Shown here: positions 1-64,000 of the stretch, piece after piece
How positions within the stretch are numbered: the first letter of the stretch is position 1
Layout of the letters: each line of letters starts with the position of its first letter
Source of the DNA: Neisseria arctica
GTDB lineage: Bacteria > Pseudomonadota > Gammaproteobacteria > Burkholderiales > Neisseriaceae
Direction of reading: 5' to 3'
DNA length: 64,000 nt
Assembly: GCF_022870905.1 (NCBI RefSeq)
Contig: NZ_CP091510.1
Location: 434,001-498,000 of the forward strand
Translations under genes and position numbers: made by a program
Notes under the pieces: model-generated
The model's input: the letters and a program-made list of their open reading frames with translations, nothing else
Database searches by the model: none
Told to the model about the DNA's origin: nothing

Positions 1-1
1 G

Positions 2-622
2 ATTGTTGATTGTGATATCCGTTTCGAACGCTATGCCGAAGGTTTGAATAAGAAACGCTGGAAAGAAACGGGCGGTGCAGGTGTGGGGCTGGTGTATGAT
101 TTGGGCGTACATTTGGTGGATATGGCGGTAGATTTGTTCGGTATGCCTGCTGAACTTTATGCTGATGTGCGCTACCAGCATGAGGGTGCGCTGAGCGACG
201 ATTATTTTCAAATACAGCTTTATTATCAAAACGGTAAGAAGGTATGCCTCACGGCCGGAAAATATATGCGTGAGGCCGGGCCTTTTTTCAGCCTGCACGG
301 TAAGAGAGGCTCGTATGTGAAACATGAGGCCGACAACCAAGAGGCATTATTGGTATCGGGTGCGGCGGTAAAGCCCGGTTGGAATGTGGAGAGTGAAGCG
401 GAGCAGGGTATTTTGCACACGGTGGTAAACGGTGAGGTAGTTCGCTGCCTGATACCTAGTGTATCGGGAGATTACGGGGCTTTTTACCGCAATTTGTATC
501 AGGTGTTGCATGAAGGTGCGGGCTTGGCCGTTACCCCTATTCAGGTAGAAAAGGTATTGGGTTTGTTGGAAAAGGCGTACCAAAGTGCTAACAGTGGTAA
601 ACGGCTATCGGTATGCGGGTAA
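2..622 (+). CDS. Gfo/Idh/MocA-family oxidoreductase, C-terminal part (5' end outside window)
   Basis: The reading frame is already open at base 2, and no start codon with a ribosome site is visible, so the gene begins upstream of the window. The readable part carries the GGAGVGLVYDLGVHLVD segment typical of the C-terminal alpha/beta domain of Gfo/Idh/MocA NAD(P)-dependent sugar dehydrogenases. The nucleotide-binding N-terminus is missing. The substrate cannot be told. A hairpin at 680-712 closes the transcript and is shared with the convergent gene downstream. Confidence 0.75.
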   Translation: MVDCDIRFERYAEGLNKKRWKETGGAGVGLVYDLGVHLVDMAVDLFGMPAELYADVRYQHEGALSDDYFQIQLYYQNGKKVCLTAGKYMREAGPFFSLHGKRGSYVKHEADNQEALLVSGAAVKPGWNVESEAEQGILHTVVNGEVVRCLIPSVSGDYGAFYRNLYQVLHEGAGLAVTPIQVEKVLGLLEKAYQSANSGKRLSVCG

Positions 623-679
623 TTAAACTGTTTTGCTTGCCGCTCCGGTTTTACAGATTTATTTTGAGTATGTAAGTTT

Positions 680-712
680 CGGGGCTGTTCCGGATTAGTC
701 GGAGCAGCCCCG
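680..712. terminator. bidirectional hairpin terminator
   Basis: CGGGGCTGTTCC (680-691) pairs with GGAGCAGCCCCG (701-712) with one U-G pair. It lies between two convergent genes and probably serves both. Confidence 0.6.
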
Positions 713-719
713 AGGTACT

Positions 720-2117
720 TTATTTCAAGCGTTGTGTCAAAAACGGAATTTTAGATACCAGTAGTTTATCAAGCAGCCAGATAGCGGCAATGACTATAGC
801 GGCGGCCGGAAATATCAGCGCAATGGCCAGTAAGATAAATGTTGCGCTTTTCCATGAGGGCAGTGGTCTTCCTTGTGCGGGCGGTACTAACCCGACGGCA
901 TCTTGAGGGCGCCGTTTCCACCACATGATCATGCCGGTGATGCACATTAATACGACAGACAAGCAGAATACGACGTTCAACGCTATGCTCCACCAACCCA
1001 GTGTACCCATGTGCAGGGCAATACCGACTGCCATCAATTTGCCGATGAAGTTGTAGTCATCGTAAGAAATATCGGCCAAAATTTTGCCGCTGTAGCGGTC
1101 GATATGTACGGTGCGGTCGGCTGTCGGGTTGGGGCTGTCGTAGCTCATCGAATCTTGGTTGAGTGTCCATACGCCGGTTTCTCCCTTGGGCAGATATAGT
1201 TGGTAGCGGCCTTTGAAGCCGATTTCGCGGGCAAAGCGGTCAACGGTATCTAAAGTAAGCGGTGCTTTATCAATATCGATGCCGTCTGAACCTTTGGTGC
1301 TGCCCGAGGCGGGAAGGGGAGTCAAATCCAATACCCACGGAATTTCTTTGGTGGAGCCGCCGTTAAGATCGCCATGTGTTAAGGAGGAGAGCGGCACGGG
1401 TTCCACTCCCCATTTGCCAGCCGGAAATTGAGACCATGCTTGTATCATTTTGCCGCCCCAAATGCCTGCCCAAGCCAAACCGGAAAGGCAAAACAGCAAA
1501 AGCATAACCGATACCCAGCTACCCACTGCGGCATGAAGGCTGCGCCAAAAGACACGCTTACGCCCCATTTCGGGTAACAGCATGGCTTTAAGGCTGCGCT
1601 GTTTGTGCCACCAAAGATAGGCTCCGGTGAGAATCAGCAGAATGGTAAGAGAGGCGGCCGCTTCCATTATAAAGTCGCCGGCAGTGCCGATCAGCAGATC
1701 ACCATGGATATTGTCGAGCAGGTGGTAAATGCTTTGGTTACGCGGATAGGTGTCGACAACAGTGGCGGTATAGGGATTAACTGCCACCATCGTGGCATTG
1801 CCATCGCCGTCGTTTACTCTGAAAACCGCTACCATATTGTCGGCCCTCGGAGCGATGTATTGGGCGACCATACCTTGGGCCGGGTCTATTTTGTCTAATG
1901 CAGCCTGAGCTTGTTGGGACAGCGGCTTGACTGTTTGTTGTACGGTAACGGTTTGCCGTTCGCCGTCTTTGCCGCTGATATTGGCAAACAGCATCATCAG
2001 CATTCCGGTTACGGCCAAAATGATCAGAAACGGGGCAGCCAGCATGCCGGCATAAAAGTGCCAACGCCAAATCAGCAGATAGCGTTGCGGGTCGGGTTGT
2101 TTGGAAGTAGGAGACAT
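720..2117 (-). CDS. PepSY-associated TM (PiuB-like) membrane protein
   Basis: The 465-residue protein begins with a short cytoplasmic tail and a membrane helix (residues about 15-48, WRWHFYAGMLAAPFLI). It has a long periplasmic loop with PepSY-like repeats, further membrane helices near residues 150-230, and two more near 370-460. This is the architecture of PepSY_TM proteins, often encoded near siderophore or haem uptake systems and in some cases acting as periplasmic or inner-membrane reductases. I see no clear Fur box upstream, so a role in iron is an inference from the family only. Confidence 0.75.
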   Translation of the reverse strand: MSPTSKQPDPQRYLLIWRWHFYAGMLAAPFLIILAVTGMLMMLFANISGKDGERQTVTVQQTVKPLSQQAQAALDKIDPAQGMVAQYIAPRADNMVAVFRVNDGDGNATMVAVNPYTATVVDTYPRNQSIYHLLDNIHGDLLIGTAGDFIMEAAASLTILLILTGAYLWWHKQRSLKAMLLPEMGRKRVFWRSLHAAVGSWVSVMLLLFCLSGLAWAGIWGGKMIQAWSQFPAGKWGVEPVPLSSLTHGDLNGGSTKEIPWVLDLTPLPASGSTKGSDGIDIDKAPLTLDTVDRFAREIGFKGRYQLYLPKGETGVWTLNQDSMSYDSPNPTADRTVHIDRYSGKILADISYDDYNFIGKLMAVGIALHMGTLGWWSIALNVVFCLSVVLMCITGMIMWWKRRPQDAVGLVPPAQGRPLPSWKSATFILLAIALIFPAAAIVIAAIWLLDKLLVSKIPFLTQRLK

Positions 2118-2291
2118 ATTTTGGAAACGTAAAGTATATTTTAGTGTTAAGCCGCAGCATTATCTGCAACATCGGCAAAAAGCACAATGCGGCAAATTGT
2201 CACAGTTATATTTCAGACGGCCTGAGTATTTGCCGAATGGGCAACCGGTTTGGCGATATAATCTGCTTATAATTTTTTACTTTGCCTGATT

Positions 2292-5200
2292 ATGCTTTAT
2301 CTTTATCAATCAAACCGTCTTGAAACGCTGGCCGATATATTTTGTGTTTTGCATCAGCAACTGCCTTTGAGCCAAGCCCTAGTGCCCGAGGAAGTCGTGG
2401 TGCAAAGTCAGGGTATGCGCCGTTATCTAAACCAATATCTAGCAGGGAAAACCGGTATAGCGGCCAATTTACGATTCAGCCTTCCTGCCGGATTAAGTTG
2501 GCGGCTGATGCGCGAATTACTTCCCGGTATTCCCGAATTAAGTCCGTTTCATCCCGAAGTATTGCGTTGGCGGTTGTTTGATTTGTTTCAAAACAGCGCT
2601 TTTCACGAGCAATCGGTATGCCCCGCCGCTTATCGGGCATTGCACGGTTATTTAGGCAGCAGCGATACGGCGGCTTACCAATTGGCCGGGCAGTTGGCCG
2701 ATATTTTTGACCAATATCTGGTTTACCGTCCGCAATGGATAGAAAGTTGGCAGAGCGGCGGCTTGTATGGTTTGGGTGATGATGAAATCTGGCAGGCGGA
2801 ATTGTGGCGTTATCTGGATAATGGCGGCAACCACGCACCGCATCGGGTAGCATTGTGGCAGCAGCTGCTCGGTGCTTTGGATGCCGAACATTTGCCCGAG
2901 CGTTTTTTCGTATTCGGCATTGCTACCATGGCGCCGATGTATTTGCAGCTTTTACAAGCTTTGGCCGAACATTGCGACGTACACATTTTCGCTCTAAACC
3001 CCAGCAGCCATTATTGGGGTAATGTTATCGAGGCTGCCCAAATCCTGAAAAGTGAAGAGGATACCGATCTTTCCCAAAGCGGTCATCCGCTCTTGGCCTC
3101 ATTGGGTAAGCAAGGGCGTGATTTCTTCGATGCCCTTACCGAGGCGGGAGTCGCGCAGGAGCGCAGTTTTTATGTTGATAGTGAAAGTCAAGCCGGAATG
3201 CTGCAGCAATTGCAGCAGGATATCCAAAATCTGGTTTTACCCGGCAGCGAGAGGAGTTGTCTGCCCGACGGTACTATCCGTATCCGTTGCGCACACAGCC
3301 CTTTGCGGGAATTGCAGATTTTAAAGGAGGAGTTGCTGGAGGTGTTGGCGGCAAACCCTGACTGGCAGCCTCATGATATTGCCGTGCTGACTCCTAATAT
3401 CGAACCTTACAGCCCTTATATAGAAGCTGTATTCGGGCAAGCGCAGGGTAGTGCGCAGGCATTGCCGTATTCGGTTTCGGATGTGCGTCTGAGCCGCCGT
3501 CAGCCGCTTTTGTATGCGCTCGAACAGATTCTTGCCTTATTCGACAGCCGTTTTGAGGTTGATAAAATATTGCCTTTACTGGAAAGCAATCTGATATTGC
3601 GCCGCTTCAATCTTACCCACGAAGATTTACCGCTGCTTCACACAATTATTGCAGAACTGAATATCCGTTGGGGTTTAGATGGAAATATGCGGCGAAACCA
3701 CGGCGCAGACGATAATTTATTTACTTGGCAGCAAGGTTTGGACCGGCTGGTGTTGGGCTGGATGTTGCCCGAGGGAGACCTGTCTTTATGGGAGGGTGTC
3801 AGTGCCTGGCACAGTGAGCCGAACCAATTGGCCGTACTCAGCCAATTCAGTGCGTTTTTGAATACGCTTGCCAAGCATTACCGCCTATGGCAGCAGGCAG
3901 CAGATACGGCACAATGGTGCGTCCGCGTGCGCGGTTTGTTGGGCGAATTGTTTGCGCCCGAAGGAGACGATCAGGCCGCCGTACAACAAATCGAACAGTC
4001 GTTGGTACGCTGGCAGGAAGAGGCTTCATTGGCACAGTTTGAAGGGGCATTGCCGCTACACACCGTTATCCGCCATATCGGGCGCTTTCTCGACAGTGAA
4101 AGCGAAGCGGGATTTTTACGTGGCGGTATTACGTTTTGCAGCATGGTACCGATGCGCAGCCTGCCGTTTAAGATGATTTGTTTGCTAGGTTTGAACGACG
4201 GAGATTACCCGCGCAATACTAAAGCAGCCGGTTTCGATTTGATTTCGCGTTATCCGCAAAAAGGCGACCGCGCCCGCCGTGACGATGACCGCTACTTGTT
4301 TTTGGAGGCCATCTTAAGTGCGCGCGAAATCCTTTATTTGTCTTATATAGGGCGTGATATTCAAAATAATGAAATACTTGCTCCTTCATCTTTGTTGAGT
4401 GAATTAATCGATACGCTGGCGGCGATGGCAGGTATGCGCAGCAGCGAATACGGTAAAAAATATATTGTGCAGCACCCGTTGCAGGTATTTTCCCGTCGCT
4501 ATTTTAATGCGGAAAGCGGCTATAGAAGCAGTCGGTCGGATTATGCGGCTGCGTTGAATCAGCCCGTAATCAGTAGACGTTCGTTTTTTGACGGTGCTTT
4601 TACCAAGCAACAAGATACGGCAGAAACTTTGATTACCCAGTCGGATTTTCTCAGCTTTTGGCGTAATCCCGTCCGTGCTTGGCTGCAAGGGCAGTTGGGG
4701 TGGAGGGAGCCTTATCGTGATGAAGCATGGGAGGCAGCCGAACCGTTCGAACCGAACCGGTCTGATATCGTTTATGCCGAATATACAGAGGCGCGCCGTA
4801 CTCATGCGGATTTCGGCAGTGTCGGACACCGTTTGCGCGCACAAAGTTTGTTGCCGCCGGGAGAGTTGGGGAGGCTTTGGCAGCAGCGTTTTGAAATTGC
4901 GGCGAAATCGTTAGACGGAACGCTTTGTTTGAGCCGTAAGTTGCCGCCACAAGCTTATACTCTGATGCTTGCCAGATATACGCTTGAGGGTAGTTTGGGT
5001 CATTGTTACCAACACGGACAGATTTTCTTTCTTGATAGTCAGCCCTACGCACCGCAAAAAATCAGCCTGTATTTGCAACATTTGATTTTTTGTGCGGTCA
5101 GGCCGTCTGAAAGCCCTTGTTTCGAAAGTCATATTTTGTATCCCGATCATCATGCCAAGTTGTCGGCAATCACTCAAGAAAATGCTTGTAAGCAGCTTGA

Positions 5201-5513
5201 AAAGTGGTTGGATTATTTCAGAATCGGGCAGAGCAGGCCGCTTCCGTTTTTTGCGAAAACCAGTTTTGCCGTAGCGGAAAGGTTATTGGCTACCGATGAT
5301 AGGGAAGCTGCTGAAAATGAAGCGTTTTCACAGTATTTGGGCAGCAAAATGAGCAAGGGGCAATGCGACTATACCGAAGTACGGTTGGTATTCGGACACG
5401 ATGATGCATTACCTATTGAAACGCCGTTGTTCTGGAACTTGATTGAGGATTTGGTGGTTCCTTTGCTGGAAGTTTTGGCTACTGATAAAACAGAAGATAG
5501 TGGTACCGTATAA
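2292..5513 (+). CDS. recC: Exodeoxyribonuclease V subunit gamma (RecC)
   Basis: The 1073-residue protein opens with MLYLYQSNRLETLADIF and the VVVQSQGMRRYLNQYLA segment characteristic of RecC, followed by the inactivated helicase-like and C-terminal nuclease-like folds. RecC is the scaffold and Chi-recognition subunit of RecBCD, which resects double-strand breaks for RecA loading. The length is near the family norm (about 1,070-1,120). No recB or recD lies beside it, as the genes are often separated in Neisseria. A single DUS (about 5103-5114) lies inside the coding sequence, and a DUS-pair terminator follows. Confidence 0.93.
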   Translation: MLYLYQSNRLETLADIFCVLHQQLPLSQALVPEEVVVQSQGMRRYLNQYLAGKTGIAANLRFSLPAGLSWRLMRELLPGIPELSPFHPEVLRWRLFDLFQNSAFHEQSVCPAAYRALHGYLGSSDTAAYQLAGQLADIFDQYLVYRPQWIESWQSGGLYGLGDDEIWQAELWRYLDNGGNHAPHRVALWQQLLGALDAEHLPERFFVFGIATMAPMYLQLLQALAEHCDVHIFALNPSSHYWGNVIEAAQILKSEEDTDLSQSGHPLLASLGKQGRDFFDALTEAGVAQERSFYVDSESQAGMLQQLQQDIQNLVLPGSERSCLPDGTIRIRCAHSPLRELQILKEELLEVLAANPDWQPHDIAVLTPNIEPYSPYIEAVFGQAQGSAQALPYSVSDVRLSRRQPLLYALEQILALFDSRFEVDKILPLLESNLILRRFNLTHEDLPLLHTIIAELNIRWGLDGNMRRNHGADDNLFTWQQGLDRLVLGWMLPEGDLSLWEGVSAWHSEPNQLAVLSQFSAFLNTLAKHYRLWQQAADTAQWCVRVRGLLGELFAPEGDDQAAVQQIEQSLVRWQEEASLAQFEGALPLHTVIRHIGRFLDSESEAGFLRGGITFCSMVPMRSLPFKMICLLGLNDGDYPRNTKAAGFDLISRYPQKGDRARRDDDRYLFLEAILSAREILYLSYIGRDIQNNEILAPSSLLSELIDTLAAMAGMRSSEYGKKYIVQHPLQVFSRRYFNAESGYRSSRSDYAAALNQPVISRRSFFDGAFTKQQDTAETLITQSDFLSFWRNPVRAWLQGQLGWREPYRDEAWEAAEPFEPNRSDIVYAEYTEARRTHADFGSVGHRLRAQSLLPPGELGRLWQQRFEIAAKSLDGTLCLSRKLPPQAYTLMLARYTLEGSLGHCYQHGQIFFLDSQPYAPQKISLYLQHLIFCAVRPSESPCFESHILYPDHHAKLSAITQENACKQLEKWLDYFRIGQSRPLPFFAKTSFAVAERLLATDDREAAENEAFSQYLGSKMSKGQCDYTEVRLVFGHDDALPIETPLFWNLIEDLVVPLLEVLATDKTEDSGTV

Positions 5514-5549
5514 AAAATGCCGTCTGAAAAATTTCAGACGGCATTTTTT
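5512..5549. terminator. DUS inverted-pair terminator (recC/serC)
   Basis: Two ATGCCGTCTGAA copies in opposite orientation (stem 5512-5529 with 5532-5549) have a T-run at the end. It is placed between convergent recC and serC and is likely used from both sides. Confidence 0.85.
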
Positions 5550-5565
5550 ATCATCTACAACTTGC

Positions 5566-6672
5566 TTAACCGTAACGGCGTTGGAATTCCTGCATAAAGT
5601 CGATAAGTGCTTCTACACCTTGCAAAGTCATTGCATTGTAGATGCTGGCGCGCATGCCACCCATCGATTTATAGCCGCGCAATAGTTGCAAGCCGCGGGT
5701 AGTTGATTCTTGTGCAAATAATTCATCCAATTCCTTATTGCCGGTATGGAAGATTACATTCATTTTCGAACGGGCACCCGGATGAACTTTATTAATATAG
5801 AAGCCGCCGCTGTTATCAATTGCCTCATATAGCGTTTTGGCTTTTAATGTATTAATGGTTTCCATCTGCTCCACGCCGCCTTGGGATTGCAACCAGCGGA
5901 ATACCAAGCCGGAAATGTAAATCGGATAAGTGGCCGGCGTATTGTACATGCCTTGTTTTTCGATATGCGCTTTGTAGTTCCAAACGTCAGGGATATGGCT
6001 GGAGCAACGATCAAGCAAATCTTCGCGGATAATTACAATCGTTGCGCCCGAGGGGCCGATATTTTTTTGCGCACCTGCGTAAATCACACCGAAATCGCTG
6101 ACATTGATTTTACGCGACAAAATCTCACTCGACATATCGCATACCAAAGGAGGCATGCCGTCTTCCAATTTGGGAACTTCACGGTATTGCAGGCCGTGTA
6201 CCGTTTCGTTGATCACAAAATGCACAAAGGCGGATTTCGGATCAATATCCCAAGAGCTCACAGGGGGAAGGTTGGTGTAGTTGAATTGCTCGCCGCCGTG
6301 GGCCGCCAAATGTACGTCAACGTCGGAAAGTTTGCCCATCTGGCTGTGGGCGATACGGCTCCAGTTGCCTGTTACCACCGAATCCACACGTTTGAAGCCG
6401 TTGGCCAGGTTCATCACCACCATATTAAATTGCGCGCTGGCACCGCCCTGCAAAAACAATACTTTGTAATTGTCGGGGATGTCCATCAGCTGGCGCAGAT
6501 CTTGTTCGGCATGATAGAGAATACTCATAAATACATCCGAACGGTGGCTCATGGTCATCACAGAAAAGCCGGTGCCGTTGTAATCAAACATTTCGCTTTG
6601 AGCGGTGCGCAAAACCGACTCGGGTAAAATAGCGGGGCCGGCTGAAAAGTTATAAATCGGAGTAGGAAGCAT
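5566..6672 (-). CDS. serC: Phosphoserine aminotransferase (SerC)
   Basis: SerC is a PLP enzyme converting 3-phosphohydroxypyruvate to phosphoserine, and it also serves pyridoxine synthesis. The start at 6672 (MLPTPIYNFSAGPAILP) matches the conserved SerC N-terminus and gives 368 residues, the usual length; an open frame reaches upstream to 6759 but adds unrelated residues. The PLP-binding lysine lies in YAGAQKNIGPSG. Other family blocks visible are LFLQGGASAQFNMV and MGGMRASIYNAM near the C-terminus. The gene is convergent with recC and shares its terminator. Confidence 0.95.
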   Translation of the reverse strand: MLPTPIYNFSAGPAILPESVLRTAQSEMFDYNGTGFSVMTMSHRSDVFMSILYHAEQDLRQLMDIPDNYKVLFLQGGASAQFNMVVMNLANGFKRVDSVVTGNWSRIAHSQMGKLSDVDVHLAAHGGEQFNYTNLPPVSSWDIDPKSAFVHFVINETVHGLQYREVPKLEDGMPPLVCDMSSEILSRKINVSDFGVIYAGAQKNIGPSGATIVIIREDLLDRCSSHIPDVWNYKAHIEKQGMYNTPATYPIYISGLVFRWLQSQGGVEQMETINTLKAKTLYEAIDNSGGFYINKVHPGARSKMNVIFHTGNKELDELFAQESTTRGLQLLRGYKSMGGMRASIYNAMTLQGVEALIDFMQEFQRRYG

Positions 6673-6993
6673 AGTATCGAAAGCCTTTAAAGGAAGAGAA
6701 TCCAACCGCCGACAGCCCCGTTGCAGCTGCCTTTTACAGCGGTTGCGGTAAATATACATAACTTAACGTCCGATTCTAGACGCCGCAAAACCTTTACGCA
6801 AGCCGAAAAGTAATATTTTTCAACCTTTTTATGATATTGAGTGATAGTGAAAGCATAAAAATATAACAAAAATATTATTAAAAAATAGTGAAAATTACTA
6901 TTTAAAAAAATTAAAAAGGGAGTTTAACTGATTGAGGAGTAAAAACCGATAATAAAGTATAAATTTGTTTTCAGTTGTATTAGAAGGCTTGAA

Positions 6994-7038
6994 GCCGTCT
7001 GAAAACTGCTTTATGGTTTGTATGGGTTTTCAGGCGGC
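6994..7038. repeat. DUS inverted pair without T-run
   Basis: GCCGTCTGAAAAC (6994-7006) faces GTTTTCAGGCGGC (7026-7038). It lies in the serC-rimP intergenic region. It has no clear poly-T, so it may be an uptake-signal pair only. Confidence 0.6.
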
Positions 7039-7070
7039 CTGCTTGCTTCGAAGGCTTGTATGATAAAAGC

Positions 7071-7099
7071 TTTTCTTTTAAAGATAAGCAGGTTATAAT
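7071..7099 (+). promoter_or_regulatory. possible promoter of the rimP-nusA-infB operon
   Basis: A perfect TATAAT (7094-7099) lies 17 bases after a weak TTTTCT at 7071-7076. It would start transcription near 7106, about 60 bases before rimP and just ahead of the leader hairpin. Confidence 0.4.
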
Positions 7100-7123
7100 A
7101 AAGAAATTTTTCAATTTTCAAGA

Positions 7124-7148
7124 AAAATGGCCAGTCGGCCATTTTTTT
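7124..7148 (+). terminator. leader intrinsic terminator / attenuator before rimP
   Basis: AAAATGGCC (7124-7132) pairs with GGCCATTTT (7137-7145) around a 4-base loop, and the T-run continues to 7148. It sits between the probable promoter and the rimP start codon (7165), so it would stop transcription before the operon unless bypassed. NusA, encoded in this operon, modulates such terminators, so feedback control is plausible. Confidence 0.55.
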
Positions 7149-7164
7149 GTTTCCGTGGAGTAAA

Positions 7165-7596
7165 ATGGATATTCAAACCATTCTGGATAAAACCCTGCCC
7201 GGTTTGGGCTACGAACTGGTCGACTTCGAGCTTACCGCTCAGGGCGACCTGCGTGTTTTTATTGATAAAGAAGGCGGTATTACCGTTGAAGATTGTGCGA
7301 CGGCCAGTAACCACCTCAGCCGCCTTTTTATGGTGGAAGATATAGATTACAAGCGTTTGGAAGTATCTAGTCCGGGGCTGGACCGCCCGTTGAAAAAGGC
7401 TGCTGATTTCGTGCGTTTTGCAGGTCAGCAGGCAAAAATCAAAACGCGTCTGCCGATAGAAGGGCAAAAAAACTTCATCGGCCGCATCGAAGGTTGTGAA
7501 AACGATACCGTACGTATTACATTCGACGGAAAGACCGCCGATATTGAAATCAGCAATATCGACAAAGCCCGTCTGCGTCCCGAATTCAAATTTTAA
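7165..7596 (+). CDS. rimP: Ribosome maturation factor RimP
   Basis: The 143-residue protein starts at [18 protein letters not shown] with GTGGAG at 7155-7160 as ribosome site. An upstream in-frame ATG (7147) lacks a site and overlaps the leader hairpin. The family motif [12 protein letters not shown] is present in the middle, followed by the SH3-like C-terminal domain ending in KARLRPEF. RimP binds the 30S subunit and assists its maturation. It is the first gene of the conserved rimP-nusA-infB operon. Confidence 0.95.
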
Positions 7597-7625
7597 AAAT
7601 AGCAGATTGAGATTGGAGAACCATT

Positions 7626-9122
7626 ATGAGTCGTGAAATGCTGCAGCTGGCCGAGGCATTGGCCAGCGAAAAAAACGTGGATACCGAAGTTGTTTTTAAG
7701 GCGCTTGAGTTCGCCCTTAGTACCGCCGCCAAGAAAAAGGCGGATAGAGAGCACATGGATGTGCGCGTGGAAATCAACCGTGATAACGGCGAATACCGTA
7801 CTTTCCGCCGTTGGCTGATTGTTGCCGATGAAGATTATACTTATCCGGATGTTGAAAAAACCATTGAAGAAATTCAAGAGGAAATCCCGGGAACTACTAT
7901 CCAAATCGGCGAGTATTACGAAGAACAGTTAGAAAACGAAGGTTTTGGCCGACAAGCCGCCCAAACCGCCAAGCAAATTATTTTGCAACGTATCCGTGAT
8001 GCGGAGCGCGAGCAGATTTTGGAAGACTTCTTGGCCCGTAAAGAAGATATCGTTATGGGTGTGGTAAAGCGTGTGGAGCGTCATGGCACTATTGTGGAAA
8101 TCGGCAAACTTGATGCTTTGCTGCCGCGTGACCAAATGATCCCGCGCGAAAATTTCCGCAACGGCGACCGTGTCCGCGCATTATTCTTGCGGGTAGATGA
8201 AATCGGTAATACAGGCCGTAAGCAGGTTGTCCTCAGCCGTACTTCACGCGAATTTCTTGTTAAGCTTTTTGAAATGGAAGTTCCTGAGATCGAAGACGGT
8301 TTGTTGGAAATCAAAGAAGCGGCACGTGATCCCGGTCAGCGCGCTAAAATCGCCGTGAAGGCCAATGATGCGCGTATCGATCCTCAGGGTACTTGTATCG
8401 GTGTGCGCGGTTCTCGTGTGAATGCCGTGACCAACGAGTTGGCCGGCGAGCGAATCGATGTGGTGTTGTGGTCTCCTGAAACCGCTCAATTTGTGATCAA
8501 TGCGCTTTCGCCGGCGGAAGTAAGCCGAATCGTGATTGATGAAGACAAACATGCGGTAGATGTGATTGTTGCCGAAGACCAATTGGCGTTGGCCATCGGT
8601 CGTGGCGGCCAAAACGTACGCCTTGCTGCGGATTTGACCGGCTGGCAGCTGAATATTATGACTGTAGCTGAAGCCGAAGAACGGAACGAGGCTGAAAATA
8701 CGGCTATCCGCAACCTCTTTATCCAACATTTGAATGTAGATGAAGAGACTGCCGATGTTTTGGTGGAAGAGGGTTTTGCTACTTTGGAAGAAGTTGCATA
8801 CGTACCGGTCAGCGAAATGCTGGAAATCGAAGGTTTTGACGAAGCTATCGTGGAAACGCTGCGTAACCGCGCCCGTGATGCCATTCTTACTTTGGCGATC
8901 GCATCAGAAGAAAAATTGGAAGATGTGGCGGAGGACATGAAAACTCTAGACGGTATCGACCAAGAGATGTTGCGTGATCTGGCACAGGCCGGCATTACTA
9001 ATCGTGATGATTTGGCCGAGTTGTCGGTAGATGAGCTGATTGAGATTACCGGCGTTAGCGAAGAGGAAGCCAAAAAAGTAATTTTGGCAGCCCGCGCTCA
9101 CTGGTTTAATGAAGAAAACTAA
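7626..9122 (+). CDS. nusA: Transcription termination/antitermination protein NusA
   Basis: The 498-residue protein has the NusA N-terminal RNA-polymerase-binding domain, an S1 domain (about residues 135-200), two KH domains (including [15 protein letters not shown] and [12 protein letters not shown]), and two acidic C-terminal helix-hairpin repeats (about 360-495). NusA binds RNA polymerase and modulates pausing, intrinsic termination and antitermination. A GGAG ribosome site precedes the ATG. It lies 29 bases after rimP. Confidence 0.96.
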
Positions 9123-9133
9123 GGGGGTAAAGT

Positions 9134-11869
9134 ATGAGTAACAATACCGTAGAACAATTTGCCGCCGAACTTAAACGCCCGGTTGAAGATTTATTGAAAC
9201 AGCTTCAAGAAGCTGGAGTAGCTAAAACTTCTGGTAGTGACAGTATTACTTCGGAAGACAAACAGCTTCTGCTTGCTTATTTGAAAAAATCACATGGCAG
9301 CGAAAGCGGCACCATTAGTGTGGGACGTAAAAAGGCGGAGGTCAGCAATATCGGCGGCGTACAAGTTGAAACTCGGCGTCGAGAACGCAAGATCCGCGTA
9401 CCTTCGGCAGAAGAGCTGGCAGCCGAAGCAAAGGCTAAAGCTGCTGCAGAAGCCGCTGCCCGTGCCGAAGAAGAAGCCCGTCAAGCCGAGCTGAAAAAGG
9501 CTGCCGAAGAGGCCGAGCGGATTGCGGCAGAAAAAGCCGCCGCCCAACAAGCTGAGGCTGATAAAGCAGCCAAACAGCAAGAGGAAAAAGCTCCTGCGGC
9601 AGAAACAGTGGATACACCGAAAGGTAAAAACAAACCTGTTCCGAAAGCAAAAGTACAGCCGGTACCTAAACCGGTGGAGGTGATTAGTGCCGAAGAGCAG
9701 GCAGCACGTGAAGAAGAAGCGCGCCGCGCCGCAGCTTTACGTGCCCATCAAGAGGCTTTGCTACGTGAAAAACAAGAGCGTCAAGCACGCCGTGAAGCTG
9801 TGAAACTACAAGCCCAACAGGAAGCCAAAGCAGCTAAAGAGGCTAAAAATACCGAGCCTCGCTCTGCCAAGCCGACTGAAAAGAAACCGTTGGTAACTGC
9901 TGCGGCTGCCACTCCCGCTGCTCCGGTACGTGCTAAAAAAGAGGATCGTTACAGCCAGGACGATAAAGAGACACGTCCGCGCGGCGGTAAAGGTAAAGGC
10001 CGTGACCGCAATGCGAACCGTGAAGAAGAGCGTGCACGTGGCGGTAAAAAAGGTAAAAAACAACTTAAGTTGGAACCGAACCAACACGCTTTCCAAGCAC
10101 CTACCGAGCCTGTAGTGCATGAGGTATTGGTACCTGAAACCATTACCGTGGCCGAGTTGGCGCACAAAATGGCCGTCAAAGCGGTTGAAGTGATCAAAGT
10201 GCTAATGAAAATGGGCATGATGGTAACCATCAACCAGGCATTGGATCAGGATACTGCCTTGATTGTAGTGGAAGAGATGGGGCATATCGGTAAAGCTGCG
10301 GCAGCAGATGATCCGGAAGCTTTCTTGGAAAACAGTGAGGGTGAAGCTGCACACGAAGTACAGCACCGCCCGCCCGTTGTAACGGTGATGGGCCACGTTG
10401 ACCATGGTAAAACTTCGTTGCTCGACTATATCCGCCGTGCCAAAGTGGTACAAGGAGAAGCGGGTGGCATTACCCAACATATCGGTGCTTATCATGTGGA
10501 AACCCCTCGTGGTGTTATTACTTTCCTAGATACACCCGGACATGAGGCATTTACCGCCATGCGTGCCCGAGGTGCAAAGGCTACCGATATCGTAATTTTG
10601 GTGGTGGCTGCCGATGACGGTGTTATGCCGCAGACCATCGAGGCGATAGCCCACTCTAAAGCAGCGGGTGTACCGATTGTTGTCGCGGTAAATAAAATTG
10701 ATAAAGATACTGCCAATCCTGAGCGTATCCGCCAAGAGTTGACCGCGCACGAGGTAGTGCCGGACGAATGGGGCGGTGATGTACAGTTTGTCGATGTATC
10801 GGCTAAAAAAGGCCTTAATATTGATGCATTGCTTGAGGCGGTATTGCTTGAAGCAGAAGTATTAGAGCTGTCGGCCCCTGTGGATGCGCCGGCTAAAGGT
10901 ATCATCGTAGAGGCACGCTTGGACAAAGGCCGCGGCGCGGTTGCAACCTTGTTAGTGCAAAGTGGTACATTACGTAAAGGCGATATGCTTCTTGCCGGTA
11001 CTGCTTTCGGTAAAATCCGCGCGATGATGGATGAAAACGGTAAGCCTATTGAAGAGGCCGGACCATCTATTCCGGTGGAGATTCTCGGTTTGTCGGATGT
11101 GCCTAATGCCGGTGAGGATGCCATGGTATTGGCTGATGAGAAAAAAGCACGTGAAATTGCTTTGTTCCGCCAAGGCAAGTACCGTGATGTCCGCTTGGCT
11201 AAGCAGCAGGCAGCGAAGTTGGAAAATATGTTCAACAATATGGGCGAGAATCAAACCCAATCGTTGTCAGTTATTATCAAGGCCGATGTACAGGGTTCTT
11301 ACGAGGCATTGGCCGGTAGCCTGAAAAAACTGTCGAATGATGAAGTAAAAGTAAACGTATTGCACAGCGGCGTAGGCGGTATTACCGAATCCGATGTCAA
11401 TCTGGCTATTGCCTCCGGTGCATTCATTATCGGCTTTAATGTGCGCGCTGATGGTTCTGCCCGTAAATTGGCTGAAAATGAAAATGTGGAAATCCGTTAC
11501 TACAATATCATTTACGATGCCATTGATGATGTGAAGGCAGCTATGAGCGGTATGTTGGCGCCGGAAGAGAAAGAGAATGTTATTGGTACGGTAGAAATCC
11601 GCCAAGTAATCAGCGTATCTAAAGTCGGCAATATTGCGGGCTGTATGGTAACCGACGGTATGGTGAAACGTGATTCCCACGTACGCTTGATCCGCAATAA
11701 CGTGGTTATCCATACCGGAGAGTTGGCTTCTTTGAAACGTTATAAAGACGATGTAAAAGAAGTGAAGATGGGCTTCGAGTGCGGCTTAATGCTGAAAAAT
11801 TACAACGACATTATGGAAGGCGACCAGCTGGAAGTATTTGAAATCGTAGAAGTAGCGCGTTCGTTGTAA
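9134..11869 (+). CDS. infB: Translation initiation factor IF-2
   Basis: IF-2 is a GTPase that places initiator fMet-tRNA on the 30S subunit and promotes subunit joining. The 911-residue protein has an IF2 N-terminal domain, a long charged Ala/Lys/Glu coiled-coil linker (about residues 95-330), and the G domain with [31 protein letters not shown] and NKIDKD motifs, followed by domains II to IV. It begins 11 bases after nusA behind AAGGGGG. A very long DUS hairpin ends the operon. Confidence 0.97.
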
Positions 11870-11884
11870 CTAGCGTTTCTTTTG

Positions 11885-11947
11885 AAAGGCCGTCTGAACT
11901 TTTAGTATTCTACAAATTTAAGAATACTAAAAGTTCAGACGGCCTTT
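11885..11947 (+). terminator. long DUS-based terminator after infB
   Basis: A perfect 27-bp stem (11885-11911 with 11921-11947) around a 9-base loop starts with an AGGCCGTCTGAA copy and ends in a T-run. The stem is much longer than the 12-bp DUS alone would give. Confidence 0.9.
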
Positions 11948-12178
11948 TTATAGAAAATTTATGGCGAATAAATTTTTTAGCCGGCATAACATATTCTATT
12001 TTTACTTGATGGTTGGATAATCTTGTCATAGGCATAATTGCTGTTTATGATAAAGCTTTAATATATCAATTAAAAAAACTTAACAGCTCAAATTTGAGAA
12101 TAAGCAGGCGGCAACAGCTGTAAAGCTATTTCGAATTTCGGCAGCAAACCTCAAATTAATCGCTTAAGGAAAATATTT

Positions 12179-13060
12179 ATGAAAATTACCGGTTTCGGCG
12201 AAGTGCTTTGGGACGATTTCCCTGATGGCAAGGTATTGGGAGGCGCTCCGCTTAATGTGGCGGTACGGTTGCGCGCACTCGGTGCTGATGCAGCGATTAT
12301 CAGCCGTCGCGGTGATGATGAAAATGGTGAAGAGATTACTCGTTGCATTCGGGAGAAAAATGTTTCAACCGAGTGGATTCAGGTTGATGATATACAGGCT
12401 ACCGGTCTGGTAAAGGTGATGCTAGATGACAAAAATTCCGCATCCTATGACATTGTTTACCCTTGTGCCTGGGATCGTATCCAAATTGAAGAAGCGGCTA
12501 TAGAGCGTGTGGCCGAATCAGATGCTTTTATTTATGGCAGCTTGGCTGTGCGCGATGAAGTTTCCCTAAATACGCTTGATCGTCTGCTTAAAGAGGCTAA
12601 ATATAAGATTTTTGATGTAAATCTGAGAGCACCGCATTATCAGACGGAACGTGTGTTGAACTTGATGGAACAATCTGATTTTATCAAGCTAAATGATGAT
12701 GAATTGTATGAATTAGCTGAAAAATTAGGCTCTCCCTATCATAGTTTGGAACAAAATATCCTCTTCTTGGCTGGGCTGACTAATACGGAAAGTATTTGTG
12801 TGACTTTAGGTAATCATGGTGCAGTATTATACCGTTATGGTGAAATGTATCATTACAGCGGTTTCCGGGTAAAAGTTGCAGATACTGTAGGTGCTGGGGA
12901 TAGTTTTTTGGCAGGTTTGGTTTTTCAACTACTCAAGCAGGTACCACCGCAAGAGGCTCTTACTTTCGCCTGCGCATTGGGCGCTTTGGTTGCGGCACGC
13001 CATGGCGCAACGCCCGATATCGCTTTGCAAGAAATTGAAAGCTTTATAAATCCTGCCTAA
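12179..13060 (+). CDS. PfkB-family carbohydrate kinase (fructokinase-like)
   Basis: The 293-residue protein shows the PfkB signatures: a glycine-rich start (FGEVLWDDFPDG, LGGAPLNVAVRLRALG) and the C-terminal ATP-site motif DTVGAGDSFLAGLVF with the catalytic Asp. It probably phosphorylates fructose or a related sugar; the WDDFPDGKVLGGAPLNVA pattern favours fructokinase, but substrate is not proven. AAGGA at 12166-12170 gives an 8-base spacing to the ATG. It stands alone between terminators. The 230 bases upstream show no clear promoter. Confidence 0.8.
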   Translation: MKITGFGEVLWDDFPDGKVLGGAPLNVAVRLRALGADAAIISRRGDDENGEEITRCIREKNVSTEWIQVDDIQATGLVKVMLDDKNSASYDIVYPCAWDRIQIEEAAIERVAESDAFIYGSLAVRDEVSLNTLDRLLKEAKYKIFDVNLRAPHYQTERVLNLMEQSDFIKLNDDELYELAEKLGSPYHSLEQNILFLAGLTNTESICVTLGNHGAVLYRYGEMYHYSGFRVKVADTVGAGDSFLAGLVFQLLKQVPPQEALTFACALGALVAARHGATPDIALQEIESFINPA

Positions 13061-13161
13061 ATTTGTAGCCGTTAACTATAGGTAGATATATCTGCTGAAA
13101 TTATATAGGCCGTCTGAAAATACAGTACAAATAGTTTAGTATGTTGATATGGTTAAATATA

Positions 13162-13198
13162 AAAATGCCGTCTGTAGATGATTTTCAGACGGCATTTT
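13162..13198. terminator. DUS inverted-pair terminator
   Basis: AAAATGCCGTCTG (13162-13174) pairs with CAGACGGCATTTT (13186-13198), between convergent genes. A separate single DUS lies at about 13107-13118. Confidence 0.8.
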
Positions 13199-13258
13199 AG
13201 TTTCTGATTGAAGAAGTAGAATCAACCGGATTTTGTAGAATGCTTATAACTATGATAT

Positions 13259-13687
13259 TTAACGGGAAAGGTTGTTTAGCCGTTCACTAAAATTACTTAA
13301 GTCGACACCTACCGAGCGTGCGGCTTCTAGAATTTCGTTTGAATCTTTACCTTTTTCAGCTTGGGTGTAGGCCCATAATAAAGTACTGCGTGTACCGGTA
13401 CGGCAGTAGGCCAAAACAGGGGCCGGGTGCTGTTGGCGGAGAGAATCGAATTTCGCTGCGTCTTCCGTATTAATAGCCGGTGCCGTAACCGGTTGGTGAA
13501 CATGATGTCGGATGCCGGCAGTATCTAGCCATTGGCAAATTGTGTTGAAGGAGGGTTGGTTTTCTTCTTCTCCGTCGGGACGGTTGCAGATAACGGTTTG
13601 GATGCCGAGCTCTGTAGCTTTTTGGATATCTTCCTCGGAAAGCTGCGGAGCTATATAAAGATTGTCATCAAGTTTGCGGATACTCAT
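13259..13687 (-). CDS. DUF442 / TIGR01244-family phosphatase
   Basis: The 142-residue protein has the cysteine-phosphatase loop AYCRTGTRS with the nucleophilic Cys and Arg, in a dual-specificity-phosphatase-like fold. This family includes the structurally solved meningococcal protein NMA1982 and the phosphatase half of Blh proteins. A strong AAGGAG site precedes the ATG. The physiological substrate is unknown; some relatives are annotated as sulfur transferases. Confidence 0.82.
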   Translation of the reverse strand: MSIRKLDDNLYIAPQLSEEDIQKATELGIQTVICNRPDGEEENQPSFNTICQWLDTAGIRHHVHQPVTAPAINTEDAAKFDSLRQQHPAPVLAYCRTGTRSTLLWAYTQAEKGKDSNEILEAARSVGVDLSNFSERLNNLSR

Positions 13688-13894
13688 GGTTTACTCCTTT
13701 GTTTTAGGCGGTTACAGATGATTTTGGGTTCGGTAACTAATCAAAAAATTATAACTTGGCTGCTGAGCTATTTGGCTGGGCAACTGGTAATGTACAAATA
13801 AAGATTTTGCTCCGGCGATATTGAAAGCATCAGAAGCCTTTTATGATGTTAGCAGATGGAGCGGATATTTGATGTTTTAATATATTAAAATTAA

Positions 13895-13929
13895 CCGATG
13901 CCGTCTGAAAAGTTTTCAGACGGCATCGG
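13895..13929. terminator. DUS inverted-pair terminator (M61 gene)
   Basis: A near-perfect 17-bp palindrome built on two ATGCCGTCTGAA copies lies just downstream of the minus-strand peptidase gene. Confidence 0.8.
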
Positions 13930-13969
13930 TATATATTTTGCGTATTCAACAATGTTTGCTTATTGGTAT

Positions 13970-15733
13970 TTATACGGTGATGTTTGAGAAAAGCCAGCGG
14001 TAAGCTGTTTCTCGATCAGTTATGTTCAGCAAAGCGGTGTCACAATCGGCTTGCTGCACAGTCATTAATGTTTCATGTAAAACGCCGTGGCGGAAATAAT
14101 GTAGTTTGGCGGTCTCGCCAATTGCCAGCGAAGACCATTGTTTGTCGAAATCAGTACAGGCAAACCCGTTAAGCGCAATGATACGGTCTTGAGGGCAGAG
14201 TGCGGTGGATTCGGCACTACCTCCGTTAAAGACGTGGGTTAGAGTGATGTTGTCGGCATTTTGTTTGTAACGGGCACCGAAATCAGTAGCAGGAAGTATT
14301 GTTTCCGGCTGGGCTTCAATAAAGTCGCCTCCATGACTGCGGGGGAGGGCTTGCCACTGTAGATGGATACCTACCGAAGCCAAACAGGTTTCTAAGGGCA
14401 GATCTTCAGTTGAATATAAGGCCGTCTGAAAAAAATCTTGTAGGTTAAGGCCGGTAATTTCTTGGCAGCGGGTTTGCCAATGCTGTTCAGGAATCCCCGT
14501 GCGTGTGTGGCACCAGTCTTGGTAAAGTATTTGCATTACATTATCAAGACTGTATCGGTTGTTACTTTCTTTGCGTATGAGCAAGTCCAAGCACAAAGCG
14601 GCCAAGGCACCTTTTTGATAATAGCTGACAATAGCATTCGGGCTGTTTTCGTCTTGCTTGTAGTACTTATTCCACGCGGTAAAGCTGGATTCTGCCAAGG
14701 TCTGTTTCAGACGGCCTTTGCCCTGCTGAACCCGTGTGATGTTTTTAGCTAGAAGTTTTAAGTAAGCCTCCGGGCTGATAACGCCGCTGCGCACTAAAAA
14801 CAAATCATCGTAGTAAGAGGTAATACCTTCGAATGCCCAAAGCTGCTCGGTGTAGTTTTCGCTATCAAGTCGGTAAGGAAGAAAAGCTGCCGGCTTGATG
14901 GATTTGACATTCCATGCGTGAAAATACTCATGGCTGAACAATCCGAGTAGTTGGATGTAGTCATCATTGGGAAGTGCCGTATTTGCTTGAGGCAGGGACT
15001 TTCTATCGGCCAGTAGGGCGGTGCTGCTGATATGTTCCAGGCCGCCATAAATGTTGTTTCCCAAATGCAATAGGAAAAGATACTCGTTAAAGGGAACGGG
15101 TTTCCCAAACATATTCAATTGTGCCGTACAGATTTTCTGTATGTCGTTTAGCAATCGTGTGCGGTCAAAGTCGGCATAATGTCCGCTCAGTGCGATTCGG
15201 TGATTGATACCGGCTGCCTCGAAATCTAAAAATTCCAGCTTGCCTATTTCAAAAGGATGATCGATTAATTCGGCATAGGAGCCGGCTTGGAAAACATGGG
15301 AGCCTTTAGCCGGCAGAGTGGTAGCCGTTTGCCAGTTTTGAGGTAAACCGCATAATTCGATTTGGTGTGGAAGATGTTCGTAATTCGGTGAGTAGAGAAA
15401 TAGACAGGCACCATCAAAAAATGCCCGCTCCGAAGTCAGATAAGCACCGCGGACAGATAAATCATAGGCGTAAACGGTGTAGCAAATTTGCCACTTTCCT
15501 GAGCGGGCTTCGGTTTCCCAGTGATTTTTAGTAATTTGGGTGATCTTGGCAGGTTTGCTATCGCAAAATGCTTCAATCTGAATGATATGGCGCGAAAAAT
15601 CACGGATCAGGTAGCTGCCAGGTACCCAGTTGGGTAGTTTTAGTTGTAAAGGAGTGTTATCGCAATGTGTAACGGTGAGGCGGATTTGCCATTGGTGCGC
15701 AGTCGGGTTGGCAGTTAAATGATAGTGCAACAT
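13970..15733 (-). CDS. M61-family glycyl aminopeptidase with PDZ domain
   Basis: The 587-residue protein has the zinc motif HEYFH in the M61 context SHEYFHAWNVKSIKP, with a downstream Glu in LWAFEGITSYYDD. An N-terminal beta domain precedes it, and a PDZ domain lies near residues 485-565 (GGSAESTALCPQDRIIALNG). M61 enzymes release N-terminal Gly or Ala from peptides. No signal peptide is visible, which suggests a cytoplasmic location. Two DUS copies lie inside the gene. It diverges from ccoN. Confidence 0.9.
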   Translation of the reverse strand: MLHYHLTANPTAHQWQIRLTVTHCDNTPLQLKLPNWVPGSYLIRDFSRHIIQIEAFCDSKPAKITQITKNHWETEARSGKWQICYTVYAYDLSVRGAYLTSERAFFDGACLFLYSPNYEHLPHQIELCGLPQNWQTATTLPAKGSHVFQAGSYAELIDHPFEIGKLEFLDFEAAGINHRIALSGHYADFDRTRLLNDIQKICTAQLNMFGKPVPFNEYLFLLHLGNNIYGGLEHISSTALLADRKSLPQANTALPNDDYIQLLGLFSHEYFHAWNVKSIKPAAFLPYRLDSENYTEQLWAFEGITSYYDDLFLVRSGVISPEAYLKLLAKNITRVQQGKGRLKQTLAESSFTAWNKYYKQDENSPNAIVSYYQKGALAALCLDLLIRKESNNRYSLDNVMQILYQDWCHTRTGIPEQHWQTRCQEITGLNLQDFFQTALYSTEDLPLETCLASVGIHLQWQALPRSHGGDFIEAQPETILPATDFGARYKQNADNITLTHVFNGGSAESTALCPQDRIIALNGFACTDFDKQWSSLAIGETAKLHYFRHGVLHETLMTVQQADCDTALLNITDRETAYRWLFSNITV

Positions 15734-15782
15734 GGAGCGAAATCTCTAAATGTTAAGTTTTGTAGGGCGAAGTGGAGCACGC

Positions 15783-15822
15783 TTGATTTGTGTCAAGAAA
15801 CATTGTCCGGCTAACCTATAAT
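15783..15822 (+). promoter_or_regulatory. FNR-type promoter of ccoNOQP
   Basis: TTGAT-TTGT-GTCAA (15783-15796) matches the FNR box TTGAT-N4-ATCAA at 9 of 10 positions. A perfect TATAAT lies at 15817-15822. A start near 15830 puts the box centre about 40-41 bases upstream, the class II activator position. This would give microaerobic induction and a leader of about 257 bases. Confidence 0.7.
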
Positions 15823-16087
15823 CTTACAAAATCTGACCAAAGGCAACTTGTTAGCATCGTAAAGATTACGGTTCTATACGGATTTGACTTGGTACAACAC
15901 AGGTTTTGCTTTAGAATATCTCAGTTAAGCTTCTGCTGGCTGTACCTTCTAGGGCTGTCGGTGGTGTTAAATTAAGAAAAATCGGGTATATCTTTGCGTG
16001 TTTTTGTCGGGCATCGTTCCGTTCAGAGGCCGCCTAGGCGAAACCGATAGTATATTATTAGTAAAGCCATGTTTAATGGAGACCCTC

Positions 16088-17524
16088 ATGGAAACGCAAA
16101 CTTATAACTACAAGGTGGTGCGCCAGTTCGCCATCATGACTGTAGTTTGGGGTATCGTGGGCATGCTGGTGGGTGTGATTATTGCAGCCCAGCTGTTTGC
16201 TCCTTCCCTAAATTTGGCGGAAGTCGGCCCGTGGTTCCACTTCGGCCGCTTACGTCCGCTGCATACTAATGCGGTTATTTTTGCATTTGGCGGTTGCGGT
16301 CTGTTTGCCACATCTTATTATGTTGTGCAGCGCACCTGTAATGTCCGCCTTTTCGGCGGTAATATCCTGCCTGCCATTACATTCTGGGGTTGGCAGCTGG
16401 TTATCGTGTTGGCGGCCATTACTTTACCGTTGGGCCTTACGCAAGGTAAAGAGTATGCCGAATTGGAATGGCCGATTGATATTTTGATTGCTTTGGTTTG
16501 GGTAACCTATGCAGTTGTATTCTTCGGTACTATTGCAACACGTAAAATCAAACACATTTATGTGGCAAACTGGTTCTATGGCGCGTTTATCTTGGCGGTA
16601 GCCTTATTGCATATTGTTAATAACCTGAGCGTTCCGGCCGGTCTGATGAAGTCATATCCGATTTATTCGGGTGCGATTGATGCCATGGTTCAATGGTGGT
16701 ACGGGCATAATGCGGTAGGTTTCTTCCTGACAGCAGCCTTCTTGGGCATGATGTATTACTTCGTTCCCAAACAAGCTGGGCGCCCGGTTTATTCTTACCG
16801 TTTGTCTGTTGTGCACTTCTGGGCTTTGATTTTTACCTACATGTGGGCAGGTCCGCATCATTTGCACTACACCGCATTGCCGGATTGGACTCAATCTTTA
16901 GGTATGGTTTTGTCGTTGATTTTGTTCGCACCTTCTTGGGGTGGTATGATCAACGGTATTATGACTCTCTCCGGTGCATGGCATAAATTACGTACCGATC
17001 CGATTTTGAAATTCTTGGTAGTATCACTTTCGTTCTACGGTATGTCGACTTTCGAAGGTCCAATGATGTCGATTAAAACCGTTAACGCATTGAGCCACTA
17101 TACCGACTGGACTGTAGGTCACGTTCATTCCGGCGCTTTGGGATGGGTAGGTTTTATTACTATCGGTTCCATCTATTATCTGATTCCCCGCTTGTGGGGC
17201 AAAAAAGAAATGTACAGCACCAAGCTGATTGAAGCGCATTTCTGGATCGCAACTATCGGTGTAGTGTTGTATATCGCCTCTATGTGGATTTCAGGTGTTA
17301 TGCAAGGCCTGATGTGGGGTGCTTTAAATGATGATGGTACGCTGACTTATTCTTTCGTTGAAGCTGTAAAAGGCAGTATGCCTTTCTATATGATCCGTTT
17401 CTTCGGCGGCTTGCTGTATTTGAGCGGTATGGTTCTGATGGCTTATAACGTTTACCGCACTGTAGTAAGCGGAAAAGCCGTAGATGCGGAAATTCCTGCG
17501 GTTTCCCAAACACAGCATCATTAA
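16088..17524 (+). CDS. ccoN: cbb3-type cytochrome c oxidase subunit I (CcoN)
   Basis: CcoN is the catalytic haem-copper subunit reducing O2 to water with high affinity. The start [21 protein letters not shown] at 16088 has GGAGA at 16078-16082; an open frame upstream to 15998 has no such site. The 478-residue protein has about 12 membrane helices and histidine ligands including those in [30 protein letters not shown] and THVH-type segments ([14 protein letters not shown]). It is the first gene of ccoNOQP. Confidence 0.96.
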
Positions 17525-17548
17525 AAACCTGAAAGATAGGCTACTAAA

Positions 17549-18160
17549 ATGAAATTACAACAACTAGCTGAAGAAAAAGTCGGGTTCCTGATTGTGTTTA
17601 CCTTCTTGGTAATCAGTGTAGGTTTCCTGATTGAAATCGTACCATTGTTTTTTACTAAATCCGTAACCGAGCCTGCGCCGGGGGTAAAGCCTTATAGCGC
17701 GTTGCAGGTAGCCGGTCGTGACATTTATGTACGTGAAGGTTGTTATAACTGCCACTCACAAATGATCCGTCCCTTCCGTGCGGAAACCGAACGTTACGGC
17801 CATTATTCCGTTGGCGGAGAATCGGTTTATGACCGTCCTTTCCAGTGGGGTTCTAAGCGTACAGGTCCGGATTTGGCCCGTGTAGGTGGCCGCTATTCTG
17901 ACGAATGGCACCGTATCCATCTGTTGAATCCGCGTGATGTTGTGCCGGAGTCTAATATGCCTGCCTTCCCATGGCTTGCACGTAATGCGGTGAATCCTGA
18001 AATCGCTGTACGTAATATGAAAGCCCTACGTGCAGCAGGAACGCCTTACAGCGATGCAGACATTGAAAAAGCACCTCAAGAACTTGCTAATAAGTCTGAA
18101 TTGGATGCCGTCATCGCTTACCTGCAAGGCTTGGGTTTGGCATTGAAAAACGTAAGGTAA
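17549..18160 (+). CDS. ccoO: cbb3-type cytochrome c oxidase subunit II (CcoO)
   Basis: The 203-residue protein has one N-terminal membrane anchor (about residues 13-35) and a periplasmic monohaem cytochrome c domain with [14 protein letters not shown] as haem site and Met ligand in [10 protein letters not shown]. CcoO relays electrons to CcoN. It follows ccoN by 24 bases and precedes ccoQ by 4. Confidence 0.96.
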
Positions 18161-18164
18161 CATC

Positions 18165-18353
18165 ATGGATATTAATTGGGTGCGTTCCCTCTTTACAGTT
18201 TGGGTTTTTATCAGCTTCTTATTGGTTCTCTATATTGTATTGAACCGACGGAATAAGCAAAACTATAACGATGCGGCAGATAGCATTATTAATGATGATG
18301 ATTTACCGCATGAGGAAACCACCCGATTACCCCGTGATAACGGAGCAAAATAA
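18165..18353 (+). CDS. ccoQ: cbb3-type oxidase small subunit CcoQ
   Basis: The 62-residue protein has one N-terminal membrane helix (about residues 8-26, FTVWVFISFLLVLYIVL) and a charged cytoplasmic tail. Size, topology and position between ccoO and ccoP identify it as CcoQ, which stabilises the oxidase. Its stop codon overlaps the ccoP start (TAATG), indicating translational coupling. Confidence 0.9.
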   Translation: MDINWVRSLFTVWVFISFLLVLYIVLNRRNKQNYNDAADSIINDDDLPHEETTRLPRDNGAK

Positions 18354-19684
18354 TGAACACAACCTCACAATTTACCAGTAATTTCTGGAATATATACATT
18401 GCAGCGATTGTTGTGCTCAGCTTTGTCGGTTTGGCTTGGCTGTTGCTGTCGCAAAATAAAACCAAAGCACCGCCTAAGGGTGAAGATGTTAAAACAATGG
18501 GACACTCATGGGATGGTATTGAGGAATATAACAATCCTCTGCCCCGTTGGTGGTTTTATCTTTTCATTCTGACGATGGTTTTTGGTGCCGGTTATTTGGC
18601 ACTTTATCCTGGTTTGGGTGATTACAAGGGTTTCCTCAATTGGACTAGCCACAACCAGTATGAAAAAGAAGTTAGTCAAGCTAATGAGCAATATGGCAAG
18701 ATTTATGCCAAATTTGCCAATATGCCGATTGAGCAGGTTGCAAAAGACCCTCAAGCACAACGTATTGGTAAAAACCTGTTTGATACCTACTGTATTCAAT
18801 GTCATGGTTCTGATGCCAAAGGTTCTAAAGGTTTCCCGAACTTAACCGACCACGATTGGTTATGGGGGGGAGAACCGGATAAAATCCGTGAAACTATTGA
18901 AAAAGGCCGTGTAGGTGTGATGGCTGCATGGGGTCCGGTGTTAGGTGAGGAACGTGTGAAAGATGTGGCGAATTATGTGATGTCTTTATCCAAACCTAAA
19001 GGCCAGTATGACGAAGAACGTGCCGCCCGTGGTAATCTGTTGTTTCACGGCGGTCCAGCAAACTGCTTTACTTGCCATGGCGATAAAGGTCAGGGTATCC
19101 AAGGCTTGGGTCCGAATTTAACGGATGATGTGTGGCTGTGGGGCGGTACTCAGAAAGCAATTATCGAAACCATTACTAACGGTCGTCATAATCAAATGCC
19201 GGCATGGGCAAACTTCTTGGATAATGACAAACTACATATTATGACTGCTTATGTTTGGGGTTTGTCTAATAAAGATGGTAAAGTTCCGGCGGTTGCAGCT
19301 AAACCTGCAGAGCCTGCTGTTACCAATACTGCTCCTGCTGAGTCGAATGATACCGCACGTGTTTCTTTGGAAAATGGCGTTGCAAAATTCTACTTTGCAA
19401 CAGGTAAAAATGAAGTTGCAGCCGATGCGGTGACCGTTGCTGAAGAATTGGTAAAAGCCGGAAAAGATGGCAAAAAGCTGATTATTAGTGGTTTTGCAGA
19501 TAGTACGGGTGATGCGGCTTCTAACGAAGAGCTATCTAAGAAACGTGCTCAAGCAGTTCAGGCTTTCCTCGAAGCTCAAGGTGTGGATGCTAAAAATATT
19601 GAGTTACGCAAACCTGAAAATACCACCGGTGCACAGGGCGATGCCGCTGAAGGCCGCCGTGTTGAGGTAAAGATTGAAGGCTAA
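18353..19684 (+). CDS. ccoP: cbb3-type oxidase subunit III (CcoP) fused to an OmpA-like domain
   Basis: The 443-residue protein has two N-terminal membrane helices (about 12-33 and 66-87) and two cytochrome c domains with haem sites CIQCH (147-151) and CFTCH (238-242). An Ala/Pro-rich linker (about 310-334) leads to an OmpA-like domain (335-443). That domain carries GFADSTGDAASNEEL followed by SKKRAQAV; Asp383 and Arg398 have the 15-residue spacing of the peptidoglycan-contacting Asp and Arg of OmpA. Gonococcal CcoP instead has a third haem domain at this place. The periplasmic tail could anchor the oxidase to the cell wall (inference). Confidence 0.95.
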   Translation: MNTTSQFTSNFWNIYIAAIVVLSFVGLAWLLLSQNKTKAPPKGEDVKTMGHSWDGIEEYNNPLPRWWFYLFILTMVFGAGYLALYPGLGDYKGFLNWTSHNQYEKEVSQANEQYGKIYAKFANMPIEQVAKDPQAQRIGKNLFDTYCIQCHGSDAKGSKGFPNLTDHDWLWGGEPDKIRETIEKGRVGVMAAWGPVLGEERVKDVANYVMSLSKPKGQYDEERAARGNLLFHGGPANCFTCHGDKGQGIQGLGPNLTDDVWLWGGTQKAIIETITNGRHNQMPAWANFLDNDKLHIMTAYVWGLSNKDGKVPAVAAKPAEPAVTNTAPAESNDTARVSLENGVAKFYFATGKNEVAADAVTVAEELVKAGKDGKKLIISGFADSTGDAASNEELSKKRAQAVQAFLEAQGVDAKNIELRKPENTTGAQGDAAEGRRVEVKIEG

Positions 19685-19710
19685 CCAGGTGATACGTACT
19701 TAATTTGAAA

Positions 19711-19748
19711 AAAACTACCCGCTATTATAATAAATAGCGGGTAGTTTT
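19711..19748 (+). terminator. ccoNOQP terminator
   Basis: A perfect 16-bp stem, AAAACTACCCGCTATT (19711-19726) with 19733-19748, has a 6-base loop and T-run. It does not use a DUS. Confidence 0.92.
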
Positions 19749-19845
19749 TATTTGGGTCGGATTAGTATGATATTGTAGCCAATGATTTAGAAAAGACAGG
19801 CAATCGTGGTGAGCGTTAATTTCAGATGGGATTAAAAGTGTTTAT

Positions 19846-19888
19846 AAAAAAACCGAGTAATCGAATACATAATTACTCGGTTTTTTTT
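19846..19888. terminator. hisD terminator
   Basis: AAAAAAACCGAGTAAT (19846-19861) pairs with 19872-19887, with A-run on one side and T-run on the other. It is positioned to end the minus-strand his operon and could work in both directions. Confidence 0.88.
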
Positions 19889-19904
19889 ATTTGTTGATGC
19901 TTAG

Positions 19905-21194
19905 TTATTTTAGGCGGAATTCAGCTGCACGCGCATGGGCAGTTAACATTTCACCGTGGGCTAAAGTACTGGCAATTTTTCCAAGCTTTTGAGCGCCTGT
20001 CTCTGATACTTGGATCAGGCTGCTGCGCTTTTGAAAATCATAAGTACCTAAAGGTGAGGAGAAGCGTGCGGTTCTGCTTGTAGGTAAAACATGGTTAGGT
20101 CCAGCGCAATAGTCGCCAAGGCTTTCACTGGTATATTTTCCCATGAAAATAGCTCCGGCATGGCGGATTTTAGCGGCCCATACATCTGGGTTTTCTACAG
20201 ATAATTCCAGGTGTTCGGGGGCAATATAATTGGCGATTTCACATGCTTCGTTTAAATCTTTTGCAAGAATGAATGCGCCCCTATTTGTTAGTGATGATTC
20301 AATAATAGTGCGGCGGGGCATTTCTGCGATTAGACGGTTCATGGATGCTTGAACATTGTCAAGGTATGGCTGCGAAGTAGAGATTAAGATGGCTTGGGCA
20401 ATTTCATCATGCTCGGCTTGGCTAAATAAATCCATAGCCACCCAATCGGCAGGTGTGCTGCCATCGGCAATAACTAGAATTTCGGAAGGGCCCGCTACCA
20501 TATCAATGCCGACGACCCCGAATACACGGCGCTTTGCGGCGGCCACAAATGCATTACCCGGGCCGGTAATTTTGTCTACTTGCGGGATGCTTTCAGTCCC
20601 ATATGCTAATGCGGCTACAGCTTGTGCTCCGCCTACAGTGAAAACCTTGGTGACGCCCGCAATATAGGCGGCAGCCAATACAATATCATTGCGCTCACCT
20701 TTGGGGGTCGGTACAACCATAATAATTTCCGGTACGCCGGCAACATGTGCGGGCATAGCATTCATAATAACCGAACTGGGATAGGCGGCTTTGCCTCCGG
20801 GAACGTAAATGCCGACACGATCCAAAGGTGTAATTTGCTGTCCGAGTAATGTTCCATCTTCATCAGTATATTGCCATGAGTTCATTTTTTGATGCCGGTG
20901 GTATTTTTCAACGCGTTCGGCAGCAGTTTTTAAGGCCGTCTGAACTTCTATAGGTAAGCGCTCAAAAGCCTGTTGGAGATCTGTTTGGCTTAAGCTAAGG
21001 TCTGCCATGGTTTTGGCGGAAGTACCATCGAAACGGTTGGTGTATTCGATTACAGCCGTATCGCCGCGTGTTTGTACATCAGTGCATATATCGGCTACGA
21101 TTTGATCAATTTTCGGATCTTGGGCAGTTTCAAAAGCAAGAAGGGCTTTGAGTTCATCTTGAAAATTAGGAGATTGGGTATTTAAGTGTTTCAT
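19905..21194 (-). CDS. hisD: Histidinol dehydrogenase (HisD)
   Basis: HisD is a zinc enzyme oxidising histidinol to histidine in two NAD-linked steps, the last reactions of histidine synthesis. The 429-residue protein has the family blocks [49 protein letters not shown], the metal-site region [14 protein letters not shown], and [19 protein letters not shown]. It is the last gene of a minus-strand cluster with hisG, 22 bases after the NYN gene. An AGGCCGTCTGAA copy lies inside it. Confidence 0.96.
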
Positions 21195-21216
21195 AAAAGC
21201 AGGCTCTAGAAGTATG

Positions 21217-22176
21217 TTACATCATAGTTTTAACATTGCGGATATATTCTTTGCCTTCATGGCTGTAAATTTCTACCCATGTCGGCAAAATGTTGCGTAC
21301 TGCTTGAGATACGGTTTTTTGACCTAGAGTTTTGGGGTTGAAATCTGGGTCAAGCTGACGGATTCGGCTGCATACATTGTTGAGTTCTGTGCCTGTACCG
21401 TTATCTGTTTGCGATTCAATAATTTCCTGTACTAAGCGGATAAAACGGCGGTAGCTTTGTCGACGGATATAGACTGTTGTATTGCCTATAGTTTTTATAT
21501 CAATTTTAGGCAGTGTACGAACTAAATCAGAGAATTTACCGAAACCGTAGCTGCGGTGGTCGAAATCGGGATTGGTTTTACCTATATAGCTACGCAGACT
21601 GCCTAGTTGTACCCAACCATTATCATCTGCGGTTTCTTTAATGGCACGATAGATAATTTCTTCGGCATTGGCAGGTTGCTCGGCATACTTGAGTTCGGTT
21701 GTTGTTTGTGTGACGGTTTTCTCGGTATTAGTTGCTTGTGCGGCAGCCAATAGATTTTCAGTGTAAATGAAAGTATCGCAGGCTTTTCGGAATGATTCGG
21801 GTGTTTTCTTTTCACCGAAGCCATATACGGTTACACCGTTTTCACGGATACGAGATGCGAGGCGGGTGAAGTCACTATCACTGGAAACGATACAAAAACC
21901 ATCAAAAGTTTTGCTGTAAAGTAAATCCATGGCATCAATCACTAACGCCATGTCGGTTGCATTTTTGCCTTTGGTGTAAGCAAATTGCTGAACAGGAATA
22001 ATAGCATGCGGTAGCAAGGCTTCTTTCCATTTGTTTAGACCGCTGCTCCAATCTCCATAAATACGTTTTACGCTGGCGATACCATATTTGGCAATTTCTG
22101 CCAATAGGGGGGCGATAATGTCGGCCGAGGCGTTATCCGCATCAATTAAAACAGCTAATTTTTTTTCGGTTAGCAA
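21217..22176 (-). CDS. NYN-domain RNase-like protein with OST-HTH/LOTUS domains (LabA-like)
   Basis: The 319-residue protein begins with [19 protein letters not shown] and has [10 protein letters not shown] and [18 protein letters not shown]: the Asp-rich PIN-like active site of NYN/LabA-type nucleases. Two OST-HTH (LOTUS) modules, putative RNA binders, occupy about residues 165-245 ([20 protein letters not shown]) and 250-319. It probably cleaves or processes RNA (family inference). It lies between the beta-helix gene and hisD in one transcription unit. Confidence 0.82.
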
Positions 22177-22237
22177 AGTGGTTTTCCTATCAATTTAAGT
22201 ATGGTGATATTGCTTAGAGTACAGTTTGTTTTATGTT

Positions 22238-23296
22238 TTACCACACTGTTTGGTTGCCACTGATACGGTTGTTTTGTCCATGGTCGCGTATCATTATTTG
22301 AGGTTGTAGGCGATAAATCCGGTTGTTGGAAACGGTATTGTTATCGGCAAAATCAGCATTATCGGCACTGCTGCCGAATGAGTAGCCCGCATCTGCTTGA
22401 CAGTAGTTTCGCTTGCCGTTACGAGCTCCTAACCAAATCGAAGGCAAGCTGCCTTTATATTTCCTATAAAAAAATGTATTGTTTCTAATAATGTTTTCAG
22501 ACGGCGTTTGATGGCGTATGGTGCCGCCTTCTCCACAATTGCGGTACAGGTATATACCGCCTTTATTTAAGGATGAAAAGCGGTTGTTTTGAAAAGTATT
22601 GCGTGCAGAGCCATCAATGGCAATCAACTCCCGAGCAGTTTTGCTGTCGACGGTATTGCGGATGAAAGTATTATTTGCACTTTCTGCGTCTAAATAAACG
22701 GCTACGCTATTGCTTCTGCCACTGATATGACTATCGGAAACGGTAATTTGCGTCACTCCCGGGGCAATGTATAAAGGTATGCGTCCATGGCCGTTAATAA
22801 TTAAATTTTCTAACCGAATATTACGAGGAGCTGCTTGTTGTGCACGTTGGGTATGATCATTTTGAAGAGAAGAGGTACGTAATAATCCCCCCTCTCCGTT
22901 GGCAGCCATACCTTGAATCCGTATGGAACCCTCTATTCGGCAATTGCGCAAAGTAATATTTTGCGGTGCCTGCCATTGCCCTTTTTGTTGGATTGAGCGA
23001 ATAAGCACACTATCGATTTTGCCTGACTTTCCGGAGTCGATGGTTGCTCCGTTGCAATCGAAAGTAATACCGCTGGCTTGATTGCCACTGAAAATCAGAC
23101 GTTTGCCGATGCGGGCGGTTGCAGGCAGGGTGGCGGAACAGCGAACTTCAATACTGTTGTTTTCGCTGTCGGTAGGAGTCAAAATATCTGCAAGCTGGGA
23201 ATTACTGCACATAGTAGTTTGGGTTGCCATTACGGCAGACCAAGGAAAATACAATAATACTGGCAGTATGGTTCGGTAGCGGCGGTACATATTCAT
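22238..23296 (-). CDS. Exported right-handed parallel beta-helix repeat protein
   Basis: The 352-residue protein has a signal peptide (residues 1 to about 24, ending AVMAT); a second Met at codon 3 could be the true start. The body shows repeated N-rich turns such as NNTFIRNTVDS, RNTFQNNRFSS and ENIIRNNTFFYRK, typical of pectate-lyase-like beta-helices (NosD/polysaccharide-active type). Substrate is unknown. It sits 11 bases after hisG in the same direction. A DUS lies in its 3' half. Confidence 0.75.
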   Translation of the reverse strand: MNMYRRYRTILPVLLYFPWSAVMATQTTMCSNSQLADILTPTDSENNSIEVRCSATLPATARIGKRLIFSGNQASGITFDCNGATIDSGKSGKIDSVLIRSIQQKGQWQAPQNITLRNCRIEGSIRIQGMAANGEGGLLRTSSLQNDHTQRAQQAAPRNIRLENLIINGHGRIPLYIAPGVTQITVSDSHISGRSNSVAVYLDAESANNTFIRNTVDSKTARELIAIDGSARNTFQNNRFSSLNKGGIYLYRNCGEGGTIRHQTPSENIIRNNTFFYRKYKGSLPSIWLGARNGKRNYCQADAGYSFGSSADNADFADNNTVSNNRIYRLQPQIMIRDHGQNNRISGNQTVW

Positions 23297-23307
23297 TTTG
23301 ATGTTAT

Positions 23308-23958
23308 TTAGGCGTTTATTACGCCGGCAAAGGCATCAATAATGGGTTGGATAGTAGAGTATTTAACCTTTAATGCAGCTTTATTTACGACGAGGCGGCT
23401 GGAGATGTCGGCAATGTGTTCTACGGCCTCCAAGTTGTTAGCCTTGAGTGTACCTCCGGTAGATACCAAATCAACAATCGCATCACTTAATCCTACTAAT
23501 GGAGCCAACTCCATTGAACCATAGAGTTTGATGATATCGACGTGTACACCTTTCCCTGCAAAATGTTCGGCAGCGATATCAGGATATTTTGTTGCCACAC
23601 GTAAACGGCTTCCCGGTTGTGATGCTGCGGCGTAATTGAAGCCTTTGCGTACGGCAACCATCATACGGCATTTGGCAATTTGTAAATCAAGCGGCTGATA
23701 CAGCCCATCTCCGCCGTGTTCGATTAGAACATCTTTGCCTGCGATACCGAAGTCGGCGGCACCATATTGAACGTAGGTAGGCACGTCGGAGGCGCGGACA
23801 ATGACCAAACGTACATTAGGTAGATTGGTGCCGATAATTAATTTTCTTGAACTGCCGGGTTCTTCTTCTGGTTTGATTCCTGCAGCTGCCAATAAGGGCA
23901 AAGTTTCATCAAAAATACGCCCTTTGGAAAGGGCAATGGTCAGACCTGTTTCAGACAT
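23308..23958 (-). CDS. hisG: ATP phosphoribosyltransferase, short form (HisG-S)
   Basis: HisG couples ATP and PRPP in the first step of histidine synthesis. The start at 23958 ([21 protein letters not shown]) gives 216 residues, the short form; an upstream open frame to 24015 has no support. The motifs [19 protein letters not shown] and [14 protein letters not shown] (PRPP site) are present. The short form lacks the regulatory C-terminal domain and needs the HisZ partner, which is not in this window. Confidence 0.95.
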
Positions 23959-24053
23959 AGGTATTCCGGATATAAATGCCGTCTGAAAGAACAAAAGGTT
24001 CTGTTTTGTTCCCATGCGGCTTTCAATTTTTCAAAATATGTATTCTATAACAA

Positions 24054-24074
24054 AACCCGCCAAATAGGCGGGTT
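24054..24074 (-). terminator. terminator after the Sco gene
   Basis: AACCCGCC (24054-24061) pairs with GGCGGGTT (24067-24074), with T-rich sequence following on the minus strand. It lies just past the stop codon of the minus-strand Sco gene. Confidence 0.7.
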
Positions 24075-24088
24075 GCGGTAGGTAATGT

Positions 24089-24724
24089 TTAGAGCAAAGT
24101 TTTAATATCATCGGCGATTTGTGCTGCTGTACTGCCGTATGGTGCAAAAATAGCTACTTCACCGTTCTTATCTAATAAATAAGTACCAGCCGAGTGATCG
24201 ACTAAATATACTTTTTCAGATTGTTGATTTGCTTTTGCGGAAACAACTTGGTATTGCTGTTTGATAAGGGGCAGGCTTTGATCACCAGTAACGGTTAGTC
24301 CGATAAAGTCAGGATGAAACTGTTTGACATATTTACCGATTAATTCGGGTGTGTCGCGCTCCGGGTCAACGCTGGCAAATACAACAGATACATCTTTAGC
24401 GGATTCCCCCAATTGCTCGATAGTATCTTTGTAAGTTAATAATTCGGTAGGGCATATGTCAGGGCAGTGTGTGTAACCAAAAGACAAAATGACCACTTTG
24501 CCTTTTAATTTACTTAATTGAAAGAGATTGCCGTTACCGTCAGTCATGGTGAAGTCACCACCAATATTTTGATTGCGTATATCAGTACCATGCAGTTTGG
24601 TTGCCTGTGTTGCGGATGCTGCTGTATCAGAGGATGCAGGGGTAATAGTGGCAGATTGTTGAGGCTGGCATGCACATAGTAAGGCGATAAGGCTGCCAGA
24701 GAAAAGCAGGTATGGATATTTCAT
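24089..24724 (-). CDS. SCO1/SenC-family copper chaperone lipoprotein
   Basis: The 211-residue protein has a lipoprotein signal (LLCACQPQ). Its thioredoxin-like domain carries the copper-binding CPDICP pair and the distal His in LVDHSAGTYLL. Sco proteins deliver copper to the CuA or CuB sites of respiratory oxidases or protect against oxidants. The cbb3 operon of this window, about 5 kb away, is a plausible client. Confidence 0.9.
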   Translation of the reverse strand: MKYPYLLFSGSLIALLCACQPQQSATITPASSDTAASATQATKLHGTDIRNQNIGGDFTMTDGNGNLFQLSKLKGKVVILSFGYTHCPDICPTELLTYKDTIEQLGESAKDVSVVFASVDPERDTPELIGKYVKQFHPDFIGLTVTGDQSLPLIKQQYQVVSAKANQQSEKVYLVDHSAGTYLLDKNGEVAIFAPYGSTAAQIADDIKTLL

Positions 24725-24908
24725 GATCGGACTCCATTGGTAACGGTATTATATTAATATATTTTCTACCTTATGGTGATATTTGTTTTCCATTATAAAT
24801 AGGCATTTTTTATAGATAGGAACGTTTGTGATTATGGGGAATTTTGAATTTAATTTTTAATATTTTCAATATGTTAAAAAAAAATTCAAAAATAATTGAT
24901 AGAATTGG

Positions 24909-24936
24909 TTTACAAGGTAAAAAACACTGATATAAT
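24909..24936 (+). promoter_or_regulatory. tRNA-Leu(CAA) promoter
   Basis: TTTACA (24909-24914), a 16-base spacer and a perfect TATAAT (24931-24936) put the start about 10 bases before the tRNA. Confidence 0.75.
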
Positions 24937-24952
24937 GTTGACTTCTTCACCA

Positions 24953-25037
24953 GCCCAGGTGGCGAAATTGGTAGACGCAGGGGACTCAAAATCCCCCGCC
25001 GAAAGGTGTGTCGGTTCGAGTCCGACCCTGGGCACCA
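24953..25037 (+). tRNA. tRNA-Leu (anticodon CAA)
   Basis: The 85-base class II tRNA has acceptor stem GCCCAGG/CCTGGGC, encoded CCA, a long variable arm, and the anticodon loop CTCAAAA, reading UUG. Its 3' end is the insertion point of the mobile element that follows. Confidence 0.97.
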
Positions 25038-25125
25038 CACTGAAAAAACAGCAGCCTTTTAGGTTGCTTTTTTTACGTCTTATATTATCCAATAACGTCC
25101 ACAAGATTTAATCAGGGCAAGGCTT
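25037..25125 (+). repeat. Left 89-bp flanking repeat (attL region)
   Basis: The 89-bp block is repeated at 37207-37295 with a single difference (A at 25087, G at 37257). It begins at the last base of tRNA-Leu and includes the tRNA terminator. A diverged third copy lies in reverse beside tRNA-Leu(UAA) near 56780-56880, so the block travels with this integrase family rather than being only a target duplication. Confidence 0.9.
25050..25074 (+). terminator. tRNA-Leu(CAA) terminator
   Basis: AGCAGCC (25050-25056) pairs with GGTTGCT (25062-25068) with one G-U pair, followed by a T-run to 25074. Confidence 0.8.
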
Positions 25126-25206
25126 TCAGCCGGTTTACCCATTCCCCCGTCACCGATTTTATATCCAATAACGTCCAATGCAATCCTGTTGAATCAACCA
25201 AAAAGC

Positions 25207-25255
25207 GGGGGTATATTTTGGGGTATCTTGCAAATACCCCTGAAAAAATACCCCC
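25207..25255. repeat. Nested GGGGGTAT inverted repeats abutting the integrase start
   Basis: Copies of G(4-5)TAT lie at 25207-25214 and 25220-25226 and, inverted, at 25234-25240 and 25248-25255. They form two nested stems ending two bases before the integrase ATG. The same octamer occurs twice near the right end (37118-37137). They may be integrase or AlpA arm-type sites, or mask the integrase ribosome site. Confidence 0.7.
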
Positions 25256-25257
25256 AA

Positions 25258-26472
25258 ATGCCACTAAATGACCGTCAAATTAAAAATGCCAAGCCAACAG
25301 ATAAGCCCTATAAGCTTTCAGATGGGGCAGGCCTGCATCTGGTTATTACCCCCGCAGGCGGTAAATTATGGCGATTGAAGTACCGTATTGATAGAAAAGA
25401 AAAACTGCTTTCAATCGGTAAATACCCTGCTGTATCACTCTCAGAAGCTCGCGAAGCAGCTAATAATGCACGCGCTATGTTGGCAGCAGGGCAAGACCCA
25501 AGCGCGACCAAACAGCAAGCGAAAGCCGAAAGAGCAGCAGCACTGGCTAACACCTTTCAGGCAATCACCCATCAATGGCACGCGGCCAACCTGCATCGCT
25601 GGAAGCCCATACATGCAGAAAGGGTATTACACCACTTCCAGAAAGACGTACTACCGTTAATCGGCAATATGCCGTTGGATGAAATCAATGTGGCGGCCAT
25701 TAAGAACCTGTTAGATCGCATCGTTGTACGCGGTTCAATTCCGACTGCCGAGAAAATCAGGCAATGGATAGGGGCCGTTTTTGAATATGCGGCCATGTTG
25801 GAATTAACAGACCGTAACCCCGCCCGTGCATTAAAGCAGTATTTGCCCAAACCCAAAACCAAGCACATGCCCGCTTTGCCGGGTGAAGAGCTGACCGAAT
25901 TTTACCGCCGCTTGCTTGTGGCCGATGTGAACCAGCAGAACAGAATCGGCGTGATGTTGATTATGCTGGTGTTTTTGCGTAATACCGAATTGCGGGGCGG
26001 TATGTGGGCAGAAATCGACTTCAAGGCCAAGCTATGGCGCGTTCCGGCCGAAAGAATGAAGCGGCCAAGACCGCATGAAGTTCCATTGTCGGATTGGACA
26101 ATTGAGCTATTGCAAGAGCTACACGGTTTAACCAGCCAAACGCCCTACCTGTTTCCCAGTCACAAAAATACCAGCGGCTATATCAGTGAAAATACCTTGG
26201 GCAAAATCATCAATAACATGGGCTATAAAGGCATTGCCACACCCCACGGCTTCCGCAGCCTCGCCAGTAGCGTACTGAATGAACAAGGCTTTAATCCTGA
26301 TGCTATCGAATTGCAGCTTGCCCACGTTGAAGAAAACAAGATAAGAGCCGCCTATAACCGAGCTGACTACATGGAAGAACGCCGGGCAATGATGCAGTGG
26401 TATAGCGATTATCTGAAAGAGCGGTATAACAAAGCAGTGGATAGCCTGAAAGCTGTTGCCAGCGGGTTATAG
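25258..26472 (+). CDS. P4-type tyrosine integrase
   Basis: The 404-residue protein starts at MPLNDRQIKNAKPTDKPYKL, the usual start of this family; an upstream TTG frame (25189) would run through the nested repeats. It has a DUF4102 N-terminal arm-binding domain, a core-binding domain, and a catalytic domain with Arg246 (ELRGG), His330 and Arg333 (PHGFRS), His356 (QLAHVEENK) and Tyr366 (AAYNRADY). All catalytic residues are intact. It recombines the element into a tRNA 3' end. No clear Shine-Dalgarno is seen. Confidence 0.95.
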   Translation: MPLNDRQIKNAKPTDKPYKLSDGAGLHLVITPAGGKLWRLKYRIDRKEKLLSIGKYPAVSLSEAREAANNARAMLAAGQDPSATKQQAKAERAAALANTFQAITHQWHAANLHRWKPIHAERVLHHFQKDVLPLIGNMPLDEINVAAIKNLLDRIVVRGSIPTAEKIRQWIGAVFEYAAMLELTDRNPARALKQYLPKPKTKHMPALPGEELTEFYRRLLVADVNQQNRIGVMLIMLVFLRNTELRGGMWAEIDFKAKLWRVPAERMKRPRPHEVPLSDWTIELLQELHGLTSQTPYLFPSHKNTSGYISENTLGKIINNMGYKGIATPHGFRSLASSVLNEQGFNPDAIELQLAHVEENKIRAAYNRADYMEERRAMMQWYSDYLKERYNKAVDSLKAVASGL

Positions 26473-26482
26473 GTTGCCTGAA
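26471..26482 (+). repeat. Simonsiella-like DUS variant
   Basis: AGGTTGCCTGAA differs by one base from the AG-simDUS dialect AGGCTGCCTGAA and is unlike the host core GCCGTCTGAA. It overlaps the end of the integrase gene. Confidence 0.5.
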
Positions 26483-26586
26483 AGTCACAAACACCAGTTC
26501 CGTTGCTGTTTTTTGTTGCTGAACGTAAACCCTATTGCACACCAGTGGGCTTTAATCTATCATTTTGATACATAAGTAAGGGAAAC

Positions 26587-26885
26587 ATGGATAAGCAAGA
26601 GATAATCAGACTAATCAGGATGGCGGCCACAGACGGCAAAGTTTTTTATACCGCCCATGCAGAGCAGCGCATGTTGGAGCGCAGTATATCCCGCATTATG
26701 GTTCACCAATGCCTATTAGCTGGCATATCGGAAGCACACAGACACCTGTACACAATACCGACTATCACACCTATGAATGCCGTCTAAGCCACTATATGGC
26801 AGGTGTAAATTATGATGTGGTAGCTGCAATCAATCCCGCCGATCCTACCGCCATTGTTGTAACCGTTATTAACACAGAGGAATAG
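26587..26885 (+). pseudogene. DUF4258 protein (TA-type toxin candidate) with a frameshift
   Basis: The start MDKQEIIRLIRMAATDGKVF is preceded by AAGGG, and the N-terminal half has FYTAHAEQRMLERSIS, the conserved DUF4258 motif. The first frame stops at 26787 after unrelated residues. In a second frame the sequence resumes as YHTYECRLSHYMAG, VNYDVVAAINPADP and TAIVVTVINTEE, the beta-strand-rich end expected for the family, stopping at 26885. One indel near 26730-26760 explains both. DUF4258 folds resemble RelE/MqsR-type toxins. The HTH gene follows 5 bases later. Confidence 0.75.
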
Positions 26886-26890
26886 CTATC

Positions 26891-27334
26891 ATGTATCAAT
26901 ACAAATTATCAGGGCTTGATAATGTATGGCTGGTAAACGGCTACACCATCGAGCAGACACCATACGGCGAGGCAGTGCATATTGACCACGCAAATGAGCT
27001 AGATACAGTCATTGCGCTTGAATTGGTAAAACAACAAGATGCACTTACAGCAGCAGAGTTTCGTTTTATCCGCCAACAGCTAGGCATGAGCCAAAGCGAT
27101 GTGGGTGCATTCATGGGGGTGGATAATCAAACGGTAGCCCGCTGGGAGAAAAAAGAAACCCCGTTGCCACCCTATGCTGACAGATTGATGCGTGTATTGT
27201 TTACAGGGCATCAAGTCAAAGACACCAGTATTTATAGCTTGGTACAAACATTCAACGCTATTGATAAAGCCAAAAACAGCCGTATCGTGTTAACCAAATC
27301 AGAAACATGGCAGGGAGAATTACAGCCCTGTTAA
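26891..27334 (+). CDS. HTH antitoxin-like regulator (MqsA-C-terminal type)
   Basis: The 147-residue protein has an N-terminal half without a recognised motif and an XRE-type HTH (about residues 62-115: EFRFIRQQLGMSQSDVGAFM, VDNQTVARWEKKE). The layout of a DUF4258 gene followed directly by an HTH gene is a recurrent toxin-antitoxin-like pair in proteobacteria. It probably autoregulates the pair. With the upstream partner frameshifted, this gene may persist alone. Confidence 0.75.
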   Translation: MYQYKLSGLDNVWLVNGYTIEQTPYGEAVHIDHANELDTVIALELVKQQDALTAAEFRFIRQQLGMSQSDVGAFMGVDNQTVARWEKKETPLPPYADRLMRVLFTGHQVKDTSIYSLVQTFNAIDKAKNSRIVLTKSETWQGELQPC

Positions 27335-27345
27335 GGCTACCTGAA
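27334..27345 (+). repeat. Eikenella-type DUS (AGGCTACCTGAA)
   Basis: An exact match to the AG-eikDUS dialect lies directly after the HTH stop codon, while the chromosome uses GCCGTCTGAA. It suggests the pair came from an Eikenella-like donor. Confidence 0.7.
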
Positions 27346-27351
27346 ACCTAC

Positions 27352-27380
27352 AAACACCAGCCGCCCCGCTGGTGTTTTTT
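27352..27380 (+). terminator. terminator after the DUF4258/HTH pair
   Basis: AAACACCAGC (27352-27361) pairs with GCTGGTGTTT (27368-27377) around a 6-base loop, followed by a T-run. Confidence 0.88.
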
Positions 27381-27518
27381 ATTGCCTATTGTGGCCGATG
27401 CACCCCGTAATCGAAGCCAACACCCTAAAAGCCGCCTTAGATAAAGTCATACATCATTTGTATAATTATTTATTGAATGTATAATAATATCCAACAAAGA
27501 CCAAAACGGCTAAATATC

Positions 27519-28604
27519 ATGCAAACACAAGACGCTTTATATTACCGCCGAGCCGATTATGCAGAGAGCCTGCTAACCAGCCTAAACGGCATCACACATG
27601 CGTTTACACTCTTTGCCCCGCGCCGCATGGGTAAAACACAATTTCTATTAAAAGACATTGCCCCTACTGCCGAACGTATGGGCTTCAATGTGTTTTACTT
27701 TTCATTTATGGACGATACAGGCGCAAACGTTGCCGCCGATTTTCAAACAGCCTTATATCACTTCGCCCAAAGCATACGGACAGGCAGCGGCATCAAATCA
27801 TTTTTAGGCAGTCTGAACAAAATTGACATCATGGGCATAGGCATAGGGCGGGAAAACAAAGCCGAAACCCTACCCAAAATCAGCGACATTATTACCAGCA
27901 TAGCCCACGACAACGCTCCGACATTGCTATTGCTGGACGAAGTTCAGGAACTGGCACGGATAAAAGACACAAGCGGCCTAATACGTTCATTGCGCACAGG
28001 CTTGGACATCAACCAAAACCGCGTGAAAACCATTTTCACAGGCAGCAGCACCAATGGCCTGAAAGCCATGTTCAACAACAGCAAAGCCCCGTTTTTCCAC
28101 TTTGCCCACGCCCTGGATTTTCCCCTTTTAGGTAAAGAATTTACCGACTTTTTAGCCGATGTTTATCAGAAACGTACAGGCAAACAAGCCGATAAAGCCG
28201 CCTTTTACACCATGTTTAAGCGGTTGAACCACACGCCTATGTACATGCGGGCAGTTGTACAAGACATGATAATCACACCCGAATTAAGCCTAGAAGAAGC
28301 CGCATCAAGCCGCTTGCAGCAACTCAATGAACAACACGCCGAAAAAGGAATCTGGGCAGAGTTAAAACCGATTGAGCAGGCCATTTTGGCGGATATAGCA
28401 CGCAACCCCAACACCAGCCCGTACAGCCAAGAAAGCCGGCAACGATATGCCGCCGCGCTTGGCATAGCCAACGTGAGCAACAGCAACGTACAGGCCGCCA
28501 TTAACCGCATGGAACGGCAAGACTGGATAAACCGCAATGCAAGCAGAACATTACAAATCAACAACCCGCTATTGCAGACATGGATTTTAGAAAACACACC
28601 CTAG
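27519..28604 (+). CDS. AAA-type ATPase (island cargo)
   Basis: The protein (361 residues from MQTQDALYY) has Walker A APRRMGKTQF near residue 35, Walker B TLLLLDEVQEL near 140, a sensor-like IFTGSSTNG, and a winged-helix-like C-terminus. It resembles the archaeal-ATPase/STAND-like ATP-binding proteins seen in mobile elements. An earlier in-frame ATG (27477) is possible; neither start has a clear ribosome site. It lies in the cargo position after the integrase. Function is unknown; a defence role is conceivable but unproven. Confidence 0.7.
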   Translation: MQTQDALYYRRADYAESLLTSLNGITHAFTLFAPRRMGKTQFLLKDIAPTAERMGFNVFYFSFMDDTGANVAADFQTALYHFAQSIRTGSGIKSFLGSLNKIDIMGIGIGRENKAETLPKISDIITSIAHDNAPTLLLLDEVQELARIKDTSGLIRSLRTGLDINQNRVKTIFTGSSTNGLKAMFNNSKAPFFHFAHALDFPLLGKEFTDFLADVYQKRTGKQADKAAFYTMFKRLNHTPMYMRAVVQDMIITPELSLEEAASSRLQQLNEQHAEKGIWAELKPIEQAILADIARNPNTSPYSQESRQRYAAALGIANVSNSNVQAAINRMERQDWINRNASRTLQINNPLLQTWILENTP

Positions 28605-28692
28605 CGGTATGATCAAAGGCCGTCTGAAAGTTTACAACCACACCTAGCCCGCGATTAGCTACCAACGGCGAAAACTAAGAGATTATGAAGTT

Positions 28693-29583
28693 ATGAATAC
28701 TTTAAATGCAGGTTTTGAACTAATAAATGAAATTTTTGCGCAAACACAAGCCAATAAGCCACAGCCAAGAAAATATCAAGGTTTACCTGACTGTAAAATA
28801 ACAGGTGAAATTTACTCTTTGCCATTGGCTGCAGTATTGTGGTGTGGTGTTCCTATTGAAGAATCTGAAGCTGCAATTGCAGAGTCTGAAAATATGGGGA
28901 AAGGAATTTATAGGCACCCTTATATTCCATGTTTAGAAAAGAAAACGAGAGCTTTATATTTTGCTATTCAAGAGAATAAGTTAAGAACCTGTCGTGAACA
29001 TGGAGATGGCGGAGAAGGTAATGACCATGTGGCCTATGATCGCCGACACTTCTGGGCGTCTGATTTAAAGGAATTTATTGAGCAATACCACCCTGATGAT
29101 AAGCCAGCATTCCTTTTTAGCGATGAAGAGCGAAAACCGGAAATAGATTTACTAGAATATCAGCGTATGAATGCAGAATATATCAAGCAGCAAACGGAGA
29201 TAGTTCGTCTGAAAACAGAACTTGCTGCCGCTGAAAGTAAAGCGCGAGATAACGAAGCTGCTAAACTTACTGCAGATGATAGATTAGAAAAAGCAGTTCA
29301 AGTATATAGAGAAAACAAAGCAGAAATTGAATCGTTGAAAGAAGAAAATAAAAGGCTAAAAAATGCGATTAAGCAACCATCAGCCAAAACCACAAATAAG
29401 CAAAACGAAATCATAGCGGGGTTATCAGTTTTGTTTACTAAAACGGATGGCGCACAGCCATACGAAATGGCAGAAACCATTTTGCAAGAATGGCAGCGCA
29501 ATACAAAAGTGTTAGGCAGCGCACCAAGTAAAGAAGCAATAGCTGCTTATATCAAATTAGGTATGGAACGAATTAAACCTTAA
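28693..29583 (+). CDS. Coiled-coil mobile-element protein of unknown function
   Basis: The 296-residue protein has a conserved N-terminal half with SLPLAAVLWCGVPIEESEAA, GIYRHPYIPCLEKKTRALYFA and HVAYDRRHFWASDLKEFIE, then a coiled coil (about residues 155-240) rich in Glu, Lys and Leu, then a short alpha-helical end. I recall similar proteins as unnamed genes in betaproteobacterial mobile elements. No catalytic motif is visible. It follows a DUS at about 28618 and precedes the AlpA control region. Confidence 0.6.
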   Translation: MNTLNAGFELINEIFAQTQANKPQPRKYQGLPDCKITGEIYSLPLAAVLWCGVPIEESEAAIAESENMGKGIYRHPYIPCLEKKTRALYFAIQENKLRTCREHGDGGEGNDHVAYDRRHFWASDLKEFIEQYHPDDKPAFLFSDEERKPEIDLLEYQRMNAEYIKQQTEIVRLKTELAAAESKARDNEAAKLTADDRLEKAVQVYRENKAEIESLKEENKRLKNAIKQPSAKTTNKQNEIIAGLSVLFTKTDGAQPYEMAETILQEWQRNTKVLGSAPSKEAIAAYIKLGMERIKP

Positions 29584-29616
29584 TCCAATATTGGATTAAG
29601 TATATCCAATATTGAA
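29581..29616. promoter_or_regulatory. Palindromic operator candidate upstream of alpA
   Basis: TAATCCAATATTGGATTA (29581-29598) is a perfect 18-bp palindrome. ATCCAATATTGAA (29604-29616) repeats most of it. It is placed about 95 bases before alpA, as expected for a repressor or AlpA site. Confidence 0.55.
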
Positions 29617-29619
29617 CTA

Positions 29620-29639
29620 ACCGCCCCTATGAGGGCGGT
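29620..29639 (+). terminator. GC-rich hairpin before alpA
   Basis: ACCGCCC (29620-29626) pairs with GGGCGGT (29633-29639). The following TATATTTT is a weak T-run. It could end the preceding gene. Confidence 0.45.
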
Positions 29640-29691
29640 ATATTTTCGCCATGTTCCAACAACGCCCAAAGAGGTAAAAGGAGATTGAAAC

Positions 29692-29910
29692 ATGGCAGAT
29701 GCCATCTTACGCCAACTTGAAGTACGAAAACGCTTGGGAAACATTTCATCAAGCGCGCTTTGGTACCGGCTAGACCCTAAAAGTCATCTTTTTGACCCCG
29801 ATATGCCGAAACCTTTCAAACTATCCGCCAACGGCCGTTCAGTCGGCTGGCTGGAAAGTGAAATCGACGCTTATATCGAAAAACGCGCCGCCGTGCGTTT
29901 AGGTGCATAA
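29692..29910 (+). CDS. alpA: AlpA-family DNA-binding regulator
   Basis: The 72-residue protein has the AlpA/Vis pattern: LRQLEVRKRLGNISSSALWYR as the HTH, PKPFKLSANGRSVGWLESEIDAY as the wing, and an Arg-rich end. In P4 and related satellites such proteins activate integrase or excision, or control replication genes. A strong AAAAGGAG site precedes the ATG. It heads a tight run of small phage genes. Confidence 0.88.
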   Translation: MADAILRQLEVRKRLGNISSSALWYRLDPKSHLFDPDMPKPFKLSANGRSVGWLESEIDAYIEKRAAVRLGA

Positions 29911-29921
29911 GGGGGGAAATC

Positions 29922-30242
29922 ATGAATCAAAAAAATAACCGCCCAAACACCGGCAAAGGCATTTCAGGCGGCCAAAAAAAGGATAGCCGTAATCATACCG
30001 TTGTTTCATCAACCGATAAACAGGTTCAGCGAAAATTCATCCTGCAACGCTTGCGCCAACGCCCCCATAGCACGCTTGAGCTTCGTAACTTCGGCATTTG
30101 TGCGCCGGCTCCCCGCGTACTGGAATTACGCAGGCAGGGCTTTGATATTGCGACTACTTGGCGGCATGAAGAAGACCATGCGGGCATTACCCACCGCATA
30201 GGCGTTTACAGCCTGATAAGCGAGAAAGGGGCGCAGGTATGA
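29922..30242 (+). CDS. Small winged-helix-like phage protein
   Basis: The 106-residue protein has a polar N-terminus (about 35 residues) and a compact domain with ILQRLRQRPHSTLELRNFGI and RVLELRRQGFDIATTW. This is the layout of winged-helix proteins that help control phage genes. It overlaps the start of the next gene by 4 bases. Role not determined. Confidence 0.6.
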   Translation: MNQKNNRPNTGKGISGGQKKDSRNHTVVSSTDKQVQRKFILQRLRQRPHSTLELRNFGICAPAPRVLELRRQGFDIATTWRHEEDHAGITHRIGVYSLISEKGAQV

Positions 30243-30781
30243 ATGCATTGATCACCATCCCTTTTTACGACCAATCTTTAAATCTGATTGATTCAGACGG
30301 CAAGCCTTTTGTTGCCATGCGCCCTATTGTTCAGGGCATGGGCTTAGCTTGGCAGACGCAAGAACGGAAGTTAAAAAGCAGGTTTAGTTCAGTTATCACC
30401 ATAATGGTGACAACTGGTTTAGATGGCAAAAAATATCAAATGCTTTGCCTGCCTTTGGATAAGTTGCCTACATGGCTAATGACGCTTAATCCGCGCAAAG
30501 TTAAACCGGAAATCCGAGAAGCGATTAAACGTTACCAAGCCGAAAGCGAAGCGGTATTGTGGCAATACTGGACAGCCGGCATTGCGCGGCGTGACGAGAT
30601 ACGGCAAGCACTATCCGAGCTTATGGCAACAGAGGCGGAATCACTCAAGCGTGGCAGTGTGGCCGGTAAAGACCTGTATATCCGCAAACTGGAGAAGCAG
30701 CGTAACCAAGCCCAAATCGCCGCATTACAAGCGGAGCTGCCGTTTATTTGGAATGTGGTAGAGGAAAGGGCAACAGCATGA
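30239..30781 (+). CDS. Phage antirepressor N-terminal-domain protein (P22_AR_N type)
   Basis: The 180-residue protein opens with ITIPFYDQSLNLIDSDGKPF and AMRPIVQGMGLAWQTQERKL, the pattern of the P22 antirepressor N-terminal domain, with LPLDKLPTWLMTLNPRKVKP in the middle. A helical C-terminus (about residues 110-180) follows. In phages such proteins neutralise a repressor. In a satellite it may respond to a helper phage or induce it (inference). Its stop overlaps the next start (ATGA). Confidence 0.8.
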   Translation: MNALITIPFYDQSLNLIDSDGKPFVAMRPIVQGMGLAWQTQERKLKSRFSSVITIMVTTGLDGKKYQMLCLPLDKLPTWLMTLNPRKVKPEIREAIKRYQAESEAVLWQYWTAGIARRDEIRQALSELMATEAESLKRGSVAGKDLYIRKLEKQRNQAQIAALQAELPFIWNVVEERATA

Positions 30782-31323
30782 CACCAAAGCAAGAACAGTT
30801 TGCCCGTTTATACATCGAAACCGGCAACACAACCGAAGCATACCGCAGGGCGTATAGCACGGAAAACATGAAGCCCGAAACCATTACGAATGAAGCCTAC
30901 AAGCTACTGCAATCCCCCGATATTTCCGCGATGATAGATGACCTGAAAGCAGAGCATAAGGCGCGACATTGCGTAACCGTCGATGATGTTATTGCCGAGC
31001 TGGAGCAGGCGCGGCAGGCGGCGTTAAGCACGCCTACACCGCAATCCGGCGCGGCTGTATCAGCCACAATGGGCAAGGCTAAGATTTTGGGCTTGATTGT
31101 GGATAAAGCAGAAATCAAAGCAGAAGCGGAATTACATAGCCGCAAAATCGAACCGCCTCTTGAATCGCCTTTGAGTAAAGAAGAGTTAGGCAAAGTGATT
31201 ACGATGTCTTCCGGTGATTTAAGCACTATTACCCTTGCCGATCTTCAAGCGGTTACGGGTGATAGCAATGAAAAGCTGTATTGGGCAATTGTAACCATCA
31301 TCTCAATAAAGAAAATAACCTGA
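30778..31323 (+). CDS. Small terminase subunit (TerS, Terminase_2-like) without a large subunit
   Basis: The 181-residue protein starts at MTPKQEQFARLYIETGNTTE (30778, coupled by ATGA to the gene before), with the HTH-type TerS pattern AYRRAYS, NEAYKLLQSPDISAMI and a central coiled coil. The last about 45 residues look unlike the family and may reflect a truncated or replaced C-terminus. No large terminase, portal or capsid gene is present. Lone TerS genes are a hallmark of PICI-type satellites, which redirect helper packaging to their own DNA. Confidence 0.78.
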   Translation: MTPKQEQFARLYIETGNTTEAYRRAYSTENMKPETITNEAYKLLQSPDISAMIDDLKAEHKARHCVTVDDVIAELEQARQAALSTPTPQSGAAVSATMGKAKILGLIVDKAEIKAEAELHSRKIEPPLESPLSKEELGKVITMSSGDLSTITLADLQAVTGDSNEKLYWAIVTIISIKKIT

Positions 31324-31444
31324 TTAACCAGATTTTCAGGCGGCTTATAGGCTGCCTGGTTTGAATTTGAGGAATAAAGGCCGCTTCAGGGTAAAAATGC
31401 CACAACCATGGCAAATTGCCACACTTGCAACAGGTACACGAACA

Positions 31445-31975
31445 ATGAATTTGCTGACAAATACGCGCGTGCGCGCGAGAGAAAACCCCTTACTTGACAC
31501 TGGCGGAAAACCACGGCAATATTCAGCCATCGGTTTCAATCAACCGACCAGCCGTGGAAAGCTGGCACAAATCGGCAGACAAGCCGCCGGGAACTCAAAT
31601 TCTTTGAGCGGTGTTTTTACGTCTGCATATCCCCTTGTTTTACCTTTCGCAATGGTAGGCGGGGGCAAGGTACGGCCTAGCCGTGCCGGTTCGATTTGCC
31701 GGTTTTCCACCCCTTGCCCTTTGCTTGCCGCCCACCGCGTGGAAACGGAAAGCGGCAAAGAAGCCAAATCGAAAGGTACGATCATGCCAAAAATCCGTAA
31801 GGGCTATTCACGCCCGCTTATTTCCCGCTCTATCCGTTCGTTTGATTCGCTTGCCGAGGCAGGCCGTTTTATCGACCGTCTGACTTCCTGCAATGCCAAC
31901 GACTACCGTTTCAATATCGTGCAAAACGGCACGCGCTGGACGGTGTGCAATGTGATTTCGGGAGGTGTGCAATGA
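31445..31975 (+). CDS. Ash/Icd-like satellite ORF (or shorter 63-residue protein from 31784)
   Basis: From 31445 the frame reads MNLLTNTRVRARENPLLDTG, resembling as I recall the opening of ash/Icd-like ORFs of P4-type elements, which lie upstream of the primase near the immunity region. An internal ATG at 31784 with AAAGG upstream gives a compact 63-residue protein (MPKIRKGYSRPLISRSIRS...), which may be the real product. The upstream half may then be an RNA leader. The stop overlaps the next start. Function not determined. Confidence 0.45.
   Translation: MNLLTNTRVRARENPLLDTGGKPRQYSAIGFNQPTSRGKLAQIGRQAAGNSNSLSGVFTSAYPLVLPFAMVGGGKVRPSRAGSICRFSTPCPLLAAHRVETESGKEAKSKGTIMPKIRKGYSRPLISRSIRSFDSLAEAGRFIDRLTSCNANDYRFNIVQNGTRWTVCNVISGGVQ
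31461..31477. repeat. 17-base alternating purine-pyrimidine tract
   Basis: ATACGCGCGTGCGCGCG alternates purine and pyrimidine without a break and is GC-rich. Such tracts favour left-handed DNA. It lies at the start of the Ash-like reading frame. Confidence 0.6.
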
Positions 31976-32307
31976 ATAACCGTCTTACCGTCAATAAATT
32001 CCATTATTCCGGCTTGCCTGAATTATTGGGCAACACCCACGCCTTGGCTAATTCCGAACGGTTAAGCCCTGAAGATGCAGATTATCTGCACTCTTGCGCC
32101 GATTCGGCAATGGTGTCGCTTGGCTCATTGCTGGAAACATTCGGGCGTTTGGTTGAAGTGAACAGCCACGCTACTGAAGTTCACCGTATTGAAAACGAGA
32201 CTGTTGTTCAAGCCGTGTTGGATATGAACACCATCGTAGGCGGCCTGATGCCTGTTTTGGCCGAAATCATGCAGGACTTGAAACACGTCCAAAAAGAGGG
32301 AGTGTGA
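31972..32307 (+). CDS. Hypothetical island protein
   Basis: The 111-residue, mostly helical protein starts at MNNRLTVNKFHYSG with GGGAGG upstream. A coiled-coil-like stretch rich in Glu, Val and Leu covers about residues 45-108. No recognised domain or signal peptide. It is coupled to neighbours on both sides in the small-gene run upstream of the primase. Confidence 0.6.
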   Translation: MNNRLTVNKFHYSGLPELLGNTHALANSERLSPEDADYLHSCADSAMVSLGSLLETFGRLVEVNSHATEVHRIENETVVQAVLDMNTIVGGLMPVLAEIMQDLKHVQKEGV

Positions 32308-32308
32308 T

Positions 32309-32605
32309 ATGGCAGCCATGACTTCAACCGTAAACTTGATCGCCCCCGTCTACATGCACAAAGAAACCTTTTCACCGGCAGACGGCAATTGTGAAGAAAC
32401 CTGCTATACGGCTTCCGTATTACCGCCCTGCCATTTGCGGCCCGATACTGATTGGCTTCAGAAAGAATGGAAGCCTTTCAATGCGCCCACGCAAGAGGAA
32501 GCGGAAGCCGCCGCAATGGCTTATTGCCGCGTTCAAGGCTGGCAGTATCAGCGCGTAAGCGGCAAGCAGCCGATTTATCCGCAAATTCACCATACCGCCG
32601 ACTAA
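32309..32605 (+). CDS. Hypothetical island protein
   Basis: The 98-residue protein starts one base after the preceding stop. It has three Cys in the first half and a C-terminal segment TQEEAEAAAMAYCRVQGWQYQRV. No family recognised. It is probably cotranscribed with the preceding gene and the primase. Confidence 0.55.
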   Translation: MAAMTSTVNLIAPVYMHKETFSPADGNCEETCYTASVLPPCHLRPDTDWLQKEWKPFNAPTQEEAEAAAMAYCRVQGWQYQRVSGKQPIYPQIHHTAD

Positions 32606-32797
32606 TCCAAATTATCCCATTTAGCCTATTCGCCGCCGCACCCAATATGCAGCGGTAGGGTTTTTGCAGCCGCAAACTTTCCGAAACCTTAAGTTTTACT
32701 AACCTGCATACTTTTTAAGTATTTGATTTAAATGGAAATGGTAAAAATAGTGATTTTGGTGGTTTGGGCTGCATTACGGGCAGAAAGAGATTGAATC

Positions 32798-33925
32798 ATG
32801 AACGACACCAGCAAGCTGATTAATGCAGACAACGTGCGGGCAGAGGCGCAACACCGCTGGCCGGGTATTTTGACCGCTTTGGGTGTGCCGCCTGAAGCAT
32901 TGAGCAACAAACACCAACCATGCCCGGCTTGCGGCGGGCGCGACCGCTTCCGCTTTGATGATAAAGACGGACGGGGAACGTTTATTTGCAGCCATTACAA
33001 CAATGGCGGTGGTGATGGTTTTCACTTGGTGCAGCACCTGTTTGATTGCGATTTTACCGCTGCCCTGAAATATGTGGCCGAAGTGTTGGGTTTGACCGCT
33101 TCAGACGGCGGCAAAACGGTAATGCCTGTTTCTGCTCCGCAGAAGCGCGTAGAGCCGCCTAAAGACCGCTTGGCTATCTTGACTAACCTTTGGAATGAAT
33201 CGCAGCCATTGAGTGAATCTGACGCCGTTATCGGCTATTTGCGGGGGCGTGGCTTGGCAATGGCAGCCGATATGCCGCAAATGTTGCGCTATCACCCGGC
33301 ATTGCCCTATTGGGTGCAGGTAAACGGCCAATGGCGGCAACAGGGCAATCACCCTGCCATGCTGGCCGCAATTTGTGATTTAGACGGCCATTTGCAGGGT
33401 TTGCATCAAACCTACCTGAAGCCGGCATGGGCTAAACCGTATGGCGACAACGGAAACCATCGGCCGACATACAGCAAGCTGAATCTGCATCACCCCGAAA
33501 CGGGCGATACCCTGCCTGCCAAGAAAATGCAGAGCCGCTATACAGGCAGTCTTACAGGCCATGCGGTGCAGCTTTTCCCGATAGATGAAAAGGGGCGTTT
33601 GTGCGTGGCAGAGGGCATAGAAACCGCACTGGCTGCCCGTGAATTGTTCGGTTTGCCTGTATGGGCGTGTTTGAGTGCAGGCGGGCTGAAATCGCTGGTG
33701 TTGCCCGACGGCCTGAAAGAATTGCTGATCGTGGCAGACCATGACGAGCCCCGCCCTATCGGCTATGAAGCTGCCCACGGTTTGGCTGTTCGAGCCATCA
33801 AGCAAGGCGTAAGGGTGCAGTTATGGCAGCCGGATGAAGCAGGCGACGCACTGGATGAATTGTGCAAGCGCAGCCGCCCGGCTTGGCGGATTGTGCAGCA
33901 ACTCAACACGGAATCGGCAAATTAA
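32798..33925 (+). CDS. P4-type primase with zinc finger and Toprim domain
   Basis: The 375-residue protein has an N-terminal P4-type zinc-binding domain (CPACGGRDRFRFDDKDGRG, then CSHYNNGGGDG; residues about 40-80) and a Toprim domain (AEGIETALAARELFG; DHDE motif LLIVADHDEP; about 260-350). It would make RNA primers for element replication. In phage P4, primase and helicase are one alpha protein; here they are two adjacent genes. A DUS pair hairpin at about 33931-33960 separates them. Confidence 0.9.
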   Translation: MNDTSKLINADNVRAEAQHRWPGILTALGVPPEALSNKHQPCPACGGRDRFRFDDKDGRGTFICSHYNNGGGDGFHLVQHLFDCDFTAALKYVAEVLGLTASDGGKTVMPVSAPQKRVEPPKDRLAILTNLWNESQPLSESDAVIGYLRGRGLAMAADMPQMLRYHPALPYWVQVNGQWRQQGNHPAMLAAICDLDGHLQGLHQTYLKPAWAKPYGDNGNHRPTYSKLNLHHPETGDTLPAKKMQSRYTGSLTGHAVQLFPIDEKGRLCVAEGIETALAARELFGLPVWACLSAGGLKSLVLPDGLKELLIVADHDEPRPIGYEAAHGLAVRAIKQGVRVQLWQPDEAGDALDELCKRSRPAWRIVQQLNTESAN

Positions 33926-33978
33926 AAAAAAGCCGTCTGAAACGTAATGCTTCAGGCGGCAGGAAAGAGGATAGCTAC

Positions 33979-35784
33979 ATGAATGAAATTGTACAGCAAA
34001 CCGGTGCAAACGGTGCAGAATGTAACGATAATGCCGTTTTGGCGGCATTGGCAGAAGACACCGCCATCATTATCGATCCGGCCACGATTAAACCGTTTAC
34101 CCCTGAATCTCGCTTTGTTTGCGACAACAAGGGCGTATGGTGGGTAGAAGTGAAAAACAACAGCGAAACAGGGGAACCGCACGAAATACCCTTACGTTTG
34201 AGCGACACTATCGACCTGATCGGCAGCGGGCAAGATGTGGCAGGCAATTATTACCGTGTAATCCAATACCGCGACAAGATCACCCGGCAGAACAAAATAG
34301 CCGTTATCCCCACTGCCGACATAGGCAGCAACCAAGGCTGGCAGCGTTTGCAGTCGTGGGGTATCACCATCTATTCAGGCCGCCGTAAGCGCGAACTGTT
34401 GGCAGACTATCTGCAAACAGAGGGCAGTAAGGCCGCCTATACCATCACCGAAAAGGCGGGCTGGCACGATAAAGCCTACATTCTTCCAAGCGGCGAAGTA
34501 ATTCATACCGGTGAGGAAGCCGCCCGGATCATCTACAACGGCGACAAGAGCCAAGCAGCGGCGTATCTGCAATCAGGCAGCCTTGAACAATGGCAGGCTG
34601 AAATTGCGCGATATGCGGCAGGTAACAGCCGCCTATGCCTAGCCCTTGGCATTGCCTTTGCCGCCCCTCTCTTATCGCTTCTGAACGTGGAATCAGGCGG
34701 TTTTCACCTATACGGCGACAGTTCGGACGGGAAAACCACTGCCGCCCGCGTCGCATTGAGCGTATGGGGCAAGCCGTCTGACATTCTGATGACGTGGCAA
34801 GGCACAGGGCTGGCGTTTTCCAATACCGCCGCTGCCCGTAATGACGGCCTGCTGGTGTTGGATGAAATCGGACAGGCAACACCGACAGTTGTCAGCAGTA
34901 CCGTTTACGGCATCATGAACGGTGTTAATAAGGCGCAGGGTGCAAAAGACGGCGGCAACCGCCATCAAAGCCGCTGGCGCGTGCTGGTGCTTTCTACCGG
35001 TGAAAAAACACCCGATACCATTATGCGCGGTACCGCCGACTGGCATGCAGGCCAATCGGCAAGGCTGCCCTCTATTCCCGCCGCCGCCCAATACGGTATC
35101 TATGACACTTTGCACGGCTTTAGCAGCGGTGCCGAATTATCGGAGCATTTGCAGGCTGCCGCTACCAACCAACATGGCAACGCAGGCCGTGCATTTATCC
35201 GCCTGCTGGACGATACCGCCAAAGACAGAGCGGAAGAACGTATTAAAGCCTTTATGGACGGCCTGCCCGAATTAAGCGGACAAGCCCGCAGGGTTGCCAA
35301 GCGGTTTGCGCTGATTGCCGCCGCCCTGGAATTGGCCGCCCCGGTAACAGGACTTGCCGCTGGTGTCGGTATGGCAGGTATCAAACAGTGCTTTGACGCA
35401 TGGCTGGCACGCACTGGAAGCGGCAAACAAGAGGACAAGCAAATCATCCAACAGGCAGAGGCATTTATGCAGATGCATGGTGATTCATTGCGTTTTATCG
35501 GTTGGAATGATGCAGAACCATACGTTAATCGCAATCATGCCGGCTATCGTAAATCTGCCACACAGGAAAACTCGCCTGATGAATTTTGGATCATCCCTGC
35601 CGTTTTTGAATCGGAAATCTGCCAAAGCTTTGATACGGCCAAAGTGTGTGCAGTTTTACACGGTATCGAGTGGCTGAAAAAACCTGATGGCACACGCTGG
35701 AGACACCAGCGCAAAGGTAAAGGGCGGTTTTATGTGTTGGTAGGCTTAGAACCGCCAAGTGATGAAGTGCCGGAATCGGAATAA
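33979..35784 (+). CDS. DUF927-domain helicase-like ATPase
   Basis: The 601-residue protein starts at MNEIVQQTGANGAEC with AGGAAAGAGG upstream; an open frame to 33862 overlaps the primase and is rejected. It has a DUF927 domain (about residues 80-330) with Walker A GDSSDGKTT and Walker B LLVLDEIGQA, and a C-terminal winged-helix-like part. DUF927 proteins act as replication helicases of mobile elements, partnering with a primase. The origin-like repeats follow directly. Confidence 0.9.
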   Translation: MNEIVQQTGANGAECNDNAVLAALAEDTAIIIDPATIKPFTPESRFVCDNKGVWWVEVKNNSETGEPHEIPLRLSDTIDLIGSGQDVAGNYYRVIQYRDKITRQNKIAVIPTADIGSNQGWQRLQSWGITIYSGRRKRELLADYLQTEGSKAAYTITEKAGWHDKAYILPSGEVIHTGEEAARIIYNGDKSQAAAYLQSGSLEQWQAEIARYAAGNSRLCLALGIAFAAPLLSLLNVESGGFHLYGDSSDGKTTAARVALSVWGKPSDILMTWQGTGLAFSNTAAARNDGLLVLDEIGQATPTVVSSTVYGIMNGVNKAQGAKDGGNRHQSRWRVLVLSTGEKTPDTIMRGTADWHAGQSARLPSIPAAAQYGIYDTLHGFSSGAELSEHLQAAATNQHGNAGRAFIRLLDDTAKDRAEERIKAFMDGLPELSGQARRVAKRFALIAAALELAAPVTGLAAGVGMAGIKQCFDAWLARTGSGKQEDKQIIQQAEAFMQMHGDSLRFIGWNDAEPYVNRNHAGYRKSATQENSPDEFWIIPAVFESEICQSFDTAKVCAVLHGIEWLKKPDGTRWRHQRKGKGRFYVLVGLEPPSDEVPESE

Positions 35785-35800
35785 TCGACCGCAACTATAC

Positions 35801-35832
35801 AAAGGCCGTCTGAAAATTCAGGCGGCTTTTTA
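35801..35832 (+). terminator. DUS-pair terminator after the helicase gene
   Basis: AGGCCGTCTGAA faces TTCAGGCGGCTTTTT. It carries the host-type DUS and ends the replication operon just before the heptamer cluster. Confidence 0.8.
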
Positions 35833-35896
35833 TTGTGGGTACGACCAACAGCAAAGCAGGGAAAAACGCTATACGCGAGAACAATTAAAAAGTAGT

Positions 35897-36147
35897 GGTT
35901 ACCGTGGTTACTTACAATTAAAAATGCCCTGTAAGCCTTTATTTATAAGCCTTTTGGCGGTAACCACTTACAAAAATTTACATGGTTACCTGCCGGTTAC
36001 CGTGGTTACCCTTTTAAAATCAGTGATTTATATTGTAAAGAAAATTTGGTAACCAGCGGTAACCAGTAAGAAAAATCTTAGTGGTTACCCGCAAAGCCTT
36101 TATCCATAAGGCTTTCAGCGTTTGGTAACCGGGTAACCACGGTAACC
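35897..36147. other. Candidate replication origin: GGTTACC iteron cluster
   Basis: Eleven exact GGTTACC heptamers lie in about 250 bases. Five are on the plus strand (35897, 35984, 35995, 36004, 36083) and six are inverted as GGTAACC (35959, 36048, 36058, 36124, 36132, 36141), with a near-copy GGTTACT at 35906. Spacings within groups are 8-11 bases, close to one helical turn. AT-rich stretches and two AAGCCTTTAT copies lie between. The position behind primase and helicase matches the P4 layout, where alpha binds iterons. No protein-coding frame is convincing here. Confidence 0.8.
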
Positions 36148-36323
36148 GGTGATTTTTCTGTATATATATACTTTCAGTCAGGCTAGTTTGCCTAATGATG
36201 CTTTGTTGATTCACTGGTTGGAAAACTTCCATGCTTTTATACCTATTAAATTTCCCAATAGGAAAACAAAGGGTAAAATATCAATTATTTTTTTTCGTAA
36301 TAAGAAATACTTGGAGGTTGGGA

Positions 36324-36647
36324 ATGGCTACTGTAATCGATACATTGTTTATCGAACTTGGTATTGATGCCAGCAAGTTTTCAAGTGAGGCGCAAAAAGC
36401 GACCGAAAAACTTGAAAAGATGGAAAAGGCTTTTGATAAGTCGGAAGCTGCTGCAAAGAAAAACGCAGAGCAGGCCAAGAAGAACGAAGTACAGTTCAAG
36501 CAGCTTGAAAAAAACATCAGAGATTTAGTCAAAGCATTTACTTCGTTTACTTCATTGGCTTTAGGTTCCGCTATGCAAGATACAGGCAAAGACATGATGG
36601 ACAGTATTAGTGAAGCGGTAACTCAACTTAACCCGGGGATGATGTAA
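36324..36647 (+). CDS. Truncated tape-measure-like protein
   Basis: The 107-residue protein starts at MATVIDTLFIELGIDASKFS with GGAGG at 36313-36317. Its opening and following coiled coil (TEKLEKMEKAFDKSEAAAKK) match the N-terminus of phage tail tape-measure proteins, which are usually many hundreds of residues. It stops after a short hydrophobic stretch (SFTSLALGSAM). It may be debris or a small tail-assembly interference protein. Confidence 0.6.
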   Translation: MATVIDTLFIELGIDASKFSSEAQKATEKLEKMEKAFDKSEAAAKKNAEQAKKNEVQFKQLEKNIRDLVKAFTSFTSLALGSAMQDTGKDMMDSISEAVTQLNPGMM

Positions 36648-36664
36648 TAGCAGGGAAATGAGCC

Positions 36665-36904
36665 ATGAAAGCAGATACCATGAGTGCAACTGAAATCTAT
36701 CACTTACGCCGCTCTATCCGGCTAAGTGGAGCAAAGCGGTTTCATACGACCACACAACGGGAATTTGCCGATATTCTCGGCGTATCGTTGGACGCTGTGA
36801 AAGCATGGGAACAAGGCCGCCGACGCCCTAGAGCCGCTGCCGTAACACTCTTGAATCTTATCCGGCGTAATCCAGCTATTGTTGAGACAATGAAAGTAGA
36901 TTGA
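36665..36904 (+). CDS. Small HTH regulator (NadS/HigA-like)
   Basis: The 79-residue protein has a clear HTH (TTQREFADILGVSLDAVKAWE) followed by RRRPRAAAVTLLNLIRRNP, the form seen in HigA/NadS-type antitoxins. Start at 36665 or 36680. No toxin gene adjoins it. It lies 17 bases after the tape-measure fragment. It could be an orphan antitoxin or an element repressor. Confidence 0.65.
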   Translation: MKADTMSATEIYHLRRSIRLSGAKRFHTTTQREFADILGVSLDAVKAWEQGRRRPRAAAVTLLNLIRRNPAIVETMKVD

Positions 36905-36928
36905 TCCGTATCGTAACCATTAAATAGC

Positions 36929-36964
36929 CCGACACAGCAAAAGAGCTTCACTCGCCGGTGTCGG
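36929..36964 (+). terminator. weak hairpin after the HTH gene
   Basis: CCGACAC (36929-36935) pairs with GTGTCGG (36958-36964) across a 22-base loop, followed by T-rich sequence. Confidence 0.35.
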
Positions 36965-37117
36965 TATTATTTTAATTTAACGCACTTTGGATAAATTGCA
37001 CTTACGGGGGCAGTGTCATCTTTTCTGTACACAATAAAAAAGCTGCCAAATAAGTTCATGCAGATGTATCATTGTGCGATGCAATCAAGGTATAAAAACG
37101 TGTGACTTTGACAAATT

Positions 37118-37137
37118 GGGGGTATGTTTGGGGGTAT
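37118..37137 (+). repeat. GGGGGTAT direct repeats near the right end
   Basis: GGGGGTAT at 37118-37125 and again at 37130-37137, 12 bases apart, repeat the octamer found beside the integrase start at the left end. Confidence 0.65.
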
Positions 37138-37206
37138 TTTGTGATTGTGTTAAAATAAATAACAATATAATCAATATTTTAATTGCATAGTTTGAGTCTG
37201 ACCTTG

Positions 37207-37295
37207 ACACTGAAAAAACAGCAGCCTTTTAGGTTGCTTTTTTTACGTCTTATATTGTCCAATAACGTCCACAAGATTTAATCAGGGCAAGGCTT
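37207..37295 (+). repeat. Right 89-bp flanking repeat (attR region) with decayed tRNA 3' end before it
   Basis: It is identical to 25037-25125 except one base. Immediately left (37189-37206) lies TTTGAGTCTGACCTTG, a mutated form of the tRNA-Leu 3' end (TTCGAGTCCGACCCTG) that has also lost a few bases before the repeat. This is what an old integration into the tRNA would leave. Confidence 0.85.
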
Positions 37296-37299
37296 AATG

Positions 37300-37440
37300 G
37301 TAGGGCCCTTATTGGATTGGATGGTCGGCTGCTGCAAGAACTACACGATTTAACTGGTTAAACTCCTGGACCTGTTTCCTGTACAAGAATATCAGTAGCT
37401 ATATCAATGATAATACCCAGAGCAAAATTTCGCTGCTTGC
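37300..37440 (+). pseudogene. Integrase relic (3' third only)
   Basis: The segment aligns by eye with 26080-26220 of the intact integrase: GGATTGGATGGTCGGCTGCT versus GGATTGGACAATTGAGCTAT, then CAAGAACTACACGATTTAAC and TATATCAATGATAATACC. Stops and indels break it. It lies outside the right repeat, so it derives from another related element that once occupied the site. Confidence 0.75.
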
Positions 37441-37950
37441 TAGCAATTGGTGCATAAGTAAGGCTTATTTCTTGGCTGGGTTTAAAAAGCACTTTGAGTT
37501 TCTGCTAATTTTTATAAGTTTTTATTTTTTATATGTAAATTTCTTTTGCTGGAATATTTGATTTAGTGGCGAGTATTTGAATGTTTATTCAAATCTTTAT
37601 GCTAAATAAATTGGTGTGCAAAGTGATGATTGCAGTTGTATTGCAGTGGGTTTGATATTTGAACATACTGAAAATTGGTGGGGAGTTGATTGAAATTTTC
37701 TATTTTTTGTGAATTTGTTATTGGAGTTTTAGGTTATTCAATTTTAATATTGTGGTAGATTATGCTCTAATTCTGATTTTTGAAAATGTAACAATAATGT
37801 CACAATTATTAAATAAAAGGTCATAATTTTTGCTGAGCGGTGTAAATATATTTGAATCATGATTTGATTATGTATTAGGATGCTGTCTTTCACACTAAAA
37901 CAAAAAAGTACTACAGAGTACTTGAAGTATCATTACGGAGACCTTTAATT
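37441..37950. other. AT-rich non-coding stretch before comEA
   Basis: No convincing coding frame, RNA or repeat is seen. GGAG near 37937 is the comEA ribosome site. The comEA promoter must lie here but is not clear. Confidence 0.5.
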
Positions 37951-38217
37951 ATGAAAAATATTATTATGGCTGCTTTGTCATTGTTGGGTGCAAGCTCTGC
38001 TTTTGCCTATATCAATATTAATACCGCCAATGTAAATGAGTTGGCAAAATTGCCTGGTATCGGCTTATCCAAAGCTGCGGCAATTGTGGCATACCGTAAC
38101 CAAAACGGATTATTCAAGAGCTTGGATGAATTGAAAAATGTGAAAGGAATTGGTGAGCGTATTATTAATCGTTTGCGTGAGGAGGCGACGGTTGGTGCAG
38201 TGGCAGAATACTTTTAA
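37951..38217 (+). CDS. comEA: ComEA-like competence DNA-binding protein
   Basis: The 88-residue protein has a signal peptide (cleavage after SSAFA) and a helix-hairpin-helix domain: INTANVNELAKLPGIGLSKA and KNVKGIGERIINRL. Neisserial ComE/ComEA is a periplasmic DNA-binding ratchet that pulls DUS-bearing DNA in during transformation. Many Neisseria carry several copies near rRNA operons; here a single one is seen. A DUS-pair terminator follows. Confidence 0.92.
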   Translation: MKNIIMAALSLLGASSAFAYININTANVNELAKLPGIGLSKAAAIVAYRNQNGLFKSLDELKNVKGIGERIINRLREEATVGAVAEYF

Positions 38218-38338
38218 ACGTTTTATTTTGTATTGATGGAGACGGCAAGCCATTTTGCCGGAATTTAGCTTGGAATATGTAGTGATACTAATATTGAGCT
38301 CTGATAAGTAGTGTGGTTTGTGAGCCAAATATTATGTG

Positions 38339-38374
38339 AAAGCCGTCTGAAATATAAGTTTCAGACGGCTTTTT
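38339..38374 (+). terminator. DUS-pair terminator after comEA
   Basis: AAAGCCGTCTGAAA (38339-38352) pairs with TTTCAGACGGCTTT (38359-38372), with T-run. Confidence 0.82.
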
Positions 38375-38478
38375 GATTATGATTTGAAGAAATTTTTTAG
38401 GGGCTAAGGTTGTTTAATATCTTAATCGGTTGATTATCCAAAAAATGGTACATTTGTTAAATAAGATATTGTATAGGC

Positions 38479-39372
38479 TTATTTTTTACGCTTGGCTCTT
38501 GGGTGGGTTTCATCATAAATCGTAGCTAGATGGTCGAAATCGAGCTTAGTGTAAATTTGTGTGGCGGCCAAACTGCTGTGGCCTAGAAGTTCTTGTACTG
38601 CGCGAATATCTCTTGCAGCTTGTAACAGATGGCTAGCGTAGCTGTGGCGCAACATATGTGGAGAGATATGTTGTGCACTGTTGTGTTTGAGTGCCCATTG
38701 TTTTAAGCGGTTTTGTATTTGACGCTGGCCTAGGCGCCGCCCTCGGTTGTTGGTAAAAACAGCGGTTTCTCCGTCAGCTGCTAGCCTGACTGGCATATAT
38801 GCTTGAAGGGCGTGAATACTTTTTCCCACTATCGGGATTTGTCGTTGTTTGTTTCCTTTGCCTGTAACTTTTACCCAGCCTTCCTCAAGCATGATATCAG
38901 CTATATTCAGCTGCTGTAATTCGGAAAGGCGCAGGCCGCTGCCATACATCAGCTCAAAGATGGCATGATCGCGTAAGTCTATATTTTCTTTTTCTGCAGT
39001 ATGATCTAAAAGGTGGTTGAGCGGTTCTTGATCCAATGCTTTGGGCAGACGAGCGGGCGCTTTGGGCGCTTTGAGACCTTCGGTTGGGTTGGTATCGAGT
39101 AGTTTGTTTTGGACTAGCCAGTCGCAATATTGCCGCCAAACTGATAATTTGCGCGCAATGCTCCGAGGGTGTTTGGATTGCTGGGAAAGTTTTTTGAGTG
39201 CTGTAATGAAATGACGGCGGTGTAGTATTTGATTGGCAGCATTTTCGTGAAGCAGTGTGTCGAGCTGTTTTAGATCCCTGTCGTACGCTGCAATGGAGTG
39301 AGCTGATTTCCCTTGCTGCTGCATGCTTTGCAGATAGGCTGGGTAATATTGGAGCAGTTGGCTGATTAGCAT
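38479..39372 (-). CDS. xerC: Site-specific tyrosine recombinase XerC
   Basis: The 297-residue protein has a SAM-like core-binding domain and the catalytic set: Arg in GSGLRLSELQQL, Lys in VTGKGNKQRQIP, His/Arg in HMLRHSYASHLL, His in LLGHSSLAATQ and Tyr in IYTKLDFDHL. XerC with XerD resolves chromosome dimers at dif. A DUS lies just upstream of the start (about 39391). Confidence 0.93.
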   Translation of the reverse strand: MLISQLLQYYPAYLQSMQQQGKSAHSIAAYDRDLKQLDTLLHENAANQILHRRHFITALKKLSQQSKHPRSIARKLSVWRQYCDWLVQNKLLDTNPTEGLKAPKAPARLPKALDQEPLNHLLDHTAEKENIDLRDHAIFELMYGSGLRLSELQQLNIADIMLEEGWVKVTGKGNKQRQIPIVGKSIHALQAYMPVRLAADGETAVFTNNRGRRLGQRQIQNRLKQWALKHNSAQHISPHMLRHSYASHLLQAARDIRAVQELLGHSSLAATQIYTKLDFDHLATIYDETHPRAKRKK

Positions 39373-39669
39373 GGGTTTGGATGGTGATAGGCCGTCTGAA
39401 AGATTTGATTGTACTTTAAATAGATTTGAAGTTTATATTTAAAATATGAAATTCTGTGGCGGGATTCGTAGCCGGTGGTGAAGGTTCTTGTTTGGAATAA
39501 TTTCATTCGATTGCTGCTATAAAATAAGTGATCTATTTTCTGTAGCAATAGAAGCGAATGAGTTGGATATTGTGTTTAGATAGACTTTGCTATTTTAGAA
39601 GCCGAATGGGGCAGAATGAGGTGGTCGATCATGGTTTCGGTCACGTTGTGTAAGCATAGTTATAAGCCA
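39373..39669. other. Non-coding gap between xerC and the thioesterase gene
   Basis: Apart from a single AGGCCGTCTGAA near 39390, nothing recognisable is seen. Confidence 0.45.
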
Positions 39670-40110
39670 TCATTTTGATTCGGTAGGCGTAAGCAAAATT
39701 TTGAAGCTTTCAGGTATCGAATTCACTTTCTGAGTATTGTAGCTAAAGCACACCATGCCGGTTTGTACACGTGCGATAGTTGTTTGGTCGCTTGGACGGT
39801 ATAAGTGATACAACAAGGTAAACCCACAGCGGAAAATATCAGAGATGCCGATTTGAATGCTAAGCTCATCACCGTGGTGCGCTTGTGCGGTATATTGTAT
39901 CGCTGTATCTGCCATAATCAGGCCGTTGCCGCCGCCAATATCGATTTCGCCGAGTTGGTGGTGCTTCAGCCAGCGGATACGCGCTTCATGACATAGGCGC
40001 AATACGGCATCATTGCTAAGGTGGTTGCCATAATTAATATCTCCTATAGCAATGGTGATGTTGGTGCTAAATAGGATTTTTTGCGGAATTTCGACAGTAA
40101 TACGGGGCAT
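39670..40110 (-). CDS. Hotdog-fold acyl-CoA thioesterase
   Basis: The 146-residue protein has the 4HBT-type hotdog pattern with GDINYGNHLSNDAVLRLCHEA, where the Asn/His/Asp positions match the 4-hydroxybenzoyl-CoA thioesterase group. It hydrolyses an acyl-CoA of unknown chain. The adjacent uspA lies 32 bases upstream in the same direction, so they are probably cotranscribed. Confidence 0.82.
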   Translation of the reverse strand: MPRITVEIPQKILFSTNITIAIGDINYGNHLSNDAVLRLCHEARIRWLKHHQLGEIDIGGGNGLIMADTAIQYTAQAHHGDELSIQIGISDIFRCGFTLLYHLYRPSDQTTIARVQTGMVCFSYNTQKVNSIPESFKILLTPTESK

Positions 40111-40142
40111 CTTTGGATTCCTCGGCCGTTGTACTGCGAGTG

Positions 40143-40622
40143 TTAATTATTTTCCTGCTCACGGATGAGCAAGACTGGAATAGAGGATTGGCGGACAACC
40201 CCCTCTGCAACTGAACCGAGTAGTAAGTTAAGTAAACCGCTGAAGCCGTGGGTTCCCATAACAATATAGTCAGCCCTGCGCTTTTCTGCTTCACTGACAA
40301 TCAAATCAGCCGTTTTCTCCCCCGCACTTTCCAGTACTACTACCTCGCTGGTTACTCCTGCGGCTTCAAGTGTGTTGGAAGCGCGTTGTAAGATTTTCTG
40401 ACGTATATCGGCAATAGCACTATCTAGTTCGGAGTGGTTGCTAAAGCCTGCTACACCCCAGCTGTTACGTGTGAAATCAGCAATGTGGACGACGGTTACA
40501 GATGCGTTAAAAGCTTTAGCGAGGCGGCAAGCCTCGCTTAATGCGCCCATAGCGGCTTGACTATCATCTACAGGAACCATGATGGTATGTATGGGGGTGG
40601 TTGTTTGAGCGGCATCGAGCAT
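40143..40622 (-). CDS. Universal stress protein UspA family
   Basis: The 159-residue protein has the Usp fold: [18 protein letters not shown] at the start and the ATP-site motif [24 protein letters not shown] near the end. Family members bind ATP and are induced under stress and low oxygen. AGGAG lies just upstream of the ATG. Confidence 0.9.
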
Positions 40623-40900
40623 GGGTTTCTCCTGTTTCAGATGGCTATATTGTAGTCATTCTAATCACATATATAGCTTAGCATAAATTGTTTGGCGGCG
40701 TGCGGCAGTGTGATCAGGTGATGCTGGTTGAAATCTTTATTATGCTCACCAGTAGGGATGTCGGAGTTAGTGGGGCATGATGGTGTGGATAAGCCGGAAA
40801 TAAAGTTAAAAGTATTGGGATTGATTGGCAGGTTGTAAAAATAAATATCGGATTTATTGTGCCGGATAGATACCATTTATAGGGAAGGTATTGTTGGTTT

Positions 40901-40935
40901 AAAAGGCCGTCTGAAAATTTTCAGGCGGCCTTTTT
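40901..40935. terminator. DUS-pair terminator after mtrR
   Basis: AAAAGGCCGTCTGAAAA faces TTTTCAGGCGGCCTTTT (40901-40934). It ends the minus-strand mtrR gene. The 280 bases from here to uspA hold nothing else recognisable. Confidence 0.82.
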
Positions 40936-40941
40936 AAAAAG

Positions 40942-41607
40942 TTAGGTACTGCTCGTATCGGTATCGTGTTTACCAGGGTGGCGTAAAGTCATGCTGTGTT
41001 TGAGTGACTGCAAAGCAGTATCAATCATAGCGGGGATCAGTAAAGTGGTATCCAGCTTTGAAGTATCTGTAAGCAGGATACGCATCAGGCCGGAGCAGAG
41101 TGATTTCAGATAAATGGCTGCTGCTTCTATATTCAGGTTAGCAGGTAGCTTTCCTTGATCAATACATTGTTGCAGTGAGGCATATAGTTGGTCGTGCCAA
41201 AAAAGCTGGTTATAGCGGTGCATCAGGTTGACGATAGCTTGGTTCTCTTCTGTATGCTCGCATTTCAAATACAAGATGCTGATAAATTTTTGATGTATTA
41301 CATTGCTCTGCATTTGTTCGAACAGATTTATCAGGGTATACCGCAGCCCTTGCCATGCATCGGCAGATATATTGTTTATATCAGTGGCTGTTTTAGTATT
41401 GAAATCGTTACAGATATGTTGGAATAGGGCATCGAAAAGATCTTCTTTATTTTTAAAATGCCAGTATAGGGCACCGCGGGTAACACCTGCGGCTTGGGCA
41501 ATTTCGTTGAGAGAGGCTCGTGCTACGCCACGGCTGTAAAAGGTATCTAGTGCGGCCAGTAGCAGGTGTTCACGGGTTTTCATAGCCTCGGCTTTTGTTT
41601 TTCGCAT
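40942..41607 (-). CDS. mtrR: TetR-family efflux repressor MtrR
   Basis: The 221-residue protein has a TetR HTH (SLNEIAQAAGVTRGALYWHFKNKEDLF, given here across residues about 32-58) and a helical ligand-binding C-terminal domain. It is divergent from mtrCDE as in pathogenic Neisseria, where MtrR represses the pump and senses hydrophobic agents. No premature stop is present. Confidence 0.93.
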   Translation of the reverse strand: MRKTKAEAMKTREHLLLAALDTFYSRGVARASLNEIAQAAGVTRGALYWHFKNKEDLFDALFQHICNDFNTKTATDINNISADAWQGLRYTLINLFEQMQSNVIHQKFISILYLKCEHTEENQAIVNLMHRYNQLFWHDQLYASLQQCIDQGKLPANLNIEAAAIYLKSLCSGLMRILLTDTSKLDTTLLIPAMIDTALQSLKHSMTLRHPGKHDTDTSST

Positions 41608-41644
41608 AGTGGTCTATAGTTATAATTTGTAAAAAAACAAAGAT

Positions 41645-41689
41645 ATTATAATGATGTATCTTTATTACATGCAATGGTGTATGTATAAT
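41645..41689. promoter_or_regulatory. Divergent mtrR / mtrCDE promoters and MtrR operator
   Basis: For mtrCDE, TATAAT lies at 41684-41689 inside TGCAATGGTGTATGTATAAT, close to the gonococcal operator/promoter as I remember it. For mtrR (minus), TTGCAT (41669-41674) and TATAAT (41645-41650) are 18 bases apart, so the mtrR -35 overlaps the operator. The 13-bp inverted repeat known from the gonococcal mtrR spacer is not present. A leader of about 185 bases precedes mtrC. Confidence 0.75.
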
Positions 41690-41880
41690 TTAAAAATAAT
41701 ATTTTTAAAATAACGAGAGAACTTGTAGGCAAAATTTATTTCTTCCTAACGGTAAGAAACGGGCAGCAGAGCATGGCTTAACAGTTTAGATGCGGAAAAT
41801 ACTATAAAATTCCGTATGCTGTTTGCGGAAAGTGTGATTGCCGCTTGATTTATGGAATTTTATAAAATAGGAAAAGAAAA

Positions 41881-43128
41881 ATGTTGAGCAATATACCCAA
41901 AAAATTGCGCTTGCCGGTATTGGCAATATCGGCTGCATTGGTATTGCAGGCATGTGGCGGATCAGACACGGCTGCACAAAAACAAAAAAGTGCGGCAGCT
42001 GCCGAGAGGCCGGCTCCAGTAGTCGGAGTGGTAACAGTTCAACCGCAGCAGGTAGTCATTAGCACTAATCTGCCGGGGCGGTTGGAAGCACACCGTTCGG
42101 CAGAAGTGCGGGCGCAAGTAGGGGGTATCATTAAGCGTCGACTTTTCCAAGAAGGGAGCTACGTAAAAGCAGGCCAGCCGCTATATCAATTAGATAATGC
42201 GGTTTATAGCGCTAATTTAGAAAGTGCCCGCGCCCAATTGGCTTCGGCTCAGGCGTCGTTAGCAAAGGCTAATGCCGATTTGGCTCGTTATAAGCCTTTG
42301 GTTGATGCAGATGCGATCAGCAAACAGGAATATGATGCCGCTGTGCAGGCGAAACGTGCTGCAGAGGCATCTGTTAAATCCGCACAAGCAGCCATTAAAT
42401 CTTCACAAATCAATGTGAATTATTCCCGTATTACAGCTCCGATTTCAGGTTTCATCGGGCAATCAAATGTATCTGAAGGTACATTGGTATCAGCCAATGA
42501 TGCGACAGTTTTGGCAAAAATACAGCAAACCAATCCGCTGTATGTCAATCTAACCCAATCTGCATCTTCTGTAATGAAGATGCGCCAAAGTATTGCTGAT
42601 GGAACAATGCAGTCGGTAAACGGCGCGGTAGAGGTTGATATTTTGATGGAGGATGGCGCCCGATATGCATATAAAGGCCGCCTGTTGTTTGCAGATCCGA
42701 CCGTTGATGCAACAACAGGCCAGGTAACATTGCGTGCGGAAGTGCCTAATCCGGATAACGTATTGCTACCCGGCCTGTATGTTCGCGTAGATCTGCCACA
42801 GGCAAAAATGGCGAATGCTTTTGTTGTTCCCCAGCAGGCGGTTGCGCGTGGCCAGCAAGATACAGTAATGGTTGTAAATGCAGACGGAACAATGGCGCCG
42901 AAGATGGTGACTGTAAGCCAACAACAAGGTAGCAATTGGATTATTACGGGCGGACTACAGGCTGGAGATAAGGTGATTGTCGAAGGTTTGTCGATAGCGG
43001 CAATGAGTGGTGCGAAAAAAGTTACGCCTAAAGAATGGAGTAATCCTAATCAAGTACAAGCTACCCAATCTGACAAGATGCCTGCAGGTGCGCCGGCATC
43101 TGAACCTACAGCTTCGTCAGCAAAGTAA
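41881..43128 (+). CDS. mtrC: MtrC periplasmic adaptor of the Mtr efflux pump
   Basis: The 415-residue protein has a lipoprotein signal (LVLQACGGSD), the biotinyl-lipoyl-like halves (TNLPGRLEAHRSAEVRAQVG), a coiled-coil hairpin rich in Ala/Gln/Lys (about residues 105-180), and a beta-barrel plus membrane-proximal domain. It links MtrD to MtrE. It lies 9 bases before mtrD. Confidence 0.95.
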   Translation: MLSNIPKKLRLPVLAISAALVLQACGGSDTAAQKQKSAAAAERPAPVVGVVTVQPQQVVISTNLPGRLEAHRSAEVRAQVGGIIKRRLFQEGSYVKAGQPLYQLDNAVYSANLESARAQLASAQASLAKANADLARYKPLVDADAISKQEYDAAVQAKRAAEASVKSAQAAIKSSQINVNYSRITAPISGFIGQSNVSEGTLVSANDATVLAKIQQTNPLYVNLTQSASSVMKMRQSIADGTMQSVNGAVEVDILMEDGARYAYKGRLLFADPTVDATTGQVTLRAEVPNPDNVLLPGLYVRVDLPQAKMANAFVVPQQAVARGQQDTVMVVNADGTMAPKMVTVSQQQGSNWIITGGLQAGDKVIVEGLSIAAMSGAKKVTPKEWSNPNQVQATQSDKMPAGAPASEPTASSAK

Positions 43129-43137
43129 GGAACGGAA

Positions 43138-46100
43138 ATGGCAAAGTTTTTTATTGACCGACCTATCTTTGCATGGGTAATTGCGATTTTTATCATCATT
43201 GCCGGCTTACTTGGCATTCAAAATCTGCCGGTATCACAATATCCCTCGGTTGGAGCGCCGACAATTACATTGACGGCCACTTATCCGGGAGCTTCTGCAC
43301 AAGTGATGGAAGACAGCGTTCTGTCGGTAATCGAACGCAATATGAATGGTGTAGAAGGCTTGGATTATATGTCTACCAATGCAACTTCCAGCGGCTCAGG
43401 TACGGTTAGCCTTACTTTTAAACCCAATGTTGACGAAAACCTCGCGCAAGTTGATGTTCAAAACAAACTTTCTGAAATTACGGCCGCACTCCCCGCTACG
43501 GTTCAGCAAAACGGGGTAGTGGTATCCAAATCGCGCTCAAATTTTCTGATGGTCTTGATGATGTCGTCTAAAACGATGACGACAGAAGATATTGCTGACT
43601 ATATCGAACGCAATATCAAACCAGAGGTACAGCGTATCGATGGAGTAGGTGATGCCCGTTTGTTTGGCTCGCAGCGCGCGATGCGAATTTGGGTTGATCC
43701 TGCCAAATTACAAAATTACAACTTATCGTTTGCAGATGTATCGACAGCTATCAGCGCTCAAAACGCACAAATCTCAGCAGGTACACTGGGAGCATTGCCG
43801 GCGGTTGCAGGGCAAACAATCAGTGCTACGGTAACGGTGGATGGGCAACTGGCCACTCCAGAAGAGTTCGGTAAGATTATTTTGCGCTCCAATAATAGCG
43901 GAGCGAACGTTTATTTGCAGGACGTAGCAAAAATCGAGTTGGGCAGCCAAAGCTACAGTTCGTCTACACGTTTAAATGGCGAGCCTTCTGTCGGCATGGC
44001 TGTAATGTTGTCAAATAGCGGTAATGCCATGGCAACGGCTGCTGCAGTAAGAGCGAAAATGGAGCAGCTGCAGCGCTTTTTCCCCGGAGATTTGACTTGG
44101 AGTGCACCTTACGACACATCTAAATTTGTCAGCATCTCTATTGAAAAAGTAGTGCACACCCTTCTTGAGGCAATTGTGCTGGTGTTTATCGTGATGTTTT
44201 TGTTTTTACAAAATATCCGATATACCCTTATCCCTACTATCGTAGTGCCGATTTCTCTATTAGGAGCTTTCGCATCTATTTGGTATTTGGGAATGTCGAT
44301 TAACGTATTAACCATGTTTGCTATGGTATTGGTTATTGGAATTGTTGTTGATGATGCGATTGTAGTGGTGGAAAACGTTGAGCGGATTATGGCGGAAGAA
44401 GGTTTGTCGCCACGGGAAGCTACTAAAAAAGCAATGGGACAGATTTCCGGCGCGGTTATCGGTATTACCGCCGTTTTGATTTCGGTATTTGTCCCCTTGG
44501 CGATGTTCAGTGGGGTAACAGGAAATATTTACCGACAGTTTGCCGTAACTATGGCAATTGCGATTGCTTTTTCTGCCTTTTTGGCTCTTTCGCTGACACC
44601 TGCTTTATGTGCTTCTTTGTTGAAACCAATCCCCAAAGGACAGCACCATGAAAAAACCGGATTTTTCGGTTGGTTTAACCGTAAATTTACGGCATGGACG
44701 CATGGTTATGAAGGGTGGGTTGCTAAAGTTTTACGTAAAACTTTCCGTATGATGATGGTTTATTTGGCGTTGGGTGGTATTGCGGCATTCTTATTCATGC
44801 GTATCCCCAGCTCATTCCTACCTCAGGAAGACCAAGGCAGCTTAATGATGATGGTACAGCTGCCCGCGGGCGCCACCAAAGAGCGTACGGATGCCACTTT
44901 AGCTATAGCTAATAAGGTAATCACCTCAATGCCGGAAGTGGAAAGCTTTATTGGTGTTTCGGGCTTCAGCTTTGCAGGTTCGGGACAGAATATGGGTTTT
45001 GGTTTCGTTACATTGAAAGACTGGAGTGAGCGCAAGGCTCCGGGTAGCGATGCTTCTTCTGTTGCCGGCAAGATTACCGGTGCGCTGATGGGAAGCGTGA
45101 AAGACGGTTTCGCTTTGGTATTGAATCCGCCGGCTATTATGGAGCTTGGTACAAGTTCTGGGTTTAGCATGTATTTGCAGGATCGTAATAATAACGGTCA
45201 TGCCGCGTTACTTGCCAAGCGTAACGAGCTAATTGGAAAAATGCGCCAGAATCCGATGTTTAATCCGGCCAATGTGCGTTCTTCAGGTTTGGAAGATGCT
45301 CCTCAATTGAGAATTGAAATCGACCGTTTGGCAGCAGCTGCGCAAGGAATCGATTTTTCCAGCATCCGTACTGCTCTAGGGGCGGCTTTGGGGTCGGCTT
45401 ATATTAATGACTTCCCGAATAATGGCCGGTTGCAACGTGTTATCGTACAGTCTGATGCTGCCTCCCGCATGCAGCCTGAGGATCTATTACGTATTACTGT
45501 ACCTAACAGCTCGGGTATTGCCGTACCGCTTGCGTCGATAGCGACTGCATCTTGGCAAACGGGTATGGAACAAAGTGTTCGGTTTAACGGTTATCCGGCA
45601 ATGCAGATTGACGGTGCGGCCGCGGCCGGTTATTCATCCGGTGAAGTAATGGCTGAAGTACAACGCATGGTGAATGAAATGGACGGCTACAGCCTTGAAT
45701 GGGCAGGACAGTCGCGAGAGGAAGCCAAGGGTAAGTCGCAAACTATGATCCTATACGGTTTTGCTATTTTGGCTGTGTTTTTGGCTTTGGCCGCTTTGTA
45801 TGAAAGCTGGTCGATTCCGTTGGCTGTGATTTTAGTGGTGCCGTTGGGGTTTTTAGGTGTGGTGCTGGGGGTAACCGGTCGCAATCTGACCGGTGGTCTT
45901 TTGGGCTTGCCACCTTCATATCTCAATGATATTTATTTCCAAGTAGGCTTGATTACGGTTATCGGTTTAAGTGCCAAAAATGCTATCTTGATTATTGAGT
46001 TTGCCAAAGACTTACAAGCCCAAGGCAAAACGGCGGTTGAGGCGGCACTCTCTGCGGCTCATTTACGCTTCCGTCCGATTATTATGACTTCGTTCGCATT

Positions 46101-46410
46101 TATTTTGGGTGTAGTGCCTTTATACGTGGCATCGGGTGCCAGTTCTGCAAGCCAGCGTGCCATTGGTACAACCGTATTGTGGGGTATGTTGATTGGTACA
46201 GTATTGGCTGTTTTCTTAGTGCCGTTGTTTTATGTCGTAGTGCGCAAACTCTTTAAGGGTAGTACACATGAGCAGGAACGTGCGCGGCAGCATGCGGTAG
46301 AAGTCGGCATTACGCCTGAAATGGCCGATAAGTACCTGCATGATGCGCAAACAGGTAGTCGCTCACTTGAGCATACTTATCCGACGGAAGATGAAAGCAA
46401 GGATAGTTAA
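43138..46410 (+). CDS. mtrD: MtrD inner-membrane RND drug transporter
   Basis: The 1090-residue protein has the HAE-1 RND layout: twelve membrane helices, two large periplasmic loops, and the proton-relay helix 4 with VIGIVVDDAIVVVENVERIM carrying the paired Asp. The start MAKFFIDRPIFAWVIAIF is classical. It exports detergents, bile salts, macrolides and host antimicrobial peptides. It has an extended charged C-terminus. Confidence 0.97.
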   Translation: MAKFFIDRPIFAWVIAIFIIIAGLLGIQNLPVSQYPSVGAPTITLTATYPGASAQVMEDSVLSVIERNMNGVEGLDYMSTNATSSGSGTVSLTFKPNVDENLAQVDVQNKLSEITAALPATVQQNGVVVSKSRSNFLMVLMMSSKTMTTEDIADYIERNIKPEVQRIDGVGDARLFGSQRAMRIWVDPAKLQNYNLSFADVSTAISAQNAQISAGTLGALPAVAGQTISATVTVDGQLATPEEFGKIILRSNNSGANVYLQDVAKIELGSQSYSSSTRLNGEPSVGMAVMLSNSGNAMATAAAVRAKMEQLQRFFPGDLTWSAPYDTSKFVSISIEKVVHTLLEAIVLVFIVMFLFLQNIRYTLIPTIVVPISLLGAFASIWYLGMSINVLTMFAMVLVIGIVVDDAIVVVENVERIMAEEGLSPREATKKAMGQISGAVIGITAVLISVFVPLAMFSGVTGNIYRQFAVTMAIAIAFSAFLALSLTPALCASLLKPIPKGQHHEKTGFFGWFNRKFTAWTHGYEGWVAKVLRKTFRMMMVYLALGGIAAFLFMRIPSSFLPQEDQGSLMMMVQLPAGATKERTDATLAIANKVITSMPEVESFIGVSGFSFAGSGQNMGFGFVTLKDWSERKAPGSDASSVAGKITGALMGSVKDGFALVLNPPAIMELGTSSGFSMYLQDRNNNGHAALLAKRNELIGKMRQNPMFNPANVRSSGLEDAPQLRIEIDRLAAAAQGIDFSSIRTALGAALGSAYINDFPNNGRLQRVIVQSDAASRMQPEDLLRITVPNSSGIAVPLASIATASWQTGMEQSVRFNGYPAMQIDGAAAAGYSSGEVMAEVQRMVNEMDGYSLEWAGQSREEAKGKSQTMILYGFAILAVFLALAALYESWSIPLAVILVVPLGFLGVVLGVTGRNLTGGLLGLPPSYLNDIYFQVGLITVIGLSAKNAILIIEFAKDLQAQGKTAVEAALSAAHLRFRPIIMTSFAFILGVVPLYVASGASSASQRAIGTTVLWGMLIGTVLAVFLVPLFYVVVRKLFKGSTHEQERARQHAVEVGITPEMADKYLHDAQTGSRSLEHTYPTEDESKDS

Positions 46411-46411
46411 G

Positions 46412-47845
46412 ATGAAAATGACAACTATAAAACCTGTTTTGACTGCGGTGGCGGCAGGTCTCATTTTGTCGGCATGTACGATGATTCCGAAATATGAGCA
46501 ACCTGCGGTGAATATACCCACTTCTTTTAAATATGATACTGCCGAGCCCGGAATCCAAGCAGCCTCTTTGGGGTGGCAGGATTATTTTGCAGACCCGCGC
46601 TTACATCGGCTGATTGAGTTGGCTTTGGCTCAGAATACGGATCTGAAGGCAGCGGCACTCAATGCAGAGGCTGTGCGTTCTCAATATATGATCAGCAGAG
46701 CCTCATTACTGCCTGGTATCAATGCCAGCGGTAGCGGCAGTCGGTCGCGTGTTGCTGCAGACCTGGCCGGAGGAGCTTCGTCTATTTCCTCTGCCTATAA
46801 TATAGGTTTGGGCATTACGGCTTATGAGATAGATTTGTTCGGCAAGGCACGTAGTAATGCAGAGGCTGCTTTGCAAAGTTATTTTGCAACTGTGGCCGGT
46901 AAAGATTCTGCCCATTTGGCTTTGATTGCGGGGGTGGCAAAGGCCTATTTCAATGAGCGTTATGCCGAAGAAAGCATGAAGTTGGCGCAAAATGTTTTAA
47001 AAACCCGCGAACAAACTTATAAGCTGACTCAATTGAAGCATAAGGCAGGAGTAATATCCGCAGTCGATTTACGGCAGCAGGAAGCACTAATTGAAGCAGC
47101 GAAGGCATCTTACTCCTCTGCGGTACAAGGCAGGGAACAAGCGCGTAATGCTTTGGCGGTGTTGATTAACCAACCGTTACCTGATGATTTGCCGGATGGG
47201 TTGCCTTTAAGTAAGCAGTTTAAAATTGAGCGGCTGCCTGCCGGATTATCTTCGGAAGTATTGCTGAACCGACCGGATATTCGTGCCGCAGAATTTGCTT
47301 TGAAACAAGCCAATGCCAATATCGGAGCGGCCCGCGCCGCCTTTTTCCCGAGCATCAGTCTCACGGGTATGGTGGGAACCGGATCTACTGAGTTGAGCGG
47401 TTTGTTCGGTGCTGGTAACCGTACTTGGACATTTGCGCCCAGTATTAATCTGCCGATTTTCAATTGGGGTAGTAATGTTGCCAATTTGGACTATGCAAAA
47501 TTGAAACAACAAGTAGAAGTAGTTAATTATGAAGCGGCTGTACAGTCGGCTTTCAGAGATGTTGCTGATGCTTTGGTCGCACGGGAGCAGCTGGATAAAA
47601 CGTATGCGGCGAATGTTAGCCAAAGCAAAGCATATGCCGATTATTTGAGATTGGTTAATTTACGCTATAAACACGGCGTGGCCAGTGCGTTAGATTTGCT
47701 AGATGCAGAACGTAGTAGCTATGGTGCGGATACGGCTTTATTGAGCACGCAGCTTACTCGTTTGGAAAATTTAGCCGACCTATATAAAGCACTTGGAGGA
47801 GGTTTAAAGCGCTTTACTACCCAAGAAGAGCCTGTTTCTCAGTAA
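46412..47845 (+). CDS. mtrE: MtrE outer-membrane efflux channel
   Basis: The 477-residue protein starts at MKMTTIKPVLTAVAAGLILS (46412, behind AAGGA) with lipobox LSACTMIP, and shows the TolC/NodT-type duplicated helical pattern. Motifs include GWQDYFADPRLHRLIELAL and SSEVLLNRPDIRAAEF. It forms the outer-membrane tunnel of MtrCDE. It begins one base after the mtrD stop, in a different frame from an overlapping open stretch to 46340, which is rejected. Confidence 0.95.
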   Translation: MKMTTIKPVLTAVAAGLILSACTMIPKYEQPAVNIPTSFKYDTAEPGIQAASLGWQDYFADPRLHRLIELALAQNTDLKAAALNAEAVRSQYMISRASLLPGINASGSGSRSRVAADLAGGASSISSAYNIGLGITAYEIDLFGKARSNAEAALQSYFATVAGKDSAHLALIAGVAKAYFNERYAEESMKLAQNVLKTREQTYKLTQLKHKAGVISAVDLRQQEALIEAAKASYSSAVQGREQARNALAVLINQPLPDDLPDGLPLSKQFKIERLPAGLSSEVLLNRPDIRAAEFALKQANANIGAARAAFFPSISLTGMVGTGSTELSGLFGAGNRTWTFAPSINLPIFNWGSNVANLDYAKLKQQVEVVNYEAAVQSAFRDVADALVAREQLDKTYAANVSQSKAYADYLRLVNLRYKHGVASALDLLDAERSSYGADTALLSTQLTRLENLADLYKALGGGLKRFTTQEEPVSQ

Positions 47846-47876
47846 AATATGTTATTGATGTTATAAGTTGCTGGAG

Positions 47877-47920
47877 GCCGTCTGAAAATAGGATATGAAT
47901 ATTTTCAGACGGCATTTTTT
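47877..47920 (+). terminator. DUS-pair terminator after mtrCDE
   Basis: GCCGTCTGAAAATA (47877-47890) pairs with TATTTTCAGACGGC (47900-47913) followed by a T-run. The 290 bases up to rpmB show no gene. Confidence 0.85.
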
Positions 47921-48209
47921 ATGAGAATTACACATGGTTTTCATCAAGCCGATTAAGCACGATTCATGAGGTAATCAGGCCGCTAGTGCAGGCTTTGCGT
48001 AAATTGAGCGTTACTTTTGGTGGCGAGTGATTTTTTATTGTTGCAAGGAGGTATTTTTTATCTTGTTAAGATTACTTGTTTGGTAAAACACAACATATTC
48101 TATTTGGTTTGCTTCTGAAATTATAGCTGTTTCAAAAAGCTACTTGAAAGAAGAGGGTATTTCGTGATATAAATCACGTTTTACTATTTTAGAAGTTTGG
48201 AGACTGACC

Positions 48210-48443
48210 ATGGCACGAGTTTGCAAAGTGACCGGTAAGCGCCCGATGTCTGGCAACAACGTATCACACGCCAACAACAAAACCAAACGTCGTTTTTTGC
48301 CCAACTTGCAATCACGTCGTTTTTGGGTAGAGAGTGAAAACCGCTGGGTTCGCCTGCGTGTATCTAACGCAGCATTGCGCACCATTGATAAAGTAGGCAT
48401 TGATGTCGTATTGGCTGATCTGCGTGCTCGCGGCGAAGCTTAA
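48210..48443 (+). CDS. rpmB: 50S ribosomal protein L28
   Basis: The 77-residue basic protein has [20 protein letters not shown] and [19 protein letters not shown], the conserved L28 sequence. It forms a two-gene operon with rpmG. Confidence 0.97.
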
Positions 48444-48469
48444 TTTAACGCTTACTGAGGATTACTGCA

Positions 48470-48625
48470 ATGCGCGATAAAATCAAATTGGAATCTAGTG
48501 CAGGTACTGGCCACTTTTACACCACTACCAAAAACAAACGCACTATGCCCGGCAAGCTAGAGATCAAAAAATTTGATCCGGTAGCCCGTAAGCATGTTAT
48601 CTATAAAGAAACCAAATTGAAATAA
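48470..48625 (+). CDS. rpmG: 50S ribosomal protein L33
   Basis: The 51-residue protein reads [20 protein letters not shown], then [20 protein letters not shown], and ends [11 protein letters not shown], an unmistakable L33. It follows rpmB by 26 bases with TGAGGA as ribosome site. It lacks the zinc-binding cysteines of the C+ form. It is below the size usually reported by simple ORF finding. Confidence 0.97.
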
Positions 48626-48650
48626 TTGGTTTTTGATAGTAGTCTGTGCT

Positions 48651-48682
48651 AAAAAACCTTTGTGTTTACACAAAGGTTTTTT
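48651..48682 (+). terminator. rpmBG terminator
   Basis: AAAAAACCTTTGTG (48651-48664) pairs perfectly with 48669-48682 around a TTTA loop. Confidence 0.9.
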
Positions 48683-48787
48683 ATTTTGAAAGAGTCCTTC
48701 TAAATATAATCAGACGGCTTATGTTGCGGCTTGGTTTGTGTTTTGTACGAAGCCGGCTTTCTTATCTATACTCTGTTTATATTCAAA

Positions 48788-48823
48788 ATAGGCCGTCTGA
48801 AAATGTATTTCAGATGGCCTATT
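48788..48823. terminator. DUS-pair terminator after the ubiquinone hydroxylase gene
   Basis: AATAGGCCGTCTGAAA faces TTTCAGATGGCCTATT (48808-48823); the second copy has one changed base. Confidence 0.75.
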
Positions 48824-48855
48824 AGATATTAAATAACCCTCATCTCACTTATTAG

Positions 48856-50040
48856 CTACCCTGTAAGCTGTTTGGTAATCAGTTTTTTAATCGGTGGGAA
48901 ATTATTGCCGATTCTTAATACGGCATTGCGCAATAGTTTAGCCGGAGGCGTCTCATCGGTAAATAATTTCAACAACATATTGGTACCATGATACAACGGT
49001 TTGGCTTGGCGCATATGTTTAGCATTGTATTGGCTCAGGATATGCTCCGAACCAATATCCAAATGATGCTTGTGGGCATTCAGAATTAATGTGGCTAAAA
49101 TCTCTGCACTGGATAAACCGAGGTTGAAACCGTGAGCAGTGACAGGATGCATACCAACTGCCGCATCGCCGATAATAGCACTACGGGTGCCGTAAAAACG
49201 TTGGGCAATCATACCTACCAAGGGGTAACTGTGTATGGTGCTGGCCAACTCCATGTCGCCTAATCGGTGGTTGAGCTGTTTTTGTATACTTGCCGCTAAC
49301 GCTTCAGGTGTCATAGATTCGATTTCGGCTGCTTTGTCGCTATCTACGGTGATGACGGTATTCGTGAGGTGCTCTTCCAGTGGGAGCAGGGCGATGGTTC
49401 GACCATAATGGAAACATTCGTAAGCCGTATGTTGGTTGGAGATAGTGTGCTTCATACGGCAGACAAACATTGTCCGGCTGTAGTCATGCATATCGCAGGA
49501 AATGCCAAACTGGCGTCTTGTTTGGGAAAAGCGGCTGTCTGCAGCAATTAACAGGCGGGCCGTTAACGTTTTGCCGTTGTCGAGGATTGCTGATACACCT
49601 TGAGTGTCGGTTTGTGTATGTATTACGGTGCTATTGCACAATAAAGTAATATTTTTTTTATCGCGAATGCTTTCATAAGCCGCTTGGCGTATGTTGTGAT
49701 TGGAAATAAGATAGCCTAAGCAGTCTGCTGAAATATTCAGGGTTTGATCGGGAGGGGGGAAATGGAGTTGGTAGGAAGAATTACCGTTCAATACTTTGGC
49801 ATCACGTAGGGGATAGATTTCGCTTTCTGAAATTCTTTGCCATATACCTAACCGTTGCATAATATTTTTTGAAACGTGGGTAAGGGCGATTTCACGACCG
49901 TCATAAGGCGGATTTTGAAGCGTTTCCAGAGAACTTTTCTCTATTAGGGTAATATTCAGACTGCTGTCAGCGAGCGCAGCGGCAAAACTTAAACCGGCAG
50001 GGCCAGCGCCGATAACTAAAATATCGCTGTTCGTTGTCAT
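48856..50040 (-). CDS. ubiM: UbiH/COQ6-family FAD ubiquinone hydroxylase (UbiM-like)
   Basis: The protein (394 residues from MTTNSDILVIGAGPAGLSFA, with AAGGAAG at 50045-50051) has the FAD GxGxxG motif, the second FAD motif IIGDAAVGMHPVTAHGFNLG, and RLLIAADSRFSQTR. Neisseria use UbiM, a hydroxylase with broad position choice in ubiquinone synthesis. The exact subtype is inferred from genus knowledge; UbiH/F cannot be excluded by eye. Confidence 0.8.
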   Translation of the reverse strand: MTTNSDILVIGAGPAGLSFAAALADSSLNITLIEKSSLETLQNPPYDGREIALTHVSKNIMQRLGIWQRISESEIYPLRDAKVLNGNSSYQLHFPPPDQTLNISADCLGYLISNHNIRQAAYESIRDKKNITLLCNSTVIHTQTDTQGVSAILDNGKTLTARLLIAADSRFSQTRRQFGISCDMHDYSRTMFVCRMKHTISNQHTAYECFHYGRTIALLPLEEHLTNTVITVDSDKAAEIESMTPEALAASIQKQLNHRLGDMELASTIHSYPLVGMIAQRFYGTRSAIIGDAAVGMHPVTAHGFNLGLSSAEILATLILNAHKHHLDIGSEHILSQYNAKHMRQAKPLYHGTNMLLKLFTDETPPAKLLRNAVLRIGNNFPPIKKLITKQLTG

Positions 50041-50184
50041 GGTGCTTCCTTGGAATAATAAATATTTCAAGCTGGGTGAGGATAAACGAAAGCGGCCGTT
50101 TGAGGGAAAACTTTTGAAATTTGCTTAATATATGTCAAAATCTGATGCAGGTAAGCTTGGATAGTTTAAATATAAGCATAAAAA

Positions 50185-50218
50185 ATTCAGACGGCATTTA
50201 TTAAAATGCCGTCTGAAA
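50185..50218. terminator. DUS-pair terminator after bamD
   Basis: TTCAGACGGCATTT (50186-50199) faces AAATGCCGTCTGAA (50204-50217), just past the minus-strand bamD stop. Confidence 0.8.
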
Positions 50219-50236
50219 TATTTCTAATCGGATCGC

Positions 50237-51040
50237 TTATTTCCAATAACGCCACCAAGGCATGCTATCCAATTTCCATCCGGTTTGCAGATAGGGGCTG
50301 TTGGGGAAGTTTTGCGACAAAATACGGCGGGTATCGTCTGCCAATTGGGGTTTGTTTAACCGTTGATAGGCTTGCTCCATGATGGCTAGAGCCTCTTCTA
50401 CAAAACGTGTGTTTTGATACTGCTGAACCACTTTTTGCGCACGGTTTGCAGCCGCCAAATAGGCTCCGCGTTTCATGTAATAGCGGGCTACCGCAATTTC
50501 ATTACCTCCCAAGGCATCTACCAGCTTGGTCATGCGTTCGGTGGCATCTTGTGCGTAGCGACTGTTGGGATAGCGTTCGATTAATTGCGCAAAAGCATGA
50601 TAAGCATCGCGGTTTGCTTTTGGATCTCGGTCAGACCAGTCTTGCGAGGCCAGTTTGTTCAGGAAAGACTGATCTTCATTGAAGAGGATGAGGCCTTTTA
50701 AATAAAGGGCGTAATCCATATTCGGATGTTGGGGGTACATACGCTGGAAACGCTCAACTGCGGCGAGGGCTTTTTCAGGTTCGTCATCTTTATAGTAGGC
50801 ATATGCGGTGTCAAGCTGCGCTTGTTGCGCATGGCGGCCATTAGGGAAGCGCGATTCTAAAATTTCGTATAACTTGATGGCTCTAGTATAATTGTTGCTG
50901 TTTAAGTCGTCTTGCGCCTCGGTGTAAAGACGTTCTACTGTCCAATCTTGGGTCATTTGGGCATCTTTATCTACGGTGCCGGTAGCGGCACAGCCGCCCA
51001 ATGCCAAGCCTAGAGTTACTACTAAAAGAATTTTTTTCAT
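50237..51040 (-). CDS. bamD: Outer-membrane assembly factor BamD (ComL)
   Basis: The 267-residue lipoprotein starts at MKKILLVVTLGLALGGCAAT (51040) with AGGAAG upstream, lipobox LGGC, and five TPR repeats (YTEAQDDLNSNNYTRAIKLY onward). BamD with BamA inserts beta-barrel proteins into the outer membrane; in Neisseria it is also called ComL. Its start codon overlaps that of rluD on the other strand. Confidence 0.95.
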   Translation of the reverse strand: MKKILLVVTLGLALGGCAATGTVDKDAQMTQDWTVERLYTEAQDDLNSNNYTRAIKLYEILESRFPNGRHAQQAQLDTAYAYYKDDEPEKALAAVERFQRMYPQHPNMDYALYLKGLILFNEDQSFLNKLASQDWSDRDPKANRDAYHAFAQLIERYPNSRYAQDATERMTKLVDALGGNEIAVARYYMKRGAYLAAANRAQKVVQQYQNTRFVEEALAIMEQAYQRLNKPQLADDTRRILSQNFPNSPYLQTGWKLDSMPWWRYWK

Positions 51041-52160
51041 GCAAAACACTTCCTTTGACAATGAAGCCGATTATAACGATGATTTGGAGTTTTCGGCAGC
51101 CCCTGATGCAGAAAGTTGCATAAATTTAACCATTCCGGTCGACTTTGCCGGTATGCGTTTGGATGCGGCTTTAGCTAAATTATTGCCTGACTACTCACGC
51201 AGCCGCTTGACCGGATGGATTAAAGAGGGTGCGGTTTTACTAGATAATAAACCAACACAACCGAAAGATAAATTAATAGGTGGCGAACAAATTGCAGTAA
51301 CCGTAAAGGTGAGCGATGAAGCATTGGCTTTTACTGCGGAAGAGATGGATTTGGATATCGTTTATGAAGACGATACCGTAATCGTGATTAATAAGCCTGC
51401 CGGTTTGGTGGTGCATCCGGCAGCCGGTAACTGGAGCGGTACTTTGTTAAATGGTTTGTTGGCACATTGTCCGGGTTTGGCACAAGTACCACGGGCAGGT
51501 ATCGTACATCGGTTGGATAAAGAAACCAGCGGTTTGATGGTTGTAGCAAAAACTTTGCCGGCGCAAAATCATTTGGTTCAGCAGTTGCAAGCGCGTACGG
51601 TGAAGCGGATTTACCGTGCGGTTGCGAATGGCGTCGTGCCTTTCGATGGCAAAATCGATACTTTGATTGGGCGTGATCCGCATAACCGTTTAAAAATGGC
51701 GGTAGTGAAGTTTGGCGGCAAGCCTGCGGTAACGCATGTGAAGGTATTGGAACGTTATCGGGCGCACAGTTATATAGAGTGTGCATTGGAAACGGGGAGG
51801 ACGCATCAAATCCGCGTACACATGCGGGAAGCCAATCATCCTTTGGCCGGAGATCCCGTATACGGTAATCCGCGCCATATATGTTCCGATCCGGTTAAAG
51901 AGGCAGTTAAAGGACTGGCACGGCAGGCACTGCATGCTTATCGTTTGAGCTTTGTTCATCCGCTCCGCGGGGAAACGGTTTCTTTTGAAGCTCCTATTCC
52001 GGAGGATATGTATCATTTGCTATCAGTCTTGCGTTTGGAGGCCGGATTGGATTCATCGTTGAGCGACGCGGTCGAGTGGAAAGACAAGCTGGGCGGCGAT
52101 GACGATGATGATTGGAATGATGATGACTATGATGTTGAAGTCATGTATGTGCGTGATTAA
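51039..52160 (+). CDS. rluD: 23S rRNA pseudouridine synthase RluD
   Basis: The 373-residue protein has an S4 domain (RLDAALAKLLPDYSRSRLTG) and the catalytic Asp in GIVHRLDKETSGLMVVAKT. It modifies helix 69 of 23S rRNA (positions 1911/1915/1917). The C-terminus is unusually acidic (DDDDDWNDDDYD). The start at 51039 shares CATG with the bamD start; only a weak AAAAGAA precedes it, so a later start is possible but less likely. Confidence 0.92.
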   Translation: MQNTSFDNEADYNDDLEFSAAPDAESCINLTIPVDFAGMRLDAALAKLLPDYSRSRLTGWIKEGAVLLDNKPTQPKDKLIGGEQIAVTVKVSDEALAFTAEEMDLDIVYEDDTVIVINKPAGLVVHPAAGNWSGTLLNGLLAHCPGLAQVPRAGIVHRLDKETSGLMVVAKTLPAQNHLVQQLQARTVKRIYRAVANGVVPFDGKIDTLIGRDPHNRLKMAVVKFGGKPAVTHVKVLERYRAHSYIECALETGRTHQIRVHMREANHPLAGDPVYGNPRHICSDPVKEAVKGLARQALHAYRLSFVHPLRGETVSFEAPIPEDMYHLLSVLRLEAGLDSSLSDAVEWKDKLGGDDDDDWNDDDYDVEVMYVRD

Positions 52161-52294
52161 GCCGAATGATATTTCTTTAAAATGCTTTATGCATGTTTGA
52201 TACTTTATATTGTAGAATCGGTGTTTTTGAAAAATATGGCAGTCTCTCTATATATTATGAGGCCGTCTGAAAACAGAAAGAAGAAAGCTGTAGC

Positions 52295-53071
52295 ATGAAA
52301 TCATTGGATTTAAATGAGGCAATTGGGATAAGCAACGGCGAAACAGTATTTCTGCGGGCGGATTGGCCCGCTCCTTCGAATGTGCATACATTAATCAGTA
52401 CGCGTAACGGCGGTGTTAGTAAGGCGCCTTTTCATAGTATGAATGTCGGTATGCATGTCGGCGATGATGATGAGGCTGTTTGTGAAAATCGGCGAAAAAT
52501 TCAGAATCAGGTCGGCTTACCTCTAAAATACCTTAATCAAGTGCATGGTACGGATGTCGTACAGGCGGTTGATGGAGAAGTGCCTGCTGATGCAGATGCG
52601 AGTATAGATCGTAGCGGAATGGTTGCTTGTGCCGTGATGACTGCCGATTGCCTGCCGGTTTTGTTTTGTGACCGCATGGGTACGGTGGTTGCAGCGGCAC
52701 ATGCCGGGTGGCGCGGTTTGCAGGGCGGTATATTACAAAATACTGTGGCTGCCATGGGCGTGCCGCCTGAAGAAATATTGGCTTATTTGGGGCCGGCTAT
52801 TGGCGCTGACGCTTTTGAAGTAGGGCAGGATGTCTATGATGCTTTTTGTCGAGAGATGCCTTTGGCGGAGGCAGCCTTCGAGCCGATCGGAGATGGTAAG
52901 TATTTAGCAGATATTTATATGCTGGCACGTTTGATATTGCGGCGGGAAGGTGTGACGCAAATTTACGGCGGGGATCGCTGCACCGTATTGGAACGTGATT
53001 CATTTTTCTCATATCGTCGGGACGGGAAAACCGGACGTATGGTAAGTGCCATTTGGTTAAATAAAGATTAA
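52295..53071 (+). CDS. pgeF: Peptidoglycan editing factor PgeF (YfiH/LACC1 family)
   Basis: The 258-residue protein has the copper/zinc-binding pattern of the multi-copper-oxidase-like YfiH family: NQVHGTDVV, MTADCLPVLFCD and AAAHAGWRGLQGGILQ. In E. coli it removes wrongly incorporated residues from peptidoglycan precursors. It follows rluD with a DUS (about 52262) between, the common rluD-pgeF pair. Confidence 0.9.
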   Translation: MKSLDLNEAIGISNGETVFLRADWPAPSNVHTLISTRNGGVSKAPFHSMNVGMHVGDDDEAVCENRRKIQNQVGLPLKYLNQVHGTDVVQAVDGEVPADADASIDRSGMVACAVMTADCLPVLFCDRMGTVVAAAHAGWRGLQGGILQNTVAAMGVPPEEILAYLGPAIGADAFEVGQDVYDAFCREMPLAEAAFEPIGDGKYLADIYMLARLILRREGVTQIYGGDRCTVLERDSFFSYRRDGKTGRMVSAIWLNKD

Positions 53072-53243
53072 AGCATAAGGGGGATATGATATTTTTGAAA
53101 TTTTGATATTAAATTTATAAAGAGCCGTAGCCGGTATTTAAAACGGCCTGTCTTAAAGAAGTTTGCATGGTAACACGCGAAGATGTTACGAATTGTGGGT
53201 TTAACATAAATCGCTGAAATATAAATAATTCGGCAGGTAATAT

Positions 53244-54584
53244 TTGGATAATATGGATAATAAAATTAAAGGTATGATGATCGCCACAGGTTTGATGCTG
53301 TTCGCATTGTTTTTTGGTGCGGGCAACTTGATTTTCCCTGCGGCAATGGGGCAGCAAGCCGGTAGTAATTTATGGTCGGCAATGTTTGGTTTTATGTTGA
53401 CTGGTGTCGGCTTGCCTTTGTTGGGGGTAGCCGCAATCGGTTATTCGGGTTCGCGCGATGTACAAGAGTTGGCCTCGCGCGTCACTCCGTGGTTTGGTTT
53501 TGCTTTTGCCGTATTGCTTTATCTTTCTATCGGCCCGATGTTTGCTATTCCACGTACAGCCACAGTAGCTTATGAAATTGGCGTCGTTCCGTTTTTGGGT
53601 GAGCTGACCCAATATGGGAAGGAAATCGCTTTGGCTGTTAGTAGTGTGGTATTTTTCGCCGTTACTTATTGGCTGTCTATTTCTCCGGGTAAATTGGTTG
53701 ACCGTATTGGTAAGGTTTTAACCCCCGCTTTATTGTTAAGTATTGCAATTTTGGTTGGAGCCGCTATTTTTTCGCCCATGAGTGATTTACAGGTTGCGCA
53801 GGGCGGTTTTGTAGAATTACCGGTGCTGACAGGCTTTTTGGAAGGTTATAACACTATGGATGCATTGGCTTCGTTGGTGTTTGCCATTATTGTTATTGAC
53901 GCAGTGAAATCAATGGGGGTTGAAAATCAAAACCAAATCATGCGCTTAACTATTGCTGCCGGCGCCTTGGCCGCTCTATGTTTGGTTTTGGTATATGCTT
54001 CGATTGCTTATATGGGGGCTACTAGTGTTGGCTTGTTAGGTTTGCTTGATAACGGTGCTCAGGTTTTAGCTTTATCGGCTCAACATTATTTTGGTGTTGG
54101 CGGGAATGTTTTGTTGGCGGTGATTGTATTCTTGGCTTGTTTGAGCACTTCTGTCGGCTTAATTACTTCTTGTTCAGAGTATTTCAACAGGGTTTTCCCT
54201 CAGATTTCCTACAGAAACTTTGCTATTATTTTTACACTTGTCTCATGTATTTTGGCCAATAAAGGCTTGAGCGGTATTATTAGTTTCTCTATTCCGATGC
54301 TGATGTTGCTCTATCCATTAACAGTAGTGATTATTTTATTGGCATTTTTGCATAACTTTTTTGGCGGAAGCCGTATTGTTTATGCATGCACGATGTTTGC
54401 AACATTGGTAGTAGGATTGTTGGATGCATATAAAACCGCATTTGGATTTAGCGCTAAAACTTTAGAGTCTATCAATAATACGTTGCCATTTTATGATGTA
54501 GGATTGGGATGGATTTTACCTACACTGGTAGGATTCTTATTAGGCTGTATGTTGAATGTAGCTTTAAAGAAAAAAAGATCTTAA
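53244..54584 (+). CDS. brnQ: Branched-chain amino acid transporter BrnQ
   Basis: The 446-residue protein has about 12 membrane helices and the family opening GLMLFALFFGAGNLIFPAAMG. It imports Leu, Ile and Val with a cation. A TTG at 53244 lies 7 bases after CAGGT and fits best; an ATG at 53253 in the same frame is the alternative and lies too far from that site. Confidence 0.92.
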   Translation: MDNMDNKIKGMMIATGLMLFALFFGAGNLIFPAAMGQQAGSNLWSAMFGFMLTGVGLPLLGVAAIGYSGSRDVQELASRVTPWFGFAFAVLLYLSIGPMFAIPRTATVAYEIGVVPFLGELTQYGKEIALAVSSVVFFAVTYWLSISPGKLVDRIGKVLTPALLLSIAILVGAAIFSPMSDLQVAQGGFVELPVLTGFLEGYNTMDALASLVFAIIVIDAVKSMGVENQNQIMRLTIAAGALAALCLVLVYASIAYMGATSVGLLGLLDNGAQVLALSAQHYFGVGGNVLLAVIVFLACLSTSVGLITSCSEYFNRVFPQISYRNFAIIFTLVSCILANKGLSGIISFSIPMLMLLYPLTVVIILLAFLHNFFGGSRIVYACTMFATLVVGLLDAYKTAFGFSAKTLESINNTLPFYDVGLGWILPTLVGFLLGCMLNVALKKKRS

Positions 54585-54587
54585 ATT

Positions 54588-54623
54588 AAAGCCCGTCTGA
54601 AATTGAGTTTCAGACGGCCTTTT
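54588..54623 (+). terminator. DUS-pair terminator after brnQ
   Basis: GCCCGTCTGAAA faces TTTCAGACGGCC. The left copy has one changed base (GCCC for GGCC). Confidence 0.75.
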
Positions 54624-54774
54624 AAAGTAAGAATGATGATTGGAAGAAATCTAATAATTAAAACTTACTACTTAAGAATAATAAAATCCTGGCCTGCGAA
54701 CATAGATATTTTATTGCTAATGCGGAGAGTAAAACTTTAATTCAAATAACAGACTAAGAAGAGAAACACAAATT

Positions 54775-54815
54775 ATTGCAGCAGGTATGGCACTATGTGC
54801 CATACCTGCTGCAAT
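54775..54815. repeat. Perfect 19-bp inverted repeat downstream of pliG
   Basis: ATTGCAGCAGGTATGGCAC (54775-54793) pairs perfectly with 54797-54815 around a TAT loop. There is no T-run next to it on either strand. It may be a terminator of the minus-strand pliG or a processing site. Confidence 0.6.
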
Positions 54816-54829
54816 ATTAATGGTATTTT

Positions 54830-55240
54830 TTAATTTGTAATTGATATCTTGACCGTATATGGCCGTAGATTATTATTTTTTCTGGCTCCATTTCGGGTTT
54901 GTAAAACACGTACTTCATAAGGCCCGGTAAAAGGGAGAATCTGATCAGAGGTTGCTAATAATTCATCACTTTTATTCTGACCTAAATAGCGTACTGAAAC
55001 ATCGATGTTCGGATTACTGTTATTCCAATTAATATTTAAGGTTTGCCCTTTTTTTGCATAAAAGCGGTAGCTGTCAAAATCATAACCTTTAATTTTCCCT
55101 TTATAAGTAGCGGAGGAGGAGCCGGGTTTAAATTGTACATTCACCGTTTTAACAGGCTTATCGCTGTTTGCAATAGCTGCTAACGGTGTTACGGCTAACA
55201 TTATAGATAGGGATAATGTTGAGATTGAACGAATAAGCAT
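54830..55240 (-). CDS. pliG: Inhibitor of g-type lysozyme (PliG-like)
   Basis: The 136-residue protein has a signal peptide (cut near AIA) and matches the PliG pattern strongly: VNVQFKPGSSSATYKGKIKG, DFDSYRFYAKKGQTLNI, and GPYEVRVLQTRNGARKNN near the C-terminus. PliG proteins block goose-type lysozymes in the periplasm. It stands alone. Bases 55241-55519 upstream are AT-rich and hold nothing else recognisable. Confidence 0.85.
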   Translation of the reverse strand: MLIRSISTLSLSIMLAVTPLAAIANSDKPVKTVNVQFKPGSSSATYKGKIKGYDFDSYRFYAKKGQTLNINWNNSNPNIDVSVRYLGQNKSDELLATSDQILPFTGPYEVRVLQTRNGARKNNNLRPYTVKISITN

Positions 55241-55519
55241 AGTTTAGATCCTTATTTGATAACGTTTTAGAAATGATTGAGTAGTAATATAAAGAATAAA
55301 ATTGAACAAATATTATATAATAAATTTATATATTTAAGGCATATTTAAATTTATTTGGAATATCATACGGAAATATTGATATGCGAGCAATAGGTTTTCA
55401 TATCATGAGGTAAGTGCAAGCAACCTATAAATTGTGTTTGGCTAACTGGCCTATATCGTTCACAATAAATAACAAAAATAATGGCTCTACAGGTAGAGTA
55501 TTTATCCAGATAAATTAAT

Positions 55520-56649
55520 GTTTATCATGGCTTTTCAGCTGGTTGTCGCTTCGTTGTGCCGTTTTGCTGTATTCATTGCATTATGGCTCGGCGTTCTGTC
55601 ATATATAGTCAGTTCGGTTGGTTATAGGTAGTACGTATCTTGTTTTCTTCAACTTTGGCAAGTTACAAATCATATTGTGTCAGGGTTAAAACCTTGCTCA
55701 CTCAAAAAGCTACTGGCAAGACTTATGAGGCTTTGGGGTATAGTAATAGCAACTTGTAATCCATGCCAGTGATGATTTTTCTTATGGGATTGCTACTAAT
55801 ATAGTTGCTGGTATTTTTGCTGGGAGCAGGGGGGGCTGATTAAACCGTGTAGTTTTTGCAACAACCGACTATTCAATCAGACAAGAGTACTTTATGCGGC
55901 TTTGGCCATTTCATTTTTTGTCAGTACACATAGTATTTCCTTGCCGTCGATTTCTTTTCACATGAACCGCCCCTAATAAATACATAATCAAATAACACAC
56001 CATTTCTGTTGTGTTGATCCATGTCGACCATCGACAAACGGCAGTAAAACTCCGGTACTCTGTACAGGGCAAGGCGGACATATGCTGGGTTATGAGGTTG
56101 GATAAATACTACTTTAATGCCTAGACAGGTTTATGATTTGTAAATTCCGACATGACCGCATATGCAAAATAGCCTCTGTTGGTTACCTGATGTTTCGGTA
56201 ATAGGAATTGAACCTTGTACAACAATTTGATTCAGCAGGTTCTCGATGACTGCCAAAATGGTTTTATCCAACGGTATATTGCTTATAAGTGCCGGTATGT
56301 GCAATAGCTTTTTCCGCCTTATGGGCTTTCAGCGGTATAGGTTGACGGTGTACCATGAGGGATAATTGTCTGAAGGTGTTAAACCTGTACAGTGCTTCTT
56401 GCGGTTTTGGCTTGCTCTTAGATGTGGTAAAAGCTTTCCCTGCGAGGAGAATAGTAATTTGGTGGCCTCATCTTCCTCAAGTGATACGGCAGGGGTATTT
56501 ACCAATTGAAAGCAATCTTTCTTTTTACCAATATGGTATTTAGCCGCTACAATTTACTGCCTGCGAGATAATAACCAAGTATGGGGGCTTAAATGCCGTC
56601 TGAAACTTGTAGGCTTTAGTGTTTTAAATTTGAGGTTACTTAGCAGCAT
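55520..56649 (-). pseudogene. Fossil of a P4-type integrase, nearly full length
   Basis: Read on the minus strand, this stretch aligns by eye with the whole intact integrase (25258-26472), from the start codon equivalent (56649) to the C-terminus. Examples are ATATACCGTTGGAT for ATATGCCGTTGGAT, GGTTCAATTCCTATTACCGA for GGTTCAATTCCGACTGCCGA, and AACTACACGGTTTAATCAGC for AGCTACACGGTTTAACCAGC. Many stops and indels make it non-functional. It lies head-on to tRNA-Leu(UAA) just as the intact one lies to tRNA-Leu(CAA). Confidence 0.88.
56593..56604 (+). repeat. DUS inside the integrase fossil
   Basis: An exact ATGCCGTCTGAA stands where the intact integrase has the related CAGATGGGG sequence (near 25320). 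It appears to have arisen by mutation within dead sequence. Confidence 0.6.
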
Positions 56650-56876
56650 TTCGGGGGGTGTTTCCAAGGATATTTATAGAGCATTCCTAAAATATACCCC
56701 TCTTTTAAGTTGATTTAGCAGAATTACTTTATGCTTTAGATGTTATTGGATATAAAATCAGTGGCAGGAGAATAGGTGAACCGGCTGAAAGCCTTGCTCT
56801 GATTGAATCTTGTGGGTGTTATCGGACGATATAAGGCGTAAAAAAAGCAACCTAAAAAGGCTGCTGTTTTTGAGTG
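56650..56876 (-). repeat. Diverged copy of the integrase leader and flanking att block
   Basis: On the minus strand this matches 25038-25257: the tRNA terminator (GCAGCCTTTTTAGGTTGC), the CACAAGATTCAATC segment, AAGGCTTTCAGCCGGTT and GAGGGGTATATTTTAG. It is the attachment-side flank of the fossil integrase. Confidence 0.85.
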
Positions 56877-56966
56877 TGGTGCCCGGAGCCGGAATCGAAC
56901 CGGCACGACCTGTTTAGGGTCGACGGATTTTAAGTCCGTTGTGTCTACCTATTTCACCACCCGGGC
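56877..56966 (-). tRNA. tRNA-Leu (anticodon TAA)
   Basis: The 90-base class II tRNA has GCCCGGG acceptor strand, encoded CCA and anticodon loop CTTAAAA, reading UUA. It is the last gene of the tRNA cluster and was an integration site for the fossil element. Confidence 0.96.
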
Positions 56967-57002
56967 TATACTCAAGCTTTTTATTTCTTGAATATATTTA
57001 AC

Positions 57003-57080
57003 TGGAGGCGGGGGCGCGGATTTTAACCGGCCTAGATAAGGGTTGCATCCCTTAACGCATAAACACTCTGCCACCCCGCC
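57003..57080 (-). pseudogene. Degenerate tRNA-Cys (anticodon GCA)
   Basis: It keeps a perfect acceptor stem (GGCGGGG/CCCCGCC), CCA, an anticodon loop ATGCAAC and most of the D arm of the neighbouring tRNA-Cys. The T loop is TTAAAAT in place of TTCGATT, losing invariant C56, and the T stem has two mismatches. It is 78 rather than 74 bases. It probably arose by tandem duplication and then decayed. Confidence 0.75.
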
Positions 57081-57097
57081 ATTAAGGCTTTTGTATT

Positions 57098-57171
57098 TGG
57101 AGGCGGAAGTCGGAATCGAACCGGCGTCCACGGCTTTGCAGGCCGCTGCATAACCACTCTGCCATTCCGCC
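57098..57171 (-). tRNA. tRNA-Cys (anticodon GCA)
   Basis: The 74-base tRNA has GGCGGAA/TTCCGCC acceptor stem, CCA, canonical TTCGATT T loop and anticodon GCA. Confidence 0.96.
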
Positions 57172-57219
57172 TAAACTGCAAACAAGCCGTTTTGTGGTTT
57201 AAACGGCTTGGTTTATATT

Positions 57220-57295
57220 TGGAGCGGGAAACGAGTCTCGAACTCGCGACCTCAACCTTGGCAAGGTTGCGCTCTACCAACTGAGCTATTCCCGC
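57220..57295 (-). tRNA. tRNA-Gly (anticodon GCC), copy 3 in transcript order
   Basis: The 76-base tRNA has GCGGGAA acceptor strand, CCA and loop with GCC anticodon (TTGCCAA). It is identical to the two copies upstream. Confidence 0.96.
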
Positions 57296-57317
57296 GTGGG
57301 TATGTCAAAATTAATTT

Positions 57318-57393
57318 TGGAGCGGGAAACGAGTCTCGAACTCGCGACCTCAACCTTGGCAAGGTTGCGCTCTACCAACTGAGCTATTCCCGC
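57318..57393 (-). tRNA. tRNA-Gly (anticodon GCC), copy 2
   Basis: It is identical in all 76 bases to its neighbours; the 22-base spacers are identical too, so the repeat unit is exactly 98 bases. Confidence 0.96.
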
Positions 57394-57415
57394 GTGGGTA
57401 TGTCAAAATTAATTT

Positions 57416-57491
57416 TGGAGCGGGAAACGAGTCTCGAACTCGCGACCTCAACCTTGGCAAGGTTGCGCTCTACCAACTGAGCTATTCCCGC
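57416..57491 (-). tRNA. tRNA-Gly (anticodon GCC), copy 1
   Basis: It is the first tRNA of the minus-strand cluster, 28 bases from the -10 element, with the same sequence as the other copies. Confidence 0.96.
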
Positions 57492-57518
57492 TTTGTTCTC
57501 TAGTGAAGAGAGAAAGCT

Positions 57519-57546
57519 ATTATAGTGTCTAAAAAATAAATGTCAA
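57519..57546 (-). promoter_or_regulatory. Promoter of the tRNA cluster
   Basis: On the minus strand, TTGACA (57541-57546), a 16-base spacer and TATAAT (57519-57524) form a consensus sigma-70 promoter. Confidence 0.9.
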
Positions 57547-57560
57547 GCATTTAGGAAAAA

Positions 57561-58130
57561 TTATTGTTGAAACTCTTTCCAAGCCATTTTAAGATAATAG
57601 AACATAGACCAAATGGTTAATATTGATGCAATCAACATCAGCATATTGCCGATATATATTAAGTCAAAACCGTAAAAATTTCTTAGGCCGACGAGTAAGC
57701 ATAAAATGGCTGCCATTTGTGCTGCAGTTTTAAATTTACCTATGGTGGCTACAGCAACGCTGCCACGCTTACCCATTTGAGCCATCCATTCGCGTAAAGC
57801 GGAAATAGTAATTTCACGGCCAATGATAATCATGGCAAATATGGCGTATGTGCGCCCCAAGCTGACAAGTAGGATCAATGCAACGGCAACCATCAGTTTG
57901 TCGGCTACAGGATCCAGAAAGGCCCCGAAATCGGATGTTTGCTTCCAGCGGCGGGCTAAGAATCCGTCAAACCAATCGGTTATCGCTGCGGCAGCAAAGA
58001 TAAATGCAGCTAGCCAATTGACGGTGATATGGTCGTTTAGCCACTCTTTGGGTAAGAAAAATAAGATAGTAAATACCGGAATGAGCAGGACGCGCATCCA
58101 AGTGAGGAAAATCGGGATGTTCCACGGCAT
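57561..58130 (-). CDS. pgsA: CDP-diacylglycerol-glycerol-3-phosphate 3-phosphatidyltransferase (PgsA)
   Basis: The 189-residue membrane protein has the CDP-alcohol phosphatidyltransferase motif DGFLARRWKQTSDFGAFLD with its conserved Asp residues, and four to five membrane helices. It makes phosphatidylglycerol phosphate. It lies upstream of the tRNA promoter, in the same direction. Confidence 0.94.
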   Translation of the reverse strand: MPWNIPIFLTWMRVLLIPVFTILFFLPKEWLNDHITVNWLAAFIFAAAAITDWFDGFLARRWKQTSDFGAFLDPVADKLMVAVALILLVSLGRTYAIFAMIIIGREITISALREWMAQMGKRGSVAVATIGKFKTAAQMAAILCLLVGLRNFYGFDLIYIGNMLMLIASILTIWSMFYYLKMAWKEFQQ

Positions 58131-58380
58131 GGTTTCGGCAAGACTCTCTTTTTTGAAGTTATCAGGAGGGCTAAAATATGGCCTATTATAGCGAATTTAT
58201 GATGATGCTTGTGGATTTCTGGCAGATTCGGATCTCCGGTCATCATTAAGTTTTTATGTTTATTGCAGGTCCTGATGGCCAGTCGGAGTATTTTATTCTA
58301 ACTTTTCTTCTTAGCGGACAGAAAACCTTCTCGGAATGAGGTATGTCGTGTTTGAGAAGGCTTTCGGATGCTGTATCATT

Positions 58381-59130
58381 TTATGGTTCGCGATGAACAG
58401 GTAATGCGCCAAAGCTTTGGGCAACAGGCATGATTTCTATACTGTTTACGTTCATGTGCGCTGGACTGCGATATAACCATAATACGGTGTCTGCAATATC
58501 TTCGGGACGAATGAATTGTACTTTTTCGTATAATTGGGCCGCTTTTTCATGATCGCCTTTGAAGCGTACATTGGAAAATTCGGTTCCTCCGCATAATCCC
58601 GGTTCTATATTGCTAACGCGTATACCGGTTCCTGCTAAGTCGGCACGTAAGTTTAAGCTAAATTGTCTTACATATGCCTTGGTTGCACCGTATACATTAC
58701 CTCCGGGATAGGGATAGGTGCCGGCGATCGAACCGATATTGATAATGTAACCACTATTACGGGTTACCATTTGAGGTAGTATTTGCCGGGTTAGATAAGT
58801 GAGTCCGATGATATTGGTTTGGATCATGGTTTCCCAGTCTTCAAAATCTGCTTTATATGCAGGATCCAAGCCCAGTGCCAAACCTGCGTTATTGATGAGG
58901 CAGTCTATTTGTTGGAAGGGCTCAGGTAGTCTTTCTAATGCGTTACGAATACTTTCTTTGTTGGATACATCCATCTCCAGAGCCGTAAATTTAGAGCCTA
59001 ATATGTCTTGTAGTTCCTGCAGCTTATCTATGCGTCTAGCTGCTCCGATTACTTGAAATCCTGCTTTTATAAAGCTATGGCACATTGCTAAGCCAAATCC
59101 GGCGGAAGCGCCGGTTATTAAAATAGCCAT
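58381..59130 (-). CDS. Short-chain dehydrogenase/reductase (YdfG-like)
   Basis: The 249-residue protein has the NAD(P) motif TGASAGFGLAMC, the NNAGLAL motif, the catalytic Ser in INIGSIAGTYPYPGG, and Tyr/Lys in VYGATKAYVRQF. The pattern resembles YdfG-type NADP-dependent hydroxy-acid/serine dehydrogenases. The substrate is not provable here. Confidence 0.87.
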   Translation of the reverse strand: MAILITGASAGFGLAMCHSFIKAGFQVIGAARRIDKLQELQDILGSKFTALEMDVSNKESIRNALERLPEPFQQIDCLINNAGLALGLDPAYKADFEDWETMIQTNIIGLTYLTRQILPQMVTRNSGYIINIGSIAGTYPYPGGNVYGATKAYVRQFSLNLRADLAGTGIRVSNIEPGLCGGTEFSNVRFKGDHEKAAQLYEKVQFIRPEDIADTVLWLYRSPAHMNVNSIEIMPVAQSFGALPVHREP

Positions 59131-59557
59131 TATCTCTCCTTGGAAAACAGTTATTTGATAGTGTGTGCTTACTAAAATAAAAGCATTATAAGGTTTGAAG
59201 AGGTCGGAAACCAGTAAATATAAAATGAATCAAATGGCTATCTGTAAAGAAAGGTGTATAAATGATTTATGGCCAATAGTTATGCGGTGGCTTGTGGGAA
59301 CTGTATTTTGCTTGCTGCTCCTAATGCTTAGCAGGAGTGGTGGTGAAGAGTAAACCAGATACGGTATGAATCAGTATCCGTTTTATGTTTTTTATGTAGG
59401 CCTTTATCCCATTTTTTATGGCCGGATGCTTTTTATTGACCGGTAGAAGACAGCTTTAATTTTATTTTTAAGTTTGGCTAAAGATTGATTACTTATCATT
59501 ATAGAATCTAGGATCACAACCATAATCTAATTTATTAATTTTTAGGAGTATTTCTTG
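59131..59557. other. Divergent intergenic region (SDR / ZIP)
   Basis: No gene or RNA is seen. AGGAG (59544-59548) is the ribosome site of the ZIP gene. The promoters of both genes must lie here, but no near-consensus pair stands out. Confidence 0.45.
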
Positions 59558-60292
59558 ATGAATGCAGTTTCACCTTTTGTATTTATGTTGATTCCGGCAG
59601 TGATATCGGTAATAGGCGGTGTTGTTGCCTTACTTTGGAATCCTTCCCCTCAGGCTAGGAGCATGATACAGCACTTTGCGGCCGGCGTAATTCTGGCGGC
59701 ATTAGCCACTGAGTTACTGCCGGAAATTGCACGCGAACATGCAAAGCCTTCTATATTGATTATTTCTTTTGCATTGGGTAGTTTTTTTATGTTTGGTATG
59801 AAGCTGTTGACCGATTATTTAGAGAAAAAAGAATTATCAAAGCAGCGGGAGGGGGAGCCTAAAGGATTGGCTTTGGGAATGTTGGTTGCGACGTTTATTG
59901 ATATTGCCGTTGATGGCTTGATTATTGGTGCGGGTTTTGCCAGTAATACTGAAACAGGTATGATATTGGCCTTGGGTTTATCGGTAGAAATGTTGTTTTT
60001 AGGGTTAGCTTTAGTATCGGATAGATTGAAAGGCTGGAAAATTGTAGCGGTTACTGCGGTGTTAGGTATTGAAATTCTGGCTTTTGCTTATTTGGGCAAC
60101 TTGCTCCTCAGTAATGCTTCGACTATGGTTATATCGGCTGTTCTCGCTTGCAGTGCTGCCGCGCTCTTGTATTTGGTTACAGAGGAATTATTGATAGAGG
60201 CACATGAAACAGAAGAAAAAAATTACTATACCTTGGTGCTATTTGCCGGCTTTTTGGCATTTTGGAGCATTCAAATGTTGGGTGTAAAGTAA
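59558..60292 (+). CDS. ZIP-family metal transporter
   Basis: The 244-residue protein (ATG 59558, nine bases after AGGAG; a TTG one codon earlier is less likely) has about eight membrane helices with the ZIP features HFAAGVILAALATELLPE in helix 2 and DIAVDGLIIGAGFA plus LSVEMLFLGLAL in helices 4 and 5. Where the family often has HNFPEG it has DIAVDG, so metal choice may differ. It probably imports or exchanges divalent metal. Confidence 0.82.
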   Translation: MNAVSPFVFMLIPAVISVIGGVVALLWNPSPQARSMIQHFAAGVILAALATELLPEIAREHAKPSILIISFALGSFFMFGMKLLTDYLEKKELSKQREGEPKGLALGMLVATFIDIAVDGLIIGAGFASNTETGMILALGLSVEMLFLGLALVSDRLKGWKIVAVTAVLGIEILAFAYLGNLLLSNASTMVISAVLACSAAALLYLVTEELLIEAHETEEKNYYTLVLFAGFLAFWSIQMLGVK

Positions 60293-60639
60293 CTTATTGA
60301 AATATTTGTAATATAATAATTTTTTGAATATTATGAATGAGAAATTCCATATGATTTTTTGATTTAATTATTGGTATATTCCGTTTTTCGTAAAGTAGTT
60401 ATAAAAATCGAAAGATGGATATGTAGCCGACCAACTATTTTTATCGAGCATGAACCTAAATATGTGATGTATGTTCTCTTGAAAATGTTGCTCGGCTTTA
60501 TTTTTTGTGGATATGGTTATATTTCTTAAGCCTGTAAATCGGCTGTACGACATTTTTTCTTAAGTAAATCATTGACAGAAAAACCATGTTCGCCCATTAT
60601 CCTTTCAAAGTGAACTTTACTTGTGGAAAGGAAAAAATG
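60293..60639. other. AT-rich region before cytochrome c' gene
   Basis: Nothing supported apart from the AAGGA ribosome site at 60628-60632. A 61-codon frame on the minus strand (60368-60553) has no ribosome site or family features. Confidence 0.4.
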
Positions 60640-61107
60640 ATGAAAATGAAAACAGCTTTGGCACTCTTGAGCTCGACGTTAGTTTTTGCGTTAACTGCTT
60701 GCGGTAGTGGCGGTACATCCGGCGAACCTGCAAAAGGACCAATTTCAGAGGCTCGCACTACAGCTTTTAAAGCGATGATGCCGAATTTCAGCAGTATGGG
60801 CAAAATGGTAAAAGGCGAAGAGTCTTATGATGTGGAAAAGTTTAAAACTGCCGCTGCTGCGTTTGCAGAAGATAGTAAAAAGCCTTTTGAGCATTTTCAA
60901 AAAGATGAGCAAGGTGATGGCGACTTATTACCGGTTACTTGGGAAAAACCGGACGAATTTAATGCCCAAAAAGAAAAATTTGCCGCTGCGGTTGCTGAGT
61001 TGAACGCTCAGGCTCAAACAGGTAACTTGGAGGCTATTAAAGTTGCTTATGGTAATGTTGGAGCAAGTTGTAAATCTTGTCACGATACATTCCGCCGTCC
61101 TAAATAA
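60640..61107 (+). CDS. cycP: Cytochrome c' lipoprotein (CycP)
   Basis: The protein (155 residues from MKMKTALALL) has a lipobox (LTACGSGG), a four-helix-bundle layout and the C-terminal haem site CKSCHDTFRR. Cytochrome c' binds NO and in Neisseria is a lipoprotein protecting against it. Start 60640 has the best spacing to AAGGA; 60637 is the alternative. Confidence 0.92.
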   Translation: MKMKTALALLSSTLVFALTACGSGGTSGEPAKGPISEARTTAFKAMMPNFSSMGKMVKGEESYDVEKFKTAAAAFAEDSKKPFEHFQKDEQGDGDLLPVTWEKPDEFNAQKEKFAAAVAELNAQAQTGNLEAIKVAYGNVGASCKSCHDTFRRPK

Positions 61108-61112
61108 GTTGC

Positions 61113-61176
61113 TTAGCCCATAAATATAAAAGGCCGTCTGAAACATTTCAGGCGGCCTTTTATATTTATGGGCTAA
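61113..61176 (+). terminator. Very long DUS-centred hairpin after cycP
   Basis: A 31-bp stem (61113-61143 with 61146-61176) has one G-U pair and a two-base loop. AGGCCGTCTGAAA and TTTCAGGCGGCC lie at its tip, and the base extends through TTAGCCCATAAATAT. It is the longest inverted repeat in the window. Confidence 0.85.
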
Positions 61177-61485
61177 ACTCGGTTAATACTTTCAATTTAA
61201 TATATTCAATTAAAGGTTGAAAATGCTTTGGTACAGGTTGGTTATTTTATGAGCATAGGTTTTGTTCTGAACCGAATAGTTCGTACGGTATTTTCTCCTG
61301 CTGTTAGGGAAAGGGTTTGTAGTTTAATATCACTTATATATGTATCTTTACTACAAATTTGCATATGGTTTAGAGGATGAACTATATGGTGATGAGATTC
61401 TGCATCATACTGGCTTGTATATGTTAAAAAGAGAGGGGGCTATAATTTTTATTATGCGCCTTTTTCTTTGTATTGATTCTTAAGA
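61177..61485. other. AT-rich gap with no recognised feature
   Basis: No gene, RNA or repeat was recognised between the cycP hairpin and the end of the first sRNA. Confidence 0.4.
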
Positions 61486-61578
61486 TAAAAAATGCACACA
61501 TTCTTTTGGAATGTGTGCCAAGTCTACAAAGGAGAAATAGAGGAGAAACTATTAACTGGTAAGTTCAAACCAATCAAT
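61486..61578 (-). ncRNA. Sibling sRNA 2 (NmsR / NgncR_162-163-like)
   Basis: On the minus strand, TTGACG (61609-61614), an 18-base spacer and CATAAT (61585-61590) start an RNA near 61578. It has a 5' stem-loop (TTGATTGGT with ACCAGTTAA), an open CU-rich region with UUUCUCCUCU and AUUUCUCCUUUG that could pair with Shine-Dalgarno sites, then the terminator GCACACATTC with GAATGTGTGC (61494-61518) and a U-run. The CU-rich region is identical over 31 bases to that of its neighbour. Confidence 0.72.
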
Positions 61579-61680
61579 GCCGAAATTATGCCAAAAATTT
61601 GTAAGTGCCGTCAATCATTTGTTTATTTTATTACGTTATCTGTGTGATGGTGTTGTTATTTTGTAGTTAAATTCCATGGA

Positions 61681-61769
61681 TAAAAAATACGCGCATCAAA
61701 AAGGATGCGCGCCAAGTCTACAAAGGAGAAATAGAGGAGAAAGTTAAGCTGCGCTAAGCAACTTAACGG
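61681..61769 (-). ncRNA. Sibling sRNA 1 (NmsR / NgncR_162-163-like)
   Basis: On the minus strand, TTGACT (61798-61803), a 17-base spacer and GATAAT (61775-61780) start an RNA near 61768. It folds into a 5' stem-loop (GTTAAGTTGC with GCAGCTTAAC), the same CU-rich anti-Shine-Dalgarno region, and a terminator (CGCGCATC with GATGCGCG, 61690-61711) followed by a U-run. The tandem arrangement matches the neisserial sibling sRNAs that repress TCA-cycle and related mRNAs through Hfq (identity inferred). Confidence 0.75.
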
Positions 61770-62057
61770 GTGTTATTATCCCTGTTTTGTCGTGGTTAGT
61801 CAATTAAATTTTGCGATTTCCATCATAAAAAAAGCAAAATCGCAACATAACGCACATTTGTAAACTTATTTTTGTTCGTTTTTTTTCACTTTGACGGAAT
61901 GTCAAATCAGTGGCCTAAGGGCATCAGGGTTATTGTTTAGGCGGGTTTATCCTGAGAATTTGTATTTTTTAAGAATACGATAAGGTACGGAAATACTCGG
62001 GTGGTATGAAAGTTAGTGTCTGCACATTACCCCTTATCCGATAAGATTCGCTGTAAA

Positions 62058-63392
62058 TTAGCTGTTGCCTAGGAGTTTGATTAAGTCGTTAGCACTTTCT
62101 GTGCGCTCGCGATGGCTTTGTTCAGGTTGGTGGGTATTGAGAGACGACCACTTACTTTGGCTGCGTGCCTTATTTAAAGCTGTGGGTAATTTCGAAGCCT
62201 GCCAAGGTGCTTTGCCGCTTTGCATTCGGATTTGTGTCTGCGTCGCATGGCCGCGGCTTTGCAGCGCCGTGAGTAAATCTAATGCCCGGGCAGCCAGTAG
62301 GGTGATAGTTTCTGGATCGATATGTAAAGTTTGTTTGCCGGAAAGTTTGTCGGAAATGGTTTGCATATTTGGTAGAACTCCACCTAAAACACTGCCGATG
62401 GCGGTTCCTAATCCGAGTGAGCCGCCGAGGGTAACCATATCTACGCCTAGGCCGATGAGTGCCCCCGTAGCGGCTCCGGTAGTGGTGCGTATACCGTATT
62501 CTTTTAAAAGTTCGCTATCGAACGGATCTTGGCGGAACTCTTTCAACATCCATTCGCCGGTGTCGATTTCACTGTGATAAAAGCGGTAGTTGTGAAAAAG
62601 CTGTTGTTGTAGCTTGCGTTCGAGTTGTCGGACGGCCGCCTGCATAGTTTGTAGAACAGGCTGCGGGTTGTCGTCTTCATTGATTTCTTGCTTGTATGCT
62701 GCAACGTCAAGTAGGAAGTGGGCTATATCACGTTTGGATTCGATATCAAGCTGCTGCCATTCCCGGCGGCGCATGGTGATAAGCCGGTCAAGTACTCCGC
62801 GATCGGGTAGCATGGTGGCAAGGTTGTCCCATAAACGGATTTCTCCTTCAAAATCAAAAGCTACAGTATCGAATCCGCTGTATACGTGTAGGTTTCGGCG
62901 GGCAAGCATTGTCGTCCAGTCGGTTAGGTCTTGTTCTGCGATAAAGTTGAAAACAGGCATCACTGGTTTGGCACACCAAGACAATACGGTGAGCTCGTCT
63001 TTGTATTTGTTTAAAACAGGTTCGCGAGCGTCTACAACATATAAAGCCATATCGCTTTGCAGCAGTTGGCGCAATACTTTGGCTTCTTGATTGAAATCTC
63101 CTGTGGCAGCGGGGCTTTCGAGAAATTGTTGCAACCGTTCGATACCGTCTGAACGTGGCGATGTGTTTTCCTCCAGCCAGTCTAATACGCCGCCCGCATC
63201 TTCTAATCCGGGTGTGTCATAAAGATAAACCAAGGTTTCGCTACCGTTATTGATTGCGGCCTTTTCGACATGGCGGGTGGTGGCGGCCGCATTTTTTACC
63301 TCTCCGAAATTGCTGTCGCGCAGAAGTGTTCGCAAAAGTGAGGTTTTACCAGTATTGGTATGGCCTACTACGGCAAGTGATAGGGGCTTCAT
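62058..63392 (-). CDS. DUF3482-domain GTPase
   Basis: The 444-residue protein has a Ras-like G domain: P-loop VGHTNTGKTSLLR, switch II DTPGLEDAGG, and NFIAEQD at the G4 position. A DUF3482 C-terminal region follows, with a Gly-rich hydrophobic segment (TGAATGALIGLGVDMVTLGG) that could insert into membrane. Function unknown. It pairs with the DUF2868 gene upstream, a conserved proteobacterial couple; a DUS (about 63427) lies between them. Confidence 0.88.
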   Translation of the reverse strand: MKPLSLAVVGHTNTGKTSLLRTLLRDSNFGEVKNAAATTRHVEKAAINNGSETLVYLYDTPGLEDAGGVLDWLEENTSPRSDGIERLQQFLESPAATGDFNQEAKVLRQLLQSDMALYVVDAREPVLNKYKDELTVLSWCAKPVMPVFNFIAEQDLTDWTTMLARRNLHVYSGFDTVAFDFEGEIRLWDNLATMLPDRGVLDRLITMRRREWQQLDIESKRDIAHFLLDVAAYKQEINEDDNPQPVLQTMQAAVRQLERKLQQQLFHNYRFYHSEIDTGEWMLKEFRQDPFDSELLKEYGIRTTTGAATGALIGLGVDMVTLGGSLGLGTAIGSVLGGVLPNMQTISDKLSGKQTLHIDPETITLLAARALDLLTALQSRGHATQTQIRMQSGKAPWQASKLPTALNKARSQSKWSSLNTHQPEQSHRERTESANDLIKLLGNS

Positions 63393-63474
63393 ATGGTTAT
63401 CCTGATCGTTTTGAAACGGCTTTTAGGCCGTCTGAAAACCGTATTCAATATTATGAAAATTGAGAAATATCATT

Positions 63475-64000
63475 TTATTTTTCAATAGTCGGCTGGGTAC
63501 GGCTTTGCTGACTGATGCGCGGTGGATCAATCCATGCAAGCTGGCGTTCGGCTAAAGCCGTATGCCATTGCTCCATATAATTTTGAAGGCCGTCTGAAGG
63601 ATGGCTGTCAGTTTCTGCCAACAGTTGCACAATTACGCCTCCTTGGGCTGCTTCGGCTAGAGTAAGCAATTGACGCAGAATACCGCGGTCAGGTACTTGG
63701 CGCGTACGTACGCCTACTAAAAGTTGTACAGGCTGTTGAGATAATTCTTGTTTTAAGGCTGCTACGGCGTCGCGGCTGTCTGCTATTCCTTTATCTAACC
63801 AATGAATACCGAGTATATGGCGGTGCCATGTTGGGTCGGACCATGGACTTTCAAGCATGATGGCCCATTTTGGGGTGTTCTCGTCCAAGCGGATTTTGGG
63901 CTGGACGGATTTCACGGTTTCGGTGTGGATGTCGGCATCTACTATTTTGGTTTGCCAAAGTTGTAGAATTTGTTGGTAATACGGTTTCTCGATAGGTAGC
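63475..64000 (-). CDS. DUF2868 membrane protein, C-terminal part (5' end outside window)
   Basis: The frame is open through the right edge of the window, so the start lies beyond it; a GTG at 63915 is internal. The visible 175 residues (from LPIEKPYYQQILQLWQTKIV to RTQPTIEK) match the cytoplasmic C-terminus of DUF2868 proteins, which accompany DUF3482 GTPases. A DUS lies inside the coding sequence near 63590. Confidence 0.75.
   Translation of the reverse strand, partial: LPIEKPYYQQILQLWQTKIVDADIHTETVKSVQPKIRLDENTPKWAIMLESPWSDPTWHRHILGIHWLDKGIADSRDAVAALKQELSQQPVQLLVGVRTRQVPDRGILRQLLTLAEAAQGGVIVQLLAETDSHPSDGLQNYMEQWHTALAERQLAWIDPPRISQQSRTQPTIEK

What the first reader, a model, noticed from the sequence alone, without database searches (positions are those of the whole stretch)
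35897..36147. Dense GGTTACC heptamer array as a satellite replication origin
Eleven exact heptamers (five direct, six inverted) plus one near-copy in 250 bp, in groups spaced 8-11 bp, directly behind primase and helicase genes and within AT-rich DNA. P4 alpha protein binds iterons at ori and crr in a like position. The motif and arrangement were not recognised as a described origin.
Basis: partly seen in the sequence, partly recalled or inferred. Interest (0 to 1): 0.85.

Follow-up and report, generated by a model that had tools for sequence, protein, structure and literature searches.

The report
Iteron origin of a Neisseria satellite
The repeat cluster is very probably the starting point for copying a small phage-parasite island in a Neisseria chromosome, and comparing dozens of sister islands suggests which parts of the island's own starter protein read which letters of the repeat.

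The parts
24953..25037 (+). tRNA-Leu (caa), integration site
   Evidence: ARAGORN
25037..25125 (+). attL: 89-bp direct repeat, 99% identical to attR
25189..26472 (+). tyrosine integrase (Arm-DNA-bind_3, Phage_int_M, Phage_integrase)
29692..29910 (+). AlpA-like regulator
   Evidence: PF05930, 23.1 bits against cut-off 21
30748..31323 (+). terminase small subunit homologue
   Evidence: PF03592, phrog_51
32798..33925 (+). primase: zinc ribbon + DUF7146 + Toprim_3
33979..35784 (+). DUF927 initiator helicase (mechanical ORF from GTG 33862; ATG at 33979 is the likelier start, inferred). Residue numbers in this report count from GTG 33862; subtract 39 for the ATG.
   Evidence: PF06048 4e-59; model matches SCCmec Cch and SaPIbov1 Rep
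35293..35781 (+). C-terminal winged-helix domain (residues 478-640), proposed iteron-binding domain
35695..35742 (+). beta-wing, residues 612-627; R612, Q616, K618 covary with iteron bases 3, 5, 8-9
35897..36010 (.). half-array A: six sites, strands ++-+++, start-to-start gaps 9, 53, 25, 11, 9 (second site is GGTTACT)
36011..36047 (.). AT-rich centre (84% AT), presumed melting site
   Evidence: function inferred
36048..36147 (.). half-array B: six sites, strands --+---, gaps 10, 25, 41, 8, 9
36324..36647 (+). N-terminal fragment of a tail tape-measure protein at the right end of the island
   Evidence: phrog_1538 1.9e-6
37207..37295 (+). attR: second copy of the 89-bp repeat; island 25037-37295 = 12,259 bp

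Best explanation
The array is the replication origin (ori) of a PICI-type phage satellite integrated behind a tRNA-Leu gene of a Neisseria species. Its own DUF927 initiator helicase, encoded just upstream, binds the 12 iterons through the beta-wing of its C-terminal winged-helix domain. Six iterons per half, in opposite orientation around an AT-rich centre, would seat two opposed hexamers. These melt the 37-bp centre and travel outwards, and the adjacent zinc-ribbon/Toprim primase lays primers. Shown here: the array, the island, the gene families, the modelled folds, recurrence of arrays near relatives of the gene, and covariation of iteron bases with wing residues. Inferred: binding, the hexamer count, melting, priming and replication.
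Against: No experiment. The array is not always behind rep: in L028 and L038 it lies more than 5 kb before the DUF927 stop, 1.1-1.3 kb from the integrase, and in L037 and L178 the halves are split. L033 and L053 show half B only, with 11.2 and 7.1 kb upstream searched, so two sets of six is not universal. No array was found at L026, L044 or L052. L039 has the L025 wing but a different iteron. Only 18 of 41 arrays tabulated show the full strand pattern, allowing missing sites. pSYM9 and NZ_CP033801 carry such an array but also a Rop gene, and pTAO100 carries repM, so they do not show that DUF927 alone replicates a plasmid.
Confidence: 0.92

Rival explanations
1. The array is an operator: an island regulator (AlpA-like, HTH_39, or the HTH proteins at 26891 and 36665) binds it to control transcription.
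For: Several small DNA-binding proteins are encoded in the island. Three relatives carry a second, different dense array upstream, so repeat arrays with another role may exist.
Against: Iteron bases follow residues of the DUF927 wing; in branch-disjoint pairs the base changed in all pairs in which residue 612, 616 or 618 changed class. Two opposed sets around an AT-rich centre is the PICI origin plan.
Confidence: 0.04
2. It is a cis element for copy control or incompatibility (like P4 crr) and the true start of replication lies elsewhere.
For: P4 carries the same iteron both at ori and at the distant crr; L037 and L178 have two separate half-arrays.
Against: The window's island has one cluster only, with both halves and the AT-rich centre together. 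Half A resembles the geometry of P4 ori more than that of crr.
Confidence: 0.06
3. It is chance or a general host feature (restriction-site cluster, uptake-type repeat).
For: GGTWACC occurs 417 times in the genome, more than the 339 of the reversed pattern.
Against: Only this place has tight pairs (5 of 5). Relatives keep the array but with other sequences, which fits no host motif.
Confidence: 0.005

Closest known systems
Gram-negative PICI replication module (EcCICFT073 pri-rep-ori, PMC6092414)
   Same: Integrase at one end, AlpA, primase/initiator, one transcription direction; [quoted passage not shown] sometimes terS (passages).
   Different: Primase and DUF927 are separate genes here (that paper says they are 'sometimes fused') and the iteron sequence differs; its main text has no occurrence of 'Neisseria' or 'DUF927'.
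Satellite phage P4 ori / alpha protein
   Same: Six ori iterons TGTTCACC with the strand order of half-array A and gaps 10, 43, 22, 11, 10 against 9, 53, 25, 11, 9.
   Different: P4 has one set of six at ori and ten sites at a distant crr; its alpha is one 777-residue protein annotated as DNA primase. Here two sets of six are joined. I did not compare the P4 origin-binding domain structurally.
SaPIbov1 Rep (8tch) and SCCmec Cch (5dgk)
   Different: Sequence identity 15-19% in the structural alignment; SaPI primases are archaeo-eukaryotic type, here zinc-ribbon/Toprim.
TcpK of plasmid pCW3 bound to oriT (5vfx)
   Different: TcpK is a small dimeric transfer protein, not a helicase; homology not claimed.

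Membership tests
Gram-negative PICI | att integration with a flanking direct repeat and an integrase at one end | tested here: met
   whether the att site is one that phages never use was not tested
Gram-negative PICI | AlpA regulator and same-direction gene order | tested here: met
   all named genes are on +
Gram-negative PICI | replication genes followed by an ori of two iteron sets around an AT-rich region | tested here: met
   criterion
Gram-negative PICI | terS homologue (sometimes present) | tested here: met
Gram-negative PICI | induction by a helper phage and transfer in phage-like particles | not testable with these tools
   needs experiment
DUF927 self-loading initiator helicases (SaPIbov1 Rep/Cch) | DUF927 plus whole-length fold match including the C-terminal DNA-binding domain | tested here: met
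DUF927 self-loading initiator helicases (SaPIbov1 Rep/Cch) | specific binding to, and unwinding of, the downstream iterons | not testable with these tools
   indirect support only: covariation
P4-type origin | six iterons in order 3-1-2 (or its reverse complement) with gaps about 10, 11, 22, 43, 10 | tested here: inconclusive
   strand order met; window gaps 9, 53, 25, 11, 9 (53 against 43), L007 gaps 9, 44, 22, 11, 9. The feature is taken from one P4 record, not from a published definition.
P4 element | P4 gene set (fused alpha, sid, psu, delta, epsilon) | not tested
   primase and DUF927 are separate here; the other genes were not searched for

The most novel reading that the evidence does not exclude
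DUF927 satellite initiators read their iterons with the beta-wing through a simple residue-to-base code: Arg612 with G3, Lys616 with G5 or Gln616 with T5 (A on the other strand), and residue 618 choosing bases 8-9 (Lys CC, Arg CA, Tyr/Phe TG). Wing and origin diverge together as a specificity cassette, so that sister islands, even in one chromosome, can acquire different origin specificities while keeping the same helicase.
Probability: 0.78. Interest if true: 0.7.

Novelty: new member of a known kind. Interest (0 to 1): 0.55.

Why it matters
It places PICI-type satellites with a P4-like origin geometry in Neisseria and its family, which the PICI paper I could search does not mention. It also turns the question of how a satellite initiator picks its own origin into a directly testable prediction at three residues. 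If it holds, origin specificity could be read from the protein sequence and unseen origins of DUF927 elements located: for two arrays (L028, L038) the last bases were predicted before they were found.

Tried and rejected
Conservation of GGTTACC itself: rejected, most relatives lack it behind the gene. DNA similarity of the array to phage records: no match. Sequence match of the primase to the PDB: none at E 10 or less. Co-resident islands avoiding each other's iteron: not supported; 2 of 14 co-resident pairs share the six-base core against 122 of 976 pairs from different genomes (made with L043's wrong motif, see below), though no co-resident pair shares the whole 9-mer. PADLOC: of eight proteins only one HTH protein had hits, weak. 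P4 alpha origin-binding domain (1KA8, recalled) did not appear in the rows shown of the fold searches; a miss there excludes nothing. Small 'plasmid' records as proof of autonomy: weak; two carry Rop and one repM. The 12,152-bp circular E. coli record NZ_CP148430 has TOPRIM-DUF927, an integrase and six TTGGTTCA in 3+3, and no other annotated rep gene, but I did not test whether it is an excised island. The out-of-sample test planned (other families) was not carried out as planned: wings of E. coli and other Burkholderiales DUF927 could not be aligned safely.

A mistake mended: L043 was first given the array TTCGTTAC. That array matches the end of L048's upstream array, while L043 has its own ATCACACC clusters upstream and downstream with origin-like gaps. 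L043 was dropped and all code counts were made again on 32 islands; the reading did not change.

L028's 9-mer was typed from the 8-mer counts. In L099 (viral contig) the R-type wing and CA agree only if its wing is aligned by eye to L009; read the other way it is a miss. Exceptions: p5 in L018 (C), L029 (A), L031 (G, mixed array), L038 (L616, A); p9 in L035 (T), unclear in L027, L029, L034, L036; L039 off at p3 and p5. The helicase tree (FastTree) was used without checking support values.

Full report
THE OBSERVATION. Eleven exact GGTWACC heptamers, five on + and six on -, plus GGTTACT at 35906, lie in 35897-36147. The chromosome (2,378,219 bp, one contig) has 417 GGTWACC, that is 0.044 per 251 bp, and all five tight pairs of the genome are in this array. 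Within the island no other 7- or 8-mer that is not part of this motif occurs more than 4 times in 300 bp. The genome belongs to Neisseria: G050, listed as 'same genus', has the contig length of N. weixii NZ_CP023429.

THE ELEMENT. An 89-bp repeat (25037-25125 and 37207-37295, 99% identical) bounds 12,259 bp next to tRNA-Leu(caa). Inside, the genes named here all run rightwards: integrase, HTH protein, AAA ATPase, AlpA, HTH_39, an antirepressor-like protein, TerS, a zinc-ribbon/Toprim primase, the DUF927 protein, then the array and a tape-measure fragment. This is close to the layout given for Gram-negative PICIs (PMC6092414, passages).

THE ARCHITECTURE. Half A: ++-+++ with start gaps 9, 53, 25, 11, 9. 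Centre: 37 bp, 84% AT. Half B: --+--- with gaps 10, 25, 41, 8, 9. The six annotated P4 ori type-1 repeats, reverse-complemented, read ++-+++ with 10, 43, 22, 11, 10; L007's half A is 9, 44, 22, 11, 9. Among 41 relatives tabulated, 18 show this two-half pattern, allowing missing sites. In L037 and L178 the same two halves are 6-8 kb apart, one right behind the integrase and one behind DUF927, so the halves are separable units; in L033 and L053 only half B was found. Several E. coli-type elements have 12 sites with other spacing (L104, L106, L128, L176, L120). One site per subunit of two hexamers is my inference.

RELATIVES. 36 of 83 genomes of the family, the window's own included, have a DUF927 relative. 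From these, 48 gene copies in 35 genomes were examined; the short G014 fragment was not. An 8-mer repeated 5 or more times in 300 bp occurs near 43 of 48. I reject one (L052, 3 kb off, a GCCTGAA repeat) and add three six-site arrays seen with one mismatch (L032, L041, L050), giving 45 of 48; L026, L044 and L052 have none. Flank lengths searched differ from locus to locus (listed). In the order, 55 of 399 genomes match, six of them from the window's own genus and already counted. Of 25 loci scanned with up to 1.5 kb beyond the gene (one of them, L070, again from that genus), L068, L069, L077, L080, L084 and L086 have clear arrays close behind it; others have weaker clusters, clusters elsewhere, or none. 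In viral contigs the figure is 39 of 51 distinct tails from the best 80 of 232 hits.

THE CODE. Read as a 9-mer, the iterons are close variants of one frame. The count uses 32 of the 48 gene copies. Left out: near-duplicates L022, L033, L037, L042, L050 (their wings and iterons fit as their twins do); L020, whose reading frame stops before the wing; L039, whose gene end is replaced; L026, L044, L052, without array; L043, whose first-assigned array was wrong; L046-L049 and L051, with another wing. Of 476 residue-base column pairs the four with the highest score lie in the wing: 612-p3, 618-p8, 618-p9, 616-p5. Tables: R612 with G3 in 24 of 24, and G3 in 0 of 8 without R612; K616 with G5 in 9 of 9; Q616 with T5 in 19 of 22; Y/F618 with T8 in 11 of 11; K or R618 with C8 in 21 of 21; K618 with C9 in 10 of 12; R618 with A9 in 7 of 9; Y/F618 with G9 in 10 of 11. 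If L039 is put back, R612-G3 is 24 of 25, K616-G5 9 of 10 and Y/F618-T8 12 of 12. With one island per 70% C-terminal identity (n = 22), Fisher p is 1e-5 (612-p3), 4e-5 (618-p8) and 2e-4 (616-p5); at 60% (n = 15) 612-p3 is 7e-4, 616-p5 0.03 and 618-p8 0.07, too few to tell. In branch-disjoint pairs on a tree of the helicase part alone (30 tips), residue and base change together in 5 of 5 (612-p3), 5 of 5 (618-p8), 8 of 8 (618-p9) and 7 of 10 (616-p5; in the other three the base changed alone). The chemistry is of the usual kind (Arg or Lys to G, Gln to A), from general knowledge.

NATURAL EXPERIMENTS. G053 holds two islands (L021, L036) whose helicase parts are 99.7% identical in protein and 98-100% in DNA until about 260 bp before the stop codon, after which wing and array both differ; identity returns about 1.4 kb after the stop: wing and origin changed together. 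L028 and L038 differ at one place in the wing segment printed (Q616 to L) and their iterons at one base (T5 to A). L025 and L039 (both G011) are identical up to the last ~100 bases of the gene, share the wing, and have different arrays; L039 is the clearest exception to the code and I read it as a recombinant cut between wing and array, with a shortened array (9 sites); whether it still works is unknown.

PREDICTION. The arrays appeared upstream of the operon as GTTGATATG (L038) and GTTGTTATG (L028): 2 of 2. L028's T5 also fits the rule written down. L016 (R-type, C expected) gave CTGGTTACA.

WING READING IS PLAUSIBLE. TcpK, a structural neighbour, binds nine-base tandem repeats with its beta-wing in the major groove and not with the usual helix (PMC6137059, abstract and passages). 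In the model of the window protein, R612 precedes the first wing strand, Q616 lies in it and K618 in the turn.

WHAT IS KNOWN. PICI origins with two iteron sets and a functional test are published (PMC6092414, and section 11). My ten literature searches (open-licence papers only, lists capped in 75 and 83) listed no paper whose title or abstract start describes a residue-to-base code for these initiators or such origins in Neisseria; subscription papers on SaPI Rep specificity (Ubeda and colleagues, cited in PMC7581432) were not seen. So the origin is a new member of a known kind, and the code is the new, untested part.

Noticed in passing
L048 and L046 (upstream of DUF927), L043: A second, different dense array lies about 2.7-3.9 kb before the DUF927 stop (L048: TTCGTTACC, 14 sites, almost all on one strand, many gaps of 20 and 44; L043's ends alike); these islands also have arrays with origin-like gaps or position.
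   Followed up: partly
L037 and L178: Split origins: half A right behind the integrase and half B behind DUF927, 6-8 kb apart, reminiscent of P4 ori and crr; L033 and L053 show half B only.
   Followed up: partly
L021 and L036 (same chromosome, G053): Two islands with near-identical helicase DNA but different wing and origin, apparently replaced together.
   Followed up: yes
L025 and L039 (same chromosome, G011): Identical initiator wing with different arrays; probable recombinant whose initiator and origin may not match.
   Followed up: partly
L095 (NZ_CP148430.1, E. coli, 12,152 bp circular): Plasmid record with the layout of a satellite (integrase, antirepressor, TOPRIM-DUF927, phage gene fragment) and six TTGGTTCA in two sets of three behind the gene.
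   Followed up: partly
window 27477-28604: AAA ATPase cargo gene of unknown role; no PADLOC or PHROG match.
   Followed up: no
window 36324-36647: N-terminal fragment of a tail tape-measure protein at the right end of the island.
   Followed up: no
L065 (array of L031), reverse complement 18696-18982; L099 behind DUF927: Mixed arrays with two iteron variants: GTGGTGACA and GTGGGTACA in L065; TGGTTACA and TGGGTACA in L099.
   Followed up: no
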